Below, piece after piece: positions 1 through 64,000 of a stretch of 64,000 nt of DNA. The notes below the pieces were generated by a model. The model was not told where the DNA came from, ran no database searches, and saw only the letters and a program-made list of their open reading frames with translations. Origin of the DNA: Hymenobacter sp. YIM 151500-1. GTDB taxonomy: Bacteria; Bacteroidota; Bacteroidia; Cytophagales; Hymenobacteraceae. The stretch spans positions 2,867,501 through 2,931,500 of the forward strand of contig NZ_CP110139.1 in NCBI RefSeq assembly GCF_025979885.1, written 5' to 3'. The stretch's first letter is position 1. Each line of letters begins with the position of its first letter. The position numbers and the translations under genes were made by a program.

Positions 1-182
1 GCGTTTGCCTCTACCCTCTAGTAAGAAGATAGATCCTTGGGCTTCACCCAAGGGGGTTGCCCCATTCGGATATGCCCGGATCACCTCGTATGTGCCAATC
101 CCCGGACCTTTTCGCAGCTTATCACGTCCTTCCTCGCCTCTGAGAGCCTAGGCATCCCCCGTGTGCTCTTGTCTGTTTCTCT
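1..182 (-). rRNA. 23S ribosomal RNA, 5' end (partial)
   Basis: Read on the minus strand, the sequence carries the conserved start of bacterial 23S rRNA (CACGGGGGATGCC, then AGAGGCGAGGAAGGACGTG and the CCGAATGGGG block). The 5' end is placed near 182 by aligning with the E. coli start from memory; the exact end is approximate. The rest of the gene lies beyond position 1. It is the second gene of the rRNA operon begun by the 16S gene. Confidence 0.95.
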
Positions 183-1917
<1,735 letters not shown>

Positions 1918-2193
1918 AGAAAATCCTGTTCGCTGCTGCTTCAGCAGCAGCCGTGTCTTCTGCGGTGGGTACCCCCCGCCCCGGTCCAGCCTATGGCCAG
2001 AGCCCGGACGCAGCGCCCCACGCGCCAGTTCCAAACCGCCCACCCGCAGGTGGGCAGCCCTTACCCAATTGTCTTTTCCAGCTATTCAAAGAACGTCTAT
2101 CCCCTCCCTACTGGAGAAGATCCAGTGACCTAGCGACCCTAAGCCTTTCTGCTATTCTATTACTACTCCCCCGCCTCCGAGCGAAGCGGGCTG
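1918..2193 (-). other. rRNA operon leader
   Basis: This stretch between the nearest promoter and the 16S 5' end should be transcribed as the precursor leader. It contains a boxA-like motif and a GC-rich stretch (about 1965-2060) able to fold. Open reading frames across it have no protein-like features and are rejected. Confidence 0.7.
2083..2094 (-). promoter_or_regulatory. boxA-like motif in the 16S leader
   Basis: The minus strand reads GTTCTTTGAATA, matching the spacer motif at 290-301 in its first nine bases and resembling the rrn boxA core. Its place between the promoters and 16S fits an antitermination signal. Confidence 0.55.
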
Positions 2194-2225
2194 CAAAACT
2201 ACAACTTCCTGCCGCTTCCCCGCAA
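2194..2225 (-). promoter_or_regulatory. rrn promoter, copy nearest to 16S
   Basis: A -7 element TAGTTTTG (2194-2201) and a -33 TTG (2223-2225), 21 bases apart, match the Bacteroidota sigma-A consensus. An A-tract on the minus strand (2235-2247) sits just upstream, like an UP element. Confidence 0.75.
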
Positions 2226-2300
2226 GTCCCAAGCAAAACTTTTTTTGCCGGACGCACTTGCTTTTCCGTGCCGAGGAAACCAGGCCCCGCAGCGGGGAGG

Positions 2301-2331
2301 CAAAGGTACCAACCCACTAGCCCTTTTCCAA
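2301..2331 (-). promoter_or_regulatory. rrn promoter, second copy
   Basis: A -7 element TACCTTTG (2301-2308) and a -33 TTG (2329-2331), 20 bases apart. The surrounding sequence differs from the other three copies, so it is not a simple duplicate. Confidence 0.6.
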
Positions 2332-2486
2332 GTTCCCGCTCACAGAAAGTTTTATCCCCTTTCCATCAGCAGACTAGCCCAGGACCGGTTTTTCACCAAT
2401 CGACCTGGCCTACGAGCTCAGCTGCCAGTTGGCTTTTACTAGGAACTGCCTACTCATCGCTTCCTGCTTCCAATCGAAACGGGCTG

Positions 2487-2518
2487 CAAAGATACACTCA
2501 CTCCATCAGCCTATGCAA
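2487..2518 (-). promoter_or_regulatory. rrn promoter, third copy
   Basis: A -7 element TATCTTTG (2487-2494) and a -33 TTG (2516-2518), 21 bases apart, with an A-tract at about 2530-2538. The bases after the -7 box (CAGCCCG) are shared with copies one and four. Confidence 0.75.
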
Positions 2519-2583
2519 GCACTAGCCTAACTTTTTTTTCTGGTAGCCCAGCGCGGCCAACCGCCTCCACCTGAAACGGGCTG

Positions 2584-2615
2584 CAAACTTACACCCCCGG
2601 CCGTTACTTGCGCAA
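2584..2615 (-). promoter_or_regulatory. rrn promoter, fourth and farthest copy
   Basis: A -7 element TAAGTTTG (2584-2591) and a -33 TTG (2613-2615), 21 bases apart, with an A-tract at 2628-2634. It lies about 670 bases upstream of 16S. Confidence 0.75.
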
Positions 2616-2793
2616 GTCCCTAGACAACTTTTTTATCAGCTCCCTCTGGTACCAGGACTCTGGGGGCGACGGGGTGGCTAACTGCTCGGACCTTGTTTCT
2701 GTTCCGAAATCCTGCTGAAATCTTCTCTGAAGGATGCATGGGGCAGTTTTTAGAAGATTATACTACGCAGAAGAGGTACATGTATGAGGATAG

Positions 2794-4086
2794 TTATTGA
2801 GTTGGCTTGGGGGTGAATGTATCAGATATTGCGGGTGTGCTGGCTCGGGGGCGCTTGACTTCATAGCTGTATATAGCTTGGCCTAATGTGGCTAAGAAGG
2901 GCAGTCCGACGGACTCGTACTCGTAGCTGCCGTCGTTGATAATGCCGTCTTTATTTACATAGAGTACGGCGCTGAGCATGAATTCTACATGCTGGGTGGA
3001 ATCGGTGAAGTACGCTACGTCGGCCAGATAGCCGTGCGACATTCCTACTACATTATAGATGTACAGGCTTGAATTGAGACGTGAGGTAGGCTGTCGGCCG
3101 TAATAGAGATATTTCTTGTAGGTATCGAAGTATCGAGCTGAAGTATATAGGCTGTACTGGGAAGCGTGGGGCGTTTGCTGAAGGTATTGACGCAAAAATG
3201 TATAATCATTGGGGAATAAGTGAAAGCGCTGGGTAGGCACTACTGCTTCAGGGAAGATTATTGCTTTAAGTAAGTCGGTGCAGTGTTGAAGTGGTAAGTA
3301 ATTGGCCGTTGTGAAATCGTAGGGGCGCGGGATGATGCGGCCACCGGCTTGGTGTGCATGGCCTTTGGTAACACGCCCCAAGGGAAAGCTGAATGGCCGC
3401 GGGTTGAATGCGGCGGGTTGCCGGTAGCAGACTTGCTGAGTAACCGGGTCACGGAATTCGATGGGATTGGTATGACGGTTGGCGACAGTATCGCAGGGAG
3501 CGAAACGGCGGACGATGCGGGCCGTTGGGTATCCTAGCTGAGCTAGCCGTTCATTGAGTGGCCGTTGGCCCAGAAATTCATAGAGGCGGTTGTATGCTTG
3601 ATTGTCGCTGACCAGCAGCATTCGCTTTACGTAGTTGCCCACGGTGTTGATCCGGTCAGAATCGGGGGAGGTGATGTACGGGGCGGGGGTTTGACAGCGG
3701 AAAACGGCACCAGTTGCCATGGGTGAGCGGCGCGTGAGGCCGGGCTGGCGTAGCGTATTCAGCTTTTCGAAGGCGAGAATGGCAGTAGGCAGCTTAACGA
3801 GGCTGGCCGGGTTAAAATACTGCCGCTCATCAACCCGAAAAGTGTGGGTAACAAACCGAGGCTGCCGTTGTTGGTCGCGGTTGATTTGGGTGTAGATAAT
3901 TTGCAGCTCATACTCGGCAGCGCGTTGTACCACGGGTAGCAGACGCGCATCGGCTCGGAGCAGGCTGTCGAGCAGCGGACTGTTCTTGGCTTGCGCTGGA
4001 GCAACTGCTGAGGCTGGAAAGCGGAACTGTGGGGCTGCTGATGGCAGCAAAGCCAGAATCGGCCACCAAAGGAGCAAGCGTCGCAT
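2794..4086 (-). CDS. secreted serine hydrolase, class A beta-lactamase fold
   Basis: A 430-residue protein with an N-terminal hydrophobic signal (about 1-20), so exported. The motif S95-L-V-K98 matches the SxxK nucleophile/base pair of the class A beta-lactamase and penicillin-binding superfamily, and S160-D161-N162 matches the SDN motif. A clear KTG triad is not obvious; TKG followed by HAH occurs in the middle part. At 430 residues it is much longer than true beta-lactamases (about 290), so it is more likely a peptidase- or esterase-like relative than a resistance enzyme. The ATG start is supported by a weak -7 match (CATCTTTG, 4109-4116). It lies immediately beyond the rRNA promoters and is transcribed toward them. 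Confidence 0.7.
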   Translation of the reverse strand: MRRLLLWWPILALLPSAAPQFRFPASAVAPAQAKNSPLLDSLLRADARLLPVVQRAAEYELQIIYTQINRDQQRQPRFVTHTFRVDERQYFNPASLVKLPTAILAFEKLNTLRQPGLTRRSPMATGAVFRCQTPAPYITSPDSDRINTVGNYVKRMLLVSDNQAYNRLYEFLGQRPLNERLAQLGYPTARIVRRFAPCDTVANRHTNPIEFRDPVTQQVCYRQPAAFNPRPFSFPLGRVTKGHAHQAGGRIIPRPYDFTTANYLPLQHCTDLLKAIIFPEAVVPTQRFHLFPNDYTFLRQYLQQTPHASQYSLYTSARYFDTYKKYLYYGRQPTSRLNSSLYIYNVVGMSHGYLADVAYFTDSTQHVEFMLSAVLYVNKDGIINDGSYEYESVGLPFLATLGQAIYSYEVKRPRASTPAISDTFTPKPTQ

Positions 4087-4504
4087 GATGGGCTACATAG
4101 TCGTGAGAACAAAGATGGGCAACTACACCAACGACAATACCTGAGCAGCCAGGCCCAGGCGCTTTAGCTGCGAGCTAGTGGCAGCTGGCGCAAGTAATTG
4201 CTCCTCCATACAGCGGGAAGGGTCCAGACGTTACGTACCATTCCGGCTACTGGTCGAGGCGAAATAAGAGCCACAGTGACGCACGTTCCGGCTAACCATA
4301 GGCTAAACGGGTACATACGTCAACAGGACACTTCTCTGGCGATGCACGCCCAGTATCTTCTGACTATACGTATTAGTATCCTTCTCCCTATCCTGGCAGC
4401 TACACTGGCCCGCAACAAGTTGCGGTAGTTGCATCTATCTTTTTAAAAGAGCCATCCTGCTTAGAGTACAGCTTTATTAGAAGAATAGGTAGTAGTTATC
4501 TGCC
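4087..4504. other. intergenic region without a supported gene
   Basis: These 418 bases separate two minus-strand genes. A 76-codon plus-strand frame (4198-4428) has no homology that I recognise and no promoter, and is not called. Only the probable promoter of the serine hydrolase, near 4109, can be proposed. Confidence 0.5.
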
Positions 4505-5728
4505 TTATTCCTGCACTAGCTTGGTGCGGTGGGCGAGTAGTAGGTTGGAGTCGTTTTGGCGCCAGTTGTAGCCCGTGCCGAAGGGCAGCGGACGGGGCGG
4601 GGAGGTTTTATCGGAGTAAGAGGCGGTCAGTTCGGGCTGGTAGTGCTTGGCAAACAGGTTGATGGGGCGCTTGTAGGTGCCGTAGTAGGTAAGTTGCCAC
4701 TCTGCGGGGCGGAAGTACTTCATAGCAATACCCGAATCATCCTGCAAAATGTAGTTGCTGCGCTCCAGGATGAGGTTGCGGACTTTGCTGAAATACAACT
4801 TGTGCATAAGGTAGGTGGCTGACTTCACGTAGGTAGCCAGTGGGCCGAGGCTGCGCACGTACTTAATCGGGGCCTGCTGGGTGGTGCCCAGCTTCCAGTC
4901 GCTCAGGTCGGCGGAGAAGTAAAGCACCGTTTTCTCCAGGCCGGCTTTGGACTGCAGCTTCAGCTCCACGCCCGGAATGATTTTGGGAGTGGACTTCGGG
5001 GCGGCGGTTGAATCGGCGGCTTGCAGCTGGCCGTCGGGGGTGAGCTGCACGTAGCGGAGGCCGGTTACGTGGTGGTCGGTGCGGGCGGCGAAAAGCAGGA
5101 GCAGCGGCAAGGCGCCGTCCAGCTCCACGGACTTTAACTCGACGGCCATGTCGTTGGTGCGAAAAAAGCTGAAGCTGAGCACCGACCACAACGAAGCCTT
5201 CAGGGCCGTGAAGAGCTTGGGATTTTGCAGCGTAGCGGGGCGCGGCACTGAGCCCACGGGCTCCAGGCCCATCAGCACGTAGGTACGGCTGCCGGGGAAC
5301 ATGGTGGTGACGTTGAGAAAGTCGGGGCCGCTGAAGGGGTAGAAGACCGTGGGGCTGGCGGCGCGCACTGTGTCTAGCTCCGTTGCCGCCCACTGCTCGA
5401 TTTTGGCCGTGCGGGTATCATGGTAGGTGGTCCAGCTTTTGGCGGCCTCTTGGGCGTAGGCTTGCCAGGCCGGCTGCGTGGTAAGCGGCTGCAAGGTGCT
5501 GTGGGCCGCTACGGGCAGCCCCGCCAGGTAAGCGGCAACTTCTTGCTCAGCCGTGACAGCCGGAGCAGGAGCCGGCTCTGGTGTGGGCTGGGGCTTCGCA
5601 ATCAAGGTGTCAGGGATGGAAATGGTGGAGGTTACGGGCTGCTCCGAAGAAGCTGAGTTGTGTTCGGAGCAGGCCACCAGCGACACCATACATACTGGCA
5701 GCAATAGCCAGGCAGCAAAGAAGCGCAT
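4505..5728 (-). CDS. hypothetical lipoprotein
   Basis: A 407-residue protein beginning with a lipoprotein signal ending in LVAC (Cys20), so probably anchored in the envelope. A Pro/Ala-rich linker (about 45-60) precedes a globular part. The segment FYPFSGPDFLNVTTMFP recalls conserved unknown bacterial lipoproteins, but I cannot name a function. The ATG at 5726-5728 gives a typical signal peptide. It stands alone, 55 bases before the APC permease stop and on the same strand. Confidence 0.75.
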   Translation of the reverse strand: MRFFAAWLLLPVCMVSLVACSEHNSASSEQPVTSTISIPDTLIAKPQPTPEPAPAPAVTAEQEVAAYLAGLPVAAHSTLQPLTTQPAWQAYAQEAAKSWTTYHDTRTAKIEQWAATELDTVRAASPTVFYPFSGPDFLNVTTMFPGSRTYVLMGLEPVGSVPRPATLQNPKLFTALKASLWSVLSFSFFRTNDMAVELKSVELDGALPLLLLFAARTDHHVTGLRYVQLTPDGQLQAADSTAAPKSTPKIIPGVELKLQSKAGLEKTVLYFSADLSDWKLGTTQQAPIKYVRSLGPLATYVKSATYLMHKLYFSKVRNLILERSNYILQDDSGIAMKYFRPAEWQLTYYGTYKRPINLFAKHYQPELTASYSDKTSPPRPLPFGTGYNWRQNDSNLLLAHRTKLVQE

Positions 5729-5783
5729 AAAAAGTACGAGGGTGAGAGAAGCGAAAATATACGTTGCGCGCGAAAAGCACAGT

Positions 5784-7115
5784 TTAGGACCGGGCCGAGG
5801 TAGCCGGGGCCAGGTAACGGCCTAACCCATATACCACCAAACCGGCGGCCAGCGTGAGCAGCCCGTAGCGGGTTTCGGTGGGCTTATCCTGGGCAATAAA
5901 CCAAAGCGTCCAGCCATTGAGCCCCAGGAACAACAGGGGCGTGAGCGGGTATCCCCAGGCGCGGTACGGCCGGGACAGATTGGGCTGGCGCACCCGCAGC
6001 ACAAACAAGCCGAGCACTGTCAGAAACGTGAACAAGCTTAGCACGAAGCCCGCGTACAGCAGCACTTCCTCGAAGGTGGCGGTGAGGATGAAGGTAATTG
6101 TAAGCAGGGTTTGGAACAGAGTGGCACGCACTGGAATGCCAGCGGCGCTGCGGTGGGCCAGGAAGCGGAGGGCGCGCAGGTCTTCGCCCATGACCTGCAC
6201 AATGCGGGGCCCGGCGAATATCATGGAGCTGACCGTGGAAACGAGCAGCGCGGCAATGATGCCGCCCATCAGCCGCCCTACCGCGGGCCCGAATAGCTCG
6301 GTGGCCGCCACGAACCCAACTTCAACCTGCCCGGCCAGCTTGGGCAAAGGCGTGGAGTAGAGAAAGACGAAATTCAGCCCCACATATACCAGCAGGACGA
6401 TGGCGGTGCCCGCGAGCAGGATGCGGGGCAGGTTGCGCTGGGGCTGGTCGACTTCGCCGGTAAGGTAAACGGCCGCGTTCCAACCCGAATAGGCGTACGA
6501 GACATACACCAGCGACACGGCAAAGGCCGGGCTCAGCAGCGCCTGCCAATCGGGGGCGGCGCGGGGCAGAAACGCCAGGGGCTGAGGCGTGGCTACCAGC
6601 AGCCCGGCCCCAATGAACACCACCAGCACCAGCACTTTCAGGGCCGTGAAAGCCACTTGCAGACGGCTGCCGGCCTGGCGGCTGGTGGCGTGCACGGCCG
6701 TAAGAGCCACTACCACGGCCACCGACAGCCACCGCGGCTCCAGGGCCGGCCACACGCTTTGGGCATACTTGCCCAGGGCCATAGCCGCCAGTGCCGTAGG
6801 TGCCGCAAACCCCACCGTTGCCGACACCCACCCCGACAAAAACCCCAGCGCCGGGTGGTAGATGCGCGACAAATAGTGGTACTCGCCACCCGACCGGGGC
6901 AGGGCCGCAGCCAACTCACCGTAGCTCAGAGCGCCGCACAGGGCAATGACGCCGCCCACCACCCACAGCATCAGCAGCGCGAAGCCGCTCTGAATGCCTA
7001 GCACCTGAAAGCCCAGGCTGGTGAAAACACCCGTCCCGACCATGTTGGCCACCACAATGGCAATGCCGGTGAGCAAACTGATTTTATAGGAGTGGTCGGC
7101 AGACGCTGTGGGCAT
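5784..7115 (-). CDS. APC-family amino-acid permease
   Basis: A 443-residue integral membrane protein with about twelve hydrophobic segments. The first contains the GTGVF motif typical of the amino acid-polyamine-organocation superfamily, where the broken helix binds substrate. It should import or exchange amino acids; the substrate cannot be read. A TTG start at 7139 gives eight extra residues, but the ATG at 7115 is chosen because a -7-like element (CATCTTTG, 7137-7144) would place transcription start near 7130, inside that extension. No partner genes adjoin it. Confidence 0.85.
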   Translation of the reverse strand: MPTASADHSYKISLLTGIAIVVANMVGTGVFTSLGFQVLGIQSGFALLMLWVVGGVIALCGALSYGELAAALPRSGGEYHYLSRIYHPALGFLSGWVSATVGFAAPTALAAMALGKYAQSVWPALEPRWLSVAVVVALTAVHATSRQAGSRLQVAFTALKVLVLVVFIGAGLLVATPQPLAFLPRAAPDWQALLSPAFAVSLVYVSYAYSGWNAAVYLTGEVDQPQRNLPRILLAGTAIVLLVYVGLNFVFLYSTPLPKLAGQVEVGFVAATELFGPAVGRLMGGIIAALLVSTVSSMIFAGPRIVQVMGEDLRALRFLAHRSAAGIPVRATLFQTLLTITFILTATFEEVLLYAGFVLSLFTFLTVLGLFVLRVRQPNLSRPYRAWGYPLTPLLFLGLNGWTLWFIAQDKPTETRYGLLTLAAGLVVYGLGRYLAPATSARS

Positions 7116-7136
7116 GAAAAGGAGCTTTTGGCAGGC

Positions 7137-7144
7137 CAAAGATG
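7137..7144 (-). promoter_or_regulatory. -7 promoter element of the APC permease gene
   Basis: CATCTTTG on the minus strand has one mismatch to TAnnTTTG. It lies 22 bases before the chosen ATG. No convincing -33 box was found. Confidence 0.4.
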
Positions 7145-7342
7145 CACATTCTGCCCACCGCTATTCCATAAGCCACTTCTCAAAGCATGCCGGGCCCCTC
7201 GCTGGGCGCTCGGGCCAACTGGCTCCGATTGGCCCGGTGCAGCCATACATGACAAAGCCTCAACGAGGCGACACAACTGTCCACAGACAATGGGGGTCGT
7301 CCCGTTGAGGCTAGCTAGGCGTCACCAGCTACAAGCCGGGCG

Positions 7343-7852
7343 CTAGGCTTTCGGACGCTTGTAAATGGGCACGGTGCTGCACGGCTCGCCATACATAAGG
7401 CTGGCCGCCACGGGCAGCAGCTTTTGCATGATGGCCACGTAGGCGTAGGTGGGCACAGGCTTGTCGCCGCAGCCTTTCACCACCACTTTGGCGTCGCGGT
7501 ACTGCTCAGCATCGAGGGCGGCAATAGCTTCGTGAAACAGCTCCTGCTCCAGGGCTTCCAGGTTACCGAACACGTAGCGGTGGGCGTGGCCGTGCAGCTT
7601 GGTAGCCAGCAGCATATAGGCCCACGTGGGCACAATGGCATCGGCCGAGCAAATGATGGCCACATTCTTGCCGTCGTACTGGCTCCAGTCGTGGGTTTTG
7701 ATGAACTCGCGGAAGTCTTTCTCACGCAAAATCAGGCCGTGGAATAAGTTGTCCTTGATGTCATAGGCCACCCGCTCGCCGGAATGAATGAACTCCTCGA
7801 GATTGAGCGTGGTCAGGGCGCTTTGCGCCACGCGGTTGATGATTTCTTCCAT
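7343..7852 (-). CDS. DUF2480 family protein
   Basis: A 169-residue cytoplasmic protein recognised as the Bacteroidota family DUF2480 by blocks such as REKDFREFIKTHDWSQY, CSADAIVPTWAYML and VVKGCGDKPVPT. The molecular function is unknown. Upstream in-frame codons read through an inverted-repeat arm and are rejected; the ATG starting MEEIINRVAQ is the family-typical start. tsaB lies 76 bases upstream, separated by a repeat hairpin, so co-transcription is possible but not certain. Confidence 0.88.
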   Translation of the reverse strand: MEEIINRVAQSALTTLNLEEFIHSGERVAYDIKDNLFHGLILREKDFREFIKTHDWSQYDGKNVAIICSADAIVPTWAYMLLATKLHGHAHRYVFGNLEALEQELFHEAIAALDAEQYRDAKVVVKGCGDKPVPTYAYVAIMQKLLPVAASLMYGEPCSTVPIYKRPKA

Positions 7853-7857
7853 TGGTA

Positions 7858-7958
7858 GAAGTGAGAAGTTAGAGGCGAGAAGTGAGACGCATCCTAGTGT
7901 AGGAGGTAAGAGTCGAACGAACGTAGTCTCACTTCTCACCTCTTACCATCTCACTTTT
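7858..7958. repeat. inverted repeat with GTGAG-rich arms overlapping the end of tsaB
   Basis: The left arm (about 7858-7889) and right arm (about 7926-7958) are imperfect inverted copies rich in AGTGAGA units. The right arm encodes the last nine residues and the stop codon of tsaB. The left arm ends about five bases before the DUF2480 start codon. It belongs to the stop-codon-abutting repeat family also seen at 24498, 31746 and 37908. Confidence 0.7.
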
Positions 7959-8645
7959 GCTGGTAGTAGTGTATACTTCTTTCAGGTAAAACGGCTCGTA
8001 GTAGGCTACGTCGCGGAATTCCTGGCGGTGGTAAGCAGCCAGGGCCAGCTCGCCGACGGCTACCGCCGAGGGCGCCACACCCGCCCGAAAAGCGGCGCGC
8101 GGCTTCCCGGCTGCTAGAGGCTGAAACTTAGCGGCTCCGCTGCCGAAGAATAACACGGAGTGGTGGGTTAATTGTTCGGCCAGCGTGTCGGGGTTGAGGA
8201 TGAGAGGTGTGGGCGCCAGCACTTCTTGCCCTGTGTGCGTGTACAAAGCTGCGTACACCTCCTGGCGGCGGGCATCGAGCATGGGGCAATATAAAAACTG
8301 CTCGGGCCACGCCGTGCTGCTAGCTACCTGGTGGGCCAGGCTTGGCAGCGTGCCCACGGCCAGCAGCGGAATATCCAGGGCGTAGCACAAGCCCTTGGCC
8401 GCCGCCGCCCCAATCCGCAGCCCCGTATACGACCCTGGCCCATCCGACACGGCCACCGCGGCTAAGTCGGCCAGCGCGTGGCCCGTGTTGTCGAGCAACT
8501 GGTTAATTAATACGCTCAGGTGGGAGGAATGGGATTTTTCGAGCCGCAGCTCCGACTGCCCCAGAAGGTTGCCGGAACCCAGCTCATGTAACGCCACGGA
8601 ACAAATGGGCGACGAGGTTTCGAGGGAAAGAAGAAGCGTGGGCAT
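7929..8645 (-). CDS. tsaB: tRNA threonylcarbamoyladenosine biosynthesis protein TsaB
   Basis: A 238-residue member of the ASKHA-fold TsaB family, the partner that activates TsaD in making the t6A37 modification of ANN-decoding tRNAs. The signature DGPGSYTGLRIG lies at residues 68-79, and an ATPase-like N-terminus (LSLETSSPICSVAL) is present. The length is normal. The last nine residues (SEMVRGEK region) are encoded by an intergenic repeat arm, so the natural C-terminus was probably extended or replaced by repeat invasion. The -7 box overlaps the stop codon of the upstream DUF5615 gene. Confidence 0.93.
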   Translation of the reverse strand: MPTLLLSLETSSPICSVALHELGSGNLLGQSELRLEKSHSSHLSVLINQLLDNTGHALADLAAVAVSDGPGSYTGLRIGAAAAKGLCYALDIPLLAVGTLPSLAHQVASSTAWPEQFLYCPMLDARRQEVYAALYTHTGQEVLAPTPLILNPDTLAEQLTHHSVLFFGSGAAKFQPLAAGKPRAAFRAGVAPSAVAVGELALAAYHRQEFRDVAYYEPFYLKEVYTTTSKSEMVRGEK

Positions 8646-8662
8646 AAACTAGCTGTATCGGC

Positions 8663-8670
8663 CAAAGTTA
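8663..8670 (-). promoter_or_regulatory. -7 promoter element of tsaB
   Basis: TAACTTTG is an exact TAnnTTTG match. Its TAA is also the stop codon of the DUF5615 gene. It lies 18 bases before the tsaB ATG, giving a very short leader. Confidence 0.55.
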
Positions 8671-9012
8671 CGGTAGCAAGTCTCCTATTTCTACTAACGG
8701 CTCCCCTGCATTCAGTAACTCTATAGCATCTGGCAAAGCGGTGACCAACACTTGTTGCAACCGCTCATTTGAGGTGTTACCGCACGTGAGCCATATAATT
8801 TGAGGTGGCGTACCTAGCCGTTCGAGTAACCGCAGAAAGTCAGCATCTTTAGTAATGACTATAGCCTGAGCAGCTTTTGCTGCTATGAATATTTCTTCAT
8901 CTTCCGCATCACGTAATCCTAATTCTCGCAGCGGTAATGCCTCAATCTTGAATTTCCAACGCAGCCACACAGCCAATAACGGCGACAATTGAGCATCGAG
9001 CCAGAAAATCAT
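8668..9012 (-). CDS. DUF5615 PIN-like protein, probable toxin
   Basis: A 114-residue protein of the DUF5615 family, which has a PIN-domain-like nuclease fold. Acidic residues in the expected places are D6 (FWLDAQLSP), D35/E37/D38 and D56/D58 (TKDADF). In the family these proteins are paired with DUF433 antitoxins, as here: its ATG overlaps the antitoxin stop codon by four bases (ATGA). The RNase activity is inferred. Base composition is visibly poorer in GC than the flanks, which fits a transferred cassette. Confidence 0.85.
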   Translation of the reverse strand: MIFWLDAQLSPLLAVWLRWKFKIEALPLRELGLRDAEDEEIFIAAKAAQAIVITKDADFLRLLERLGTPPQIIWLTCGNTSNERLQQVLVTALPDAIELLNAGEPLVEIGDLLP

Positions 9013-9233
9013 GCTGCCAATTGTGGATAGTCTAAACGCTGTGCAGCATACTGTAATGCTGCTTGAATATCAAGCGGTTCTAAATCAGGCATTTCAGCAA
9101 GCACCTGCTCTGCTGTGAGCCCTGCTGCCAGCAGGTTTAGCACATCAATCACCCGAATGCGCATACCTCGGATACAGGGACGGCCGCCACATTGGCGTGG
9201 ATTGACGGTAATACGATGACGTAGGTTTTCCAT
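9009..9233 (-). CDS. DUF433 protein, probable antitoxin
   Basis: A 74-residue DUF433 protein with the family pattern ITVNPRQCGGRPCIRGMRIRV followed by a helix-turn-helix-like stretch (VIDVLNLLAAGLTAEQVLAE). It is the upstream partner of a DUF5615 gene in a two-gene operon with a four-base overlap. As in other pairs it probably neutralises the PIN-like partner and may bind its own promoter; neither can be shown from sequence. Confidence 0.87.
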   Translation of the reverse strand: MENLRHRITVNPRQCGGRPCIRGMRIRVIDVLNLLAAGLTAEQVLAEMPDLEPLDIQAALQYAAQRLDYPQLAA

Positions 9234-9255
9234 GGCGATGAAAGTACAATAGATA

Positions 9256-9300
9256 TAGAAGTGAAAAGCAACTCCTATTCGGAGCTGCTTTTCACTTCTA
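9256..9300 (-). terminator. terminator hairpin after the S41 protease gene
   Basis: Two perfect 15-base arms (TAGAAGTGAAAAGCA and its complement) enclose a smaller inner stem. The hairpin lies 15 bases past the protease stop, between it and the DUF433 start codon. Confidence 0.65.
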
Positions 9301-9314
9301 CAAAACTATCAGAA

Positions 9315-11015
9315 CTACTGCTTCCCCCCTCCGCGCTTAGCCTCGGGGCGGTTGCGGGCTTCCAGGGTGCCGGCTTTTAGCAGGGAGGCGTAGCGGTTCT
9401 GGTCGTTAAGCACGGCCAAGGCCATCAGGATGTTGGGGTCGTCGTCGAAAGAGGCTTCCACGCTGCCTTTCTGGAAGTAGTAGCGCGACACAATTTCCTG
9501 CTCCAGCAGCTCCCGGATTTCGGGTTTGAAGCGTTGCAGGTCGTTGGCTTTATTGACAGTTACCTTCTTGCGCATACCCTCCAGCTCGGCCTTCACGTCG
9601 TCGTAGTGCTTCTCATCCTTCACTTTCTTGGTGAGGTCGGCCAAGGCTTTTTCGGCGTCGGTGCTGTAGTTGATGTCCTTGCCTTTGAGGTAGTCGACGA
9701 ACTTCTGGTAGTCGGCGTCCGACAACACAAACTGGCGGGACGGCGCAATGGTAGGATGCTCGGCGCGGTAGCGGGTGGCGTAGTCAAAGAGGTAGCTCTT
9801 TTGAAGCAATACGCGGGTGATGTCGGCAATTTCCCGGTCCTGCACCTCCACGTCGGGCGCTACGCCGCCGCCGTCGTACACGATGCGGCCAGCCTGGGTT
9901 TTGAAGGCTGTGCGCAGGGAGTCGGGCACTTTGCCCAGAGAGCCATCCTCGGCGCGGTGGGTGTAGTCGATTTCCTGAATGCAGCGGCCGCTGGGAATGT
10001 AGTACTTGGCGGTGGTCACCTTCAGCTGGGAGTTGTAGCTGAGCGGGCGCGTGGCCTGCACCAAGCCCTTGCCAAAGGTTCGCTCCCCCACCAGCACGGC
10101 CCGGTCGTAGTCCTGCAACACCCCCGACACGATTTCGGCGGCCGAGGCGGAACGGTTGCTGGTAATAACCACCATGGGCACCTGCGTATCGAGGGGCGCG
10201 TCGAGGGCCTTGTAGGTTTTATTCCACTCGGTCACCTTGCCCTTGGTGCTCACAATGTCGAGGCCCTTGTCCACGAACAGGTTGGAGACGTTGACGGCTT
10301 CGTTGAGCAGGCCGCCGGGGTTGTCGCGGATGTCGAACACCAGCTTCTTGGCTCCCATCTCCCTGAGCTTAGCCACGGCAATCCGGACTTCCTTGCCGGC
10401 ATCTACGGTGAAGCCCGACAGCTGGAAATAGCCGACTTCCGGCGTCAGCATGCCATAATACGGCACGTTGTCGACCTGGATTTTGTCGCGGGTAATGTTG
10501 ATTTCCACGGGCGCGTCCTGGCCGTAGCGCGTCACCATAAGCTTCACCTGGGAGTTGGCCTGGCCCTTGAGCAGCTTGCTGATGTCGGCATTCGACTTTT
10601 TGTCGACGGCCACCCCGTTGATGCTCAAAATTTCGTCACCGGGCAGCAAGCCGGCTTTCTGGGCCGGGTAGCCTTCGTAGGCGCTCTGCACCACGGTTCG
10701 GCCGCCGCGCTTCACCACCACGGCCCCAATGCCGCCGTACTGCCCGGTGGTCATAGTGCGGAAATCTTCGATGTCGTCCTCCGGAATGTAGTTGGTGTAC
10801 GGGTCCAGGGACTTGAGCATGGCGTCGATGCCCGTCTTAACCAGCTTGGCTGGCGGCACCTCGTCCACGTAGTACGTATTCACCTCTTTGAAGAGGGTAG
10901 CAAAGATGTCGAGGTTTTTGGCAATCTCGAAATACCGCTCATTATCCGAACGGAAGGATACGAGCAAGGCGGCTCCACCGAGCAGTGCAGCGGCGGCCAA
11001 GGATTTCTTACGCAT
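9315..11015 (-). CDS. C-terminal processing peptidase, S41 family
   Basis: A 566-residue periplasmic protease with an N-terminal signal or anchor helix, a PDZ domain (about residues 85-170) and the S41 catalytic core. The Ser in SASAAE (Ser291) and the Lys in TFGKG (Lys316) are 25 residues apart, as in E. coli Prc. A long C-terminal segment follows. The ATG at 11013-11015 is preferred over an in-frame TTG two codons earlier. It is the third gene after rpmH and rnpA, with 28 bases to rnpA, so it is probably co-transcribed. Substrates are likely envelope proteins; which ones is unknown. Confidence 0.92.
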   Translation of the reverse strand: MRKKSLAAAALLGGAALLVSFRSDNERYFEIAKNLDIFATLFKEVNTYYVDEVPPAKLVKTGIDAMLKSLDPYTNYIPEDDIEDFRTMTTGQYGGIGAVVVKRGGRTVVQSAYEGYPAQKAGLLPGDEILSINGVAVDKKSNADISKLLKGQANSQVKLMVTRYGQDAPVEINITRDKIQVDNVPYYGMLTPEVGYFQLSGFTVDAGKEVRIAVAKLREMGAKKLVFDIRDNPGGLLNEAVNVSNLFVDKGLDIVSTKGKVTEWNKTYKALDAPLDTQVPMVVITSNRSASAAEIVSGVLQDYDRAVLVGERTFGKGLVQATRPLSYNSQLKVTTAKYYIPSGRCIQEIDYTHRAEDGSLGKVPDSLRTAFKTQAGRIVYDGGGVAPDVEVQDREIADITRVLLQKSYLFDYATRYRAEHPTIAPSRQFVLSDADYQKFVDYLKGKDINYSTDAEKALADLTKKVKDEKHYDDVKAELEGMRKKVTVNKANDLQRFKPEIRELLEQEIVSRYYFQKGSVEASFDDDPNILMALAVLNDQNRYASLLKAGTLEARNRPEAKRGGGKQ

Positions 11016-11043
11016 AGACAAGGCAGGCAGCAGGTAAACAACC

Positions 11044-11475
11044 CTACGAACGAGACGCTGCTTCGGCCGGCGGGGTTGCGTTGCCGGCGAGTAAACGCTC
11101 TAGCCCTGAAATTAATTTTTTTTCTACGAGCGTGAAAGGCTTTTTTTCCTTACCGCTGTAGATAATGGCTAATTGCCCTACACGGTGCCCGCCGGGAGCC
11201 TCCACGAGCCGGTATTTATTGAGCCGATAGGCCTCGCGCAAGAGGCGCTTGAGGTAGTTGCGGTCCACTGCCCGCTTGAAGCTGCGCTTGCTTACGCTCA
11301 CCAGCACCTGGGGTGGGGCAACGCTCGGCTCAGCCAGGGGCAGCCACACCAGGCGCAGGGGGTATAAACCAAAAGAAGAACCCCGGCCGAATAGCTCGTC
11401 AATGAGCTTTTTGCGGCACAAGTGTTCTTCTTTCGGAAACGAGTAGGAGCGCGCGCCCAGCGTAGCAGTGTTCAT
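11044..11475 (-). CDS. rnpA: ribonuclease P protein component
   Basis: A 143-residue basic protein that helps the RNase P RNA cleave 5' leaders from pre-tRNA. The family signature is clear in KRSFKRAVDRNYLKRLLREAYR (arginine-rich helix). It is slightly longer than the usual 110-130 residues because of an Ala/Pro tail. It lies 30 bases after rpmH, the classic pairing, and upstream of the S41 protease gene. Confidence 0.95.
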   Translation of the reverse strand: MNTATLGARSYSFPKEEHLCRKKLIDELFGRGSSFGLYPLRLVWLPLAEPSVAPPQVLVSVSKRSFKRAVDRNYLKRLLREAYRLNKYRLVEAPGGHRVGQLAIIYSGKEKKPFTLVEKKLISGLERLLAGNATPPAEAASRS

Positions 11476-11505
11476 TGCCAGGGAAGGCGGTGCGCCGGCA
11501 GCGGC

Positions 11506-11664
11506 TTAGCGCTTATGACGGCCTTCGTCGGATACGGTCAGGCGCTTGCGGCCTTTGGCCCGGCGGGCGGCCAGCACGCGGCGGCCGTTGGCGGTTTCCA
11601 TGCGGGAGCGGAAACCGTGCTTATTGCGGCGTTTGCGCTGCGAGGGCTGAAAAGTGCGTTTCAT
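11506..11664 (-). CDS. rpmH: 50S ribosomal protein L34
   Basis: A 52-residue protein beginning [19 protein letters not shown], the near-invariant L34 sequence. The frame is open further upstream, but the ATG at 11662-11664 is the family start. A strong promoter (11701-11732) lies just upstream, giving a leader of about 30 bases and driving rpmH-rnpA-protease. Confidence 0.97.
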
Positions 11665-11700
11665 GGTATTGTTAAGTGGCTCAGTGACAAGTAAGGCCGG

Positions 11701-11732
11701 CAAAGGTAAGCGGCGGATTTGGAAAAGGCAAA
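11701..11732 (-). promoter_or_regulatory. promoter of the rpmH-rnpA operon
   Basis: TTTG (11729-11732), 20 bases, then TACCTTTG (11701-11708): an exact match to both boxes of the Bacteroidota housekeeping promoter. It is the best promoter in the window. Confidence 0.85.
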
Positions 11733-11735
11733 CCC

Positions 11736-11846
11736 AATGTGGCCTAAGCTTCAGCTTGGGCCGTGTGCCAGTAGATGTTTTTTGATGCCTGAAGGATAAT
11801 TGGTAATCTGGCGGCGTACGGCCCAAGCTGAAGCTTAGGCCACATT
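11736..11846. repeat. pair of inverted REP hairpins after the RAYT gene
   Basis: REP1 (11736-11764, forward) and REP2 (11811-11846, reverse) each contain a palindrome of the type GGCCTAAGCTTCAGCTTGG. They face each other across about 45 bases, as in bipartite REP elements. REP2 contains the stop codon of the RAYT gene. Confidence 0.85.
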
Positions 11847-12458
11847 TTCGTTCCAATAGCTGTAGGGCCAGTCCTGCCAGCTATCCACCAAGCCTGCCTT
11901 CACCGGATTTTGTAGTACATACGCTACTACTCGCTCCGGCTCTCCATTTTTGCGCACCACATGGTCGTAGCTTTCGTGCTGCCAGAAGGTGCCGGTGCGA
12001 CCCAGCAAACGGTTAGCAGCTAAAGCTGTACGGCCTTTCAGCCGTTTCATCATGTGGCTATACGAGCAGGAACCGTCCTCAGGCAGCTGCACAACCAAAT
12101 GCGCATGGTTTGACATCAGACAGTAGCTAATGACTTTCACATTCGCTTCAGCCAAGCGGTGAATTTCCTCGGCGACGCAGGTGGCTACGCGCGGCTCGCG
12201 CAGCCAATGAGGACCGTCTTTTGCGTGGTCCAAGTAAGCATCGAGACGGGCGAAATGCTGCTTGTGTAGCCGGCGCAGGGCTTCTCGCTTTTCGGGCTCG
12301 GGCAGGGGCTGATGGAGTTGCTGGGTAGCGGCTTGTTCAGCTTTCTCGAGCAGGCGGTAGAGTACCTCGGCAGGTAAGGAGCCTTCTAGGCGAAAGGTTA
12401 TAAAAAGGATAGCGCCGGGTGGCACAAAGTGCGGTAAATTGCGCTGGTAAAAGCTCAT
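11835..12458 (-). CDS. REP-associated tyrosine transposase (RAYT)
   Basis: A 207-residue Y1-transposase-like protein. The HUH motif is H118-A-H120 ([10 protein letters not shown]) and the likely catalytic tyrosine is Tyr164 (HESYDHVV), as in single-strand transposases of the IS200/IS605 and RAYT group. RAYTs are thought to nick and move REP sequences. Here the start codon (12456-12458) overlaps REP3 and the stop codon lies in REP2, so REPs bound the gene exactly. Its termini are encoded by or abut REP sequence, unlike a normal housekeeping gene. The protein looks intact. Confidence 0.9.
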
Positions 12459-12484
12459 GTAGCGTAAGCTTTAGCTTGCGCCGT
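12457..12484 (+). repeat. REP hairpin at the RAYT start codon
   Basis: REP3 reads as a diverged copy (TGTAGCGTAAGCTTTAGCTT then GCGCCGT) with compensating changes that keep the stem. Its first bases are the complement of the RAYT ATG. Confidence 0.75.
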
Positions 12485-12538
12485 GCGTATAAAGCAGTCT
12501 TTGGCGCGTGAGCTAAACTACACTCTCCTTTCGACTTT

Positions 12539-12578
12539 GGCGGCGTACGGCCCAAGCTGAAGCTTAGGCCACACTTTT
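12539..12578 (-). repeat. REP hairpin between RAYT and the M61 peptidase gene
   Basis: REP4 is nearly identical to REP2 for about 35 bases (CGGCGTACGGCCCAAGCTGA and on). It ends three bases before the M61 start codon, so it forms the start region of that gene too. Confidence 0.85.
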
Positions 12579-12580
12579 CT

Positions 12581-14314
12581 ATGATCCACTACCACGTTTC
12601 CTGCGAGAACCCGCTCTCGTTCTACGTTCAAATTCAGATGACCTTCGAGGTGGCTAAGGGCACGGCCGAAGCCGTGGAGCTGCAACTGCCGGCGTGGCGG
12701 CCGGGGCGGTACGAGCTGCAAAACTTTGCCCAGAAGCTCCAGCACGTGGTACTGGAAGATGCCAGCACGGGTGAGGCCCTGCCCAGCCGCAAAATCACGA
12801 AGGACCGGTGGCAGCTCACGGGCGCCCAGGGCCGCACGGTGCGGGTGCGCTACAACTTCTACGCCCACCAGATGGACGCCGGTGGCTCCTGGGTTGATGA
12901 AACCCAGCTCTATCTGAATCCGGTGCAAGGCTTTATGTACGTGGAGGGCCGCCAGCAGGAAGCCTGCCAGGTGACGCTGGACCTGCCCGAGGGCTGGCAG
13001 CTGGCCTGTGGCCTGCCTCAGAGCGGCCCTAACATTTTGCAAGCCCAGAGCTTCGATCATTTGGCCGACTCGCCCCTGATTGCCAGCCCCACTTTGCAGT
13101 ACCGCAACTACGAGGTGGATGGGCTGCCTTTCTACATCTGGATTCAGGGCGAGTGCCCGGTGGACTGGACCCGGCTGGTGGCCGACTTCCGGGCGTTTTC
13201 GCAGGAGCAGCTGTCCTTGTTCGGCTCGTTTCCGGCCCGCGACTACCACTTCCTGAACCAGATTCTGCCCTACAAGCACTACCACGGCGTGGAACACCTC
13301 AACTCCACGGTAATTGTGCTGGGCCCGGCCGAGCTGCTGATGAGCGAAGGGCTGTACAAGGAGCTGCTGGGCGTGAGCTGCCACGAGCTGTTCCATGCCT
13401 GGAACATCAAGAGCATCCGGCCGGCCGAGATGCAGCCCTATGACTACGCCCGCGAAAATTATTTCCGCACCTGCTTTATTGCCGAGGGCATTACGACCTA
13501 CTACGGCGAATACCTGCTGGCCCGCGCCGGGGTGCGCACCGCCGAACAGTACTTTGCCGAGCTGAACACCGTGCTGCGCAAGCACTACGACGACTACGGC
13601 CGCTTTCACTTGTCGGTGGCCGATGCCTCGATGGACCTATGGCTGGATGGCTACAAGCCCGGCGTACCCGACCGGAAAGTGTCCGTCTACCACAAAGGAG
13701 CCCTGGTAGCCCTGCTGCTGGACCTGACGCTGCGCCAGCTTTCCCAGCACCAGCGCAGCCTCGACGACGTGATGCGCCGCCTCTGGACTGAGTTCGGCCA
13801 GACCGGCACTGGGTACACCGAGGACGACTACATCCGCCTGGTAAAGGAGGTAGCCGGGCGCGACATGCAGGCTTATTTCGACAAGTTCATCTACGGCACG
13901 GCCCCGCTGGAAGAACCCCTCAACCGGGTACTGGGCTTCGTGGGCTGCCGCCTGGTGGTGGAAGAAAACCCCTCGGTGGCCGAAGGCGTGTACGGCTTCC
14001 GGACGGTGGTAAAGAACGAGCGGACCGAGGTAACCGACATCCTGCCCGACGCCCCGGCGGCCCTAAGCCTGACCGTGGACGACGAAATCGTGGCCGTAAA
14101 CGGGCGGCGCGTAGACCAGAACTTGCACGCTTTGCTCAGCGACGGTAGCCCCCAGCACGAAGTGACGGTGTTTCGGCAGAACCGTCTGCTCACCGTGCCC
14201 TTGGTGGCCGACCCGGCCCACCGCTTCTGGTCGAAAATTACGGTGCAAAAATTGCCCGTAGCCACGCCCGAGCAGCAGGCCAGCTTTCGGCAGTGGCTAC
14301 AGCAAGATTTCTAA
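12581..14314 (+). CDS. M61 family metallopeptidase with PDZ domain
   Basis: A 577-residue protein of the M61 (glycyl aminopeptidase) family. The zinc motif HELFH is at residues 268-272, followed by AWNIKSIRP, typical of the family, and a downstream glutamate region (CFIAEGITTYYGEY). The C-terminal part (about 460-540) is a PDZ domain. No signal peptide is visible, so the location is uncertain. The ATG at 12581 begins MIHYHVSCEN, a family-typical start, and sits three bases after a REP hairpin; its promoter must lie in or beyond the REP. Confidence 0.9.
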   Translation: MIHYHVSCENPLSFYVQIQMTFEVAKGTAEAVELQLPAWRPGRYELQNFAQKLQHVVLEDASTGEALPSRKITKDRWQLTGAQGRTVRVRYNFYAHQMDAGGSWVDETQLYLNPVQGFMYVEGRQQEACQVTLDLPEGWQLACGLPQSGPNILQAQSFDHLADSPLIASPTLQYRNYEVDGLPFYIWIQGECPVDWTRLVADFRAFSQEQLSLFGSFPARDYHFLNQILPYKHYHGVEHLNSTVIVLGPAELLMSEGLYKELLGVSCHELFHAWNIKSIRPAEMQPYDYARENYFRTCFIAEGITTYYGEYLLARAGVRTAEQYFAELNTVLRKHYDDYGRFHLSVADASMDLWLDGYKPGVPDRKVSVYHKGALVALLLDLTLRQLSQHQRSLDDVMRRLWTEFGQTGTGYTEDDYIRLVKEVAGRDMQAYFDKFIYGTAPLEEPLNRVLGFVGCRLVVEENPSVAEGVYGFRTVVKNERTEVTDILPDAPAALSLTVDDEIVAVNGRRVDQNLHALLSDGSPQHEVTVFRQNRLLTVPLVADPAHRFWSKITVQKLPVATPEQQASFRQWLQQDF

Positions 14315-14518
14315 CTGCTGAAAGCCGCCGAAGCCTGCAAAACCACAGAACAACAGAAACCCAAGGGAAATCAGAAGAAACCACAGCAAACCACCTACCG
14401 GAGCCAATTTGTTTGGTTCTAGCTTTGGTTTCTTTTGGCTTCCCTTGGCTTCCTTTGGTTTCCCAATCTGACTGCCTATTTCCCTTTTTTACGTCCGCTG
14501 TTTTCGTTGAGCCCCATT
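14315..14518. repeat. imperfect inverted repeat between two plus-strand genes
   Basis: An A/C-rich half (about 14340-14395, with AACAACAGAAACCC) faces a T/G-rich half (about 14425-14465, with TTTCTTTTGGCTTCC), forming a loose hairpin. The right half is made of short imperfect repeats of TTCCYTTGGC. It may act as a terminator for the peptidase gene. Confidence 0.4.
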
Positions 14519-15328
14519 ATGTACCGGTTGCGCACCGCCGCGCTAGTCGTGCTCCTGGCCTTGGTGCTGCCGGCTTGTTCCCTCCGTATGCAGCCTGCCG
14601 AAAAGCAGCGGCCTACGGTAGCGCTGCCCCCGCCCCCACCACCCAAGCCCCCGCGCATCTACCGTCTCGAACACCTCGACACGCTGGTGCAGCTGCCGGG
14701 GCGGGTGCTGCGCATCTACCCGGCGGCACGGCCCGTGTACGAAAAGCTGCCTGCCCCGGCCTGGGTAGCGCCCAAGCCTTCGTCGGCGGAGGAGGAAGAG
14801 CAATTGTTTCTGGACTTTGCGGCCGAGGAACAGCGCCGCCTGGCCAAAGCCGGCGCGCGGGTGCGGCGCACGGGCCGGGCCCTGCGCCTGCGCCCCACGG
14901 CTGCCCCAGAAGTGCGCTTGGTCAACAATCCGGTGGAAGATGACCGGCACGTGGCCTATGAATATCTGGCCAGCCTGCCCGAAGTTAAGCAGTGGCTGAT
15001 TTCGGTGCACTTGTACGAAGGCGGCTACTACTTGCTGGTGGACCAGCGCAACGGCCGCCACACCCAGCTAATGGCTCCGCCCGCCGTTTCGCCCGATGGC
15101 CGCCACTTCGTGTGTGGCAACTCAGATGTGCTGGCCCGCTTCGAGCCTAGCGGCTTGCAGCTGTGGAGCGCCGAAGGCAGCGCCCCGCACCTGCTGTGGG
15201 AGCGGCAAACCGAGTGGGGCTGCACCAATCCCCGCTGGCTCGACAACAAAACCATCCTGTTTGAGCAGGATTTCTTCGACCGGGACGATGTGGACACCCG
15301 CGTGGTACGCCTGAAGGTGATACCATAA
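14519..15328 (+). CDS. hypothetical lipoprotein
   Basis: A 269-residue protein whose ATG at 14519 gives a short lipoprotein signal ending in LPAC (Cys20). A poly-proline stretch (about residues 38-46) links to a globular part with repeated Leu/Tyr/Val strands and phrases such as AVSPDGRHFVCGNSD and NPRWLDNKTILFEQD, which resemble the blades of beta-propeller (WD/PD40-like) proteins. The function is unknown. An upstream in-frame ATG would add 28 residues that spoil the signal peptide. Confidence 0.75.
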   Translation: MYRLRTAALVVLLALVLPACSLRMQPAEKQRPTVALPPPPPPKPPRIYRLEHLDTLVQLPGRVLRIYPAARPVYEKLPAPAWVAPKPSSAEEEEQLFLDFAAEEQRRLAKAGARVRRTGRALRLRPTAAPEVRLVNNPVEDDRHVAYEYLASLPEVKQWLISVHLYEGGYYLLVDQRNGRHTQLMAPPAVSPDGRHFVCGNSDVLARFEPSGLQLWSAEGSAPHLLWERQTEWGCTNPRWLDNKTILFEQDFFDRDDVDTRVVRLKVIP

Positions 15329-15339
15329 GCGGACAGGAG

Positions 15340-15569
15340 CCTCCAATATATTGGAGGCACAACTGCAAAAGTGGAGTTTTTTATATTTCCATGTATACAC
15401 AACTTTTCATAGATTCATATTAAATATGCTATCATATAACTAACTGATTTTTATTTATATAATTATGATCAATCTACTTCGTGTAATATGAATTTTCTTA
15501 TGGTATGCATATTGAATTGGACAAAGCTGCTGGCTTATTCAGCACGCAAAACTTCAATTCATAGCCTAC
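15340..15569. other. AT-rich intergenic island
   Basis: Roughly 15355-15535 is strikingly AT-rich in an otherwise GC-rich window, with runs such as TATATTTCC and TTTATTTATATAATTATG. No gene is seen. It probably holds the promoter of the GH16 gene and may be a transferred or silenced junction. Confidence 0.6.
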
Positions 15570-16907
15570 ATGTTCTTCCCCCTTTTCCCCTCCCCTACTT
15601 CCCCCAATCGGGTTGCGGCCACGTCACTGCTGGCAATTGGTGCACTGCTGGCACTTAACGCGTGCTCCGAAAAGCAGGACACCCCGGCCCCCGCTCCCAT
15701 TGCCGTAACTGCCGACGCCGTAGTACCCGAGAAGCTGACGGGCACGGCCTTCGGAACCAGCCCAGCCTATAATCCCGGCTACGAGTTCGGCAAAGCCTTC
15801 GATGGCAGCCTGACCACTTTCTTCGACGCGGCTCCGGGCAGCGGCGGCTACGTGGGCTTGGAGCTGCCCGCCGGCCAGTCTAAAAAAGTGGTACAGATTC
15901 GGTTTGCCTCGCGTGAGTGGCTGGGCAGCCGCATGGTAGGCGGTAAGTTTCAGGGCTCCTCAACTAGCGCCACCAGCGGCTACGCCGACCTACACACCAT
16001 CACATCGGCCCCAGGCAATGGCTGGCAAACCATTAGCGTCAACAACAGCAACGCCTACCGCTGGCTGCGGTACGTTGGCCCGGATGGCTCCCACTGCAAC
16101 ATTGCCGAACTGGAGTTCTACACCGAAGGCACTACCACCACCCCGACTCCGACTGACGCGGTGAGCGGCCCCCCGGCCGGCACGGGCTCCTGGACCAAAT
16201 CGTTTGAAGACAACTTCGACAGCTTTGATGCGGGCAAGTGGACGAAGGGCTGGCCTTGCGGCAACGGCAACGATGCCCTCTGCACCTACGGCGACCCTGG
16301 CGTCCGGCAAAAAACCTACTATTCGCCCGATAACGTGTACATGGCCGACGGCAAGCTCCACATCAGAACCGAGCGTAAAGCCCAGGGCGGGCAAGCCTTC
16401 ACTTCGGGAGCAATAACCACGGCCGGCAAGACGACCAGCCGCTTTCAGCAGAAGTATGGCTACTTTGAGGTGCGCATGAAGCCAGCCTCCAGCCCCGGCA
16501 ACGACCCCGATTTCTGGGCATTTCCGCTCAGCAAGCAAGCGGTAGATGCCAACGGGAATCCTGGGCAGTATAAAGAGCTGGACTTCGCCGAGTTTGGCGG
16601 CCGGGGCGGGGTGGTGGCCATGACCTCGCACATGCCTTTTAAACCTAACCAGAGCTTCAGCAAGACTGGCGACTGGACCAGCGACTTTCACACCTACGGC
16701 GTGCTGTGGGAAGCCAGCAAGGCCACGCTCTACATCGATGGCGTGGAGCAGGGCTCTATTACGCGGGACATTGTGGATGAGCAGGGCGTACTTATTCTCT
16801 CCGACGAGGTGGATGACGACAATGGCTCCTGGTTTGGCGACAATGCCGGTTTCACGGGCCCCATCGTCACGCAAGTGGACTGGGTGCGGGTGTGGCGCAA
16901 AAACTAA
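15570..16907 (+). CDS. GH16 family glycoside hydrolase lipoprotein
   Basis: A 445-residue predicted lipoprotein (signal ending LNAC, Cys32). Residues about 50-185 form a discoidin/F5-8C-like carbohydrate-binding domain (FGKAFDGSLTTFFDA, NIAELEFYTEG). Residues about 205-445 are a GH16 beta-jellyroll, with the catalytic ExDxxE pattern at E336-L-D338-F-A-E341. GH16 enzymes cut beta-1,3/1,4-glucans or galactans; the exact substrate cannot be told. The ending VDWVRVWRKN is typical of the family. It is followed by a strong terminator and preceded by an AT-rich island. Confidence 0.88.
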   Translation: MFFPLFPSPTSPNRVAATSLLAIGALLALNACSEKQDTPAPAPIAVTADAVVPEKLTGTAFGTSPAYNPGYEFGKAFDGSLTTFFDAAPGSGGYVGLELPAGQSKKVVQIRFASREWLGSRMVGGKFQGSSTSATSGYADLHTITSAPGNGWQTISVNNSNAYRWLRYVGPDGSHCNIAELEFYTEGTTTTPTPTDAVSGPPAGTGSWTKSFEDNFDSFDAGKWTKGWPCGNGNDALCTYGDPGVRQKTYYSPDNVYMADGKLHIRTERKAQGGQAFTSGAITTAGKTTSRFQQKYGYFEVRMKPASSPGNDPDFWAFPLSKQAVDANGNPGQYKELDFAEFGGRGGVVAMTSHMPFKPNQSFSKTGDWTSDFHTYGVLWEASKATLYIDGVEQGSITRDIVDEQGVLILSDEVDDDNGSWFGDNAGFTGPIVTQVDWVRVWRKN

Positions 16908-16910
16908 CTG

Positions 16911-16946
16911 AAAGGGAGCCCGTGACCAGCACGGGCTCCCTTTTTG
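16911..16946 (+). terminator. Rho-independent terminator of the GH16 gene
   Basis: The stem GGGAGCCCGTG / CACGGGCTCCC with a short loop is followed by TTTTT, four bases after the stop codon. Confidence 0.9.
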
Positions 16947-17344
16947 CTTCTCACACCAAGGCCCGCACGGACGGCTAGCTCTAGCCATTCAGCCGCAAGG
17001 CCAAGTACAACCTGAAGTGTCCGGCTACCCCAATATGTAGCCAGACACTTCCTTTTCTTTATTCGTCTGCCGGCTGCCTGCCGCGATACACTATAAAAAC
17101 CGCGTCTTCCTGTGCCGCTTAGTACACGCCCACGGCAGGGCTACCGCTGCCAACGGCCCCAATGGGGTCGGCCGCCGAAAACCAGGGCCGGTGGCCTCAC
17201 TACAAGGTTGCGGGTTCAGTTGCCCACTGTGGTGCTCTTAGTTGTGGCTTCGTCTTTTTGTCCAGTTAAAAGCCAGGCCAGTTGGATGCCGTGGGCTTTC
17301 TCGCTAGGTTACTGCCTTACTTTGCTCTTCTACTTATCACTCGT
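16947..17344. other. intergenic region upstream of the kinase gene
   Basis: About 400 bases. An inverted repeat at roughly 17017-17053 (GAAGTGTC...GACACTTC) could be an operator or part of a terminator. A -7-like box TTACTTTG (17317-17324, one mismatch) lies 21 bases before the kinase ATG. No gene is seen; short frames here lack protein features. Confidence 0.45.
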
Positions 17345-19186
17345 ATGCGTTGTTTGATTGGGGTGCTGCTCATCTGGCTAGGCAGCGTTAGCGCCATGGG
17401 CCAAGCCCAACGGCAGGTTGATAGCCTACGCCGCGTGCTGGCCGCTTCACCAACTCAGGATACGGTGCGCGTGAAAACTTTGCTCAAGCTGAGCAAGCAA
17501 TACCTTGCCACCAAACAATCACGCCAAGCCGCCAACGCTGGCCAGGAAGGCCTGCGCTTGGCTCAGCAGTTGCGCTGGCAGCGAGGTCAGGCCAGAGCTT
17601 TTGATGTACTGGGCGACGTCTACTTGTATGAGAATGAGTACCAAGTTGCTCAGCATCATTATATGCAAGCGCTGGCCTTGTGGAAGCAATTAGGTAATCG
17701 GCGGCGTACCTACTTGTCGGCTTACAGCTTAGCCTTGGTTTTAAGCCACGTCAACGAACTTCAGGCAGCCATCAAAGCTTATCAGGAAGTATTGCTCTTA
17801 GTGAAAGAAGCTCAGGACACGGCTATGATTGTGCGCGTGTACTGTAATCTGGGCGCTAGTCTACAAAGGGATGATCGGCTGCCGGAAAACCGGTTGCCGG
17901 AAGCAATTCAGTTCTACCGGCAAGGAATCAGACTAGCCGAACTCATCCACGACGCAGAAATGCTCGGCCTGCTTTTGAGCAACCTAGGCGAAGTGTATAA
18001 CACCCTTAAACAGCCGCAACAAGCTCTAAGCTATTTGTTTCGGGCCCAAAGCCTTGCCCAGAAAGGCACTAACCTGGAAAATAAGGCGCTGGTGGCCGGT
18101 GCTATTTCACATTCTTACCTGCTGCTGGAGCAGCCGCTTCAGGCATTAGGGCATGGCTTAAATGCCCACCGATTGGCCAAAGAGTCGGGGCAGAAATATA
18201 TTTTGGCTGATATAAGCGACAATTTATCAAAGGTCTACATCGCCTTGAATGACTACCAGCTGGCTTACCGCTACGCACGCCAGAACTACGACTTGAAATG
18301 GCAAATCCTAGATGAGGAAAAAACTCGCCGTGTTGCTGACATCCAGGCCCGCTACGAGGCGCAGCAACAGGAGCGCGACATCCAGATTCTAACCCAGCGC
18401 AACCAGATTCAGCGCCTGGCCACGCGCCAGCAGCGCACGCTGCGCAACGTGGCGCTGGGCAGCAGCGTGCTGCTGCTGGGCCTGACGGGGGCGGTGTACT
18501 ACCGCTACCGTAGCCGCCAGCGCCTGGTACGCCTGCTCAATGCCCAGAATCAGGAGAAAGTGCTGCTGCTGAAGGAGGTGCACCACCGCGTCAAGAACAA
18601 CCTGCAAATCGTGCTCAGCCTGCTCAGCTCCCAGCTCAAAAGCCTGCGCGAGCCGGCCGCCATCGAGGCCCTGCGCGAGAGCCGCACCCGCGTGCAGAGC
18701 ATGGCCCTGGTGCACCAGAACCTGTACCAGACCAACAGCCTGACCAGCATCCCCGTGCGCCCCTACCTGACGGAGCTGGTGCAGGCCATTGCCCGCGCCT
18801 ACCAGAGCGAGGCGGCCACGGTGGCCGTGCACCTGGACCTGGCCGAGGCCCAGCTGTCCACGGGCACGGTGATGCCGCTGGGGCTGATTGTCAACGAGCT
18901 GGTCACCAACGCCTTCAAGTACGCCTACGCCACCAGCCCCCGCCCGCCCGAGCTGCACGTAACCCTGCACCCCACGGGGCCGCCGCGCACCTACTGCCTT
19001 CAGGTAGCCGATAACGGCGGGGGGTTGCCGGCGCTGGAGCTTAGTCAGGTTCGCTCGTTGGGCTTGCGCCTGGTGGTGGGGTTGAGCCGCCAGCTCAAGG
19101 CCACGCTGGCCGTGGAGCGCCCCGGCCAGGGCACGTGCTTCAGCCTGGTGTTCAGTGAGCCCGACGAGCCTGGCACCGCATCGTGA
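17345..19186 (+). CDS. TPR-containing sensor histidine kinase (HisKA_2 type)
   Basis: A 613-residue protein with a signal peptide (1-20), a TPR solenoid (about 30-350, periplasmic), a coiled stretch, one membrane helix (about 372-392), a HisKA_2 domain with the conserved EVHHRVKNNLQ (His413/414 as phosphoacceptor region) and an HATPase domain (N-box NELVTNAFKYA, G-box DNGGGLP). It should phosphorylate the response regulator encoded 79 bases downstream. The ATG at 17345 gives the signal peptide. The 5' two thirds has ordinary codon use, while from about 18400 the sequence becomes very GC-rich with strongly biased codons, as if the kinase half came from another gene copy. Confidence 0.9.
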   Translation: MRCLIGVLLIWLGSVSAMGQAQRQVDSLRRVLAASPTQDTVRVKTLLKLSKQYLATKQSRQAANAGQEGLRLAQQLRWQRGQARAFDVLGDVYLYENEYQVAQHHYMQALALWKQLGNRRRTYLSAYSLALVLSHVNELQAAIKAYQEVLLLVKEAQDTAMIVRVYCNLGASLQRDDRLPENRLPEAIQFYRQGIRLAELIHDAEMLGLLLSNLGEVYNTLKQPQQALSYLFRAQSLAQKGTNLENKALVAGAISHSYLLLEQPLQALGHGLNAHRLAKESGQKYILADISDNLSKVYIALNDYQLAYRYARQNYDLKWQILDEEKTRRVADIQARYEAQQQERDIQILTQRNQIQRLATRQQRTLRNVALGSSVLLLGLTGAVYYRYRSRQRLVRLLNAQNQEKVLLLKEVHHRVKNNLQIVLSLLSSQLKSLREPAAIEALRESRTRVQSMALVHQNLYQTNSLTSIPVRPYLTELVQAIARAYQSEAATVAVHLDLAEAQLSTGTVMPLGLIVNELVTNAFKYAYATSPRPPELHVTLHPTGPPRTYCLQVADNGGGLPALELSQVRSLGLRLVVGLSRQLKATLAVERPGQGTCFSLVFSEPDEPGTAS

Positions 19187-19232
19187 GCCGCAATGGGTGG
19201 CTGCCTGCGCCGAAATCTGCTACCTTGGAAGG

Positions 19233-19240
19233 TAAATTTG
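19233..19240 (+). promoter_or_regulatory. possible -7 element before the response regulator gene
   Basis: TAAATTTG matches TAnnTTTG, 25 bases before the ATG. No -33 box is seen, so the regulator may be transcribed both with the kinase and separately. Confidence 0.4.
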
Positions 19241-19265
19241 CTCTGCACACTACGCTTCTACCTTC

Positions 19266-20615
19266 ATGTTGCCTTCGCCTATCCTGGTTGTGGAAGATGA
19301 GTTCATCATTGCCGACAACCTGCAAGACATCCTGGAATCGAACGGCTGGGGCCCCGTACTGCTGGCCGTGAGCGTGGAGGAGGCCCTGGCCCACCTGGCG
19401 GCCCACACGCCGCGCCTGGTACTGCTCGATATTATGCTGGCCGGCCCCCGCTCCGGTATTGAGCTAGGTACCCTGCTACGTACGCATTACCACCTGCCTT
19501 TCATCTACATCACCTCCCACGCCGACAAGCAAACCCTGCAACAGGCCGTGGCCACGCAGCCTCACGGCTACATTCTAAAGCCTTTTCAGGAGGAGGAGAT
19601 TCTGGCAGTTCTCGACCAGGTGCTGGCCACTACCGCCCCGCCCCCGGCACCAGCGGCCTCCCTTCCGGATATCGTTAGCCAGTCGGCAGCCATTCAGGAC
19701 GTTTTGGCCGCCTTGCAGCTGGTGGCCCCTCATCCGCATACCGTGCTCATCACTGGCGAAACGGGCACGGGCAAGGAGTTATTTGCCCGCGCCCTGCACG
19801 CGCAGTCGGGCCGGCCGGGGCCGCTGGTTACGGTGAACTGCGCGGCCTTGCCCTCGCAGCTAATTGAGAGTGAGCTGTTTGGACACGAGAAGGGAGCCTT
19901 TACCGGGGCCGTGGAGCGGCGCGTGGGCAAGTTTGAGCTGGCCGATGGGGGCACTTTGTTTCTGGACGAAGTAGGCGAGCTACCCTTGGAGCTGCAAGCC
20001 AAGCTCTTGCGCGTGCTGCAGGAAAAAGAGTTTGAGCGCGTGGGCGGGCGCCGGGTGCTGCGCGCCAATGTGCGCGTGCTGGCTGCCACCAACCGCGTGC
20101 TGGAAGACGAGGTGCAGGCTGGCCGCTTCCGCCAGGACCTCTACTACCGCCTCAACGTCTTTCCCCTGCCCCTGCCTCCCCTGCGCCACCGGCCCGATGA
20201 TATTGAGCCCCTGGCCGAGCTGTTTCTGCGCCGGGCGGCGGCGCAGCTCCGCAAGCCGCTCACGGGATTTAGCGCGGCCATGCGGGAGGCCATGCGGCGC
20301 CACCCGTGGCCGGGCAACGTCCGCGAGCTGCAGCACGTCGTGGAACGAGCGGCCCTGCTGGCAACCACGCCCCTTATTACCGACCTGCGACTAGAGCCGA
20401 CTGCCGCACCGGCCGTCCCCGAGGCCGTTTTCACGCCCCGCACCCTCGAAGATGCCGAGCGGGAGCTGATCCGGGCTACGCTACAGCACTGCAACGGCCG
20501 CATCCGCGGGGCCGGCGGCGCCGCCGAGTACCTGCGCATTCTGCCTACCACCCTCGATGCCCGCATCCGCAAGCTGGGTATTCAGAAAGAATTTACCACG
20601 GGTCGTAAGTCGTGA
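19266..20615 (+). CDS. NtrC-type sigma-54-dependent response regulator
   Basis: A 449-residue protein. The receiver domain (1-120) has acidic pocket E10/D11 and phosphoacceptor D55 (LLDIML), with switch Lys105. The AAA+ domain (about 135-370) has Walker A GETGTGKE (164-171), the sigma-54 contact loop GAFTGA (210-215) and GGTLFLDEVGE. A FIS-type helix-turn-helix closes the protein. It activates sigma-54 promoters after phosphorylation, probably by the adjacent TPR kinase. Targets are unknown. The stop codon abuts a GTGAG-rich repeat. Confidence 0.93.
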   Translation: MLPSPILVVEDEFIIADNLQDILESNGWGPVLLAVSVEEALAHLAAHTPRLVLLDIMLAGPRSGIELGTLLRTHYHLPFIYITSHADKQTLQQAVATQPHGYILKPFQEEEILAVLDQVLATTAPPPAPAASLPDIVSQSAAIQDVLAALQLVAPHPHTVLITGETGTGKELFARALHAQSGRPGPLVTVNCAALPSQLIESELFGHEKGAFTGAVERRVGKFELADGGTLFLDEVGELPLELQAKLLRVLQEKEFERVGGRRVLRANVRVLAATNRVLEDEVQAGRFRQDLYYRLNVFPLPLPPLRHRPDDIEPLAELFLRRAAAQLRKPLTGFSAAMREAMRRHPWPGNVRELQHVVERAALLATTPLITDLRLEPTAAPAVPEAVFTPRTLEDAERELIRATLQHCNGRIRGAGGAAEYLRILPTTLDARIRKLGIQKEFTTGRKS

Positions 20616-20678
20616 GAAGTGAGCGGTAACAGGTGAAAGGTTGGGGGCACTTGGAAACCCTTACTTCTCCAAAAACAG

Positions 20679-20716
20679 AAAGCGCCCCGCTGCTAGTAGC
20701 AGCGGGGCGCTTTTGA
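20679..20716. terminator. bidirectional terminator between the regulator and a small gene
   Basis: The stem AGCGCCCCGCTGCT/AGCAGCGGGGCGCT is flanked by A-rich and T-rich sides, so it can stop transcription from both convergent genes. Confidence 0.85.
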
Positions 20717-20733
20717 TTTGAGCTAAGCCAGGC

Positions 20734-21009
20734 TTACTTGTTTTTCTGCTGCGAAGGATTGGGGTTGCTGCGCGGCTTATTGGCGCGCGCCGAGCGTACG
20801 GTGTTGAAGTTGCCGCCCGGCGTGTTGTTTTTAATCGGGTTGCCGCTTTCGGTAATCATGTTCTGGTTCAGGTTTTGGGTCTGATTACCGCCGCTGTTGG
20901 AGTGGTTGCGGGTTTCGGGGTCCACGGGCGTTGCGTTGGGTTGCAGCGCGTCGGGGCCCTGAGGAGTGTCTTGCTTTTTATCGGCGGGCTTATTCGACTG
21001 GTCTTTCAT
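20734..21009 (-). CDS. small hydrophilic, probably disordered protein
   Basis: A 91-residue protein rich in Asn, Pro, Gln, Lys and Ser, with no hydrophobic core, signal or membrane segment. Examples are NQTQNLNQNMITESGN and RSNPNPSQQKNK. It is probably intrinsically disordered. I do not recognise the family, although such small proteins are common in Cytophagales. The good ATG start and its own terminator support a real gene. Confidence 0.6.
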   Translation of the reverse strand: MKDQSNKPADKKQDTPQGPDALQPNATPVDPETRNHSNSGGNQTQNLNQNMITESGNPIKNNTPGGNFNTVRSARANKPRSNPNPSQQKNK

Positions 21010-21100
21010 GGCAGTACGGGCGTAAGGTGGAAAACTCCCTTCTTGTACCGCGTTGCTTCCGGCAAGGTTGTCGAAAACCGCCGCTGGCTAGCCGCTCCGG

Positions 21101-22036
21101 TTAGGCGTTTTGCGCGGCCGTAGCCGGCACCACGGCCACGAGGTCGGCAAACTGCTGCTCCCGGGCCTCGATTTCCTCCGGCGTCAGGTTGAGCAGGCGC
21201 TCCGTGCCGAACTTCTCCACGCAGAACGAGGCCATGGCCGAGCCGTGAATCACGGCCCGCTTCATGTTGTCGAAGCTGATGTCGTCGGTGGCGGCCAGGT
21301 AGCCGATGAAGCCACCCGCGAAGGTGTCGCCGGCTCCGGTAGGGTCGAATACCTCTTCCAGGGGCAGGGCCGGGGCATAGAATACCTTGTTTTTGTGGAA
21401 CAGCAAGGCGCCGTGCTCTCCTTTCTTGATGATGAGGTAGCGCGGGCCCATGCCCAGGATGGTTTTGGCGGCTTTCACCAGGGAGTGCTGGCCGCTGAGC
21501 TGGCGGGCTTCCTCGTCGTTGATGCTGAGCACGTCCACCATCTCAATCGTGGTTTTCAGCTCTTCCAGGGCCACATCCATCCAGAAGTTCATGGTGTCCA
21601 TCACAATCAGCTTGGGCCGGTTGACGAGGCGCTGAATGACGAGGCGCTGAATCTGGGGCGTGAGGTTCCCCAGCATCAGGTACTTACAGTCCTGGTAGGA
21701 GTCGGGGATGATGGGGTCGAAGTCGGCCAGCACGTTCAGCTCCGTGGCCAGCGTCTCGCGCGAGTTCAGGTCGTTGGAATACTTGCCCGACCAGAAAAAC
21801 GACTTTTCGCCCTTCTTGATTTGCAGGCCTTCGGTGTCGACGCCGTGCTCCTGGAGCAGCAGGATATCCGGCTGCGGAAAATCGTCGCCTACCACGGCTA
21901 CCAGCTTCACGGGCTTGACGGAGTAGGAAGCCGACAGGCCGATGTATGTAGCGGCGCCGCCAATGATTTTGTCGGTTTTGCCGAACGGCGTTTCCAGGGC
22001 GTCGAACGCCACGGTCCCAATAACAACCAGACTCAT
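21101..22036 (-). CDS. PfkB family carbohydrate/nucleoside kinase
   Basis: A 311-residue ribokinase-fold kinase. The C-terminal signature DPTGAGDTFAGGF carries the catalytic Asp and the anion hole, and the N-terminus MSLVVIGTVAFDALETP with GGAATYIGLSAS fits the adenosine-kinase-like branch common in Bacteroidota. The substrate is uncertain: a sugar or nucleoside is phosphorylated with ATP. The ATG at 22034-22036 is used because the longer open frame runs back through a tRNA gene. It is the last gene before the terminator of tRNA-His. Confidence 0.88.
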   Translation of the reverse strand: MSLVVIGTVAFDALETPFGKTDKIIGGAATYIGLSASYSVKPVKLVAVVGDDFPQPDILLLQEHGVDTEGLQIKKGEKSFFWSGKYSNDLNSRETLATELNVLADFDPIIPDSYQDCKYLMLGNLTPQIQRLVIQRLVNRPKLIVMDTMNFWMDVALEELKTTIEMVDVLSINDEEARQLSGQHSLVKAAKTILGMGPRYLIIKKGEHGALLFHKNKVFYAPALPLEEVFDPTGAGDTFAGGFIGYLAATDDISFDNMKRAVIHGSAMASFCVEKFGTERLLNLTPEEIEAREQQFADLVAVVPATAAQNA

Positions 22037-22155
22037 AAGGCAAAAAAAGGGGAAAAGTGATGCATGCAAGTGTAGAGTACTGCCCGGCAACACCGGCGCC
22101 GGCCAAATCCTTCCGGCCAGGGGCAGAAAATTGGCCGCCAACCGGGACAGAGCAA

Positions 22156-22190
22156 TAAAAAAGGCCTCTACCGGAGGAAGAGGCCTTTTC
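22156..22190 (-). terminator. terminator after tRNA-His
   Basis: The stem AAAAGGCCTCT/AGAGGCCTTTT lies immediately beyond the tRNA 3' end on the minus strand and is followed by a T-run. Confidence 0.8.
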
Positions 22191-22196
22191 ACGGTG

Positions 22197-22271
<75 letters not shown>

Positions 22272-22375
22272 GTGTTGGGTATTGGAGCCACAAAAGTAGG
22301 CGCGCCGCGGGTATTTGCAAGCGTTTGGGCGAGTTTTTTTCACGCTCAGCGTCCACTATCTGCCAGTTCAGGTGC

Positions 22376-22855
22376 TTACGCCATCACGGCATTATACACC
22401 AGCCCCAGCACCAGAAATGCAGCCAGCAGGATGCCCAGGCACAAGGCCACGCGCACCCCCGCCGGGTGGTTGCTGCGCATAACGCTGAGGTTGAGAATGA
22501 CAGCTCCTGCCCCGACGCCACCGCCCAGCAGGCCGCCGCCGACTACTAATAGCAGAGGCAGGCAGGCCACGATATATTCCCAAATTTGAAGCTTTTTGGT
22601 CAGAAATACGGCCTGCCCGTCCACGTAGACTTCCGGCACGGGGTCATGTACGCGGTTATGCACAAGCAGCTGCCGGTGGCTGCCATCGGGCAGTGGAACA
22701 TGAAATTCCAGGCGCTTATCGAATAAGCCGTTCTTGGGTTGGGGCTTCAGCTCCTGATTATCGGCGTAGAGGCGGGTGCGGCCCGTCCAGAGGGAGCGGT
22801 CCAGCACCAGCGCGGGACCATCAGGCAGGCCGGGCAAGCGGAATGGAATCTTCAT
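22376..22855 (-). CDS. hypothetical membrane protein
   Basis: A 159-residue protein with a soluble N-terminal half (beta-rich, with VYVDGQAVFL) followed by two membrane helices (about 95-122 and 132-157). The ATG at 22853-22855 (MKIPFRLPGLPDG) is preferred to an upstream TTG. I do not recognise the family. Its stop lies about 100 bases upstream of tRNA-His on the same strand. Confidence 0.65.
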   Translation of the reverse strand: MKIPFRLPGLPDGPALVLDRSLWTGRTRLYADNQELKPQPKNGLFDKRLEFHVPLPDGSHRQLLVHNRVHDPVPEVYVDGQAVFLTKKLQIWEYIVACLPLLLVVGGGLLGGGVGAGAVILNLSVMRSNHPAGVRVALCLGILLAAFLVLGLVYNAVMA

Positions 22856-23038
22856 AACAGGTACGGTGGAAAGATATGAGGCTGCAAAATGCCCGGCCAC
22901 CGCTTTACATCCTACCTTCCACGCCATCTAACCGCAAGCCGTATACCTGTTATATACCGCACTTGCCGGCTGGCAGGGCGTTGGGCGGCCTGAGCAAACC
23001 TGCTACCCCTGCCGCCGGGCCACCCATAGGCAAAGCCC

Positions 23039-23046
23039 TACCTTTG
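23039..23046 (+). promoter_or_regulatory. -7 element of the RNA helicase gene
   Basis: TACCTTTG is an exact match, 23 bases before the ATG, giving a leader of about 17 bases. A GTG start overlapping it is thereby excluded. Confidence 0.6.
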
Positions 23047-23069
23047 TGCTTCGCCATTCAGTCTTCGCC

Positions 23070-24500
23070 ATGTCCGACACTCCGCAGCCCACTACTTTCG
23101 CCGATTTCAAGCTGAACAAGCAGCTGCTGCTGGCGGTAGAAGAGGCCGGCTTCACCGAGCCCACGCCCGTGCAGGCCCAGACCATTCCGCTGCTGCTGGC
23201 CGGCCACGACGTGCTGGGCATTGCCCAAACGGGCACGGGCAAAACGGCCGCCTTTGGCTTACCGTTGCTGATGAAGGTGAAGTACGCCCAGGGCCTGCAC
23301 CCGCGGGCCCTCATCCTGGCGCCCACCCGGGAGCTGGCTATGCAGCTGGAAGCTCATCTGAAGAGGCTGGCCGCTTATACCGACTTGCGCATTTTTGCCA
23401 TCTACGGCGGCCTGGGCCCCAAAACGCAGATTGAAACCATTGCCCAGGGCGTCGACATCCTGATTGCCACGCCCGGCCGCCTCATGGAGCTGTACCTGCG
23501 CGGCGACCTGGTGCTGAAGGAGCTGAAGACCCTGGTGCTGGACGAGGCCGACAAGATGATGGACATGGGCTTTATGCCCCAGATTCGGCGCATTCTGGAG
23601 GTGATTTCGCGCAAGCGCCAGAACGTGCTGTTCTCGGCCACCATGCCGGAGAAGGTGACCAGGCTGAGCGAGGAGTTTCTGGAGTTTCCGGTGCGGGTGG
23701 AGGTGACGCCGGCCGCTACCTCGGCCCAAACCGTGAGCCAGAGCCTGTATCAGGTGCCCAATCTGCCCACCAAAATCAACCTGCTGGAGTACCTATTGCT
23801 CGACTGGGACACGTTTCACCGGGTCATGATTTTCACCCGCACCAAGGAGCACGCCGACAACGTGGCCAGCTTTCTGCAGCGCAAGGCCCACGGCGAGGTG
23901 CGGGCCATTCACGGCAACAAGGGCCAGAACATGCGCATCAACGCCATGGAAGCCTTCAAGGCCGGCGACGTGCGTTTCCTGGTAGCTACCGACGTGGCGG
24001 CCCGCGGCATCGACGTGCCCCAGGTTTCGCACGTCATCAACTTCGATGTGCCGCTGGTGTACGACGACTACGTGCACCGCATTGGGCGCACGGGCCGGGC
24101 CCAGCACACCGGCGCGGCCATTACCTTCGCCAACGAGGCCGAAATGCACCACATGCAGCGCATCGAGGAGCTAATCCGGCAGCCGATTCCGCTGCTGCCC
24201 CTGCCGCCCGAGGTGCCGGTGGTAGAAACCTCCTTTCAAGAGCAGCAGAACATAGCCCGCGAAATAGATGAGCGGCGCAAGCGCGAAGACCCCACCTACC
24301 AAGGCGCATTCCACGAGCGGAAAGAGTGGGTGAAGCCCGGCGTCACCATCGACAAGCGCACCGGCCGCGAATACGTGGCCGGGCCCAACCGCAGCCAGAA
24401 AGGCCGTAAAGTCAACCCCTCCAAAGGCAAGTCGTCGTCTCCCACCGCCAAAGCCGCCCGCGCCGCCAAAGGCCGCGCCCAGCACAAGCGGAAGAAGTGA
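23070..24500 (+). CDS. DEAD-box RNA helicase, RhlE-like
   Basis: A 476-residue ATP-dependent RNA helicase. Visible motifs are the Q-motif phenylalanine region (TTFADFKLN), motif I AQTGTGKTAAF, motif II VLDEADKMMDMGF, motif III SAT and motif VI HRIGRTGRAQ. The tail (about 400-476) is basic and low-complexity, as in RhlE proteins acting on ribosomes or mRNA decay. The start follows a -7 box by 23 bases. The stop codon is the first part of a GTGAG-type intergenic repeat. Confidence 0.95.
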   Translation: MSDTPQPTTFADFKLNKQLLLAVEEAGFTEPTPVQAQTIPLLLAGHDVLGIAQTGTGKTAAFGLPLLMKVKYAQGLHPRALILAPTRELAMQLEAHLKRLAAYTDLRIFAIYGGLGPKTQIETIAQGVDILIATPGRLMELYLRGDLVLKELKTLVLDEADKMMDMGFMPQIRRILEVISRKRQNVLFSATMPEKVTRLSEEFLEFPVRVEVTPAATSAQTVSQSLYQVPNLPTKINLLEYLLLDWDTFHRVMIFTRTKEHADNVASFLQRKAHGEVRAIHGNKGQNMRINAMEAFKAGDVRFLVATDVAARGIDVPQVSHVINFDVPLVYDDYVHRIGRTGRAQHTGAAITFANEAEMHHMQRIEELIRQPIPLLPLPPEVPVVETSFQEQQNIAREIDERRKREDPTYQGAFHERKEWVKPGVTIDKRTGREYVAGPNRSQKGRKVNPSKGKSSSPTAKAARAAKGRAQHKRKK

Positions 24501-24676
24501 GGTAGTGATGAGGTGACAGGTGACAGGAAGAACGTCATGCTGAGCCTGTCGAAGCATCTCTCCCACTTCGTTGAACAAGCATCAGGAAGTTAGCCCTCGG
24601 GAGAGATGCTTCGACTTCGCCTCCGGCTGCGCTCAGCATGACGGTCTACTTGTCACCTGTTACCTCACCACCTACC
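24498..24676. repeat. modular inverted repeat between two convergent genes
   Basis: The outer arms are TGA-rich (TGAGGTAGTGATGAGGTGAC on the left; the complement, GTGGTGAGGTAACAGGTGAC, on the right). The left arm starts with the helicase stop codon and the right arm directly follows the stop codon of the opposing gene. Inner arms contain CGTCATGCTGAGC and GAAGCATCTCTCCC. Stop codons occur in all three frames of the arms. Confidence 0.8.
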
Positions 24677-25130
24677 GATACTGGTCGAAGATGGGCAGGT
24701 AGCTGAAGCGCACGGCCAGCAGGGTGAGGGCGCCGCCCCAGAGCAGGGCGCTCCAAAGCATGTGCAGCAGGATGCGCCAGCGCGGCACGTGCAGCTGGGT
24801 GGCAATGACGGTGCCGCCAATCGGGCTGAACAGCACTGGCGTGAGGAAGGCAATGCCCACCATGCCGAAGCGACGGTAGATGCTGACGATGGTGCGGCTG
24901 CGGCGGCTGAACAGGGGCTTGCCTTTCTCTGCCCGCTTACGCCGCTGATGCAGGGCCCAGGCCTTGCCTACGCTGGAAATCAGAATCACCGTCGTCATCA
25001 TGCCCGCCACTGTGAGGCCCCACACCAGCCCGGCCGGCAGCCCCGCCGCCACACCCGCCACTGGCCCGGCTACAAACTTGAACATGCTCAGCGCAAAAAC
25101 AGAAGCGTATTTCAGAAGGCTGGGTACCAC
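24672..25130 (-). CDS. hypothetical membrane protein
   Basis: A 152-residue protein from a GTG at 25130; a shorter start at the ATG 25085 (137 residues) is possible. It has about three membrane segments (near 5-25, 28-52 and 85-125) and a basic loop with FSRRSRTIVSIYRRFGMVG. The motif PVLFSPIGGTVIA is reminiscent of small exporter-like or DedA-like membrane proteins, but this is weak. The longer open frame includes REP sequence (25201-25232) and is rejected. The gene ends against a repeat arm. Confidence 0.6.
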   Translation of the reverse strand: MVPSLLKYASVFALSMFKFVAGPVAGVAAGLPAGLVWGLTVAGMMTTVILISSVGKAWALHQRRKRAEKGKPLFSRRSRTIVSIYRRFGMVGIAFLTPVLFSPIGGTVIATQLHVPRWRILLHMLWSALLWGGALTLLAVRFSYLPIFDQYR

Positions 25131-25200
25131 GGAAGCTGCTAAATCGGAGGGTTCTGGGGGCGTCGTCTTTGAACGCAACGTCGAAGATAACAGGTCGGGA

Positions 25201-25232
25201 GAATGTGGCCCAAGCTTCAGCTTGGGCCGTGC
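25201..25232 (+). repeat. REP hairpin far from the RAYT gene
   Basis: GTGGCCCAAGCTTCAGCTTG and the following GGCCGT match REP1 with one compensated change. It lies about 12.6 kb from the RAYT gene, showing the element has spread. Confidence 0.8.
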
Positions 25233-25337
25233 AGGCGTAGGTTTCTCGCGGAGGTACGCTGAGGACGGCGCGGAGGTACGCTGAGGTCGTTCAACGGGCA
25301 TGAGAACAGCTCAGCGTACCTCAGCAGAGAAACCTAG
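25233..25337. repeat. GAGGTACGCTGAGG repeats in direct and inverted copies
   Basis: GAGGTACGCTGAGG occurs twice directly (about 25251 and 25273) and once inverted (about 25310-25330, CTCAGCGTACCTCAGC). GTTTCTC/GAGAAAC ends pair across the region. A related unit (GAGGTTCGCTGAGG) lies near 38005. Confidence 0.65.
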
Positions 25338-25363
25338 CCTGCACAAGCTAAAGCGTGTGCTAC
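25338..25363 (-). repeat. REP hairpin containing the upp stop codon
   Basis: The minus strand reads TAGCACACGCTTTAGCTTGT, a relative of REP3. Its first three bases are the TAG stop codon of upp. Confidence 0.65.
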
Positions 25364-26058
25364 AGTTTGCTTCCGTACGCCAAGTCACCAGCGTCGCCGA
25401 GGCCGGGGACGATATAGGCCTGGTTGTTGAGTCGCTCGTCGATGGCGGCTACCCAGAGGCTGGCTTCGGGCACTTCGCGCGTCACGTACTCCACGCCTTG
25501 GGGGCTGGCAATGACGGCGGCAATATGCACCTGCCGCGGCGTGCCGAAGCGCAGCATGGCCCGGTAGGTCTGCACCAACGACTTGCCCGAGGCCAGCATG
25601 GGGTCGGCGAGGATAAGCACCCGCTCGTCGAGGCGCGGGGCCGACAGGTAATCAACCTGCACTTGCACCTGAGCCGTGCCCTCGATGCGGTAGGCCGCCG
25701 CAAACGCCGAGGGCGACTGGTCGAAGTAGTTCAGAAAGCCCTGGTGGAAGGGCAGACCAGCCCGCAACACCGTAGCCAGCACCGGAAAGTCGTGCAGGTG
25801 CTTGCTCTTGGATTCGCCCAGCGGGGTGCGCACGGTTTTGTCGGTGTAGCTGAGCTGGGAGCTGATTTTGTAGGCAATGATTTCGCCTAGGCGCTGGAGG
25901 TTACGGCGGAAGCGCAGGGAGTCGCGCTGCACTTCCACGTCGCGCAGCTCGGCCAGGAAGTGATTGGCCACTGACGGCTCGGCGCACACAATGTGCACGC
26001 GGGGATTGGGCTCGGCAGCGGCCGAAGATTCGGCGGAAGGGGGCGTCAGCGCATCCAT
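25360..26058 (-). CDS. upp: uracil phosphoribosyltransferase
   Basis: A 232-residue enzyme converting uracil and PRPP to UMP (pyrimidine salvage). The PRPP-binding loop is seen in VLILADPMLASGKSLV, and the C-terminal uracil-binding region in YIVPGLGDAGDLAYG is characteristic. A 20-residue Ala/Ser/Pro N-terminal extension is slightly unusual. The ATG overlaps the last 13 bases of the FemAB-like gene, suggesting coupled translation. The stop codon lies in a REP element. Confidence 0.92.
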   Translation of the reverse strand: MDALTPPSAESSAAAEPNPRVHIVCAEPSVANHFLAELRDVEVQRDSLRFRRNLQRLGEIIAYKISSQLSYTDKTVRTPLGESKSKHLHDFPVLATVLRAGLPFHQGFLNYFDQSPSAFAAAYRIEGTAQVQVQVDYLSAPRLDERVLILADPMLASGKSLVQTYRAMLRFGTPRQVHIAAVIASPQGVEYVTREVPEASLWVAAIDERLNNQAYIVPGLGDAGDLAYGSKL

Positions 26059-26996
26059 TGCAGGTACCAGGGGCGTTGGGAGGTGAATGATAGCGCCGCA
26101 TACGGCACGGGCGCGGCCCCGAAATTGGCGAAAAAACGGGCAATAGACGGTATCATGCCGCCCTCAAAATCAAGGACCAGGCCCGGCGTGCCGGCGCCGT
26201 GCCGGATAACGTGGTCGAGCAGCAGCTGGGGGCCGTGGGCCTTTTTTCCTTCGGCCGAAGCAGCAGCCAGCAGGTAAATCAACCCGCCCGTGTGGCGCAC
26301 AAACAATGCTCCGGCCAACAGCTGGCCCGTGGCCGGGTGACGCACCTGCAACGCCCACGCCAGTTGCCGGTCCTGTAGCTCGGCCACCAGGTGGCGCAGG
26401 CGGCCATAGTGCCGCTCCCGCAGGCCCGCGGCCCGGCCTTTTTCCCGCCGAAACAACGCAATCAGCTCCTTCACGCCCGCGGCTTCCGTGACGACCAGTG
26501 GCTCAGGCTGCTTCTGGTTGTGGCGCAGGCGCCGCCGAAACTCGGCGGTGTAGCCGGCCAGCAGCTCGGCGTAGGGCGCGGCCAAGCTCAGCTGATAGGT
26601 ATGGCGGTGGGTGAGCGAGAAGCCGGGCGGCGCGGCGGTTAGCTCCTGGGCGGTGTGCAGCTGCTGATAAAAGCGGGCGTAGCGGCCAGGTAGCAGGGCC
26701 AGATAGTCGGGCAGGTGGCGGTGCTGGCTGGCAGCAGTGGTGAGCAGGCCCAGCTGCTGGGTGAAGGGTGGCTGATATACCTCCCGGCCCCAGGGCCGCC
26801 ACTTCACGGGCAGCGGCAGCACCGAGCGGTAGGCGCCCGTGGCTTCGTCCAGCTCTACCACGGCATCCCAGCGGCCAGCCGTGGCTTGTAGCCACCACCA
26901 CTCGGCATAGGGCAAGGCCGCCGGCCGGGCGGCCGCCAGGCAGGCATCCCAGGCAGCACGGGTGAGGGCGGAGTGACGAAGCAGGCGGAGCGGCAC
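26046..26996 (-). CDS. GNAT/FemAB-fold acyltransferase-like protein
   Basis: A 316-residue protein from a GTG (alternative GTG at 27032). The layout of two acyltransferase-like halves (LPYAEWWWLQATAG, then YTAEFRRRLRHNQKQ and LVLDFEGGMIPSIARFFANFGA) fits the FemAB/GNAT fold that moves acyl or aminoacyl groups. The substrate is unknown. It overlaps upp by 13 bases. The region is very GC-rich and start-site choice is the weakest point. Confidence 0.65.
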   Translation of the reverse strand: MPLRLLRHSALTRAAWDACLAAARPAALPYAEWWWLQATAGRWDAVVELDEATGAYRSVLPLPVKWRPWGREVYQPPFTQQLGLLTTAASQHRHLPDYLALLPGRYARFYQQLHTAQELTAAPPGFSLTHRHTYQLSLAAPYAELLAGYTAEFRRRLRHNQKQPEPLVVTEAAGVKELIALFRREKGRAAGLRERHYGRLRHLVAELQDRQLAWALQVRHPATGQLLAGALFVRHTGGLIYLLAAASAEGKKAHGPQLLLDHVIRHGAGTPGLVLDFEGGMIPSIARFFANFGAAPVPYAALSFTSQRPWYLQWMR

Positions 26997-27155
26997 GAGG
27001 CAAAGGCAACAGGAGACGGGCAAAGTACACACAACCGCGCCGAAATGCTGGTGAGGCGAACCTAGGCCAGGGCGCTGCTTTACCGGGTGGCTTATCCGTC
27101 AGCTTTTCACTTTTACAATACTGTGGCATTGTATCACCAGCTCATATGGAAAGAC

Positions 27156-27163
27156 TATGTTTG
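27156..27163 (+). promoter_or_regulatory. -7 element of the Asp-box protein gene
   Basis: TATGTTTG is an exact TAnnTTTG match 43 bases before the ATG at 27206. It excludes a longer start at 27146, which would precede transcription. Confidence 0.5.
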
Positions 27164-27205
27164 CCTACCTGTCTCCTACTCAAATTACAACCAACCGCAC
27201 CAGCT

Positions 27206-29635
27206 ATGAACATCCTTCCGTTTGCCCGCGGGCTTTTTGCATTTATCCTGGCCAGCTTGACCTGTCTGGGCCTGCTGGCCCAGCCCAGCCCGGCCATTAG
27301 GTGGCAGCCGCTGAACGAGCCGGGCAGCGGGGGCGCTATTACGAGTTTGTCGGTGAGCCCCACCAATCACCAGCGCCTGCTCGTGGGCGGCGACATGCTG
27401 GGTGTGGGCGTGAGCGAGGACGGCGGGGCCAGCTGGCGGCCCACGTTTGGCTTCAAAAGCTGGGAAATAGCCGATTTTACCTGGCATCCTACCAACCCTC
27501 AGGAAGTGTGGGCCGGCACCATGAGCGGCCCCTACGTGAGCCGCGACGGTGGCCACACCTGGGAGGAGCGCCGTGGAGGAATGCCACCTTTAGCCAACCA
27601 CTACACCTGTCCCATTCAGAAAATCTTGTTCGACCCCAGCAATGCGGCGCGCCTGCTGGCCTTTGGCGGCTCGCACCGCAACTGGGACGGCGGGCCCGGC
27701 ACCAGCCAGTGGGGCGCGGTGTGGGAAAGCACCAACGGCGGCACTACCTGGGCGCGCCTGGCCACTATCGGCAACGGCACGGCGCCGGGCATCGTGCAGG
27801 CCACCTTTGCCGGCCGCAGCTCCACGGTGCTGCTGGCGGCCGTGGGCAACCAGCGCGTATTCAAGAGCACCGACGGCGGCCGCACATGGAACCCGGCCAA
27901 CGCGGGCCTGCCCGCTACCTATGTATCGTGGGTGGAAGCCCACCCCACCGATGCTAACACACTCTACGTGAGCACCGAAAGCTACGAGGTGAACGGCACC
28001 CGGGAGCCCGGCAAAATTTACCGCACCCGCAACGGCGGGCAGAGCTGGCAGGCTATTACCCAGGGCCTGCATCAAACCAAAACCAACGACTACGCCTTCT
28101 GCTCACGGTACCAGACGGTGGTAGTGGCGCCCTCCGACCCCAACGTGCTCTACACCTCTGACATGTCGTACTGGCCTTTCGGCATCTTCCGGAGCCAGGA
28201 TGGCGGCGACACTTGGGCCCAGGTGCTGGACTACGACAAAAAGCAGCGCACCCCGACTGCCTACGTGCCTGCCCCCTGCATGAGCGTGCTGGCCGTGGAC
28301 CCGCGCGACGCGCGGGTGCTGCTGGCCGGCAACACGGAATACGTGCTTAAAACAACCAGCGCGGGCCAGAGCTGGGAAGACATTACCAGCACGCCCGTAG
28401 CCGGCGGAGCTTTCAAAGGCCGGGGCTACTCGGGGCTGGTAACGACGGTGGTGCGCTTCAACCCCTATCAGAAAGACCACGCCGTGCTGATGGGCCTCGA
28501 CGACGGCAAGTTTTGGCAGAGCCGCGACGGGCTGCAAACCTGGACCTGGGGCGGCCAGGGTATGCCCCACTGGAACGGCGGCAACAACGTGTGCTTTGCC
28601 GGGCCCCAGGGCCGGGTGATGTACGCCAGCTTCGGGCAGTTTGGCAACTACGGCGGCATCGGCAAAACCACCGACGGCGGCCAAAGCTGGACCATCGTTC
28701 CGGAAAGCGCCTTTCCGGGCCTCGGCGGCAGCAAGGAAGGCGCCGGGGTATACGCCCTGCCCACCAACCCCGACCACGTGTGGGCCTGCCTGGGCGGCAC
28801 CCTCTACCGCTCCGAAAACGGCGGCAGCACCTGGGTGCCGGCGCTGATAAAGCCCGGCCTCACCCACATCGAACCCCTGAAAAACAGCCCGCTGACGTTC
28901 TACGTGAGCGGCACCGAGGGCGTGTACGAAACCACCGACGGCCGCAACTTCCGCCTGCTGCCCGGCAGCCCGGCCAATGCCACCAAGCTGCGCGTGGACC
29001 CCACCACCGACGCCCGGCTGTACGCAATGGCGTGGCGGGCCAGCCCCGGCGGCCTCTGGAAGCGCGAAAACAACACCTGGACCCGCCTGAACCCCGACGC
29101 CTCCATCAGCGACGTGGACGTGGACCCTACCAATACCCGGCGCCTGGTCATCGTCACCAACGACCACCCCTACCACGACGCGGCCTACGTGTCGGGGGTG
29201 TGGCTGTCGGAAGACGGGGGCGCTACCTGGACGCAGCAGAACGACGGCCTGGCTATGCTGCGCATCGAAACCGTACGGTTTAATCCCTGGCAGGCCGGGC
29301 AGCTGGTGCTGGGCACCTACGGCCGCGGCTTTTTCCGGGGGCAGCTGAGCACCACCGTCACGGCCACGGCCGGGCCAGCGGCACAAAGCGCAGCCTGGGC
29401 GGTATATCCTAACCCGATTACGCGGGGCGAGCTGACGGTAACCGGCCTGACTTCCGCCGCCGTGCGCTACACCTTGCTCGACCGGGTGGGCCGGCCGCTG
29501 CTTACGGGTCGCCGCCCGGCCCAAACGGCATCCGGCTCGCTCATTCTGAACGTGCGCCGGCTCCCGGCCGGCATCTATCTGCTGCGTCTGGAGCAGGAGG
29601 GCCGGCAGCAGGTGCGCCGGGTGCTGGTGCCGTAG
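27206..29635 (+). CDS. secreted Asp-box (BNR) beta-propeller protein with T9SS sorting domain
   Basis: An 809-residue exported protein (signal about 1-24). About ten or eleven Asp-box motifs of the form SxDGGxxW (SEDGGASW, SRDGGHTW, STDGGRTW, SQDGGDTW, SENGGSTW and others) are spread through residues 60-700, the hallmark of sialidase/xyloglucanase/sortilin-type propellers. It resembles GH74 or exo-sialidase-like enzymes; activity is not proved. The last 80 residues (YPNPITRGELTVTG ... LPAGIYLLRLE) are a type A sorting domain for the type IX secretion system, so it is a surface or released protein. Confidence 0.87.
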   Translation: MNILPFARGLFAFILASLTCLGLLAQPSPAIRWQPLNEPGSGGAITSLSVSPTNHQRLLVGGDMLGVGVSEDGGASWRPTFGFKSWEIADFTWHPTNPQEVWAGTMSGPYVSRDGGHTWEERRGGMPPLANHYTCPIQKILFDPSNAARLLAFGGSHRNWDGGPGTSQWGAVWESTNGGTTWARLATIGNGTAPGIVQATFAGRSSTVLLAAVGNQRVFKSTDGGRTWNPANAGLPATYVSWVEAHPTDANTLYVSTESYEVNGTREPGKIYRTRNGGQSWQAITQGLHQTKTNDYAFCSRYQTVVVAPSDPNVLYTSDMSYWPFGIFRSQDGGDTWAQVLDYDKKQRTPTAYVPAPCMSVLAVDPRDARVLLAGNTEYVLKTTSAGQSWEDITSTPVAGGAFKGRGYSGLVTTVVRFNPYQKDHAVLMGLDDGKFWQSRDGLQTWTWGGQGMPHWNGGNNVCFAGPQGRVMYASFGQFGNYGGIGKTTDGGQSWTIVPESAFPGLGGSKEGAGVYALPTNPDHVWACLGGTLYRSENGGSTWVPALIKPGLTHIEPLKNSPLTFYVSGTEGVYETTDGRNFRLLPGSPANATKLRVDPTTDARLYAMAWRASPGGLWKRENNTWTRLNPDASISDVDVDPTNTRRLVIVTNDHPYHDAAYVSGVWLSEDGGATWTQQNDGLAMLRIETVRFNPWQAGQLVLGTYGRGFFRGQLSTTVTATAGPAAQSAAWAVYPNPITRGELTVTGLTSAAVRYTLLDRVGRPLLTGRRPAQTASGSLILNVRRLPAGIYLLRLEQEGRQQVRRVLVP

Positions 29636-29754
29636 CAAAGGAGGTGGGCGCCTGCGCTGCTTTGAACTGGCCGCCACCTACGGAAAAGCTGCTCATGCTT
29701 GGTGGGCCGCTTTTCTTTTGCGCTGGCTCCCGCGGTGCCCTGCCGGCAAGTGCG

Positions 29755-29762
29755 TAGGTTTG
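29755..29762 (+). promoter_or_regulatory. -7 element of the Wzi/RemB-like gene
   Basis: TAGGTTTG is an exact match, 46 bases before the ATG. It excludes a start site upstream of about 29769. Confidence 0.45.
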
Positions 29763-29807
29763 TAGTCCCGCGTACCACCCGGAAAAGCGCGGCGTTATTA
29801 GTTGCGT

Positions 29808-31748
29808 ATGACAAAGTTGCTACTGCTGCTCGGTGCCTGCGGACTGCTGGCTGGCTCAGCATCTGCCCAGGATACTCCTCCCGCCCGCCCCACCGACGGG
29901 CAAGGCAACTGGCTGACCTTCGACAAGCCCGTGCCCCCCGCTAAACCCGACCAGCCGGACAAGCCCGAAAAACCAGGCCGCCCCGCCGCCACCCCAGCTG
30001 AGCCGCTGCCCCAGCCGGCCCCGCCGCGCAAGACCACCATGGGTACCACCTTCGTGCCCCTCGACGTGGACGTGTACCGCCTCATCGACCGGTACGCCAT
30101 TCTGCACGGCCCCGATTCCCTGGGCGACCCGCACACCTCGGTGCGGCCCTACACCCGCGCGGCCGTGGCCCGCCTGGCCGAGCGTATGCTGCAAGACTCC
30201 GCGGCCGGCCTTTCGCGCCAGGACCGGTTCAACATCCGCTACCTGCTGCGCGACAACTGGCACAACACCCGCCAGGACTCGGCCATCAATCAGCGGGAGC
30301 GGCCCTTGCTGCGCTACTTCTACCAGCGCCCTTCCGACTTGTACAGCGTAGAGCAGCCTGATTTTTCGTTGCGGGTGAACCCCGTGGCGGGCCTGAGTCT
30401 GGGCAACTCCGACGGGGCCAAAAGCTACACCTTCCTGAACACGCGCGGCGTGCAGGTGGAAGGCACGATAGATGAGCGCCTGGGCTTCTACACCTTCCTG
30501 GCCGACAACCAGATGGCCGTGCCCCTGTACGTGCAGCAGCGCGTGGAGCGCGACAGCGCCGTGGCCCACGAGGGGTTCTGGAAGCCTTTTAAAACTACGC
30601 CGGGCCAGTACGATTTCCTGTCGGCCAGGGGCTACCTCACCTATGCCGCCGGCCGCCACGTGAGCCTACAGCTGGGCCACGACCGAAACCACATCGGCAA
30701 CGGCTACCGCAGTCTGATTTTGTCGGACTACGCCGCGCCCTACCTATTTCTGAAGGTGCAGACGCGCATCTGGAAATTTCACTACCAGAACCTGTTTGCC
30801 CAGCTGATAGCCAACAACCCGGCCCTGGACGATGACTACGAGCGTAAATACCTGGCCTTTCACCACCTGAGCCTGGATGTGCTGCCCAACCTGAACGTGG
30901 GCCTGTTTGAAAGTGTGCTGTACAGCGGCTACACCCAAACCGAAGACATTGTGGGCACTCCGCCCAACACCACTCGCGTGCCGCGGCTGCGGCGCCGGGG
31001 CTTCGAGCTGCAGTACCTCAACCCGATTATCTTCTACCGCGCCATTGAGCAGAGCACCGGCTCGGAGGACAACGCCCTGCTGGGGGCCGACTTCAAGTGG
31101 AACCTCTTCAAGCGGGTGCAGCTCTACGGGCAGCTGGTGCTGGATGAGTTTGTGCTGAGCGAAATCCGCAGCGGCAACGGCTGGTGGGCCAACAAGCAGG
31201 CCGTGCAGCTGGGGGTGCGCTACATCAACGTGGCTGGCATCCGCAACTTCGACGTGCAGGGTGAATTCAACTTTATCCGGCCGTTTACTTATCAGCACGA
31301 AGACCGGTTTCGCAGCTACCAGCACGCCGCCCAGCCCCTGGCCCACCCTATGGGAGCCAACCTGTGGGAGCTGATGGGCATTGCCAGCTACCAGCCTCTG
31401 CCCCGCCTGCACGTAGTGGCCAAAGGCTTCCTGGTGAAGCAGGGCCTGGACCCCGCCGGCCTCGACCCGGCCCGCACCAACTACGGTTCCAATGTGCTCC
31501 GCTCCTACAACACCCGCCCGCAGGAATACGGCTACCAGGTGGGCAGCGGCCTCACCTCCACCCTCTTCCACGGTGACCTGACAGCCACCTGGCAAGCCGC
31601 CCACAACCTCTGGCTCGACGGCAAACTCATCTACCGCCGCCGCACCTTCGAGAACAGCACCCCAGCTCCCTACTTCACCGCCGACGGTGGCGCCCTGGCC
31701 TCGGTAGCCCTGCGCTGGAACATCGCCCAACGCCTGCATGAGTTTTAG
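29808..31748 (+). CDS. Wzi/RemB-like outer-membrane beta-barrel protein
   Basis: A 646-residue exported protein (signal about 1-20, ending in ASAQ) with a long Pro/Lys-rich linker (about 38-72). The segment LGHDRNHIGNGYRSLILSDY, followed by FLKVQTRIWKF, is typical of the Bacteroidota Wzi-like family that includes the gliding-associated RemB, and alternating strands fill the rest. A role in capsule/exopolysaccharide surface assembly or gliding is inferred. An in-frame TTG two codons earlier is not favoured. The stop abuts a large repeat. Confidence 0.75.
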   Translation: MTKLLLLLGACGLLAGSASAQDTPPARPTDGQGNWLTFDKPVPPAKPDQPDKPEKPGRPAATPAEPLPQPAPPRKTTMGTTFVPLDVDVYRLIDRYAILHGPDSLGDPHTSVRPYTRAAVARLAERMLQDSAAGLSRQDRFNIRYLLRDNWHNTRQDSAINQRERPLLRYFYQRPSDLYSVEQPDFSLRVNPVAGLSLGNSDGAKSYTFLNTRGVQVEGTIDERLGFYTFLADNQMAVPLYVQQRVERDSAVAHEGFWKPFKTTPGQYDFLSARGYLTYAAGRHVSLQLGHDRNHIGNGYRSLILSDYAAPYLFLKVQTRIWKFHYQNLFAQLIANNPALDDDYERKYLAFHHLSLDVLPNLNVGLFESVLYSGYTQTEDIVGTPPNTTRVPRLRRRGFELQYLNPIIFYRAIEQSTGSEDNALLGADFKWNLFKRVQLYGQLVLDEFVLSEIRSGNGWWANKQAVQLGVRYINVAGIRNFDVQGEFNFIRPFTYQHEDRFRSYQHAAQPLAHPMGANLWELMGIASYQPLPRLHVVAKGFLVKQGLDPAGLDPARTNYGSNVLRSYNTRPQEYGYQVGSGLTSTLFHGDLTATWQAAHNLWLDGKLIYRRRTFENSTPAPYFTADGGALASVALRWNIAQRLHEF

Positions 31749-32109
31749 TAGTGAAATAGTGAGGTGGTGAGATGGTGAGTTGTCATTGCGAGGACGAAGG
31801 ACGAAGCACCCGCAGGAGGGCGCAGCCAATCTGTCCTTCTCAGGGCGCAGACAGTTCGGGTTATTCCAAGCCCTATCGTTGCGCCTCACCCCCGCCCCCT
31901 CTCCGGGGGAGAGGCGGAGCCGAATGTCATCGTACAAGGAGGCACTTGGTACTGCCTGTAGGTGCCAGGGAGTTGGCGCATTTAGGTGCTTAGAGCACAG
32001 AGGAGGACGGATTGGCTGCGCCTTCCTGCGGGTGCTTCGTCCTTCGTCCTCCGTCCTCGCAATGACACTACTCACCACTTCACTACTCACTATTTCACTA
32101 TCTCACCAC
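31746..32109. repeat. large modular inverted repeat
   Basis: The outer arms (TAGTGAAATAGTGAGGTGGT on the left; the complement on the right) begin at the Wzi-like stop codon and end at the ATG of the next gene. Next inward are GTCATTGCGAGGACGAAGGA / TCCTTCGTCCTC...GCAATGAC arms. The centre has CCTCTCCGGGGGAGAGG, a small palindrome also seen in the element at 48439. Confidence 0.75.
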
Positions 32110-32469
32110 ATGCGCCACGAACCGGCTACCCTGCTACTATATCGCCCCGTCAACCAAGCAGAGTTGGACTTGATTGCGGCTTCTGGCTGGACGGCGTTTC
32201 CGCCGCGGCTGCCGGAGCAGCCCATCTTCTACCCGGTGTTGAATGAGCAGTACGCCGCCCAGATTGCCCGCGACTGGAACGTACCCTACTATGGTGTGGG
32301 CTATGTGCTGCGCTTTGCCGTGGAAGCCGACTACGCCGACCAGTTCCCGGTGCAGAATGTGGGTGGCCGGGAGCACGACGAGCTCTGGGTACCGGCTGAG
32401 GAGCTGGCCGAGTTCAACCGCCACATCGTCGGCCAGATTGAGGTAGTCAGCGTCTTCCGCACCGAATAG
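32110..32469 (+). CDS. conserved small protein, unknown function
   Basis: A 119-residue cytoplasmic protein. Phrases such as LLYRPVNQAELDLIAASGW, AFPPRLPEQPIFYPVLN and LWVPAEELAEFNRHIVG are familiar from a widespread family that databases often label 'ADP-ribosylation/crystallin J1'; I have no evidence for that activity. The longer open frame begins in repeat DNA. The ATG at 32110 directly follows the repeat arm, leaving no room for its own leader, so its promoter must lie in the repeat. Confidence 0.75.
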   Translation: MRHEPATLLLYRPVNQAELDLIAASGWTAFPPRLPEQPIFYPVLNEQYAAQIARDWNVPYYGVGYVLRFAVEADYADQFPVQNVGGREHDELWVPAEELAEFNRHIVGQIEVVSVFRTE

Positions 32470-32475
32470 CCCAGG

Positions 32476-32605
32476 CGTTCCGGCGGCCGACTTACGTGCC
32501 CTGGCGGCAGACTTGCCGCGCAGCGGCGCGTCTGCCCGCCGACCAATGAGGCAAGTCTCCGGACTTGCGGCCGCGCCAGCGGCCAGCCGGTACTGCGCCG
32601 CCTGC
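32476..32605. repeat. GC-rich palindromes related to an AGACTTGCCGC unit
   Basis: Two local palindromes, GCAGACTTGCCGCGCAGCGG and GGCAAGTCTCCGGACTTGC, lie between the small gene and the ABC exporter gene. They look like a further short palindromic repeat type with no relation to the RAYT REPs. Confidence 0.5.
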
Positions 32606-32652
32606 GCAATAAGCTGCCCAACCAAGCCGCCCCGCATCCTGCCGGCAGCCTG

Positions 32653-32660
32653 TACCTTTG
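32653..32660 (+). promoter_or_regulatory. -7 element of the ABC exporter gene
   Basis: TACCTTTG is an exact match whose first base lies 17 bases before the ATG at 32670. Predicted transcription start is within a few bases of the ATG, so the mRNA may be nearly leaderless. Confidence 0.6.
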
Positions 32661-32669
32661 CGGCTTCCG

Positions 32670-34502
32670 ATGAAGACCTACCTCCGCATTTTGCAGTACG
32701 CCCGGCCCTGGGCCGCTTTTCTGCCGCAATACCTGCTCACCACCGTACTGGCTATTCTGTTTGGCCTGGCCAACTTCACGCTCATCATTCCGCTGCTGAG
32801 CGTGCTGTTCGACAAGACCGACCAAGTGCCGCTGCCCGACCACCTGCCCGCCTTTCGCCCCAGCTTCGACTGGGTGCGCGACACGTTCTACTACTACTTT
32901 GCCGACGTACTGGCTACGCACGGCGAAATGGGGGCGCTGGGCTTCGTGTGCGGGGTGGTGGTGTGCTCGGTGCTGCTCAGCAACGTGTTCCGCTACCTTA
33001 GCCTGCGCCTGCTGGCGCGGGTGCGGGCCCGCGTCATTCAAAACCTGCGCCGCCACCTCTACCACCGCATCATTCAGCTGCCCCTGGGTTTCTTTGGAGG
33101 TGAGCGAAAGGGGGATTTGATGTCGCGCTTCACCTCCGACGTGCAGGAGGTGGAAACGTCGGTGGTGAACACGCTCACGGCCGTAATTCGGGAGCCGCTG
33201 ACCATTGTGGCCTACTTCGCCCTGCTGTTCTACATTTCGGTGCCACTCACGCTGTTTACCCTGATTCTGCTGCCGATTTCGGGCGCCATCATTGCCACGG
33301 TGGCCAAGCGCCTGCGCCGCCAGGCCCAGCAAAGCCAAAGCACCCTGGGCACCATGCTGTCGGTGATTGATGAAACGCTGGGCGGCATCCGGGTTATAAA
33401 GGCTTTCAACGCCCAGGACTACATCAAGGAGAAGTTTGAGGAGCAGAACGACCAGTACGCCCGCACTTCCCGCGCCATCGACAACACCCGCGACCTGGCC
33501 TCGCCCTTCTCGGAGTTTGCGGGCGTAACGGTGGTGGCTGGCCTGCTCTACTTCGGCGGCACGCTCATCCTGGGCGGGCAGTCCACGCTCACCGGCGAAA
33601 CGTTTATCGGCTACGTCATCCTGTTTTCGCAGGTCCTGACGCCGGCCAAGGCCCTGTCATCCTCGTTTGGCAACATCCAGCGCGGCTTGGTGGCCGGGGA
33701 ACGGGTGCTGCGCGTCATCGACCTGGAGCCCGTCATCCGCGACAAGCCCGACGCCCAGGTGCTGCCGCCCTTTGAGCACCAGATTGAGCTGCGCAACCTC
33801 CAGTTCAGCTACGGCGACACACCCGTGCTCCAGGATATCAACCTCACCATCAAAAAAGGCAAAACCATAGCCCTGGTGGGCCCCAGCGGGGGCGGCAAAA
33901 GCACCTTGGCCGACCTGCTGCCGCGCTTCTACGACCCCACCGACGGCCAACTCCTCATCGACGGCCACGACGTGCGCGACTGCACCATCCACTCCGTCCG
34001 CGACCAGATGGGCATCGTCACCCAGGAAAGCATTCTGTTCAACGACACCATTTTCAACAATATCCGCTTCAACACCCAGGCTACCGAGCAGGAGGTCATC
34101 GAAGCGGCCCGCATTGCTAACGCCCACGACTTCATCGTGGCTGCGCCCGAGGGCTACCAGACCGTCATCGGCGACCGGGGCTCCCGGCTCAGCGGGGGTC
34201 AGCGCCAGCGCCTGAGCATTGCGCGGGCCATCCTGCGTAACCCGCCCATTCTCATTCTCGACGAAGCTACCTCCGCCCTCGACACCGAAAGCGAAAAGCT
34301 GGTGCAGGAAGCCCTGACCCGCCTCATGCAGAATCGCACCAGCCTGGTTATTGCCCACCGCCTCAGCACCGTGCAGCATGCCGATGAAATCATCGTGCTG
34401 CAGCAGGGGCGCATCGTGGAGCGCGGCACGCATGAGCAGCTGCTCCGGCGCCCGAATGGACTCTACCAGCGTTTGAGCTTGCTGCAGAATGCGGCCGTCT
34501 AG
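32670..34502 (+). CDS. ABC exporter, fused membrane and ATPase domains (MsbA-like)
   Basis: A 610-residue half-transporter. The six-helix membrane domain (about 15-330) is followed by the ATPase: Walker A GPSGGGKST, signature LSGGQRQRLS, Walker B ILILDEATS and a switch His (IAHRLST). It resembles lipid A/lipid flippases of the MsbA type common in Bacteroidota, but could export another lipid or a peptide. The TTG start four codons earlier overlaps the -7 box and is rejected. The next genes are a small secreted protein and GmhA, the latter linked to heptose synthesis for lipopolysaccharide. Confidence 0.9.
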   Translation: MKTYLRILQYARPWAAFLPQYLLTTVLAILFGLANFTLIIPLLSVLFDKTDQVPLPDHLPAFRPSFDWVRDTFYYYFADVLATHGEMGALGFVCGVVVCSVLLSNVFRYLSLRLLARVRARVIQNLRRHLYHRIIQLPLGFFGGERKGDLMSRFTSDVQEVETSVVNTLTAVIREPLTIVAYFALLFYISVPLTLFTLILLPISGAIIATVAKRLRRQAQQSQSTLGTMLSVIDETLGGIRVIKAFNAQDYIKEKFEEQNDQYARTSRAIDNTRDLASPFSEFAGVTVVAGLLYFGGTLILGGQSTLTGETFIGYVILFSQVLTPAKALSSSFGNIQRGLVAGERVLRVIDLEPVIRDKPDAQVLPPFEHQIELRNLQFSYGDTPVLQDINLTIKKGKTIALVGPSGGGKSTLADLLPRFYDPTDGQLLIDGHDVRDCTIHSVRDQMGIVTQESILFNDTIFNNIRFNTQATEQEVIEAARIANAHDFIVAAPEGYQTVIGDRGSRLSGGQRQRLSIARAILRNPPILILDEATSALDTESEKLVQEALTRLMQNRTSLVIAHRLSTVQHADEIIVLQQGRIVERGTHEQLLRRPNGLYQRLSLLQNAAV

Positions 34503-34651
34503 GGCCTTGCCCGCGCCAAAACTGGTGCAAGTAGCCGCAGAACGAGAAGGTACTGTTGTGATTAGTTGCTATACTTTATATTTTGGCTTGCCGCTCAGCT
34601 ATCGGGAAGGCGCGGCACCTAGTTTTTTTCATCACAGTCAAGTCTATCTAC

Positions 34652-35011
34652 ATGAAAAACAAGCTTCTATTTCCCTTGTCGCCATTTCCTTCCCTAGTTG
34701 CCGCCGCCAAGCGCCGCGTCATTAGCGGCGGGGTACTGCTCGCCTTACTAGCGCTGCCGCTGGCCCGCACACACGGCTCTGATGCCGGCCTCATCAACCA
34801 AGCAGCCACATCCGGCGCCGTAAAAGAGCGGTGCTACACGTGGATCAACTTCATTACGGGCGATATACAGGTGGTTTGCCTGGACTCGCCGGAGCTGCCG
34901 CCCAGCCCTCCCGGCGACGGCTGGATCCTTATTCCAGAAGAATCGCCGGGCGGCAACGCGCCCCTGCCCGACCCCAACGACCCATTCCCGCCTTATCCGC
35001 GTCCTAACTAG
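34652..35011 (+). CDS. small secreted protein, unknown
   Basis: A 119-residue protein with a hydrophobic N-terminal segment after a basic stretch (about residues 20-40), then a short domain with two cysteines (ERCYTWINFITGDIQVVCLDS) that may pair, and a Pro/Asp-rich tail (PLPDPNDPFPPYPRPN). I do not recognise it. The ATG at 34652 follows a long pyrimidine-rich leader. A terminator follows at 35101. Confidence 0.55.
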   Translation: MKNKLLFPLSPFPSLVAAAKRRVISGGVLLALLALPLARTHGSDAGLINQAATSGAVKERCYTWINFITGDIQVVCLDSPELPPSPPGDGWILIPEESPGGNAPLPDPNDPFPPYPRPN

Positions 35012-35100
35012 TGCTGGGCGCCTGACTTGCCCTAGCAAGCGTAAGTACTGAGTATATTGCGCCTTCCCGGCCGGAGTGCTTTGCCCAGAATCAGGAAAGA

Positions 35101-35139
35101 AGAGTCAACGGCAGACAGTTGCGGTTGGCTCTTTTTTTC
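35101..35139 (+). terminator. terminator after the small secreted protein gene
   Basis: The stem AGAGTCAAC/GTTGGCTCT (one G-T pair) is followed by a run of seven T's. It is 90 bases past the stop and 47 before the next start. Confidence 0.75.
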
Positions 35140-35185
35140 TGTTGGATGAATTTCTTTTTGATTTCACACCAAACTCACTACTCCT

Positions 35186-35635
35186 ATGCTTGCTCTCAAA
35201 CGTCTGGTTACGATTTTGGTGATGGTGTTTTTGCTGCTGGCCTTGCTGGTGCTGACGGTGCCCTCGGTGCGTAGCGGCTTTGAGAGCATGGCGGGCTCGG
35301 CCCAGGCGTTGTACTTTGGGCTGCTGGTGGCGGCCGTGGTGCTGCTGGGCTTGCAGCTCATCACCGAAAACGTGGACAGCGTGCTGCTGCGCCGCGACGT
35401 AGCGGCCCGCGACGGCAAAATCAACGAGCTGAAGGCCCGGCTCTACGACCACCAAATGGAGCAGCGCCTGGCCGCCGACCGCACCCCATCGGCCGTGCGC
35501 ACCGGCACTACCACCTACCCCACCGAGGAGTCCCGCCCCGTGTTTCCACAGCCCGACCCTGGCCTGAGCAATGCGTCGGTTTCCAAACCCAACCCCATCA
35601 TTCCGCCCGATGCCACCACCCGGCCGGGCCAATAG
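35186..35635 (+). CDS. hypothetical two-helix membrane protein
   Basis: A 149-residue protein with two membrane helices (about 8-28 and 42-58), followed by a charged coiled segment (DVAARDGKINELKARLYDHQMEQRL) and a Pro/Ser-rich tail. The topology recalls LapA-like proteins, but the similarity is too weak to name it. It is followed by gmhA with a nine-base gap, so the two are probably co-transcribed. Confidence 0.6.
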   Translation: MLALKRLVTILVMVFLLLALLVLTVPSVRSGFESMAGSAQALYFGLLVAAVVLLGLQLITENVDSVLLRRDVAARDGKINELKARLYDHQMEQRLAADRTPSAVRTGTTTYPTEESRPVFPQPDPGLSNASVSKPNPIIPPDATTRPGQ

Positions 35636-35644
35636 CTTCTGCTA

Positions 35645-36229
35645 GTGACTTCTTCACTTCCCGACCTTATCCACGCCGAGCTGGCGGAGGCCCAGGCCGT
35701 GCTCGACCGGTTTGTGCAAAACCCAGCCAGCCTGGCGGCCCTGGAGCAAGCTGCCCGCCTCATGGCCGATTCCCTCAGCCAGGGTGGCAAAATCCTGACC
35801 TGCGGCAACGGCGGCTCCCTCTGCGACGCCCAGCACTTTGCCGAGGAGCTGACTGGCCGCTACCGCCAGAACCGCCGCGCCCTCGCGGCAATTGCCCTCA
35901 CCGAGGCCTCGCACATGAGCTGCGTGGCCAATGACTTCGGCTACGACCACGTGTTCAGCCGCTACGTGGAGGCCCTGGGCCGCCCCGCTGACGTGCTGCT
36001 AGCCATCAGCACCAGCGGCAACTCGCCTAACGTGTTATTGGCTGCGGAAGCTGCCAAAGCTGCCGGTATGCGCGTTGTGGGCCTTACGGGCAAAGATGGA
36101 GGCCAGCTTGCCGCGCTGTGCGACGTGGAAATCAGGGCCCCGCACAGCGGCTACGCCGACCGGATTCAGGAAATCCACATCAAGGCCATTCACATCATGA
36201 TTCTGCTGATTGAGCAGCTCGTGAAGTAG
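35645..36229 (+). CDS. gmhA: phosphoheptose isomerase GmhA
   Basis: A 194-residue SIS-domain enzyme that turns sedoheptulose 7-phosphate into D-glycero-D-manno-heptose 7-phosphate, the first step of the heptose branch of lipopolysaccharide core (or S-layer/capsule) synthesis. It carries [20 protein letters not shown] and STSGNSPNV, typical of the family. It starts with GTG. Other heptose genes are not in the window. Confidence 0.9.
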
Positions 36230-36371
36230 GGACGCGTTGCACGCGCCCGCCCGACGTGAGCAGCCCAGGCATGTTCCGATGAGTTATCCTCGTATCTTTT
36301 TGCCGGCGTTTTTCTCAGCCGTTTTACTTACTTCCACCTAAACCATCGGGTGCGTGCGACGCGCCCCACCT

Positions 36372-37907
<1,536 letters not shown>

Positions 37908-37910
<3 letters not shown>

Positions 37911-38125
37911 AATGAGTGGATGAGTAAACAGGTCTTGTCATGCTGAGGTGGTAGCCGAAGAACCTTTTTACGGCAGCACGAGTCGTTGCAATGAGTTTTT
38001 CGCAGAGGTTCGCTGAGGAATGCGCTGAGGCAAGCAGAGGCTGTTCTGGCGTTAGTCGTTCCAGCGTGAAAAGGTTCTTAGTTAGCTCAGGCTGACAAGG
38101 CCCATTTACTCATTTACTCATTTCA
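37908..38125. repeat. modular inverted repeat between convergent genes
   Basis: The left arm (GGATGAAATGAGTGGATGAG) starts on the YifB stop codon; the right arm (complement GATTGAAATGAGTAAATGAG) starts on the opposing stop codon, and together they match closely. Inside are GTCATGCTGAGG and GAAGAACCTTTTT with partners, plus GAGGTTCGCTGAGG units. Same architecture as 24498-24676. Confidence 0.8.
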
Positions 38126-38350
38126 ATCCGGCAGCGGCTCGCAGCAAAAGCCGCGGGCGTGCAGCAGCTGCGCAACCTGGGCGGCATCAATGGCACCGCC
38201 GGCCGCCTGGACGCGCAGGATACGGTCAGGGTCTTGCAAGTCGAAGGTGATGCGCCAGGCGGGAAAATGAGCCCGGAGCTGCTGCAGCAACACGGCAGCT
38301 GCGCGGCGCGCTACGGTGGTACGGAATACTTCTACGGCGGGCTCTTGCAT
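38123..38350 (-). CDS. small HMA-like protein, unknown
   Basis: A 75-residue protein (ATG 38348-38350) with a beta-alpha-beta pattern (EVFRTTVARRAAAVLLQQL ... WRITFDLQDPDRILRVQA) that resembles the ferredoxin-like HMA fold but lacks CxxC, so it probably does not bind metal in the usual way. It sits just after the DinB gene on the same strand with 35 bases between, and may be co-transcribed. Confidence 0.6.
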   Translation of the reverse strand: MQEPAVEVFRTTVARRAAAVLLQQLRAHFPAWRITFDLQDPDRILRVQAAGGAIDAAQVAQLLHARGFCCEPLPD

Positions 38351-38385
38351 AGCAGGGTGGCATAAGTGGCTAAGCAAAGTCAGGG

Positions 38386-38925
38386 TCAGGCCGCGGCGTC
38401 TTCGAGCCACTGCGGCTCGTCGGCAGTGGGGCCGTACACGTTAGGTACGGGCACGTCGAGCAGGCGCAGGTACACCGTGAGCTGGGCGCGGTGATGAATA
38501 AAGTGGTTGAGGAATGACTCGCGCACCACCTCGGCTCGTGGCTGTTGCAGCAGCACTTGTTCCCCGTGCCGGAAAGTCCAGACCTGCGCAAAATCGGCGG
38601 GCGTAGCTCCTGCCAGGGCGGCGCGGGCGGTGGCGTAGTTGCGTTCCAGGCGCGTCAGCAGCTCGGCCGGCGTGGTGGCCGGCTCCTCGCTTTCGGGGCC
38701 GTCGGTGGCGGCGTTGTACTCGGGGTACTCGAACGTGGGCTGCACCCAGGCCAGAATGTCGACCAAGTGGGAGGCCAGCTGGCCCAGGGAGTAGGACTTA
38801 GAGTGCGGCTGCCAGTCGAAAGCATCGGCGGGCAGGCGCTCCAGTACGCGGCGGGTGAGCTGCATCTCGCGGTCCAGCTCCGAGAGCAGGGCGGGTACTG
38901 AGGGTGGGGCGGCAGTGGTTTGCAT
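38386..38925 (-). CDS. DinB family protein
   Basis: A 179-residue four-helix DinB/YfiT-like protein. Histidines placed to bind metal occur in SLGQLASHLVDIL and NHFIHHRAQL. Family members are thought to be metal-dependent thiol S-transferases, often bacillithiol-linked; activity here is inferred. The WYL regulator gene lies 96 bases upstream on the same strand, a frequent pairing that suggests joint control. The ATG at 38923-38925 is chosen over an upstream in-frame start. Confidence 0.85.
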   Translation of the reverse strand: MQTTAAPPSVPALLSELDREMQLTRRVLERLPADAFDWQPHSKSYSLGQLASHLVDILAWVQPTFEYPEYNAATDGPESEEPATTPAELLTRLERNYATARAALAGATPADFAQVWTFRHGEQVLLQQPRAEVVRESFLNHFIHHRAQLTVYLRLLDVPVPNVYGPTADEPQWLEDAAA

Positions 38926-39021
38926 GGCTAACAGGTTTAGGTGAATTATGCCCAAACCTCGCCCCACGGCCTGACAGCTGTGTGTCAGCAGCTATAAAAA
39001 TCTTAGCAAAAAAAGTGCGCC

Positions 39022-39966
39022 TCAGCGGTAGTGCTGATGCAGGCGCCGGGCCAGCTCCCGTAGCTCCTCGTGCAGCGCCAAAGGCTCCAGCACGGTGGCT
39101 TGGTCAGCAAAAAGCAATACCCAGTGCGCCAGCTCCTGCGGGTGCCGTACCCAGAACGTCATATCCATGCTGCCATTGGGGCCGGGCTGCTCGTGGGCCC
39201 AGCCGAAGTAATATTTCTGCTCCAGATGCGGCCGGCAGGCTTGAGGCCCAAACCGCACCACGGCCTTGGTCAGCTGCCGGTCGGCGGCTTTCTGCTTCCA
39301 GTACGACTCCAGCGTATCGGGGCGGGGCCGGAACTGCTCGGGGCGCAGCTCCAGGCGCGTAATCCGGTCGAGGCGGAAGTCGCGGAAGTCCTGGCGCAGG
39401 CGGCAGAAGGCCACCAGGTGCCAGTGCTGAGCGTAGTAGAGCCCAATGGGCTCAGCTTCGCGCACGGTTTGCTCACCGCTGTACCCCGCCTGGTACTCCA
39501 AGCGCACCACGCGCTTGGCGGCCAGGCTGGCCAGCAGCTGGTGCTGGGCATCGGGCACGGCGGCCGGACCGCCGCCCCAGGGCCGGTACACCGAAATGTG
39601 CGGGCTCAGGGCTTCCAGGTAGTCCCGGTCGGTGCGGCGCAGCACGGCGCGCAGCTTGTCCATGGCCGCGCGGCTGCGCGCGGCGGTGGGCGCGTCGGCG
39701 AGCTGGGCCACCAGCTTGTCGGCCGTAAGCAGGGCGGTGGCTTCCTCGCGCGTGAACATGACCGGGGGCAGGCGGTAACCATCGGCCAGGGAGTATCCCA
39801 CGCCGGCCTCCCCGCATACCGGCACCCCGGCCTCTTCCAAGGTGCGCAGGTCGCGGTAGATGGTGCGCAGGCTCACGCCGTAGCGGGCCGCCAAGTCCGG
39901 GCCGCGCACCACGCGCTTGGCCTGGAGCTGGATGAGCAACGCCACAATCCGGTCGAAGCGGTTCAT
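39022..39966 (-). CDS. HTH and WYL domain transcriptional regulator
   Basis: A 314-residue YafY/DeoR-like regulator. Residues 1-65 form a winged helix-turn-helix (GPDLAARYGVSLRTIYRDL), followed by a WYL-like domain (about 135-230, with IGLYYAQHWHLVAFC) and a C-terminal WCX-like part. WYL domains bind nucleic acids or small ligands. The next gene on its strand is DinB, a usual partner. The ATG at 39964-39966 is family-typical. Upstream, toward pyrD, lies a long inverted repeat (40085-40208). Confidence 0.87.
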   Translation of the reverse strand: MNRFDRIVALLIQLQAKRVVRGPDLAARYGVSLRTIYRDLRTLEEAGVPVCGEAGVGYSLADGYRLPPVMFTREEATALLTADKLVAQLADAPTAARSRAAMDKLRAVLRRTDRDYLEALSPHISVYRPWGGGPAAVPDAQHQLLASLAAKRVVRLEYQAGYSGEQTVREAEPIGLYYAQHWHLVAFCRLRQDFRDFRLDRITRLELRPEQFRPRPDTLESYWKQKAADRQLTKAVVRFGPQACRPHLEQKYYFGWAHEQPGPNGSMDMTFWVRHPQELAHWVLLFADQATVLEPLALHEELRELARRLHQHYR

Positions 39967-40084
39967 AAACGCCAAGTTACGGCAGGCTGCCGGCTTCCCG
40001 GCTAGTGACGTTGCTTCTTGAAAATAAACCGGAGCTTTGTCGCCAGAATCTGAAGCTGTCAGGAAGTCGTCCAAGCCACATTAG

Positions 40085-40208
40085 ACCGTCCTGCTCCATC
40101 TGACGTCCGCGCAGCCGATGCATCTCTACCGATTCGTTGCAATACTGTTTGATTGGTACTGCGGTATAGATGCTGCGCCTGCGCGGACGTCAGATGGAGC
40201 AGGACGGT
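40085..40208. repeat. long perfect inverted repeat upstream of pyrD
   Basis: Thirty perfectly paired bases (ACCGTCCTGCTCCATCTGAC..., 40085-40114 with 40179-40208), then about 12 near-paired ones, enclose a loop of about 35 bases. The whole element is about 124 bases and lies between the divergent WYL and pyrD genes, ending 39 bases before the pyrD ATG. It could be a MITE, or a hairpin controlling pyrD. Confidence 0.85.
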
Positions 40209-40247
40209 TTTATCAACTTTCTGAACAGCTTCTTTACGCGGCCACTC

Positions 40248-41291
40248 ATGTACAAAGCTTTGCTAAAACCACTTTTCTTTCAGCTCGACGCGGAAAAGGC
40301 TCACCATCTGGTGTTCGACAACCTGCGGCGGGCCCACCAGTTGCCGGGCGTGCGCACGGCCCTGCGCGGGCTCTACGACTACCAGCACCCCAGCCTGGAG
40401 CGCGACGTGCTGGGGCTGCGGTTTCGCAACCCAGTAGGGCTGGCGGCTGGCTTCGACAAAAACGCCGAGCTGACCAACGAGCTGGCCTCTTTGGGCTTTG
40501 GCTTCGTGGAGATTGGGACGGTAACGCCGCGGCCCCAGCCCGGCAACCCCACGCCGCGGCTGTTCCGGCTGCCCCAGGACGAGGCCCTCATCAACCGCAT
40601 GGGCTTCAACAACGACGGCGCGGCGGCAGCGGCCCAACGGCTGCGGCGGCGCCAGCACCCGGACCTGATTATCGGCGGCAACATTGGCAAGAACAAGGAC
40701 ACGCCCAATGAGCTGGCCGCCCACGACTACGTGGCCTGCGTGGAAGCCCTGCACGAGGTGGTGGATTACTTCGTGGTCAATGTATCGTCGCCGAATACGC
40801 CGGGCCTGCGCCAGCTCCAGGAGCGGGAGCCGCTGATACGGCTGCTCCAGGAGGTGCAGGAGCGCAACCAAGCCCTGCCGCGTCCCCGGCCGCTGCTGCT
40901 GAAAATTGCGCCCGACCTCACCGATGCCCAACTCGACGACATCCTGCTCATTGCCCGCGAAACCCACCTGAGCGGCCTCGTAGCCACCAACACCACCATC
41001 AGCCGGGAGCCGCTGCGCACGCCGGCCCCGGCCGTAGCCGCATTGGGAGCGGGCGGGCTGAGCGGCCGGCCCCTGCGCCAGCGGGCCACCGAGGTTATCC
41101 GCTACCTGCACCGCCGCACCCACGGCGGACTGCCCATCATCGGGGCGGGCGGCATCCATTCGGCGCAGGAGGCCCTGGAAAAGCTGGCGGCCGGCGCTTC
41201 CCTGGTGCAGCTCTACACGGGCTTCATTTATGAGGGCCCTGGCCTGGTGCGGCGCATCAACCGGGAGCTGGCCCGCCGTGGTGGCGCTTGA
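40248..41291 (+). CDS. pyrD: dihydroorotate dehydrogenase (quinone), class 2
   Basis: A 347-residue membrane-associated flavoenzyme oxidising dihydroorotate to orotate (fourth step of pyrimidine synthesis), passing electrons to quinones. The class 2 N-terminal helix (MYKALLKPLFFQLDAEKAHHL), NPVGLAAGFDKNAE, the catalytic-serine region NVSSPNTPGLRQLQ and IGAGGIHSAQEAL are all present. The ATG at 40248 is chosen because a longer frame reads back through an inverted repeat. The promoter of bTHX overlaps its stop. Confidence 0.95.
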   Translation: MYKALLKPLFFQLDAEKAHHLVFDNLRRAHQLPGVRTALRGLYDYQHPSLERDVLGLRFRNPVGLAAGFDKNAELTNELASLGFGFVEIGTVTPRPQPGNPTPRLFRLPQDEALINRMGFNNDGAAAAAQRLRRRQHPDLIIGGNIGKNKDTPNELAAHDYVACVEALHEVVDYFVVNVSSPNTPGLRQLQEREPLIRLLQEVQERNQALPRPRPLLLKIAPDLTDAQLDDILLIARETHLSGLVATNTTISREPLRTPAPAVAALGAGGLSGRPLRQRATEVIRYLHRRTHGGLPIIGAGGIHSAQEALEKLAAGASLVQLYTGFIYEGPGLVRRINRELARRGGA

Positions 41292-41318
41292 CAAAGCCTT
41301 CGGGGCGTCGTAGATTCG
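41288..41318 (+). promoter_or_regulatory. promoter of the bTHX gene
   Basis: TTG (41288-41290), 20 bases, then TAGATTCG (41311-41318, one mismatch). It overlaps the pyrD stop codon and lies 37 bases before the bTHX ATG. Confidence 0.5.
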
Positions 41319-41354
41319 TTGGAGTCAGTTCTCACCTAACACCACCGTACGACC

Positions 41355-41477
41355 ATGGGCAAAGGAGACATCAAAACCAAGCGCGGCAAGCGCACCAACG
41401 GCAGCTTCGGTGTGCACCGCAAGCGCAAAAAAGCCGGCAAAGCGGCGGCTCCCAAGGCTGCTACTCCAAAGAAATAA
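41355..41477 (+). CDS. 30S ribosomal protein bTHX
   Basis: A 40-residue, very basic protein starting MGKGDIKTKRGKRTNGSFG, the signature of bTHX, a small ribosomal-subunit protein first known from Thermus and widespread in Bacteroidota. The Lys/Ala/Pro tail is variable in the family. It is too short to stand out by length alone; the exact family match and nearby promoter support it. A large hairpin follows. Confidence 0.9.
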   Translation: MGKGDIKTKRGKRTNGSFGVHRKRKKAGKAAAPKAATPKK

Positions 41478-41498
41478 TCTTCACCTAAGCAGGACGAA

Positions 41499-41640
41499 TA
41501 CCCCGAAGCTGGGCCCCGGCCCGTCAGCACCGTCGTTCCGAGCAGCGCGAGGAATCTGAGTTAGCCTTAAGTGAGCTACTCAGATTCCTCCCTACGGTCG
41601 GAATGACAGTGCTGACGGGCCGGGGCCCAGCTTCGGGGTA
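41499..41640. terminator. large inverted repeat acting as terminator between convergent genes
   Basis: The arms at 41499-41529 and 41610-41640 (TACCCCGAAGCTGGGCCCCG...) pair perfectly over about 30 bases. Nested inside are GGAATCTGAG/CTCAGATTCC arms with GTCATTCCGA, the core module of the intergenic repeat family. It separates bTHX from the PagL-like gene. Confidence 0.8.
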
Positions 41641-41646
41641 TTTGTT

Positions 41647-42777
41647 TTAGAGCCGCACACCTAAGCGGCACTCAATTACGTCGGCGGAGCCGCGGTGCAC
41701 TTTCAGGTCGAGGCTGCTGAACAAGTGCTCAGTAATCTGGTATTTCAGCCCCAGCCGCTCGTAGTAGAAGTTGTTGGACTTGTAAGGATTGTAGAGGTAG
41801 ACACCCAGGTGCGAAACGAAGGCGAAGCGGCCAAACAGCAGCTCGTGGCCCAGGTAGAGGCCGGCTTTGCGCACATCGGGCAAACGGTCGGTGGTGCGGG
41901 CCGTGTCGCGGAGCTGAGCCGTGAGGCTGCGGTCCAGAAAGCCTTCTACACCAGCCGTGAGCGTGCTTTTGCGGCCCACCCGCCGGCTGGCGGACACCGT
42001 AATGGAGTTGACAAGGTACCGGCGGGGGTCCGACTCGCCGTGCTGCTTCAGGCCGGCCGTGGCGCTTAGGCTCACCCTGGTGCGGCCCAGGTCGGCGGGG
42101 TCGGGCCCCGGCGCCGGCGGCGACAACGGCCGCCACGGCCGCTGCCCGTGGTAGTTTAGGCCCACGGATACGGTGGGCAGGTTGATGCCGAAGTTGGGCT
42201 TGGTGGTGGCGCCGTTGGAGTAGTGGTTTAGGCCGAGAGCCAGCAGCGCCCCCCAGTGCGAAGTCAGGGCCACATCATACTCGGCCCGAAGCTGGATGAT
42301 GGCGTTGAAGCGGGAGCTGATAATGGTGTTGCGGTGGTTGGTAGCCGCGTCGAAGCCCTGGGGAAAATACGCCAGCCCCGAGCCCAGGCGGGCGTGCACC
42401 TCCTGCCGGGCCCGGCGCCACACGGCCTTGCTCAGGTAGATGCCGGCGGCGTAGGAGCGGCCCAGGGTGGGGTTGTGATAGTCGTAGTATGTGAAGGCCA
42501 CGCCTACGCGCGGGTAGCGGTACCAGGCGTGCCAGGGCTGGGAGCCGTTGGTCTGGCGCTGCACGTTCACCTCAAAGCCCGTGGGGTGCGACACGGCCAG
42601 GTGCTTGATAGCGGGCGTGTGGGCAATGATAAAGCTGCCGTGTACCTGCGCCCCCACTAGTACAGGGGCACGTGGAGGGGCTTGCTGGGCCTGGGCTTTC
42701 GGCATCCAGCCAAGGGCAGCAGTCACTCCAACCCCTAGCCAGCAAGGTATTTTTTTAAAGATTTTACCCACGCGCAT
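41647..42777 (-). CDS. PagL-like acyloxyacyl hydrolase (outer membrane)
   Basis: A 376-residue exported beta-barrel-like protein (signal about 1-30, ending AQAQ). The motif LGLNHYSNGATTKPNFGIN, with the His-x-Ser arrangement, matches PagL-type lipid A deacylases, which remove an acyl chain from lipid A in the outer membrane. It is about twice the size of classical PagL; the second half (about 225-376) adds further strands. The activity is inferred. Confidence 0.75.
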   Translation of the reverse strand: MRVGKIFKKIPCWLGVGVTAALGWMPKAQAQQAPPRAPVLVGAQVHGSFIIAHTPAIKHLAVSHPTGFEVNVQRQTNGSQPWHAWYRYPRVGVAFTYYDYHNPTLGRSYAAGIYLSKAVWRRARQEVHARLGSGLAYFPQGFDAATNHRNTIISSRFNAIIQLRAEYDVALTSHWGALLALGLNHYSNGATTKPNFGINLPTVSVGLNYHGQRPWRPLSPPAPGPDPADLGRTRVSLSATAGLKQHGESDPRRYLVNSITVSASRRVGRKSTLTAGVEGFLDRSLTAQLRDTARTTDRLPDVRKAGLYLGHELLFGRFAFVSHLGVYLYNPYKSNNFYYERLGLKYQITEHLFSSLDLKVHRGSADVIECRLGVRL

Positions 42778-43005
42778 ATCGGGACTGGCACCGCTCAGCT
42801 TACCACGGCGCTAAACCTTGAAACCAAGTAGATAGAAGGGATTGTAGCTCCGCAACAAGGCGTTTTTTTAGCCTAGTAGCTCAACTTCACAGCAAAGTTA
42901 AATTATTCGCTCAACGTAACATTTCAAAATTCTATACGCTATGATGGCAGCCCTCCCACCCAACTAGAGTGCTTATCCTTCCACCTGCCTAACTACTTAC
43001 TACCC

Positions 43006-43752
43006 ATGAAAAAGATTTTTGCTCTCACGCTCGGCCTAGTTTCGGCCGCTTCCCTGGCCCACGCTCAAGACAGCGGTGGGTTTCGTATTGGCTTGAAAGC
43101 TGGTGCCACGTACTCCAACATTTCCGGTGACGATGTTGAGCGGATTACCGGCCCCAACTACGAAGCAGAACTAGGCTCCTACAAGCTAGGCTACAATGTC
43201 GGCGTGGGTGTGACCATTCCGTTGAGCAGTGATGGGTTCTTCTCTTTGGCGCCTGAGTTGCTGTACAACCGCAAAGGCTATGAAATTCAGTCGGAGCAAA
43301 GAACCAACCTGCCAGCTGGAGTATCCCAGATTGAAATCGAGCAGCAGCGTGTGCTACACTATCTTGACTTGCCAATCCTGGCGAAAATTAACGCTGGTGG
43401 CTTGTTTTTCGAGCTAGGCCCGCAGGCTAGCTTCCTGTTTGGCTCACGCAACAAGCAGCAGACCACAACTAAGTTCACCAATGGCGAAAAGGACAAGGTA
43501 GAGGATAACGGCAAGTTTCAGGATTACACCGGTGTAGGTGCCCGCGACGAAGCCGACAAATCTGACCTGTCCCAGTTCGACATTAGTGGGGTGGCAGGCA
43601 TTGGCTATATGACCGATGGTGGCTTCAGCGTGAACCTGCGCTATGCTCGTGGCTTCAACTCGCTGATTGATACCAAAGACCAAGACAACGAGCCCAAGGC
43701 CTTCAACAACGCCTTTACATTTCAGGTTGGTTACCTGATTCCGACCAAGTAG
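43006..43752 (+). CDS. outer-membrane beta-barrel protein, PorT-like family
   Basis: A 248-residue exported barrel (signal 1-20, ALAHA-Q-type cut) of the Bacteroidota 'porin family, outer membrane protein beta-barrel' group. Alternating strands and RIGLKAGATYSNISGD near the N-terminus and VNLRYARGFNSL near the C-terminus are typical. It is the first of three similar genes in tandem, and its neighbour (43927) shares the layout DLPILAKINAGGL / DVPVLAKINAGGL. Function unknown. It has its own terminator. Confidence 0.85.
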   Translation: MKKIFALTLGLVSAASLAHAQDSGGFRIGLKAGATYSNISGDDVERITGPNYEAELGSYKLGYNVGVGVTIPLSSDGFFSLAPELLYNRKGYEIQSEQRTNLPAGVSQIEIEQQRVLHYLDLPILAKINAGGLFFELGPQASFLFGSRNKQQTTTKFTNGEKDKVEDNGKFQDYTGVGARDEADKSDLSQFDISGVAGIGYMTDGGFSVNLRYARGFNSLIDTKDQDNEPKAFNNAFTFQVGYLIPTK

Positions 43753-43782
43753 TCGGCTGGACAACCTTCCGACTCTGCTGAA

Positions 43783-43819
43783 AACGGCTGCTTCCGAAAG
43801 AGGAGGCAGCCGTTTTTTT
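43783..43819 (+). terminator. terminator after the first barrel gene
   Basis: The stem AAAACGGCTGCTTCC / GGAGGCAGCCGTTTT is followed by T's. Confidence 0.85.
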
Positions 43820-43926
43820 GGGCTTATGGACGAGGGCATTGGGTGCTGCCCGCGCTTAGCCCGGCAGTACTGGCACACTTTTAGCCTCCCGACACGCATT
43901 ACGTTCTACTTTTTCCTTTTTTCCTT

Positions 43927-44628
43927 ATGAAAAAGACTTCGTTTGCTTTGGGAATACTGTTGGCCTTAGGAGCTGCCTCATCGGCGAAGGCTCAGGGTGT
44001 GCGGCTGGGCCTGCGGGCCGGCGCCAACTACGCCAACCTTGCGGGCAATGTGCAGAATGAGGACACGTACAACAACAAGTTTGGCTTCCTGGGCGGCGTG
44101 ATGCTAAACGCCGACCTCACCGGCGACGGATTCTTCTCGCTGCAACCCGAAATTCTGTTTTCGCAGAAAGGCTTCGAGAACAAGCCCACCGAGTACACCA
44201 ACACAGTACTGGGCATTGGCTACACCGAGAAGCGCGAGGGCAGCGTCACCTTCAACTACCTCGACGTACCAGTGCTGGCCAAAATCAACGCCGGCGGCCT
44301 GGTGCTGGAAGCCGGCCCCCAGTACTCCTACCTGCTGAGCGCCAACAACGAAACCAAGGTAACGCGCACCCGCCAACCCAACGGCACGCCCACAGTAGCG
44401 GAAGCCGAAAACCAGAAGGACGTCAGCGGGCTAAACCGCAGCGAGTTGGGCTACGTGGCCGGCATCGGCTACCAGACCGATAATGGCCTGAGCCTGAACC
44501 TGCGCTACACCGGTGCCTTCAGCGACTTCGTGAAGAGCGACAACGGCACCTACTTCAACGGCGACCTGAAAAACGCCCGTCACTCGGCTGTCCAGCTCTC
44601 GTTGGGCTACCTGATTCCGAGCAAGTAA
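43927..44628 (+). CDS. outer-membrane beta-barrel protein, paralogue
   Basis: A 233-residue exported barrel (signal about 1-21, ending AKAQ) closely related to the 43006 gene: GVRLGLRAGANYANLAG, FNYLDVPVLAKINAGGLVLEAGPQYSYLL and GYLIPSK align in order. Tandem duplication with later divergence is the simplest history. Role unknown. Confidence 0.85.
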   Translation: MKKTSFALGILLALGAASSAKAQGVRLGLRAGANYANLAGNVQNEDTYNNKFGFLGGVMLNADLTGDGFFSLQPEILFSQKGFENKPTEYTNTVLGIGYTEKREGSVTFNYLDVPVLAKINAGGLVLEAGPQYSYLLSANNETKVTRTRQPNGTPTVAEAENQKDVSGLNRSELGYVAGIGYQTDNGLSLNLRYTGAFSDFVKSDNGTYFNGDLKNARHSAVQLSLGYLIPSK

Positions 44629-44646
44629 GGTGCTGCTCTCCTGGGC

Positions 44647-44687
44647 AAAAAAGGCTGCTTTCGTGTGAAAAGCAGCCTTTTCTTTTG
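44647..44687 (+). terminator. terminator after the second barrel gene
   Basis: The stem AAAAGGCTGCTTTC / GAAAAGCAGCCTTTT is followed by a T-rich run. Confidence 0.85.
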
Positions 44688-44694
44688 AGCAGGT

Positions 44695-44785
44695 GCTACA
44701 AAATTTCACTTCGTGCTGTAGCAGGACAATGCCCTGATAACGATATCGTTCTACCAGTCGCGAAGTGAAACTTCGCGTTACAATT
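44695..44785. repeat. diverged REP pair between barrel genes
   Basis: Two facing hairpin units: CTACAAAATTTCACTTCGTG at 44696 and the complement of TGTAACGCGAAGTTTCACTT at about 44760-44782. The second follows the REP1/REP3 skeleton (TGTRRC-RAAG-CTTG) with compensating changes, so it is probably the same family. Confidence 0.6.
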
Positions 44786-44899
44786 GCTATTAGCTCGGCA
44801 GTAATTGCCTAGGCTCGTCATATCCGGCGGCATCGTGCCTAGCGCGGCACATTGGGGCTGCCGTTTGGTGTATTTGGCTTTTCTATTCCTATTCTGTTT

Positions 44900-45691
44900 A
44901 TGCCTATTTCAGTTCGGGCGCTGGCCGTTGTGGCGAGTCTACTGCTGCCGGGGGCGGCGCTAGGGCAGCGCCCCGCTTCCCCTCCTCTCCTACTACTGGG
45001 CCTGAAAGGGGGCGCTGCCGTTTCCAGCGGCGTCGGGCCCGATGCGCACGGCAGCTCCTTGCGTCTCGGCGGGCACGGCGGAGCCCTGCTACGGGTGCAG
45101 CCGCTGGCCCGACTAGCGGTGCAGGCCGAAGCCCTCTATGCTCACCGGGGCGACGGTGCCACGGCCTACGGCCCATCCATTGGCCACCGGCTTAGCTACC
45201 TAAACGTGCCCGTGCTACTCCAGTACCACCCCGGCGACCTGTACTTTGAGGCGGGCCCGCAGTTTAGCTGGCTGCTGGCCGCCGCACCCAACACCCCAAG
45301 CCAGGGTTCTTTGGGCCGCACACTGTTTCAGTCGCGTGCTATAGGCTTCGCCGCGGGGTTTGGCTACCAGGACACCACGGGTCTGACCCTGGGCTGGCGC
45401 TACAACGGGAACTGGCAGAATCTCTACCGCCCGGTGGAGCTAGTCGACCATACCCAGGTGCGCTTACGCAGCAGTGCCATTGAGTTCTACATGAGCTACG
45501 TATTTGAGCCCCGGCAGGCAGGGCAGGCCGGTAAAGCCGTGGCGCGCGGTAGCGTCCGGGCCGGCCGCTTTCTATTTGTTACGGTGCCGGTGGGCGCAAT
45601 GCGTGCCGTTGGCCGTTTGTTCCGGAAGCCGCCAGCGGCTCCGGCCACTGCGCCAGCGACACCAGCACCAGCTTTGCCCAAGCAACCATAG
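44900..45691 (+). CDS. outer-membrane beta-barrel-like protein
   Basis: A 263-residue exported protein (signal about 1-23, ending ALGQ), distantly similar to the two preceding barrels: LLLGLKGGAAVSSG, LNVPVLLQYHPGDLYFEAGPQFSWLL and a C-terminal aromatic strand (AIEFYMSYVFEP). After the barrel come an extra basic and Ala/Pro-rich tail (about 215-263). The ATG at 44900 gives the signal peptide. A perfect palindrome lies after its stop. Confidence 0.75.
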   Translation: MPISVRALAVVASLLLPGAALGQRPASPPLLLLGLKGGAAVSSGVGPDAHGSSLRLGGHGGALLRVQPLARLAVQAEALYAHRGDGATAYGPSIGHRLSYLNVPVLLQYHPGDLYFEAGPQFSWLLAAAPNTPSQGSLGRTLFQSRAIGFAAGFGYQDTTGLTLGWRYNGNWQNLYRPVELVDHTQVRLRSSAIEFYMSYVFEPRQAGQAGKAVARGSVRAGRFLFVTVPVGAMRAVGRLFRKPPAAPATAPATPAPALPKQP

Positions 45692-45734
45692 GTTGTTAAA
45701 AACGACGCGTTCTGCCACTTTCATAAGGTGCCCC

Positions 45735-45790
45735 TAGACCTGAATACAAAGGGCGCCGCTGGCCAGCGGCGCCCTTTGTATTCAGGTCTA
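45735..45790. terminator. 56-bp perfect palindrome between convergent genes
   Basis: TAGACCTGAATACAAAGGGC...is followed by its exact complement up to 45790; every position pairs, with only GGCC at the centre. It is placed between two convergent genes (stops at 45691 and 45799), as expected of a bidirectional terminator, but its perfection is unusual. Confidence 0.85.
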
Positions 45791-45798
45791 TTTCAATC

Positions 45799-47160
45799 TC
45801 ACTGTTTCATACCAGCCGCATAGTTCTGATAAAACAGCGGAATGGTCTCGATGCCTTTAAAGAAGTTGAACAAGCCGTAATGCTCGTTGGGCGAGTGGAT
45901 GGCATCGGAGTCGAGCCCGAAGCCAAGCAGGACGGTATCCAGCCCCAGCTCCGTTTTGAACATGGCCACAATGGGAATGGAGCCGCCGCCGCGGGTCGGA
46001 ATGGGCTTTTTGCCGAAGCTGGTTTCCAGGGCTTTGGCCGCCGCCTGGTAGGCCACCGAGTCGGTGGGGGTTACGACTGGCTCGCCGCCGTGGTGGGGCT
46101 TCACCACCACCGTCACGCCGCTGGGCGCTATGCTTTCAAAATGGCGCTGGAATAGCTGGGTGATTTCGGCGGAAGTCTGGTGGGGCACCAGGCGCATCGA
46201 GATTTTAGCGTGGGCCTTGGAAGCAATGACGGTTTTGGCGCCCTCGCCGGTGTAGCCGCCCCAAATGCCGTTCACGTCCAGCGTAGGCCGGATGCCGATG
46301 CGCTCCACGGTGGTGTAGCCTGCCTCGCCGTAGGTGTCCTTCAGGCCGATGCTCTGTTTGAACTCGTCGTCGGAGTGCGGCACGCGGTTTAGCTCGGCCC
46401 GCTCCTCCTCGCTCAGCACGGCCACCTGGTCGTAGAAGCCGGGGATGGTAATGTGGTTGTTTTCGTCGTGCAGGGAGGCAATCATCTTGCACAGCACGTT
46501 GATGGGATTGGGCACGGCCCCACCGTACAGGCCCGAGTGCAGGTCGCGGTTGGGGCCGGTTACTTCTACCTCGTGGTAGCTCAGGCCGCGCAGCCCCACC
46601 TCAATGCTGGGCTGCTCGTTGGAGAGGATGCCAGTGTCGGAAATCAGAATGACATCGGCCTTGAGCTTGTCCTTGTTCTGGCGCACGAAGGTGCCCAGGT
46701 TGTTGGAGCCTACTTCCTCCTCGCCTTCCACCATCACCTTCACGTTGCAGGGCAGCGGGCCCTGCTGGCTCATCATTTCCAGGGCCTTCACGTGCATGTA
46801 TACCTGTCCTTTGTCGTCGCAGGCCCCGCGGGCGTATATGTTGCCGTCCTTGACGACTGGCTCAAACGGCGGCGAATCCCACAGCTCGTAGGGGTCGGCG
46901 GGCTGCACGTCGTAGTGCCCGTACACCAGCACCGTGGGCAGATTGGGGTCCACTAGTTTCTCGCCGTACACAATCGGGTAGCCGGCCGTGGCGCACAGCT
47001 CCACGTTTTCCAGGCCGGCTTCTTCGAGGCGGGTTTTCAGGTACTCAGCGGCCCGCAGCACGTCGCCGTGAAACTTGGGGTCGGCCGATACGGAAGGGAT
47101 GCGGAGCCAATCAAGCAGCTCGTTCAGAAAACGCTCTTGGTTCTGCTGGAGGTAGGACAT
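45799..47160 (-). CDS. M20 family dipeptidase
   Basis: A 453-residue zinc peptidase of the M20 (CNDP/PepV-like) group. Metal ligands and catalytic residues are seen in VLVYGHYDVQP, ARGACDDKGQ and VEGEEEVGSNN; a dimerisation/lid domain lies about 190-350. It should release amino acids from dipeptides in the cytoplasm. The ATG at 47158-47160 (MSYLQQNQERFL) is the family start; a longer frame from 47262 is rejected. Confidence 0.92.
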   Translation of the reverse strand: MSYLQQNQERFLNELLDWLRIPSVSADPKFHGDVLRAAEYLKTRLEEAGLENVELCATAGYPIVYGEKLVDPNLPTVLVYGHYDVQPADPYELWDSPPFEPVVKDGNIYARGACDDKGQVYMHVKALEMMSQQGPLPCNVKVMVEGEEEVGSNNLGTFVRQNKDKLKADVILISDTGILSNEQPSIEVGLRGLSYHEVEVTGPNRDLHSGLYGGAVPNPINVLCKMIASLHDENNHITIPGFYDQVAVLSEEERAELNRVPHSDDEFKQSIGLKDTYGEAGYTTVERIGIRPTLDVNGIWGGYTGEGAKTVIASKAHAKISMRLVPHQTSAEITQLFQRHFESIAPSGVTVVVKPHHGGEPVVTPTDSVAYQAAAKALETSFGKKPIPTRGGGSIPIVAMFKTELGLDTVLLGFGLDSDAIHSPNEHYGLFNFFKGIETIPLFYQNYAAGMKQ

Positions 47161-47289
47161 AAAGGGAGCGGGGGGTTGGGTGATTAGGAATGCTAGGAGG
47201 GTAAAAGTAGGAAAGGAATTGGTCTTGCCGTGCTGTATTCGCTGGGGTATCTGGTACCTCAACTCATCATTTCCTGTTCACTGTGCTGT

Positions 47290-47733
47290 TTAAGCAAGCG
47301 TATATATCAGGTACCCTAACCAGACCAATAGGCAACTTCCTGATACGACTAAAGCCCGATAAGGCCACTGCCGAAGAACAGCAACTGCTACGAGCATCAA
47401 AGTTGGCAGCATAAATACTATTCCCCGAGCTACCTCATTGGGAGTATCTCCGTCCCAGGTAGCGGAATCGAATAGCCAAATCAGCCACGCATATACGATG
47501 TTAAATACTGTCGCAAGTGTAAAAATTAATATCTGATGGCTGTTCGTCGGCTCTGCTGCTGTATTACGTTGCCTCACAGCGGAAGTAAGCGACCAAAGCA
47601 ACGCTATGGCCCCCGGAATGCCGATAATCAAGCCGAAAGTTTGAGGGATGATGAAATCACCTAATGCATAAGCAGGCTGGCAAACGCTTACAAACAGCAA
47701 TACAACAATAAAGCGACGTATAGTATGGCTCAT
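47290..47733 (-). CDS. hypothetical membrane protein
   Basis: A 147-residue protein with a signal-like N-terminus (MSHTIRRFIVVLLFVSV...PAYA) and about four hydrophobic segments (5-25, 32-50, 68-88, 100-145). GC content is lower than its neighbours. I do not recognise the family. The ATG at 47731-47733 is preferred to a TTG five codons earlier. It lies 30 bases after plsY on the same strand and may be co-transcribed. Confidence 0.6.
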   Translation of the reverse strand: MSHTIRRFIVVLLFVSVCQPAYALGDFIIPQTFGLIIGIPGAIALLWSLTSAVRQRNTAAEPTNSHQILIFTLATVFNIVYAWLIWLFDSATWDGDTPNEVARGIVFMLPTLMLVAVAVLRQWPYRALVVSGSCLLVWLGYLIYTLA

Positions 47734-47763
47734 TAGGTACGTTTTCAAGTTAAAAGCCGCTTC

Positions 47764-48405
47764 CTACCTCTTATCCCACGGCATAGGCACGCGGCTCTCG
47801 GTGCCAGCCCGCAGCCGCCCAATATTAGCGCGGTGGGTGTAGATGAGCAGGCCGGCCAGCACGAAGCCAAACCACACCAGTAGCTGATTCTGCGGCCGAA
47901 ACTGGGGCAACAGTTGCAGCAGGGCAAAGGCCACTCCGGCCGTCATGCTACTCAGGGACACGTAGCGCGACAGGAGCAGCACGGTGATAAACACCAGAAT
48001 GCACACGCCCACGGTGGCCGGGGCAATAGCCAGCATCATGCCCAGCACCGTAGCCACGCCCTTGCCCCCGCGGAACCCCGCCCAGATGGGGTAAATGTGC
48101 CCCACCACGGCCAAAATGCCGCAAGCCAGCTGGAAGTACAAAAGCTGCTCCGGCACAATAGCGCCCTGGTTTAGCATGACCGTGGCCAACGACGTAGCCA
48201 CCCAGCCCTTGAGCACATCCACGGCCATGACGAAGGAGCCCGGCCGCTTGCCCAGCACCCGGAAGGTGTTGGTGGCGCCAGCGTTGCCGGAACCATGCTC
48301 CCGAATGTCGAGCCCGAAAAACCAGCGCCCCACCCACAGGGCCGTCGGAATGGAGCCAATGAGGTAGGCGGCCACCAGCAGGCCAAAAACAAGGGGTAGG
48401 TTCAT
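47764..48405 (-). CDS. plsY: acyl-phosphate:glycerol-3-phosphate acyltransferase PlsY
   Basis: A 213-residue membrane enzyme that puts the first acyl chain on glycerol 3-phosphate in phospholipid synthesis, using acyl-phosphate. The three conserved loops are seen as GSIPTALWVGR, HGSGNAGATNTFRVLGK and FRGGKGVAT. It has about five membrane helices. The ATG at 48403-48405 gives the normal N-terminus. A -7-like box (TATCTTTA) lies near 48424. Confidence 0.95.
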   Translation of the reverse strand: MNLPLVFGLLVAAYLIGSIPTALWVGRWFFGLDIREHGSGNAGATNTFRVLGKRPGSFVMAVDVLKGWVATSLATVMLNQGAIVPEQLLYFQLACGILAVVGHIYPIWAGFRGGKGVATVLGMMLAIAPATVGVCILVFITVLLLSRYVSLSSMTAGVAFALLQLLPQFRPQNQLLVWFGFVLAGLLIYTHRANIGRLRAGTESRVPMPWDKR

Positions 48406-48429
48406 ATGGAGAAAAGTCGTTGGGCTAAA

Positions 48430-48662
48430 GATACAAGAGGTCAGATGGTGACTTGTCATTGCGAGGAGGCACGACGAAGCAATCCGTCCTGTTCAGGGCG
48501 CCAGCGGCCCAGGCTCTAACAAGCCCCTGCCGTGCGCCTCACCCCCCAGCCTCTTCTCCGGGGGAGAGCGGGAGCCAGTCGTCATTGTGTGGAAAGCCTC
48601 GATGGCATAAGGGTTAGCCCCGCGCCATCGGGGCCGGCGGCCGAGCCAGGCGTCATCTAATA
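48430..48662. repeat. modular repeat element upstream of plsY
   Basis: A relative of the 31746 element: TCAGATGGTGACTTGTCATTGCGAGG, then ACGAAGCAATCC, TTCTCCGGGGGAGAGCGGG and GTCGTCATTGTG as a reduced right arm. It looks partly decayed. The plsY promoter (near 48424) lies at its edge. The sequence to 48662 is GC-rich and has no gene. Confidence 0.6.
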
Positions 48663-48695
48663 CAAAGCCCCTGCCGCGTTATGCAGCAGGGGCTT
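48663..48695 (-). terminator. terminator of the giant secreted-protein gene
   Basis: The stem AAGCCCCTGC/GCAGGGGCTT lies 11 bases past the stop codon, followed on the minus strand by TTTGTATT. Confidence 0.8.
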
Positions 48696-48705
48696 CTCTA
48701 GGTTA

Positions 48706-51700
48706 CTAGTCGCCGAAGGGGTCGTCGGCTTCCTTCTTTTTCTTCTTCTTTTTGTCGTCGGCGGGAGGGGGAGCGGGGGCGTCGGCGGGCGGGGCGGCGT
48801 CGACGGCTTCCTCCTTCTTCTTTTTCTTTTTGCCGGTGTCTTCGGGAGGAGCCGGCTCGGTGGCGGCGGGAGTTGGGGCCGGGGCGGCTTCCGTGGCTTC
48901 GTCCTTTTTCTTCTTTTTCTTGGCGGGCTCCTCGGCGGGCGGGGCGGCGCCGGGCTCGGCTTGCAGGGCTTCGTCTACGGGGTCTTTCTTCTTCTTTTTC
49001 TTTTTGTTGCCCTCCTCCATGAAGTCGAAGCTGCCGCTGCTCACGGGCTGGGTGGTGTTGATTTTCTTCTTGCCGGTTTCCTTGAGGTAGTCCTTGCGGA
49101 AGTGGTTGAGGAAGGTTTGCACCTCCTGGTCGTCGCCGAGGAAGAAGCCGTACTCGGTGGCCGTGTTGTAGTCACCCTTGGCTTTCAGGCCCACAATTTC
49201 GTCGAAGGAGCCGTGCTGGGCCTTGGCCAGCATGGTGTTGTTTTGGTACTTGAGGTAGTACCAGGTCTGGGGCTCGGCTTCGAGGTAGATTTCCACGTTG
49301 TCGCCAGTGCTTTCCTTCTTGATTTCGATGTAGCCGTCAATCAGGGCGTTGATGTCTTTCTTGCCCACGCTCACCAACCCAATCTTGCCCACCGAGTACC
49401 AGGCCTTGAGCCGCTCGTCCCAACGCAGGTTCACCTGGCTCAGCACCAGCGTGTGGAGAAACTTGGCCGACAGCTTCTGCAACGATGCGTTGCCCTTGCG
49501 GGAGCTGTAGTCCTGCACGGCTTTGCTGCCCACAAACTCCCCTATCTTATACAGCTGGCCCTGGGAGGTGTTCAGGGCTTCGGGTAGGCCTTTGGCGTTG
49601 GTGGCCAGGTCCTGGCCCATGGCTTCCACGGCTTTTTCGGGCAGGTTGATGTCGATGTTCATAAACGCATCCAGCTCGTAGATGCCGCTGTCGGGCTTAG
49701 CGTAGCCCAGGCCCGAGGCGGCCAGGGCGTAGTCCTTGTTGGAGTTGATGAAGTTGAGCTTGCCGCGGAAATTCATGGCTCCGGTCGAGTCTTGCAGGGT
49801 CAGCACCGAGCCTTCGTACACGTCGGGGTCGGCGGGGTTGTGGCGGCTGATGGCGTAGATGCGCTTCTTCTGGTCGTAGCGCACTGAGCCGTCCACCTCA
49901 AACAGGTTGGCATCTGTCACGCCTGGCTTGGGCGCCACAAACAGCGGGTACACTTTGCCCGTGCCTTCCGACAAGAACAGACCCGACAGCATGGGCGTAC
50001 CGTCGTCAGACTTGGCGCCTTCCACCTTCACCCGGATGCTCTTGGGGTCGATGCTGTCCTGCACGGCAAACCATTCGGAGGCCGATTGGGCCTTCACAAA
50101 TTCCAGCCGGGCCTGGCCGTCAAACATAAATCCTTTGCGCTGGGAGTTCATCTGCACCCCGCCGCGGTAGGCAATGCGCGGGGCCAAATGGAACTTGTCG
50201 GTAGCCGCCAGGGTGGCCGTGGCCAGGGTGGGCGGCGACGGCAGGGGCTCCGGCTCGTCGGGCCCGCGCTTGAGCAGGCCCTTGCCATTGCCGTTCTTTC
50301 CGGCGTTGCGCCCCACCGAAGCCGTAGCCACCGCCGACGAATCGACCCGGAAGTTGGCAAACTTGATGGCGAACGAGTCGGCAGCGGCGTTTTTGTAGCT
50401 GTACAGGGCATTGCCGCTGAAGGCGTGGCGCGACAACACCTTGATTTCGCCCTTGTACAGGTTGTGGTACTTGTGCAGGGTGTCCATCACAATGCTGGCG
50501 TTCTGGAAGTCGCGCATCACGGCGTTGGGCAGGATGTACACCTTGTTGGAATCAGGCGTAATCCAGGCGTCGGCGGCGGCAATGCGGGGCACACCACCGG
50601 CCACTAGGCGGTAGCGGCTCAGGTCGTACTGCCCGCTGGCGGCCTGGAACTTCAGGCCGTTCTGCTCGGGCTTGGTACTATAGAAGAAGGAACGCGACGA
50701 GTCGGCGCCCGGCGCCACCTTGAACTGCACAATCTTCTTCTTGAAGTCCCACTTGCCCCCCGACAGTGTAGTGCGGTACTGGGAGTAAGGCAAGTCGATG
50801 CTGGACTTGGTGTCGCCTTCTTCGCGGGCAAACTCGGTGTTGCCGCCCTTCAGGTCGAAGGTGAAGTTTACGTTGTTGGCCGTCACGGCCGGCTTGTTCA
50901 CCTCCGCCGACTTGATGCTCAGCGTGGCCTTGCGGCCGGTGTAGCGCGTGGGCTTAAACTCGAAGGCCGTGGAACGGATAAACGACTGCGCCCCGTCCAT
51001 GCGGCCGTCGCCGTAGAGGCCGCCGGGCGTGTAGGTGAGCGTGCCTTTAAAGCCGTTGTTGAGGTCGTACATGCGGAAGGCCTCGCCGTTAGGCTGAGTG
51101 GTCAGGTACATCGAGTCCTGCTTTACGGCCCACTTCATCTGGTAGCCCGGCAGGAAGGTGACCTTGGCAAACTCCGTCCCGTTGAGCGGGCCCGGCGAAA
51201 TGGTGGCCGTCTTGCCCACCGTCACCACCGAGTCGCGGTAGAAGATAAACTGCTCACTGTTGAAGTCGCCGGTCAGGTACTTCACGTTGCCGATGCCCTG
51301 AATACCGCGGTTGCTCATGGCCACCTTGTTGTGGAGCCGGCCCTTGCCTCCGTACAGCGGGAAGCCCTCCTTCGGAATATTGTACACGAAGCCCAGGGAC
51401 CCGTCGTCCTGCATAGACAGCTTGGTGTTAAAGTTGGGCATGATGCCCCCGCTCACGAACGTGCCCTTGAAGCCCACGGCCGCCCGGTTTTTGTTGTTGA
51501 GCGAGTCGAGCTTGAAGGGCGGGATGTCGAAGAAGATGGTGGTGTCGTAGGCGCCGCCCAGGATTTCGGGCTTGTTGAAGAATACGTAGGCGCCGGTGGT
51601 GGCGTCGAAGGTGGGGTAGGCGCCCAGCTTCTTGCGGCCCGACTTGTTGTTGGGGTGGTTGATGTAGAGGCGGCCGGCCGAGTTCTTCTTTTTGTTGGTC

Positions 51701-53964
51701 AGGGTCCAGTCCACATCCTTGCGGGCCTTCATCACCGAGCCCTTCGAGCCCTTGCCCTTCACGATGATGGAGTCAATTTTCACCAGGTCGATGTAAAACC
51801 CGTCGTAGTCGAACTTGAACTCCTTGCCCTTGAACACGAAAGCCGAGGCCACCACGGTGCCGTTGAACAGCACCCCGCGGTTTTTCTGAATCCGAATCAC
51901 CGAGGAATCCGGCTTCACGAACACGGTCACGGAGTCGTCGGAAAAGTTGAAGCGGTCCACGCCCCGCACAATCAGGTCGTTGGTGGTCAGGTCGAGCGTG
52001 GCGTTGCGGCCCGAGGGTGAGAGGCTCTTGATGGCAATATGGTCGTAGTCCTTTTTGCCGCGCGAGGAGTTGACGTAGTGCAAAGCCTTGGGCAGCAGCA
52101 GAATCTGGTCGGTTTGCGGGTACCAGCCCACGTACCCGTCGCGGGCCAGGCCGGCCACGGCCGAGCGCACGTTGTCGGGCCGGAGCTTGCGGAAGGTGGC
52201 TACGTCCTGCACCGTAAACAGCTTGGTGTTGCCGTTTTCGAGGCTGTAGCCCACAATCATCTGCAAAGGGTGCAGCTTATTAATGGCCTTGATTTGCTGG
52301 TAGCGGGTGTTGGTGTAGAACTCCTTGCTCTCGAAGTTGGCCGTCACCTGGTTTTTGGCCGTGAGCATGGTCAGGTCGATGCTCGACGTGCGCAGGGGCC
52401 AGGTCAGCAGCTCCGTCGAAATCTCCATCTGGTGGTAGGAGTCGTAGTAGGGCGTGGTTTTGTAGAGGCCGCTTTCGCGGGCCAGCTGCAAGGTTTGCTG
52501 GGGCTTGGAGAACTTCAACCGCACGCCGGGATGGGTCAGCGAGTCCTGCTTGCCCTGGTAGATGGTCACGGCTGCGCGCTGGGCCGTAATTACGGAGTCG
52601 CCCAGCTCGTAGGCCCCCGATGCGGCCCGGAACTTGGGCTTGCCGTCTACGTCCACCAGAATCCGCGACAAGGATCCATCCAGCGAAGCCGACAACGTGC
52701 GCCCCCCGGCCAGCGAAAAGCCTCCGTAGTAGCGGATATTGTCGCCGATGTTCTTGACGCGGGCGTCGTTGGTGAGCGAGATAAAGCGCGGGTAGCCGGA
52801 GTCGGTGGCGCCGGGCTTTTTCTTCACGCTTTTGTACGACAGGGCGCCTTTGATGGGCGTTTCCAGCACGGCCGCGTAGGTCAGGGTCACGGGCTGGGCC
52901 GTGAATTCGGCTTTGCTGATGTCGAAGTCGTAGGTGGTGAGCTGGGCCGAGGCGGGGTTGCCCTTCACCTGCCAGGCAAACTCGCCGCCGTAGCCCACAA
53001 ACCGGCTGTGGGCCGGCACCACCGCCCCGCTGGTTTTGCGAATGTACACCGAGTCGGCCGGCGAGGCCATAAACAGGTCGGCATCCTTGATGAGCAGTAC
53101 CGGCCCGCGGGTGGGCGGGGCTACGTAGCTGTTGTAGAAGGGCGTGGGCTCGAAGGCCGGCGCGGGCGAAGCTTTGGCAGGCGTGCCGGCTTTAGCGGCC
53201 GGCGCGGTTTTCTTGGCCGTGCCACCCCAGCCATCATCGGCGCCCCAGTCGCCACCGCTCCACATGTCGGCCGTGTCCCAGCCGTCGGCGCTTTTCTTTT
53301 TAGGGGCTTTGCCGCTCTGCGACTTGGCATCGGCCGGGGCCGGGGCAGGCTGAGGCGCGGCGGGCGGCGCCATCGAGGGCATATCCGCAGCGTTGTAGGC
53401 GAAGCTGAACGTGCCGCCCACTACGCGCAGGGAGCTGTAGCGGGAGCGGTACAGGTAGCGGCTTTGCAGGAAGTTGGCCGAGTTGAACAGGAACTTCTCG
53501 GTGTCGGCTACGGGCTCCTTTTCCAGGGTCTTCGCCACCACGTCCAGGAACTCGGTCATCTGCTGGTCCGAGAAGCCTTCGGTGCCCGCCGCGGCCGTAA
53601 TGGCTGTGAAAAACAGCTCGAAGTGGGGCTTGGGCCGGAACTTGCGGGCCAGCATGTACTGGCTCAGGGCCACGATGTGGCGCTGGTTGGTGGCCGTGAG
53701 GCGGTTGCTGGCCCACACCTGCTGGAGCTTGGCCGCCGAGGCCTTAGCCCCGGCATTGTTGGTGCTGGCCATCATCGACTGCGCGTCCACCATAAACTGC
53801 TCGGGCTCTGAGCTGAGCTTGCCGGTAAACTTGGGCAGCACGGGCGCCGCCGGAGCCGCGCCGGCAGGCTGCTTGCCGGGGGGCGTCTTCGGCTGCTGCG
53901 CCCACACCGGCGTGCTCAAGCCCAACAGCACCGCACACACCCATTTCACTGTAGAGAGCTTCAT
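48706..53964 (-). CDS. very large secreted protein with C-terminal lysine tracts
   Basis: A 1752-residue protein with a signal peptide (MKLSTVKWVCAVLLGLSTPVWAQ). Residues about 45-190 are helical; 195-290 are low-complexity (Pro/Ala, then GGDWGADDGWGG). From about 300 to 1550 the chain is rich in alternating hydrophobic/polar strands with repeated themes (for example SVYIRKTSGAV, LLLPKALHYV, VYILPNAVM), suggesting an extended beta-solenoid or beta-sandwich array. The last 100 residues hold four lysine tracts of 6-7 (1654-1660, 1682-1687, 1712-1717, 1738-1744) separated by acidic Pro/Ala spacers, ending DDPFGD. No T9SS sorting domain or transmembrane helix is visible. I do not recognise the family; an envelope structural or lipid-transport role is only a guess. 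It stands alone with its own terminator. Confidence 0.8.
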   Translation of the reverse strand: MKLSTVKWVCAVLLGLSTPVWAQQPKTPPGKQPAGAAPAAPVLPKFTGKLSSEPEQFMVDAQSMMASTNNAGAKASAAKLQQVWASNRLTATNQRHIVALSQYMLARKFRPKPHFELFFTAITAAAGTEGFSDQQMTEFLDVVAKTLEKEPVADTEKFLFNSANFLQSRYLYRSRYSSLRVVGGTFSFAYNAADMPSMAPPAAPQPAPAPADAKSQSGKAPKKKSADGWDTADMWSGGDWGADDGWGGTAKKTAPAAKAGTPAKASPAPAFEPTPFYNSYVAPPTRGPVLLIKDADLFMASPADSVYIRKTSGAVVPAHSRFVGYGGEFAWQVKGNPASAQLTTYDFDISKAEFTAQPVTLTYAAVLETPIKGALSYKSVKKKPGATDSGYPRFISLTNDARVKNIGDNIRYYGGFSLAGGRTLSASLDGSLSRILVDVDGKPKFRAASGAYELGDSVITAQRAAVTIYQGKQDSLTHPGVRLKFSKPQQTLQLARESGLYKTTPYYDSYHQMEISTELLTWPLRTSSIDLTMLTAKNQVTANFESKEFYTNTRYQQIKAINKLHPLQMIVGYSLENGNTKLFTVQDVATFRKLRPDNVRSAVAGLARDGYVGWYPQTDQILLLPKALHYVNSSRGKKDYDHIAIKSLSPSGRNATLDLTTNDLIVRGVDRFNFSDDSVTVFVKPDSSVIRIQKNRGVLFNGTVVASAFVFKGKEFKFDYDGFYIDLVKIDSIIVKGKGSKGSVMKARKDVDWTLTNKKKNSAGRLYINHPNNKSGRKKLGAYPTFDATTGAYVFFNKPEILGGAYDTTIFFDIPPFKLDSLNNKNRAAVGFKGTFVSGGIMPNFNTKLSMQDDGSLGFVYNIPKEGFPLYGGKGRLHNKVAMSNRGIQGIGNVKYLTGDFNSEQFIFYRDSVVTVGKTATISPGPLNGTEFAKVTFLPGYQMKWAVKQDSMYLTTQPNGEAFRMYDLNNGFKGTLTYTPGGLYGDGRMDGAQSFIRSTAFEFKPTRYTGRKATLSIKSAEVNKPAVTANNVNFTFDLKGGNTEFAREEGDTKSSIDLPYSQYRTTLSGGKWDFKKKIVQFKVAPGADSSRSFFYSTKPEQNGLKFQAASGQYDLSRYRLVAGGVPRIAAADAWITPDSNKVYILPNAVMRDFQNASIVMDTLHKYHNLYKGEIKVLSRHAFSGNALYSYKNAAADSFAIKFANFRVDSSAVATASVGRNAGKNGNGKGLLKRGPDEPEPLPSPPTLATATLAATDKFHLAPRIAYRGGVQMNSQRKGFMFDGQARLEFVKAQSASEWFAVQDSIDPKSIRVKVEGAKSDDGTPMLSGLFLSEGTGKVYPLFVAPKPGVTDANLFEVDGSVRYDQKKRIYAISRHNPADPDVYEGSVLTLQDSTGAMNFRGKLNFINSNKDYALAASGLGYAKPDSGIYELDAFMNIDINLPEKAVEAMGQDLATNAKGLPEALNTSQGQLYKIGEFVGSKAVQDYSSRKGNASLQKLSAKFLHTLVLSQVNLRWDERLKAWYSVGKIGLVSVGKKDINALIDGYIEIKKESTGDNVEIYLEAEPQTWYYLKYQNNTMLAKAQHGSFDEIVGLKAKGDYNTATEYGFFLGDDQEVQTFLNHFRKDYLKETGKKKINTTQPVSSGSFDFMEEGNKKKKKKKDPVDEALQAEPGAAPPAEEPAKKKKKKDEATEAAPAPTPAATEPAPPEDTGKKKKKKEEAVDAAPPADAPAPPPADDKKKKKKKEADDPFGD

Positions 53965-54153
53965 ATTCTGGTACTTCAGCGTCAATTCTGATTAATGGCC
54001 TACAATTTCAGGAAAAGCCAGCACTTTCCGGAGGCTTGTGGCCTGAGCCTCAGCACAATTATAGTCCAGCTTTTAATCGTTCAATTCCGGTCTTTCCCGA
54101 GGGCAGCCGGCAGCCGCTCAACGTCCGTACCGGCCGAGCTGGTATACCACTGG
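53965..54153. other. intergenic region upstream of the giant protein gene
   Basis: About 190 bases that must contain its promoter on the minus strand. No clear TAnnTTTG box could be read. No gene is seen. Confidence 0.4.
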
Positions 54154-54245
54154 AAAGCTGCCAGCTATAAGCCGCAAGCGGCAAGCTCTGTTCTAACAAC
54201 ATCTAGAACAGAGCTTGCCGCTTGCGGCTTGTAGCTGGCAGCTTT
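54154..54245. repeat. 41-bp inverted repeat between divergent-facing gene ends
   Basis: The arms (54154-54194 and 54205-54245; core GCCGCAAGCGGCAAGCTCTG) pair with one mismatch that G-U can accommodate, around a 10-base loop. It lies ten bases beyond the prmA stop. A reduced copy lies at 56951-57019. Confidence 0.85.
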
Positions 54246-54254
54246 ACCAGGGGC

Positions 54255-55085
54255 CTACTTCCGGAATACCGCCGATACCCAGTGGTTCTGGGTCAGGTGG
54301 CTTTCGTAGCGGAAGCCGGCCTGCTCGGCGGCCTGGCGGATGAGGGGCAGGTCGTCTTCGTAGAAACCGGAAAACAGGATGGGGCCGCCGGGCCGCAGGT
54401 AGCGGGCGTAGGCGGGCATGTCGTCCAGGAGCACGTTGCGGTTGATGTTGGCCAGGATAAGGTCGAAGGGCTCCTCCCCTTCCAGGGCGGTTACGTCGCC
54501 GAGGCGGGCTTCCACGCGGTCCTGCACGTGGTTTTCCTGGGCGTTATCGGCGGCGTTTTCGGCGGTCCAGGGCTCCACGTCCACGGCCAGCACGGAGCGG
54601 GCCCCCAGCTGCACGGCCATAATGGCCAAAATGCCCGTGCCGCAGCCCATGTCGAGCACCCGCTTGCCCTGGTGGTCGAGACCGAGCTGGTTGGTAATCA
54701 TCAGGGCCGTGGTGTCGTGGTGGCCGGTGCCGAAGGACATGCGCGGCATAATCACGATGTCGTGGGGCAAGTCGGGCCGGGCCTCGTGGAAGGGCGCCCG
54801 CACCGATACTTTATCGGCAATAACCAGGGGCTGGAAGTTCTTCTCCCACTCGGCGTTCCAGTTCTGGCGCGTAATGGTGCGGTGGCCGTATTCTAGCTCG
54901 CCCAGGCCTTCGTAGCGGCTCATAACCTCGGCCACGTTGTCGGGCGAGAACTGGTCTTCGTCGATGTAGGCGCAGAAGCCCTCGTCGTTGTCTTCAAAGG
55001 TGTTGAAGCCAACCTCGGCCAGCTCGGCCACCAGAATGTCGGCCAGCTCGCGCGGGGCTTGCACGCGCAGTTCAATATAATCCAT
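54255..55085 (-). CDS. prmA: ribosomal protein L11 methyltransferase PrmA
   Basis: A 276-residue SAM-dependent enzyme that methylates L11. It has an N-terminal substrate-binding domain (about 1-70), the SAM motif RVLDMGCGTGILAI and the catalytic-side motif DLILANINRNVL. The phrase MPRMSFGTGHHDTTALM is characteristic of PrmA. The ATG at 55083-55085 (MDYIELRVQAP) is the family start; an extension to 55184 is rejected. Confidence 0.93.
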   Translation of the reverse strand: MDYIELRVQAPRELADILVAELAEVGFNTFEDNDEGFCAYIDEDQFSPDNVAEVMSRYEGLGELEYGHRTITRQNWNAEWEKNFQPLVIADKVSVRAPFHEARPDLPHDIVIMPRMSFGTGHHDTTALMITNQLGLDHQGKRVLDMGCGTGILAIMAVQLGARSVLAVDVEPWTAENAADNAQENHVQDRVEARLGDVTALEGEEPFDLILANINRNVLLDDMPAYARYLRPGGPILFSGFYEDDLPLIRQAAEQAGFRYESHLTQNHWVSAVFRK

Positions 55086-55291
55086 GGGTAGCAGCAGTTG
55101 AGTCCGGGGCCCGTGGACACGTCCCCGGTTCGGGCGGCAAGTTCGGACGAAAAAGCCAGCCCGCCGCATTCCGCGCCCCGCCACTCAGGTAGGACCGCGC
55201 CGCCTTGCCTTGCAAAGCCGCAGGGGCCGGGGCTTAGATTAGCTGAACAGTATTGGGGGATTTGTGCATCAGACACTTAACTTACCGGCCT
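55086..55291. other. divergent promoter region between prmA and the S8 protease gene
   Basis: About 206 GC-rich bases with both promoters. No exact -7 box was found for either direction. No gene is seen. Confidence 0.4.
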
Positions 55292-56941
55292 ATGAAGCAC
55301 CTGCTACCCCTGCTCACCCTGCTGGCCCTGGCGGAACCGGCTGCCTCGCTGGCCCAGCAACCGGCGCCGCGCCTGCTGGTGCGCCTCGCCGACAGCCCGC
55401 GGACCGCCCAGGCCCAGGAGAACAATCAGGCCCACTCTACACTATGGGCTTTCGAGCAGCTGAATCGCCGCTACGGAGCCGTGCGGACCGAGGCGCTGAA
55501 CCCCAGCCCTTCGCCGAGTAGTTCTGCCGCCACCGCCGGGGTGCCGGCCGTGTACGTAGTGACGCTGCCCGCCGGCACCGATGCCGGGCAGGTGCGGGCG
55601 GCGTACCAGCAGAGCGGCTTGTTTCGCTACGTAGAGCTGGACGCGGCCGGGCGGGGCGGCGGCCAGCAGGGCCTGGCCCCGAACGATGCCCTCTACGGCC
55701 GGCAATGGAGCCTGAACAATACGGGGAGTTTCAGCCTGTCGTCGGCCAGGCCGGGGGCCGATATGAAGATGGAAGACGGCTGGGCCATCACCCAGGGCGA
55801 CGCCTCCGTGACGGTGGCCATCATCGACAGCGGCTGCAAGCTCGACCACCCCGAGTTCAGCGGCCGCCTCTGGCGCAACGCCCGCGAAATTCCCGCCAAC
55901 AACCTCGACGACGACCAGAACGGCTACGTGGATGACATCAACGGCTGGAGCTTCGTGGACGAAACCGCCAACCTGACCGACGACGTGGGGCACGGCACCA
56001 ATGTCACCGGCATTATCGGCGCTTCGGGCAACAACTCGGTGGGCTACGCCGGCGTGAACTGGGGCTGTAAGCTGATGACCTGCAAGGCCCTCGATGATAA
56101 AAACAACGGCTTTTATTCCTGGTGGATCAAGGCCATCTACTACGCCGTCAACAACGGGGCTAGGGTTATCAATATGTCCTTAGGCGGCACCAGTTCCTCG
56201 CAGGCCATGCAAGACGCCGTGGACTATGCCACCCAGCGCGGTGTGGTGGTAGTGGCCTGCATGATGAATGCCAACAGCAGCACGGTGTACTACCCGGCGG
56301 GCCTGACGGGCGTCATAGCCGTGGGCTCCACCAACCCCGATGATACGCGGAGCAGCCCGTTTTTCTGGAATGCCAGCAGCGGCAGCAGCTTCGGGCCTCA
56401 CGTGTCGGTGGTGGCGCCCGGCAACTACATCTACGGCCTGCATCACCGCTCCGACAACAACTACAACACCTATTGGGGTGGCACGTCGCAGGCCGCGCCG
56501 CACGTGGCGGGCCTGGCCTCGCTGCTGCTCACGCTGAAGCCCCAGCTCACGCCGGCCCAGGTGAAAACCACCCTGCAATCCACGGCCGACGACCTGGTGG
56601 GCAACCCCGCGGAAGACACGCCGGGCTGGGACCAATACTACGGACACGGCCGCATCAATGCTGCCCGTGCCCTTTCCTTCGTGGTTACCAGCAGCAGCCA
56701 GGCCAGCCGGCTGCCCCAGGCCGCCCTGGATGTATTCCCCAACCCGGCCCGCCACCAGCTCACCCTGCGCACCTCCGATGCACGCCTGCTTAACCAGCAG
56801 GTGCAGATTTTCAACAGCGTAGGCCAGCTGGTGTATCACCAGGCCTTGACCAGCCTCTCCATGCAGGTGCCGCTTACTTTGGCGCCCGGCGTGTACCGCG
56901 TGAGCCTGGCCGGCACCGGCCGTACGCTGGTGGTTGAGTAA
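55292..56941 (+). CDS. S8 subtilisin-like peptidase with T9SS sorting domain
   Basis: A 549-residue exported protease (signal about 1-21). An inhibitor-like prodomain region (about 25-120) precedes the catalytic domain with Asp179 (AIIDSGCKLDHPEF), His234 (GHGTNVTGI) and Ser399 (WGGTSQAAPHVAG). Residues about 475-549 (LDVFPNPARHQLTLR ... LAPGVYRVSLAG) are a type IX secretion sorting domain. It probably acts as a secreted digestive or processing protease. Catalytic residues are all present. Confidence 0.93.
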   Translation: MKHLLPLLTLLALAEPAASLAQQPAPRLLVRLADSPRTAQAQENNQAHSTLWAFEQLNRRYGAVRTEALNPSPSPSSSAATAGVPAVYVVTLPAGTDAGQVRAAYQQSGLFRYVELDAAGRGGGQQGLAPNDALYGRQWSLNNTGSFSLSSARPGADMKMEDGWAITQGDASVTVAIIDSGCKLDHPEFSGRLWRNAREIPANNLDDDQNGYVDDINGWSFVDETANLTDDVGHGTNVTGIIGASGNNSVGYAGVNWGCKLMTCKALDDKNNGFYSWWIKAIYYAVNNGARVINMSLGGTSSSQAMQDAVDYATQRGVVVVACMMNANSSTVYYPAGLTGVIAVGSTNPDDTRSSPFFWNASSGSSFGPHVSVVAPGNYIYGLHHRSDNNYNTYWGGTSQAAPHVAGLASLLLTLKPQLTPAQVKTTLQSTADDLVGNPAEDTPGWDQYYGHGRINAARALSFVVTSSSQASRLPQAALDVFPNPARHQLTLRTSDARLLNQQVQIFNSVGQLVYHQALTSLSMQVPLTLAPGVYRVSLAGTGRTLVVE

Positions 56942-56950
56942 TGGCGGTCA

Positions 56951-57022
56951 GCGGCAAGCTATACGCTGTAAGTGGCAAGCCCTGTCCTGGATATCGTCAG
57001 AACAGAGCTTGCCGCTTACTCA
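56951..57022. repeat. reduced copy of the GCCGCAAGCGGCAAGCTCTG repeat
   Basis: GTAAGTGGCAAGCCCTGT (56968-56985) faces the complement of TAAGCGGCAAGCTCTGTTCT (about 56999-57018). The right arm touches the stop codon of the DUF5687-like gene (57020-57022), and the left lies just after the S8 protease stop. Confidence 0.7.
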
Positions 57023-58411
57023 CATACTCTGGAGGCGGTGGTGGAGCTGGCGGCGCTGGGGGCCGTGGTTGCTGAGGAGGCGCCGCACCGGCACCACGGC
57101 CGTGAGCATGATGCTGACGGCCAGCCCGGCCCGCACCCACCACCACGGCATAAAATACAGCGTTGCAGCTGTGGCCAGGGTCAGGATGTTCATGAGCGTA
57201 GAGGCATTGTTGCGCATGTTCATCAGGTCGAGGTTTTTGTACACGGGCTTGGCTTTGGAGAGGCTACCCCACAGGCCCAGGGCCAGGAATACGCCGGCGC
57301 TCAAGGGCAGCAGCCCCAGTAGCGGCCAGGTTGAGGCCGGAAACAACGCCACCAGCAGCACTGCCGACAGCAGACAGTCGAGCAACAGCACGGGCACGGC
57401 CAGCCTGAGGTAGAGCACCAGTAGGCGGGATGTCAGGCCCAGGCGCTGCAACTCGTTCAAGGTCAGCGAATAGAGGTAGCCGTAAAGGTTGTTGTTGGCA
57501 TAGGTGAAGCTAATAACCGGCAGAAAAACGAGGTAGAAGATAGACCTGCTAGAGTCGGAGCCGTGCTTGGCCTGCATCACGCTGCTTGCTACCAGCAGAA
57601 ACACCTTAAACGCCAGCCCCATGCTGAGCGCGGGCCAGGTTTTGCGCAAGTAGGCTTTCCACTCCGGCGAGAGGCGGGCCAGCCATTGGCTTTCGGCCGT
57701 ATCGAGGGCGGGGCGCACCAGGTTGCGGTTGAGAAACTGCGGCCCCAGCCCAGCTACCTGCCCCGCCAGCAGCCCCAGCGGCAGCAGGGCCACCAGCCAC
57801 GGCAGCCCAGCAGCCAGCGGCCCGGTCAAGCTCTTGGTTGCTGCCAGCGTCAGCCAAGCCCCGGCCAGGGCCAGCACGGCTGCGTAGGCTGCTACGAGTG
57901 GGTGGCGCCGGCCCCGGCCCCAGGTCAGCAGCCAGCGCAGCCCAAAGCTCAGGGCCGTGGCACCTAGTAGCAGCGCCACCCCCAGCAAGGCCACCCGCTG
58001 CTGCCCCGGCACGCACGCCAGCGCCGCCAGAAATACCCCCAACAGCAAGCGCCGCAGCGAAATCAGGTCGAGCAGAAACGCCAGCTCCGCGCTGCGCCGC
58101 CCCGACACCGGAAAGTGGTCGGGCAGCAGGCGCTGCACGGGCCGGTAGCTGGGCACGAAGTCAACCAGCAGCGTGCTCGTAAACACCGTACCGTACAGGC
58201 CCAGCAAGAAGTTTGCCCTGAGCGTAGCCGACAAGTCGTGGTTGCCGAGCATGTGCCCGAAGCCCAACCCGTATACAACGGCCAGAAGGCCCAGCAAAAC
58301 CAGTATAGCCCGTTTGCCGATTTCGGGCGGCCAGGCCCCGGCCCGCAGGTGGCGGCCCAGCAGATAGGGCACGTAGTGGCCTAGCGTTCCGGGGCGGTGC
58401 TGGTCAGCCAT
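57020..58411 (-). CDS. ABC transporter membrane protein, DUF5687-like
   Basis: A 463-residue integral membrane protein with about ten to twelve hydrophobic segments. The charged N-terminus and the loop AESQWLARLSPEWKAYLRKTW look like the Bacteroidota DUF5687 family, but I rate this as probable rather than sure. Its start overlaps the last 31 bases of the ATPase gene, so the two are translationally coupled and should form one transporter. The substrate is unknown. Confidence 0.75.
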   Translation of the reverse strand: MADQHRPGTLGHYVPYLLGRHLRAGAWPPEIGKRAILVLLGLLAVVYGLGFGHMLGNHDLSATLRANFLLGLYGTVFTSTLLVDFVPSYRPVQRLLPDHFPVSGRRSAELAFLLDLISLRRLLLGVFLAALACVPGQQRVALLGVALLLGATALSFGLRWLLTWGRGRRHPLVAAYAAVLALAGAWLTLAATKSLTGPLAAGLPWLVALLPLGLLAGQVAGLGPQFLNRNLVRPALDTAESQWLARLSPEWKAYLRKTWPALSMGLAFKVFLLVASSVMQAKHGSDSSRSIFYLVFLPVISFTYANNNLYGYLYSLTLNELQRLGLTSRLLVLYLRLAVPVLLLDCLLSAVLLVALFPASTWPLLGLLPLSAGVFLALGLWGSLSKAKPVYKNLDLMNMRNNASTLMNILTLATAATLYFMPWWWVRAGLAVSIMLTAVVPVRRLLSNHGPQRRQLHHRLQSM

Positions 58412-59151
58412 GTCAAGTCTTGGGTTGAAGTGGTGACCGGGTGCAGCAGCTGGAGCAAGGCCTCGGAGAGGTAGGCGTCGCGGCCCTGCCGGAACTCCGC
58501 CAGCGGGCCCCAAAACTTCACGTCACCTTCATCAATGATAAGCAAGTGGGTAGCCAGCTGCTCGATGTGGGTCAGGTTGTGCGACGACACAAACGTGAGG
58601 GCCTGGCTGCGGTAGCTGCTGAGTAGCTCCAGCAGGCGGCTGGCCGCAAACACGTCGAGGCCGTTCAAGGGCTCATCGAGGATGAGCAGGTCGGGGCGGT
58701 GGAGCAGGCAAGAGGCCACGGCTACGCGCTGCTTCATGCCCGTGGAAAACGAGCTGAGCCGGCGGCGCTGCACCGTGTCGTAGTCTTCGAGCAGGTGGTT
58801 GAGCAGGCTGCCAATGCGGTGGGCCGCGTCGGGCAGGTCGTAGATGCGGGCCACGAACTGCAAATACTCCTCGGCCGTGAGCTGCTCCACGAGGTGGCCT
58901 TGGTTGATGAGGGCGCCCATGCGCCGCTTCAGGGCCACCGGAAACGTTTCGCCCTGCACTTCCCCATCCAGCACAATCTGCCCGCTGCTGGGCAGCAGCA
59001 CATTGGTGAGCAGGTTGAACAAGGTGCTCTTGCCGGCCCCGTTGCGGCCCAATACGCCTACGCACATGCCGGGCTCCGCGTGCAGCGTTACGTCGCGCAG
59101 AATGGTTTTCGGGCCGAATGACTTGGTTAGCTGCCGTAGCTCTACGTGCAT
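58381..59151 (-). CDS. ABC transporter ATP-binding protein
   Basis: A 256-residue ATPase: Walker A LGRNGAGKST, Q-loop region INQGHLVEQL, signature SSFSTGMKQRV, Walker B LLILDEPLNG and switch SSHNLTHIEQ. It overlaps the membrane protein gene downstream. It belongs to the ABC-2-like exporter group by layout. A weak AT-rich region (TATATATA near 59162-59169) lies upstream and may be part of its promoter. Confidence 0.92.
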   Translation of the reverse strand: MHVELRQLTKSFGPKTILRDVTLHAEPGMCVGVLGRNGAGKSTLFNLLTNVLLPSSGQIVLDGEVQGETFPVALKRRMGALINQGHLVEQLTAEEYLQFVARIYDLPDAAHRIGSLLNHLLEDYDTVQRRRLSSFSTGMKQRVAVASCLLHRPDLLILDEPLNGLDVFAASRLLELLSSYRSQALTFVSSHNLTHIEQLATHLLIIDEGDVKFWGPLAEFRQGRDAYLSEALLQLLHPVTTSTQDLTWLTSTAPER

Positions 59152-59283
59152 ACGCGTCGGTTATATATAGCTGCACTTACTATGCGGTGCGCAGCGGCCA
59201 AGATACAGGGTTGCAGCCACCCTTTCGTATCCGGATCAGAATCCTGGCAGTAGGCCTGACTTGGTGTAAACGGACTGCGAACG

Positions 59284-59741
59284 TCAGGACGAGCCGCCCA
59301 GACGCTTCGGCCCCGCGGCCCGCCAGGCATCCACGCTCCAAGGGTAAGTCGGCGCGGCGGCCAGCAGCAGGGCGCACCCCGCCGCGGCCCACACGGAATA
59401 GTTGAGGGGTGCCTTAATGCCGAGGGACACCACATGGCCAGCGCAAAGACCAGCAGCAGGGCCGCCGCGCCGTAGGCCGCCAGCCGGGTGAGCTAGCCCA
59501 GCACGAGGCAAACACCGAATAGTAGCTCGGCTGCCGTGGCCAGCAGCGGGGATAGTCCCGCCGGCAGAAAGGAATTGACTTGGGCCGTGTAGGCGACAAA
59601 ATGCGCCTACACGGCCCAAGTCACCTGCGACTGTCCCGGCGCGCCCCACAGGTCCACTCGGCGGTCGGCCACGGCCGAGAGCAGGCCGGCTCCCAGGGCC
59701 AAGCGCGCCAAGAGGCTGTAGTAGTGGCTGGCTGGTTTCAT
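59284..59741 (-). pseudogene. decayed DoxX family membrane protein
   Basis: Joined across three lesions, the minus strand encodes a DoxX-like protein: MKPASHYYSLLARLALGAGL, AHFVAYTAQVNSFLPAGLSP, LLATAAELLFGVCLVLG, LTRLAAYGAAALLLVFALAM and SLGIKAPLNYSVWAAAGCAL, about 152 codons. TAG stops interrupt it at 59607-59609 and 59493-59495, and a one-base frameshift lies near 59422-59432. The first stop lies in one arm of a 19-bp hairpin (59577-59622). DoxX proteins have four membrane helices; the parts of each are still recognisable. Sequencing error is less likely with three lesions. Confidence 0.8.
59577..59622. repeat. 19-bp hairpin inside the DoxX pseudogene
   Basis: Perfect arms GACTTGGGCCGTGTAGGCG (59577-59595) and its complement (59604-59622) enclose an eight-base loop. 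Part of the arm, TTGGGCCGT, is shared with the RAYT-type REPs. Confidence 0.75.
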
Positions 59742-59889
59742 AAAGCACTGTAGTAACTAGGAAGTCCCGGCCGCGGCTACGTCACGCAGCCGCTTACCGG
59801 GCGTTCTGCTCTCAAAAGTGAGCGGGGCCTGTCACAAACGGGCGGCTGGCTGGTCTACTGGAAAACCGTTATCCTCTTTCTGCTTCCCT

Positions 59890-60534
59890 ATGTCCCCTCT
59901 TATTTCGGAGCCCCTGGCTTCTCCTGCTGTTCGTCCCAAGCACAAAGGCTCGGCGCAGCTTTTTCAACATCCGCTGCTGGAGCGGCTTTCGCACACGCAC
60001 ATCGCCTGGCCGGTAGGCATTTTTCTGAGCACCGCGCTGGCCAGCCTGGGCTACGGCCTGGCGCACGGCCTGCTGCCGGGGCTCTCGGCGCTGGGCCTGT
60101 TTTTGGCCGGCTGGCTACTGTTTACCTACTTTGAATACGCCCTGCACCGCTACCTCTACCACCTGCCGGCCACTACCCCGCGCCGGGCCCGGCTGCAATA
60201 CGTCATCCACGGCGTCCACCACGAGTTTCCGAAGGACAAAACCCGGCTGGCCATGCCGCCCTTTATCACGGTGTTCGTGGCCTCGCTGCTGTTCTTTGTC
60301 TTCCGGCTGGTGTTCCACAACTGGGCCTTCGGTATGCTGGCCGGCTTCACGTTTGGCTACGCTTCGTACCTGTTCGTGCACTACGCCATTCACGCCTACG
60401 CGCCGCCCAAAAACTTCCTGCGCGTCTGGTGGACGCACCACGCCCAGCACCACTACCGCCAAGAGCAAGTAGCCTTTGGCGTATCGAGTACGCTCTGGGA
60501 CCACCTGCTGGGTACCATGCCGAAGCCGCGTTGA
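59890..60534 (+). CDS. fatty acid hydroxylase / sterol desaturase family protein
   Basis: A 214-residue membrane di-iron oxygenase-like protein. Histidine boxes are visible: HRYLYH, HGVHHEFPKD, HYAIH and HHAQHHY, the pattern of the fatty acid hydroxylase superfamily (FA2H-like). About four membrane segments surround them. It probably hydroxylates a fatty acid or lipid; the substrate is not known. The ATG at 59890 is used because the longer frame has no family match. Confidence 0.88.
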   Translation: MSPLISEPLASPAVRPKHKGSAQLFQHPLLERLSHTHIAWPVGIFLSTALASLGYGLAHGLLPGLSALGLFLAGWLLFTYFEYALHRYLYHLPATTPRRARLQYVIHGVHHEFPKDKTRLAMPPFITVFVASLLFFVFRLVFHNWAFGMLAGFTFGYASYLFVHYAIHAYAPPKNFLRVWWTHHAQHHYRQEQVAFGVSSTLWDHLLGTMPKPR

Positions 60535-60581
60535 CGTCACCAACGACCAGTCACGGAGCTAGTTCGGTGGGGCCGCTGCAC

Positions 60582-61031
60582 TTAGGAAGCTACCCCCGGC
60601 GCCGCAGCAGGGGTCGAATCGGTCGGCGCCAGCCAGAGCGTAACGGTCAGCACGAGGCTGCCGATGAGCGCGGCGATGCTGGTGTAGCGGTTGACGGGCG
60701 TTACCATGTGCAGGTGGCCCAGGTGGTAGGCCAGGTGCAGGCCGTTGAAGAGCAGCAGGCACAGCGGCACGGCGCGCACCGCTACCAGCCGGGGCCGCAG
60801 CAGGGCCAGCAGGGGAAGTATGCTCACGCTCAGAAAAAAGGCCCCCACGTCGCGGATAAGATGCTCGTTGTACGGCCCATCGGAAGCCACCCAGCGCAGG
60901 CCCAGGCCGAAATCGGGAAAAAAATCGTAAAATGACTGGGGGCCGAACGCGGCCCACACGCCGGGGAACACATTGCTGATAACCAGGTACCAGAGGTTGA
61001 GGCGGACCCACAAGGGCAACGGCGAGGACAT
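60582..61031 (-). CDS. hypothetical four-helix membrane protein
   Basis: A 149-residue protein with about four hydrophobic segments (about 8-35, 55-78, 85-105, 118-140) and a histidine-rich loop (HLAYHLGHLHMV). The topology is of DoxX/DUF4345-like small membrane proteins, but I cannot name it. It is divergent from the sigma factor gene, with only 22 bases between the two start codons, so their control may be linked. Confidence 0.65.
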   Translation of the reverse strand: MSSPLPLWVRLNLWYLVISNVFPGVWAAFGPQSFYDFFPDFGLGLRWVASDGPYNEHLIRDVGAFFLSVSILPLLALLRPRLVAVRAVPLCLLLFNGLHLAYHLGHLHMVTPVNRYTSIAALIGSLVLTVTLWLAPTDSTPAAAPGVAS

Positions 61032-61053
61032 ATAAGGAGCAGTTAGAGAAGCA

Positions 61054-61992
61054 ATGAGTTCAACTAAGACCCGCCCGCCAGCTGTTTGTGACAACTCGTC
61101 GGAAATCTTTTCCGGCGCGACCCCGGCCGGGCCCGGCCCCCGGCCGGAGGTGCCCCGGTCCGGCCCGGCGGAGCCCATCACCGAACTGCGCGGCTCCCTG
61201 TTTGCCTTTGCCTACCGCCTCACCGGCCACGCCGCCGATAGCGAGGACCTCGTGCAAGAAGTGCTGGCCAACTGGTTTGCGGCTAATCACGACCACGTAG
61301 CCGACCCGCGCCGCTACCTGTTGCGCGCCGTCAAGAACGGCTGCCTGACCCTGCTGGCCCACCGTCCGCGCCGGGCCACCGGCACAGAATTGCCCGAGCC
61401 GCTGGTCCACCCCCGCTACGCCCTCGACGCCGGCCTCGACGTGTCTTTCGGGCTCTGGCTCACGCTGGCCACGCTCTCGCCGCTGGAGCGGGCCGTACTA
61501 CTGCTCAAGGAAAGCTTCGCCTACGAGTACGAAGAGCTGGCCGAGTTGCTCGACATTCGGACGGATTACTGCCGGCAGCTCTACCACCGGGGCCAGCAGC
61601 GGCTGCGGGCCCGCCAGCCGCGCTTTCAGCCCTCGGCGCGCGAGCAGCAGCGCTTGCTGACGGCCTTCCGCCGAGCCGTGACGGTCGGCGACCTAAGCCA
61701 GCTGGTGCAGCTGCTTCGGCACGACGTGACCATCTACGCCGACGGCGGCCCCCGGCCGGCAGCCCGGCGGCCCATCTACGGGCCACAGGCCTGCGGCCGC
61801 TACCTGCTGGGGCTGTACCAGAAATTTGCGCCGGGCCTGCGGGCCGAGGTGGCGCTCATCAATAATTCGCTCGGCCTCCTGCTTTTCGAGCCGGCAAGCA
61901 CCGTGGCGGATACGGTCGTCCTGCTGGAGCATAGCTCAGCTGGCGTGGCGGCGCTGTATATCGTGCGCGATGCGACCAGAATCCACTTATAA
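61054..61992 (+). CDS. ECF sigma factor with C-terminal SnoaL-like domain (ECF41-like)
   Basis: A 312-residue sigma factor. Residues about 45-110 form region 2 (FAYRLTGHAADSEDLVQEVL), about 130-190 region 4 (LSPLERAVLLLKESFAYEYEELAELL), and about 200-312 a SnoaL/NTF2-like domain, the layout of the ECF41 group (SigJ), in which the extra domain controls activity instead of an anti-sigma factor. The unusual Pro/Gly-rich first 40 residues suggest that the true start could be slightly later. Its neighbours are small membrane proteins and a DoxX relic. Confidence 0.85.
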   Translation: MSSTKTRPPAVCDNSSEIFSGATPAGPGPRPEVPRSGPAEPITELRGSLFAFAYRLTGHAADSEDLVQEVLANWFAANHDHVADPRRYLLRAVKNGCLTLLAHRPRRATGTELPEPLVHPRYALDAGLDVSFGLWLTLATLSPLERAVLLLKESFAYEYEELAELLDIRTDYCRQLYHRGQQRLRARQPRFQPSAREQQRLLTAFRRAVTVGDLSQLVQLLRHDVTIYADGGPRPAARRPIYGPQACGRYLLGLYQKFAPGLRAEVALINNSLGLLLFEPASTVADTVVLLEHSSAGVAALYIVRDATRIHL

Positions 61993-62308
61993 TACGGTTT
62001 GGAGGCTGTTTAGGGACCGGCACTGCCTGCTTTGCTGCTGCTCTACGGGCCAGCGTTAGCCACTACTGCGCCGCTTGCTGCGGCACTGCCTGACGGCCTG
62101 AACCCTAATATTCGTCAGCTAGCCGTGGATGCCGACAACCACCTCATCACCAAAAACCTCTGACAAAACCTCGCCATCAAGCTTATCGACTTCACCGGCG
62201 GCACTCCGTTTGGCTTTTGAAATTCCGGATGTTTGGCGCTCTGACAAGAGTGGCTTGACGCCGCTTGCTGCGCGGAATAGCGTGCCTCCTCGCAACAACA
62301 CTATCACC
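61993..62308 (+). other. 316-base gap with a possible gene relic
   Basis: One plus-strand frame (about 62025-62217) reads a signal-like stretch PALLLLYGPALATTAPLAAA then LPDGLNPNIRQLAVDADNHL, and is stopped by a TGA at about 62161-62163 before continuing for some 18 residues. It resembles the start of a secreted protein that has been truncated. No RNA gene or repeat was found. Confidence 0.3.
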
Positions 62309-62689
62309 TTACCGCGTGCGGCAGCCGGCGTAGGAGCGCACTTTGGTGTACTGGAAGCTGAAGTCGGCCAGGTTGCGGTTGTCGGTGACGAAGAAGGCGT
62401 AGTCGGCGAAGTCGCGGGCGTCGGTCAGGTACCAGAGGCCGGCTTTGTCGGCGAAGAGCTTGTTGGTTTCCCGGTATACCAGCACGTCGGCAAAGGCTTC
62501 TTCGGGCTCCACATACACCGTGGCAAAGCAGTAGCCGCGGCGGCGCGGGTCGGTTTCCAGGTACACCGAGCCGAAAATGCGGCAGGGCTCAACGGAGCCG
62601 GCCACCGCCGCCGGAGCTGCCAGCGGCACGCGGGGCGCGGCAAACGGATTCAGAGCCAAAAAACCGGAAAGCAGAAGAGCCGACAGCAT
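62309..62689 (-). CDS. DUF6150 family protein
   Basis: A 126-residue exported protein (signal about 1-30). The mature part shows the DUF6150 pattern of short repeats built on ADxxVYRxxN/AD-type blocks: AFADVLVYRETNKLFADKAGLWYLTD, then DFADYAFFVTDNRNLADFSFQYTKV. Function unknown. It lies 60 bases past the TolC start side and is on the same strand as TolC, downstream of it. Confidence 0.85.
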   Translation of the reverse strand: MLSALLLSGFLALNPFAAPRVPLAAPAAVAGSVEPCRIFGSVYLETDPRRRGYCFATVYVEPEEAFADVLVYRETNKLFADKAGLWYLTDARDFADYAFFVTDNRNLADFSFQYTKVRSYAGCRTR

Positions 62690-62749
62690 AAAAGGAAAAC
62701 CAGGCCAAGTAGCCGAGCCAACGGTAAAGATACGCGGGAAGTTCAGCCC

Positions 62750-64000
62750 TTACTCCGTCAGGGTTCCCGTAACGCGGGCGTACTCCAGCCGGGCCGTCAG
62801 GAAGTCGTACACGGCTTGCAGGTAGTCGCGCTGGGCTTGCTGCTGGGTGGCTTCGGCGTCGAGGGCTTCGCGGGGCAGGGCGCGGCCGGCCTGCTGGCGC
62901 AGGCGCACCAGCCCCGCCGACTCGGCGGCCACGGCCACGTTCTGGCGGCGCACGGCCACGGTGCGCCAGGCGTTTTGCAGCTGTACGCGGGCATTGGCGG
63001 CCTCGTAGCGGATGGTCTGCTGTAAGTCGGCCTGACGGTTGCGGGCCTGCTCAGCGCGCAGGCGCTGGGTTTCCACGCGGGTAGCGCGGGCCGAGCCGTC
63101 GAGCAAGGGCAGGGCCGCTTGCAGGGCCACGTAGGAGTTGCCGTACCAGTTGGGCACGTTTAAGGCGCTGGTCAGCTTATCGTCGAAGCCCTGGGCGCCC
63201 AGAAAGCCCACTACGCCCAGCGTCGGCCGGGCCCCGCGCCGCTCGGTTTGCTCGGCGGCCAGGGCCAGCTCGGCGTTCAGCTGCTCCTGCTGGTACTCGG
63301 GACGGCGGGCGGCTACATCAGCGGCGGCCGGGGCGGGGCTGGCGGTCCAGGCGGCGGTGTCGGCGGTGGCCGTGAGCAGAGAAGCCAGCGGGTCGGTAAG
63401 GCGCAGCGTAGCGGCCTGGGTGGCATCGGTTCCCAGCGTGGCCAGCAGGTTTTGCTTGCTCAGCACCACGTTCTGGCGGGCCAGGTCCAGGGCCAGAGTG
63501 GCGTTGGTGCGGTTGATGCGGGCCGTGGCCACATCGGTAGCCAGGGCACGGCCGGCGCGCTGGCGGGCCGCCAGGTCCTGGTAGACGGCCTGGGTGCGCA
63601 CCGAGTCGGCGCGGGCAAAGCCGAGCTGGGTTTCGCGCAGCAACGCTTCGTAGTAGGCCCGGCTTACGTCCTGCACCAGCGCCACCCGGCCGCGCAGGGC
63701 GGCGTTGGCGGCCAGCTGCTCGCTCACGGCATCGGTGCGGCGCTGGGCCAGGGCCCCGGCATCGTAGATGCGCTGGTTGAGGGTGAGGCCGGCGCTGGAC
63801 TGCCACTTGGTACCGAAGCGCACGGCTAGCCGCTCACCCGAAGCGGGATTGGCGAAGTTGGGGATGATGTTGGTGGGCAGGATGGCGTTGTAGCGCAGGT
63901 CGGCGGCCCCCGACAGCTGCGGGCCGTACAAGCCCCGCGTGGCCCGGCTGGCCTGGGCGGCTATCTGCTGGTCGAGCGTGAGGTTGCGGTAGGTGCCCTG
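62750..64000 (-). CDS. TolC family outer-membrane efflux protein (partial)
   Basis: At least 417 residues; the start lies beyond the window, and the frame stays open to position 64000. Long alpha-helical heptad regions (AQRRTDAVSEQLAANAALRG, RTNATLALDLARQNVVLSKQNLLATLGT) and an internal repeat of the helical pair (about every 200 residues) identify the TolC family. It should be the outer-membrane duct of a tripartite efflux or secretion pump; the inner-membrane and adaptor genes are probably upstream, off the window. DUF6150 follows. Confidence 0.92.
   Translation of the reverse strand, partial: QGTYRNLTLDQQIAAQASRATRGLYGPQLSGAADLRYNAILPTNIIPNFANPASGERLAVRFGTKWQSSAGLTLNQRIYDAGALAQRRTDAVSEQLAANAALRGRVALVQDVSRAYYEALLRETQLGFARADSVRTQAVYQDLAARQRAGRALATDVATARINRTNATLALDLARQNVVLSKQNLLATLGTDATQAATLRLTDPLASLLTATADTAAWTASPAPAAADVAARRPEYQQEQLNAELALAAEQTERRGARPTLGVVGFLGAQGFDDKLTSALNVPNWYGNSYVALQAALPLLDGSARATRVETQRLRAEQARNRQADLQQTIRYEAANARVQLQNAWRTVAVRRQNVAVAAESAGLVRLRQQAGRALPREALDAEATQQQAQRDYLQAVYDFLTARLEYARVTGTLTE

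Follow-up and report, generated by a model that had tools for sequence, protein, structure and literature searches.

A 1752-residue exported Hymenobacter protein with predicted Lpt-like jellyroll units, a candidate lipid or LPS guide of the periplasm

We analyzed a 64,000-nucleotide stretch of the genome of Hymenobacter sp. YIM 151500-1 (hereafter the window), with a focus on a gene encoding a 1752-residue protein. The gene lies on the minus strand at 48706..53964, with its ATG at 53964 and its stop codon at 48706-48708, and is present as a single copy in the 4.9-Mb genome; a TTG at 53985 is a possible alternative start that would lengthen the frame. Its conserved upstream neighbor is prmA (54255..55184, minus strand), assigned by Pfam PF06325 and synteny, and its frequent downstream neighbor is plsY (47764..48459, minus strand), assigned by Pfam PF02660 and synteny. 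Directly past the stop codon, a 14-bp G+C-rich hairpin (48664..48696, minus strand; z −3.2) forms a probable terminator. This strong hairpin makes cotranscription with plsY unlikely, so that plsY is probably transcribed separately and the synteny with prmA and plsY may not imply a common function.

The intergenic region on the prmA side contains a near-perfect palindrome with arms of ~40 bp (window positions 54152-54247). Its RNA fold reaches −95.9 kcal/mol (z −16), and its matches within the window are its own two arms only; the palindrome is possibly a REP/MITE-type element or a strong terminator. Elsewhere in the window, positions 55253-56941 on the plus strand encode a subtilisin-like protease of family S8, whose T9SS type A sorting domain scores above the TIGR04183 cut-off, and positions 57020-58513 on the minus strand encode a hydrophobic 497-residue protein with no Pfam or NCBIfam match. 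The latter gene overlaps an ABC ATPase gene (58381-59151), and the two are a probable ABC permease pair that carries no name.

Residues 1-23 of the 1752-residue protein (53896..53964, minus strand, as for all features of the protein below) form a Sec-type signal peptide, which by inspection is of the ordinary cleavable type, with cleavage read as MKLSTVKWVCAVLLGLSTPVWA/QQ (VWA/QQ). The ...AxA/Q pattern recurs in nearly all orthologs, inspection found no lipobox cysteine in the signal peptide of the protein or of its orthologs, and the mature protein contains no cysteine at all. An N-terminal six-helix domain (residues 49-195; 53380..53820), with AlphaFold helices at 54-168 and a pLDDT of about 90, looks TPR-like by inspection only. 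It is followed by a disordered Pro/Ala linker (residues 196-280; 53125..53379; pLDDT <50) with acidic/Gly-Trp (DGW/DDW) motifs, at least two of which occur in 31/33 orthologs from the genus and in 12/24 others. The main beta body (residues 281-1200; 50365..53124) is the region most conserved across the order. Within it lie jellyroll unit A (residues 407-694; 51883..52746), which encloses a winged-helix domain (residues 551-638; 52051..52314), and jellyroll unit B (residues 957-1152; 50509..51096). A second disordered linker of low pLDDT and low conservation (residues 1201-1255; 50200..50364) leads into a C-terminal beta domain (residues 1256-1630; 49075..50199) that carries a helical insert and whose model resembles no known fold with confidence, and the chain ends in a polyampholytic tail (residues 1631-1752; 48709..49074) with DDPFGD as its last residues. 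Pfam and NCBIfam recognized no T9SS C-terminal sorting domain in the protein, and the one match among 26 relatives reached an E value of only 0.014. An initial annotation, made from the nucleotide sequence, had described a 1752-residue frame with a signal peptide, a beta-rich body, a Trp/Gly/Asp patch and no sorting domain. Each of these features is borne out, and we can add that the frame is on the minus strand, that the patch is the predicted disordered linker at about residues 196-280, and that two AlphaFold models agree on the beta-rich body.

That annotation was also right, at the level of sequence, in recognizing no family. The protein has no family match in Pfam or NCBIfam, protein and profile searches returned no meaningful sequence relatives in the PDB, and profile-based searches with its relatives gave no Pfam or NCBIfam family beyond weak HTH matches, in line with the winged-helix domain. 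Its named relatives are almost all from Hymenobacter, with at most 90% identity over a conserved 601-residue stretch, and no description of the protein was found in the open-access literature. Neither the protein nor its relatives match Pfam OstA, and we therefore refrain from assigning it to the LptA family. Profile alignment by hhalign with the OstA_2 protein of the same genome was not significant, nor was profile-profile comparison with the LptD_2 proteins of relatives, so that the argument for common ancestry with the Lpt proteins comes from the fold only.

The fold was predicted with two overlapping AlphaFold models built from 37 orthologs, covering residues 22-1215 (pLDDT 83, pTM 0.56) and 965-1640 (pLDDT 88, pTM 0.69). 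Foldseek returned LptD structures as the top PDB matches for both models (E 2.5e-5 and 1.3e-6, respectively), at low TM-scores, which means that the rigid alignment covers only part of each model. Unit B, also found by Foldseek, matched LptD by VIA with Z 14.5 over 171 residues at 3.5 Å in the first model, and the match was repeated with the second (Z 13.0, 142 residues, 2.8 Å). The same unit matched LptA (2r1a) with Z 11.3-11.8 over 120 residues at 2.9 Å in the two models, and LptC with Z 10.6 in the first. For unit A, the match to the LptD N-domain (5iv9) was weaker (VIA Z 8.5, 159 residues, 3.6 Å), while the inserted domain resembled Z-alpha (about 9) and MarR-type winged helices at VIA Z 7-9. 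Independently of these models, self-comparison of the profile by hhalign aligned residues 446-546 with 995-1096, 613-695 with 1071-1147, and 865-947 with 960-1038. The three alignments had probabilities of 94-96%, against 9% for reversed and 1% for column-shuffled controls, and the best scores, 61 and 51 for the first two pairs, compare with at most 24 and at most 17 in these controls. The first two pairs correspond to both structural jellyroll blocks, broken only by the winged helix. Self-comparison thus shows units A and B, at the profile level, to be internal repeats of each other, and the repeat structure stands on more than fold prediction. Overall, a predicted Lpt-like jellyroll fold is well supported for these two units. 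The initial suggestion of an LptA-like array accordingly holds at the level of the fold, where two repeated blocks match LptA/LptD jellyrolls; as to the array, structural comparison confirmed two units only, and at pTM values of 0.56 and 0.69 a continuous groove along the whole body would be hypothetical. The fold is known, whereas the architecture is without precedent in the resources searched, which offered no name, family or literature for it.

We next consider how widely the protein occurs. A profile of the central region detected orthologs, usually one per genome, in 241/291 genomes of the order, in 211/252 of its high-quality genomes and in 96 of its 115 genera; with the full protein as query, 57/59 relatives matched. 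Members lacking a copy include a family of reduced genomes (f21, 0.7-1.8 Mb) and incomplete MAGs. Four complete genomes of family f19 (genera g23 and g26) also have no detectable copy, and the protein is therefore not universally required. A search for a highly divergent copy next to prmA in genomes lacking the gene found none. Outside the order, orthologs were confined to a few genomes of the same class (families f26 and f28). At most loci, including those of the same-class outliers, prmA lies upstream, and plsY is often downstream. In one genome without the big gene (locus L223), prmA and plsY are directly adjacent, putatively an ancestral arrangement or an "empty site". In two genomes of the same genus as the window (G005 and G010; loci L084 and L085), the orthologous frame is in at least two pieces, either through assembly indels or through real decay.

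The Hymenobacter genome also encodes, elsewhere, an OstA_2 protein (PF13100) and a separate LptD_2 protein of 974 residues (PF19838). A search with PF04453 (LptD) found no match in these Bacteroidota, whose LptD is of the PF19838 type. With its own OstA_2 and LptD_2 present, the 1752-residue protein is an extra Lpt-fold protein. Genomes G057, G133, G168 and G065, which lack a copy, retain both OstA_2 and LptD_2. LptC, LptA and LptD hold LPS acyl chains between two beta-sheets and pass LPS along. Since the Lpt-fold members of known function carry LPS acyl chains, we favor a role as a jellyroll scaffold that guides a lipid or LPS in the periplasm, or as an accessory of the LPS route, specific to Cytophagales-type Bacteroidota; we put the probability of this reading at roughly one half (0.52), and infer the transport role itself from the fold. 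Counting against it are the lack of significant sequence homology to OstA_2 and LptD_2, the absence of a Pfam or NCBIfam match, the restriction of structural confirmation to two units, and the four complete f19 genomes with no detectable copy. On this lipid-guide model, the protein would be Sec-exported and soluble in the periplasm, its central 900 residues forming an extended series of LptA/LptD-type jellyroll units in one chain, with the rest of the body beyond units A and B presumably built likewise. Around this body would stand the helical N-terminal domain, the flexible linkers and the C-terminal beta domain. The jellyroll groove would hold the acyl chains of LPS or of another lipid. That lipid would be guided from membrane to membrane or toward the LptD translocon, along an accessory or a parallel route. 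To judge from its length, it is plausible that the protein spans the periplasm, and the 900-residue body could in principle do so as one chain. The winged helix, the acidic-Trp linker and the terminal acidic-G-F/W or DPFG motif may act as docking sites, the linker and end motifs being candidate docking motifs, and the lysine tail may be a flexible, fast-evolving extension. A bolder version, which we hold to be doubtful, is that the protein is a pre-fused single-chain LptA-type bridge, gated by the winged helix, through which LPS or some other envelope lipid travels outside the OstA/LptD pathway throughout the order. A one-chain, multi-unit Lpt jellyroll with a winged-helix insert, present in 96/115 sampled genera beside a full OstA/LptD set and unnamed in Pfam and NCBIfam, suggests an unrecognized component of envelope lipid transport in Bacteroidota.

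The main rival to a lipid guide, in our estimate unlikely though to be taken seriously, is a structural scaffold or assembly factor for outer-membrane machinery (LptD, T9SS or BAM), in which the jellyrolls would serve protein contacts and not lipid. LptA-type jellyrolls are known to join end to end via protein contacts, and the winged helix, the helical domain and the motif-bearing linkers of the 1752-residue protein resemble docking modules; the presence of a full OstA/LptD set alongside is in keeping with such a role. The known members of the fold, LptA, LptC and LptD, however, all bind LPS, which argues for lipid.

The lysine tail raises a different possibility. The four tracts reported in the initial annotation are present as K7 (48985..49005), K6 (48904..48921), K6 (48814..48831) and K7 (48733..48753), as seen by inspection of the codons and sequence. 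A whole-genome codon-run search found K6 runs at only three other sites in the 4.9 Mb, which argues that the tracts are not due to chance, and their mixed AAA/AAG codons speak against simple A-tract slippage as their source. One of the other sites lies in a gene that we take to resemble an HD-type hydrolase, the second in a doubtful ORF and the third in no clear ORF; inspection found no theme common to the three. It had been proposed that the tail binds polyanions such as LPS, nucleic acid or peptidoglycan, and as a core function this would be consistent with tracts that are non-random in the genome and with tails of 16-26% Lys across the genus (n = 33). We nevertheless consider it very improbable, and the proposal is not supported: acidic spacers offset the lysines and leave a near-neutral tail with a net charge of only +4, the genus-level tails range from −1 to +12, only 6/33 of these close orthologs carry four tracts of six or more lysines, and tails in other genera of the order are acidic (down to net −104), mixed, very short or absent. 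The tracts do extend beyond the strain, as had been required of a meaningful feature, albeit as a compositional trait of the genus. The C-terminal end motif is better kept, with DPF[G/A/T] in 33/33 sequences from the genus; of the 24 orthologs from outside it, 13 end in G-F or G-W, mostly preceded by acidic residues. Comparison of the orthologous sequences thus marks the lysine tracts as a variable, genus-level ornament and the body as the conserved part. The OstA_2 protein of the same genome (L185, C1:2373244-2373825) likewise ends in a basic Lys/Arg-Pro-Ala tail, and low-complexity basic tails may therefore be a habit of envelope proteins in Hymenobacter.

A divergent outer-membrane LptD-like protein, with periplasmic jellyrolls and a membrane barrel at residues 1256-1630, is as improbable as the polyanion-binding proposal: Foldseek columns align the whole of LptD, barrel included, and the C-terminal part contains beta strands and weakly matches some barrel proteins (Z 4-5.5), but the TM-score is only 0.2, the strands there are mostly short with a helical insert, the protein's relatives have no porin or LptD Pfam match, and a bona fide LptD_2 is already encoded in the genome.

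Finally, we compared the 1752-residue protein with known systems. Lpt-type jellyrolls usually occur as short LptA units, as membrane-anchored LptC or as the periplasmic domain of LptD. Like LptA/OstA (E. coli LptA; Bacteroidota OstA_2, PF13100), the protein is exported and has a beta-jellyroll that superposes on theirs (Z 11-12, 120 residues, 2.9 Å); unlike them, it lacks significant sequence homology to the family and combines at least two related units, a winged-helix insert, a helical domain and a long disordered tail in a single 1752-residue chain, and it coexists with the genome's own OstA_2. Structurally, nothing matches the protein better than the N-terminal domain of LptD (PF04453; LptD_2, PF19838; Z up to 14.5), yet LptD continues into a C-terminal 26-strand barrel, whereas the protein has no confident membrane barrel. 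Very long periplasmic beta proteins have been proposed as lipid conduits, namely YhdP/TamB/YdbH (PMC8912898) and, in Bacteroidota, TAM and TamL (PMC12045153). The 1752-residue protein resembles such AsmA-like/TamB bridge proteins in being very long, beta-rich and, by prediction, periplasmic. It differs from them in having by inspection a cleavable-type signal only, with no membrane anchor seen, and neither it nor its relatives match a TamB/AsmA Pfam profile. The VIA list contains no TamB/AsmA-type bridge protein, an absence that carries no evidential weight, and the top structural matches of the protein are Lpt jellyrolls.
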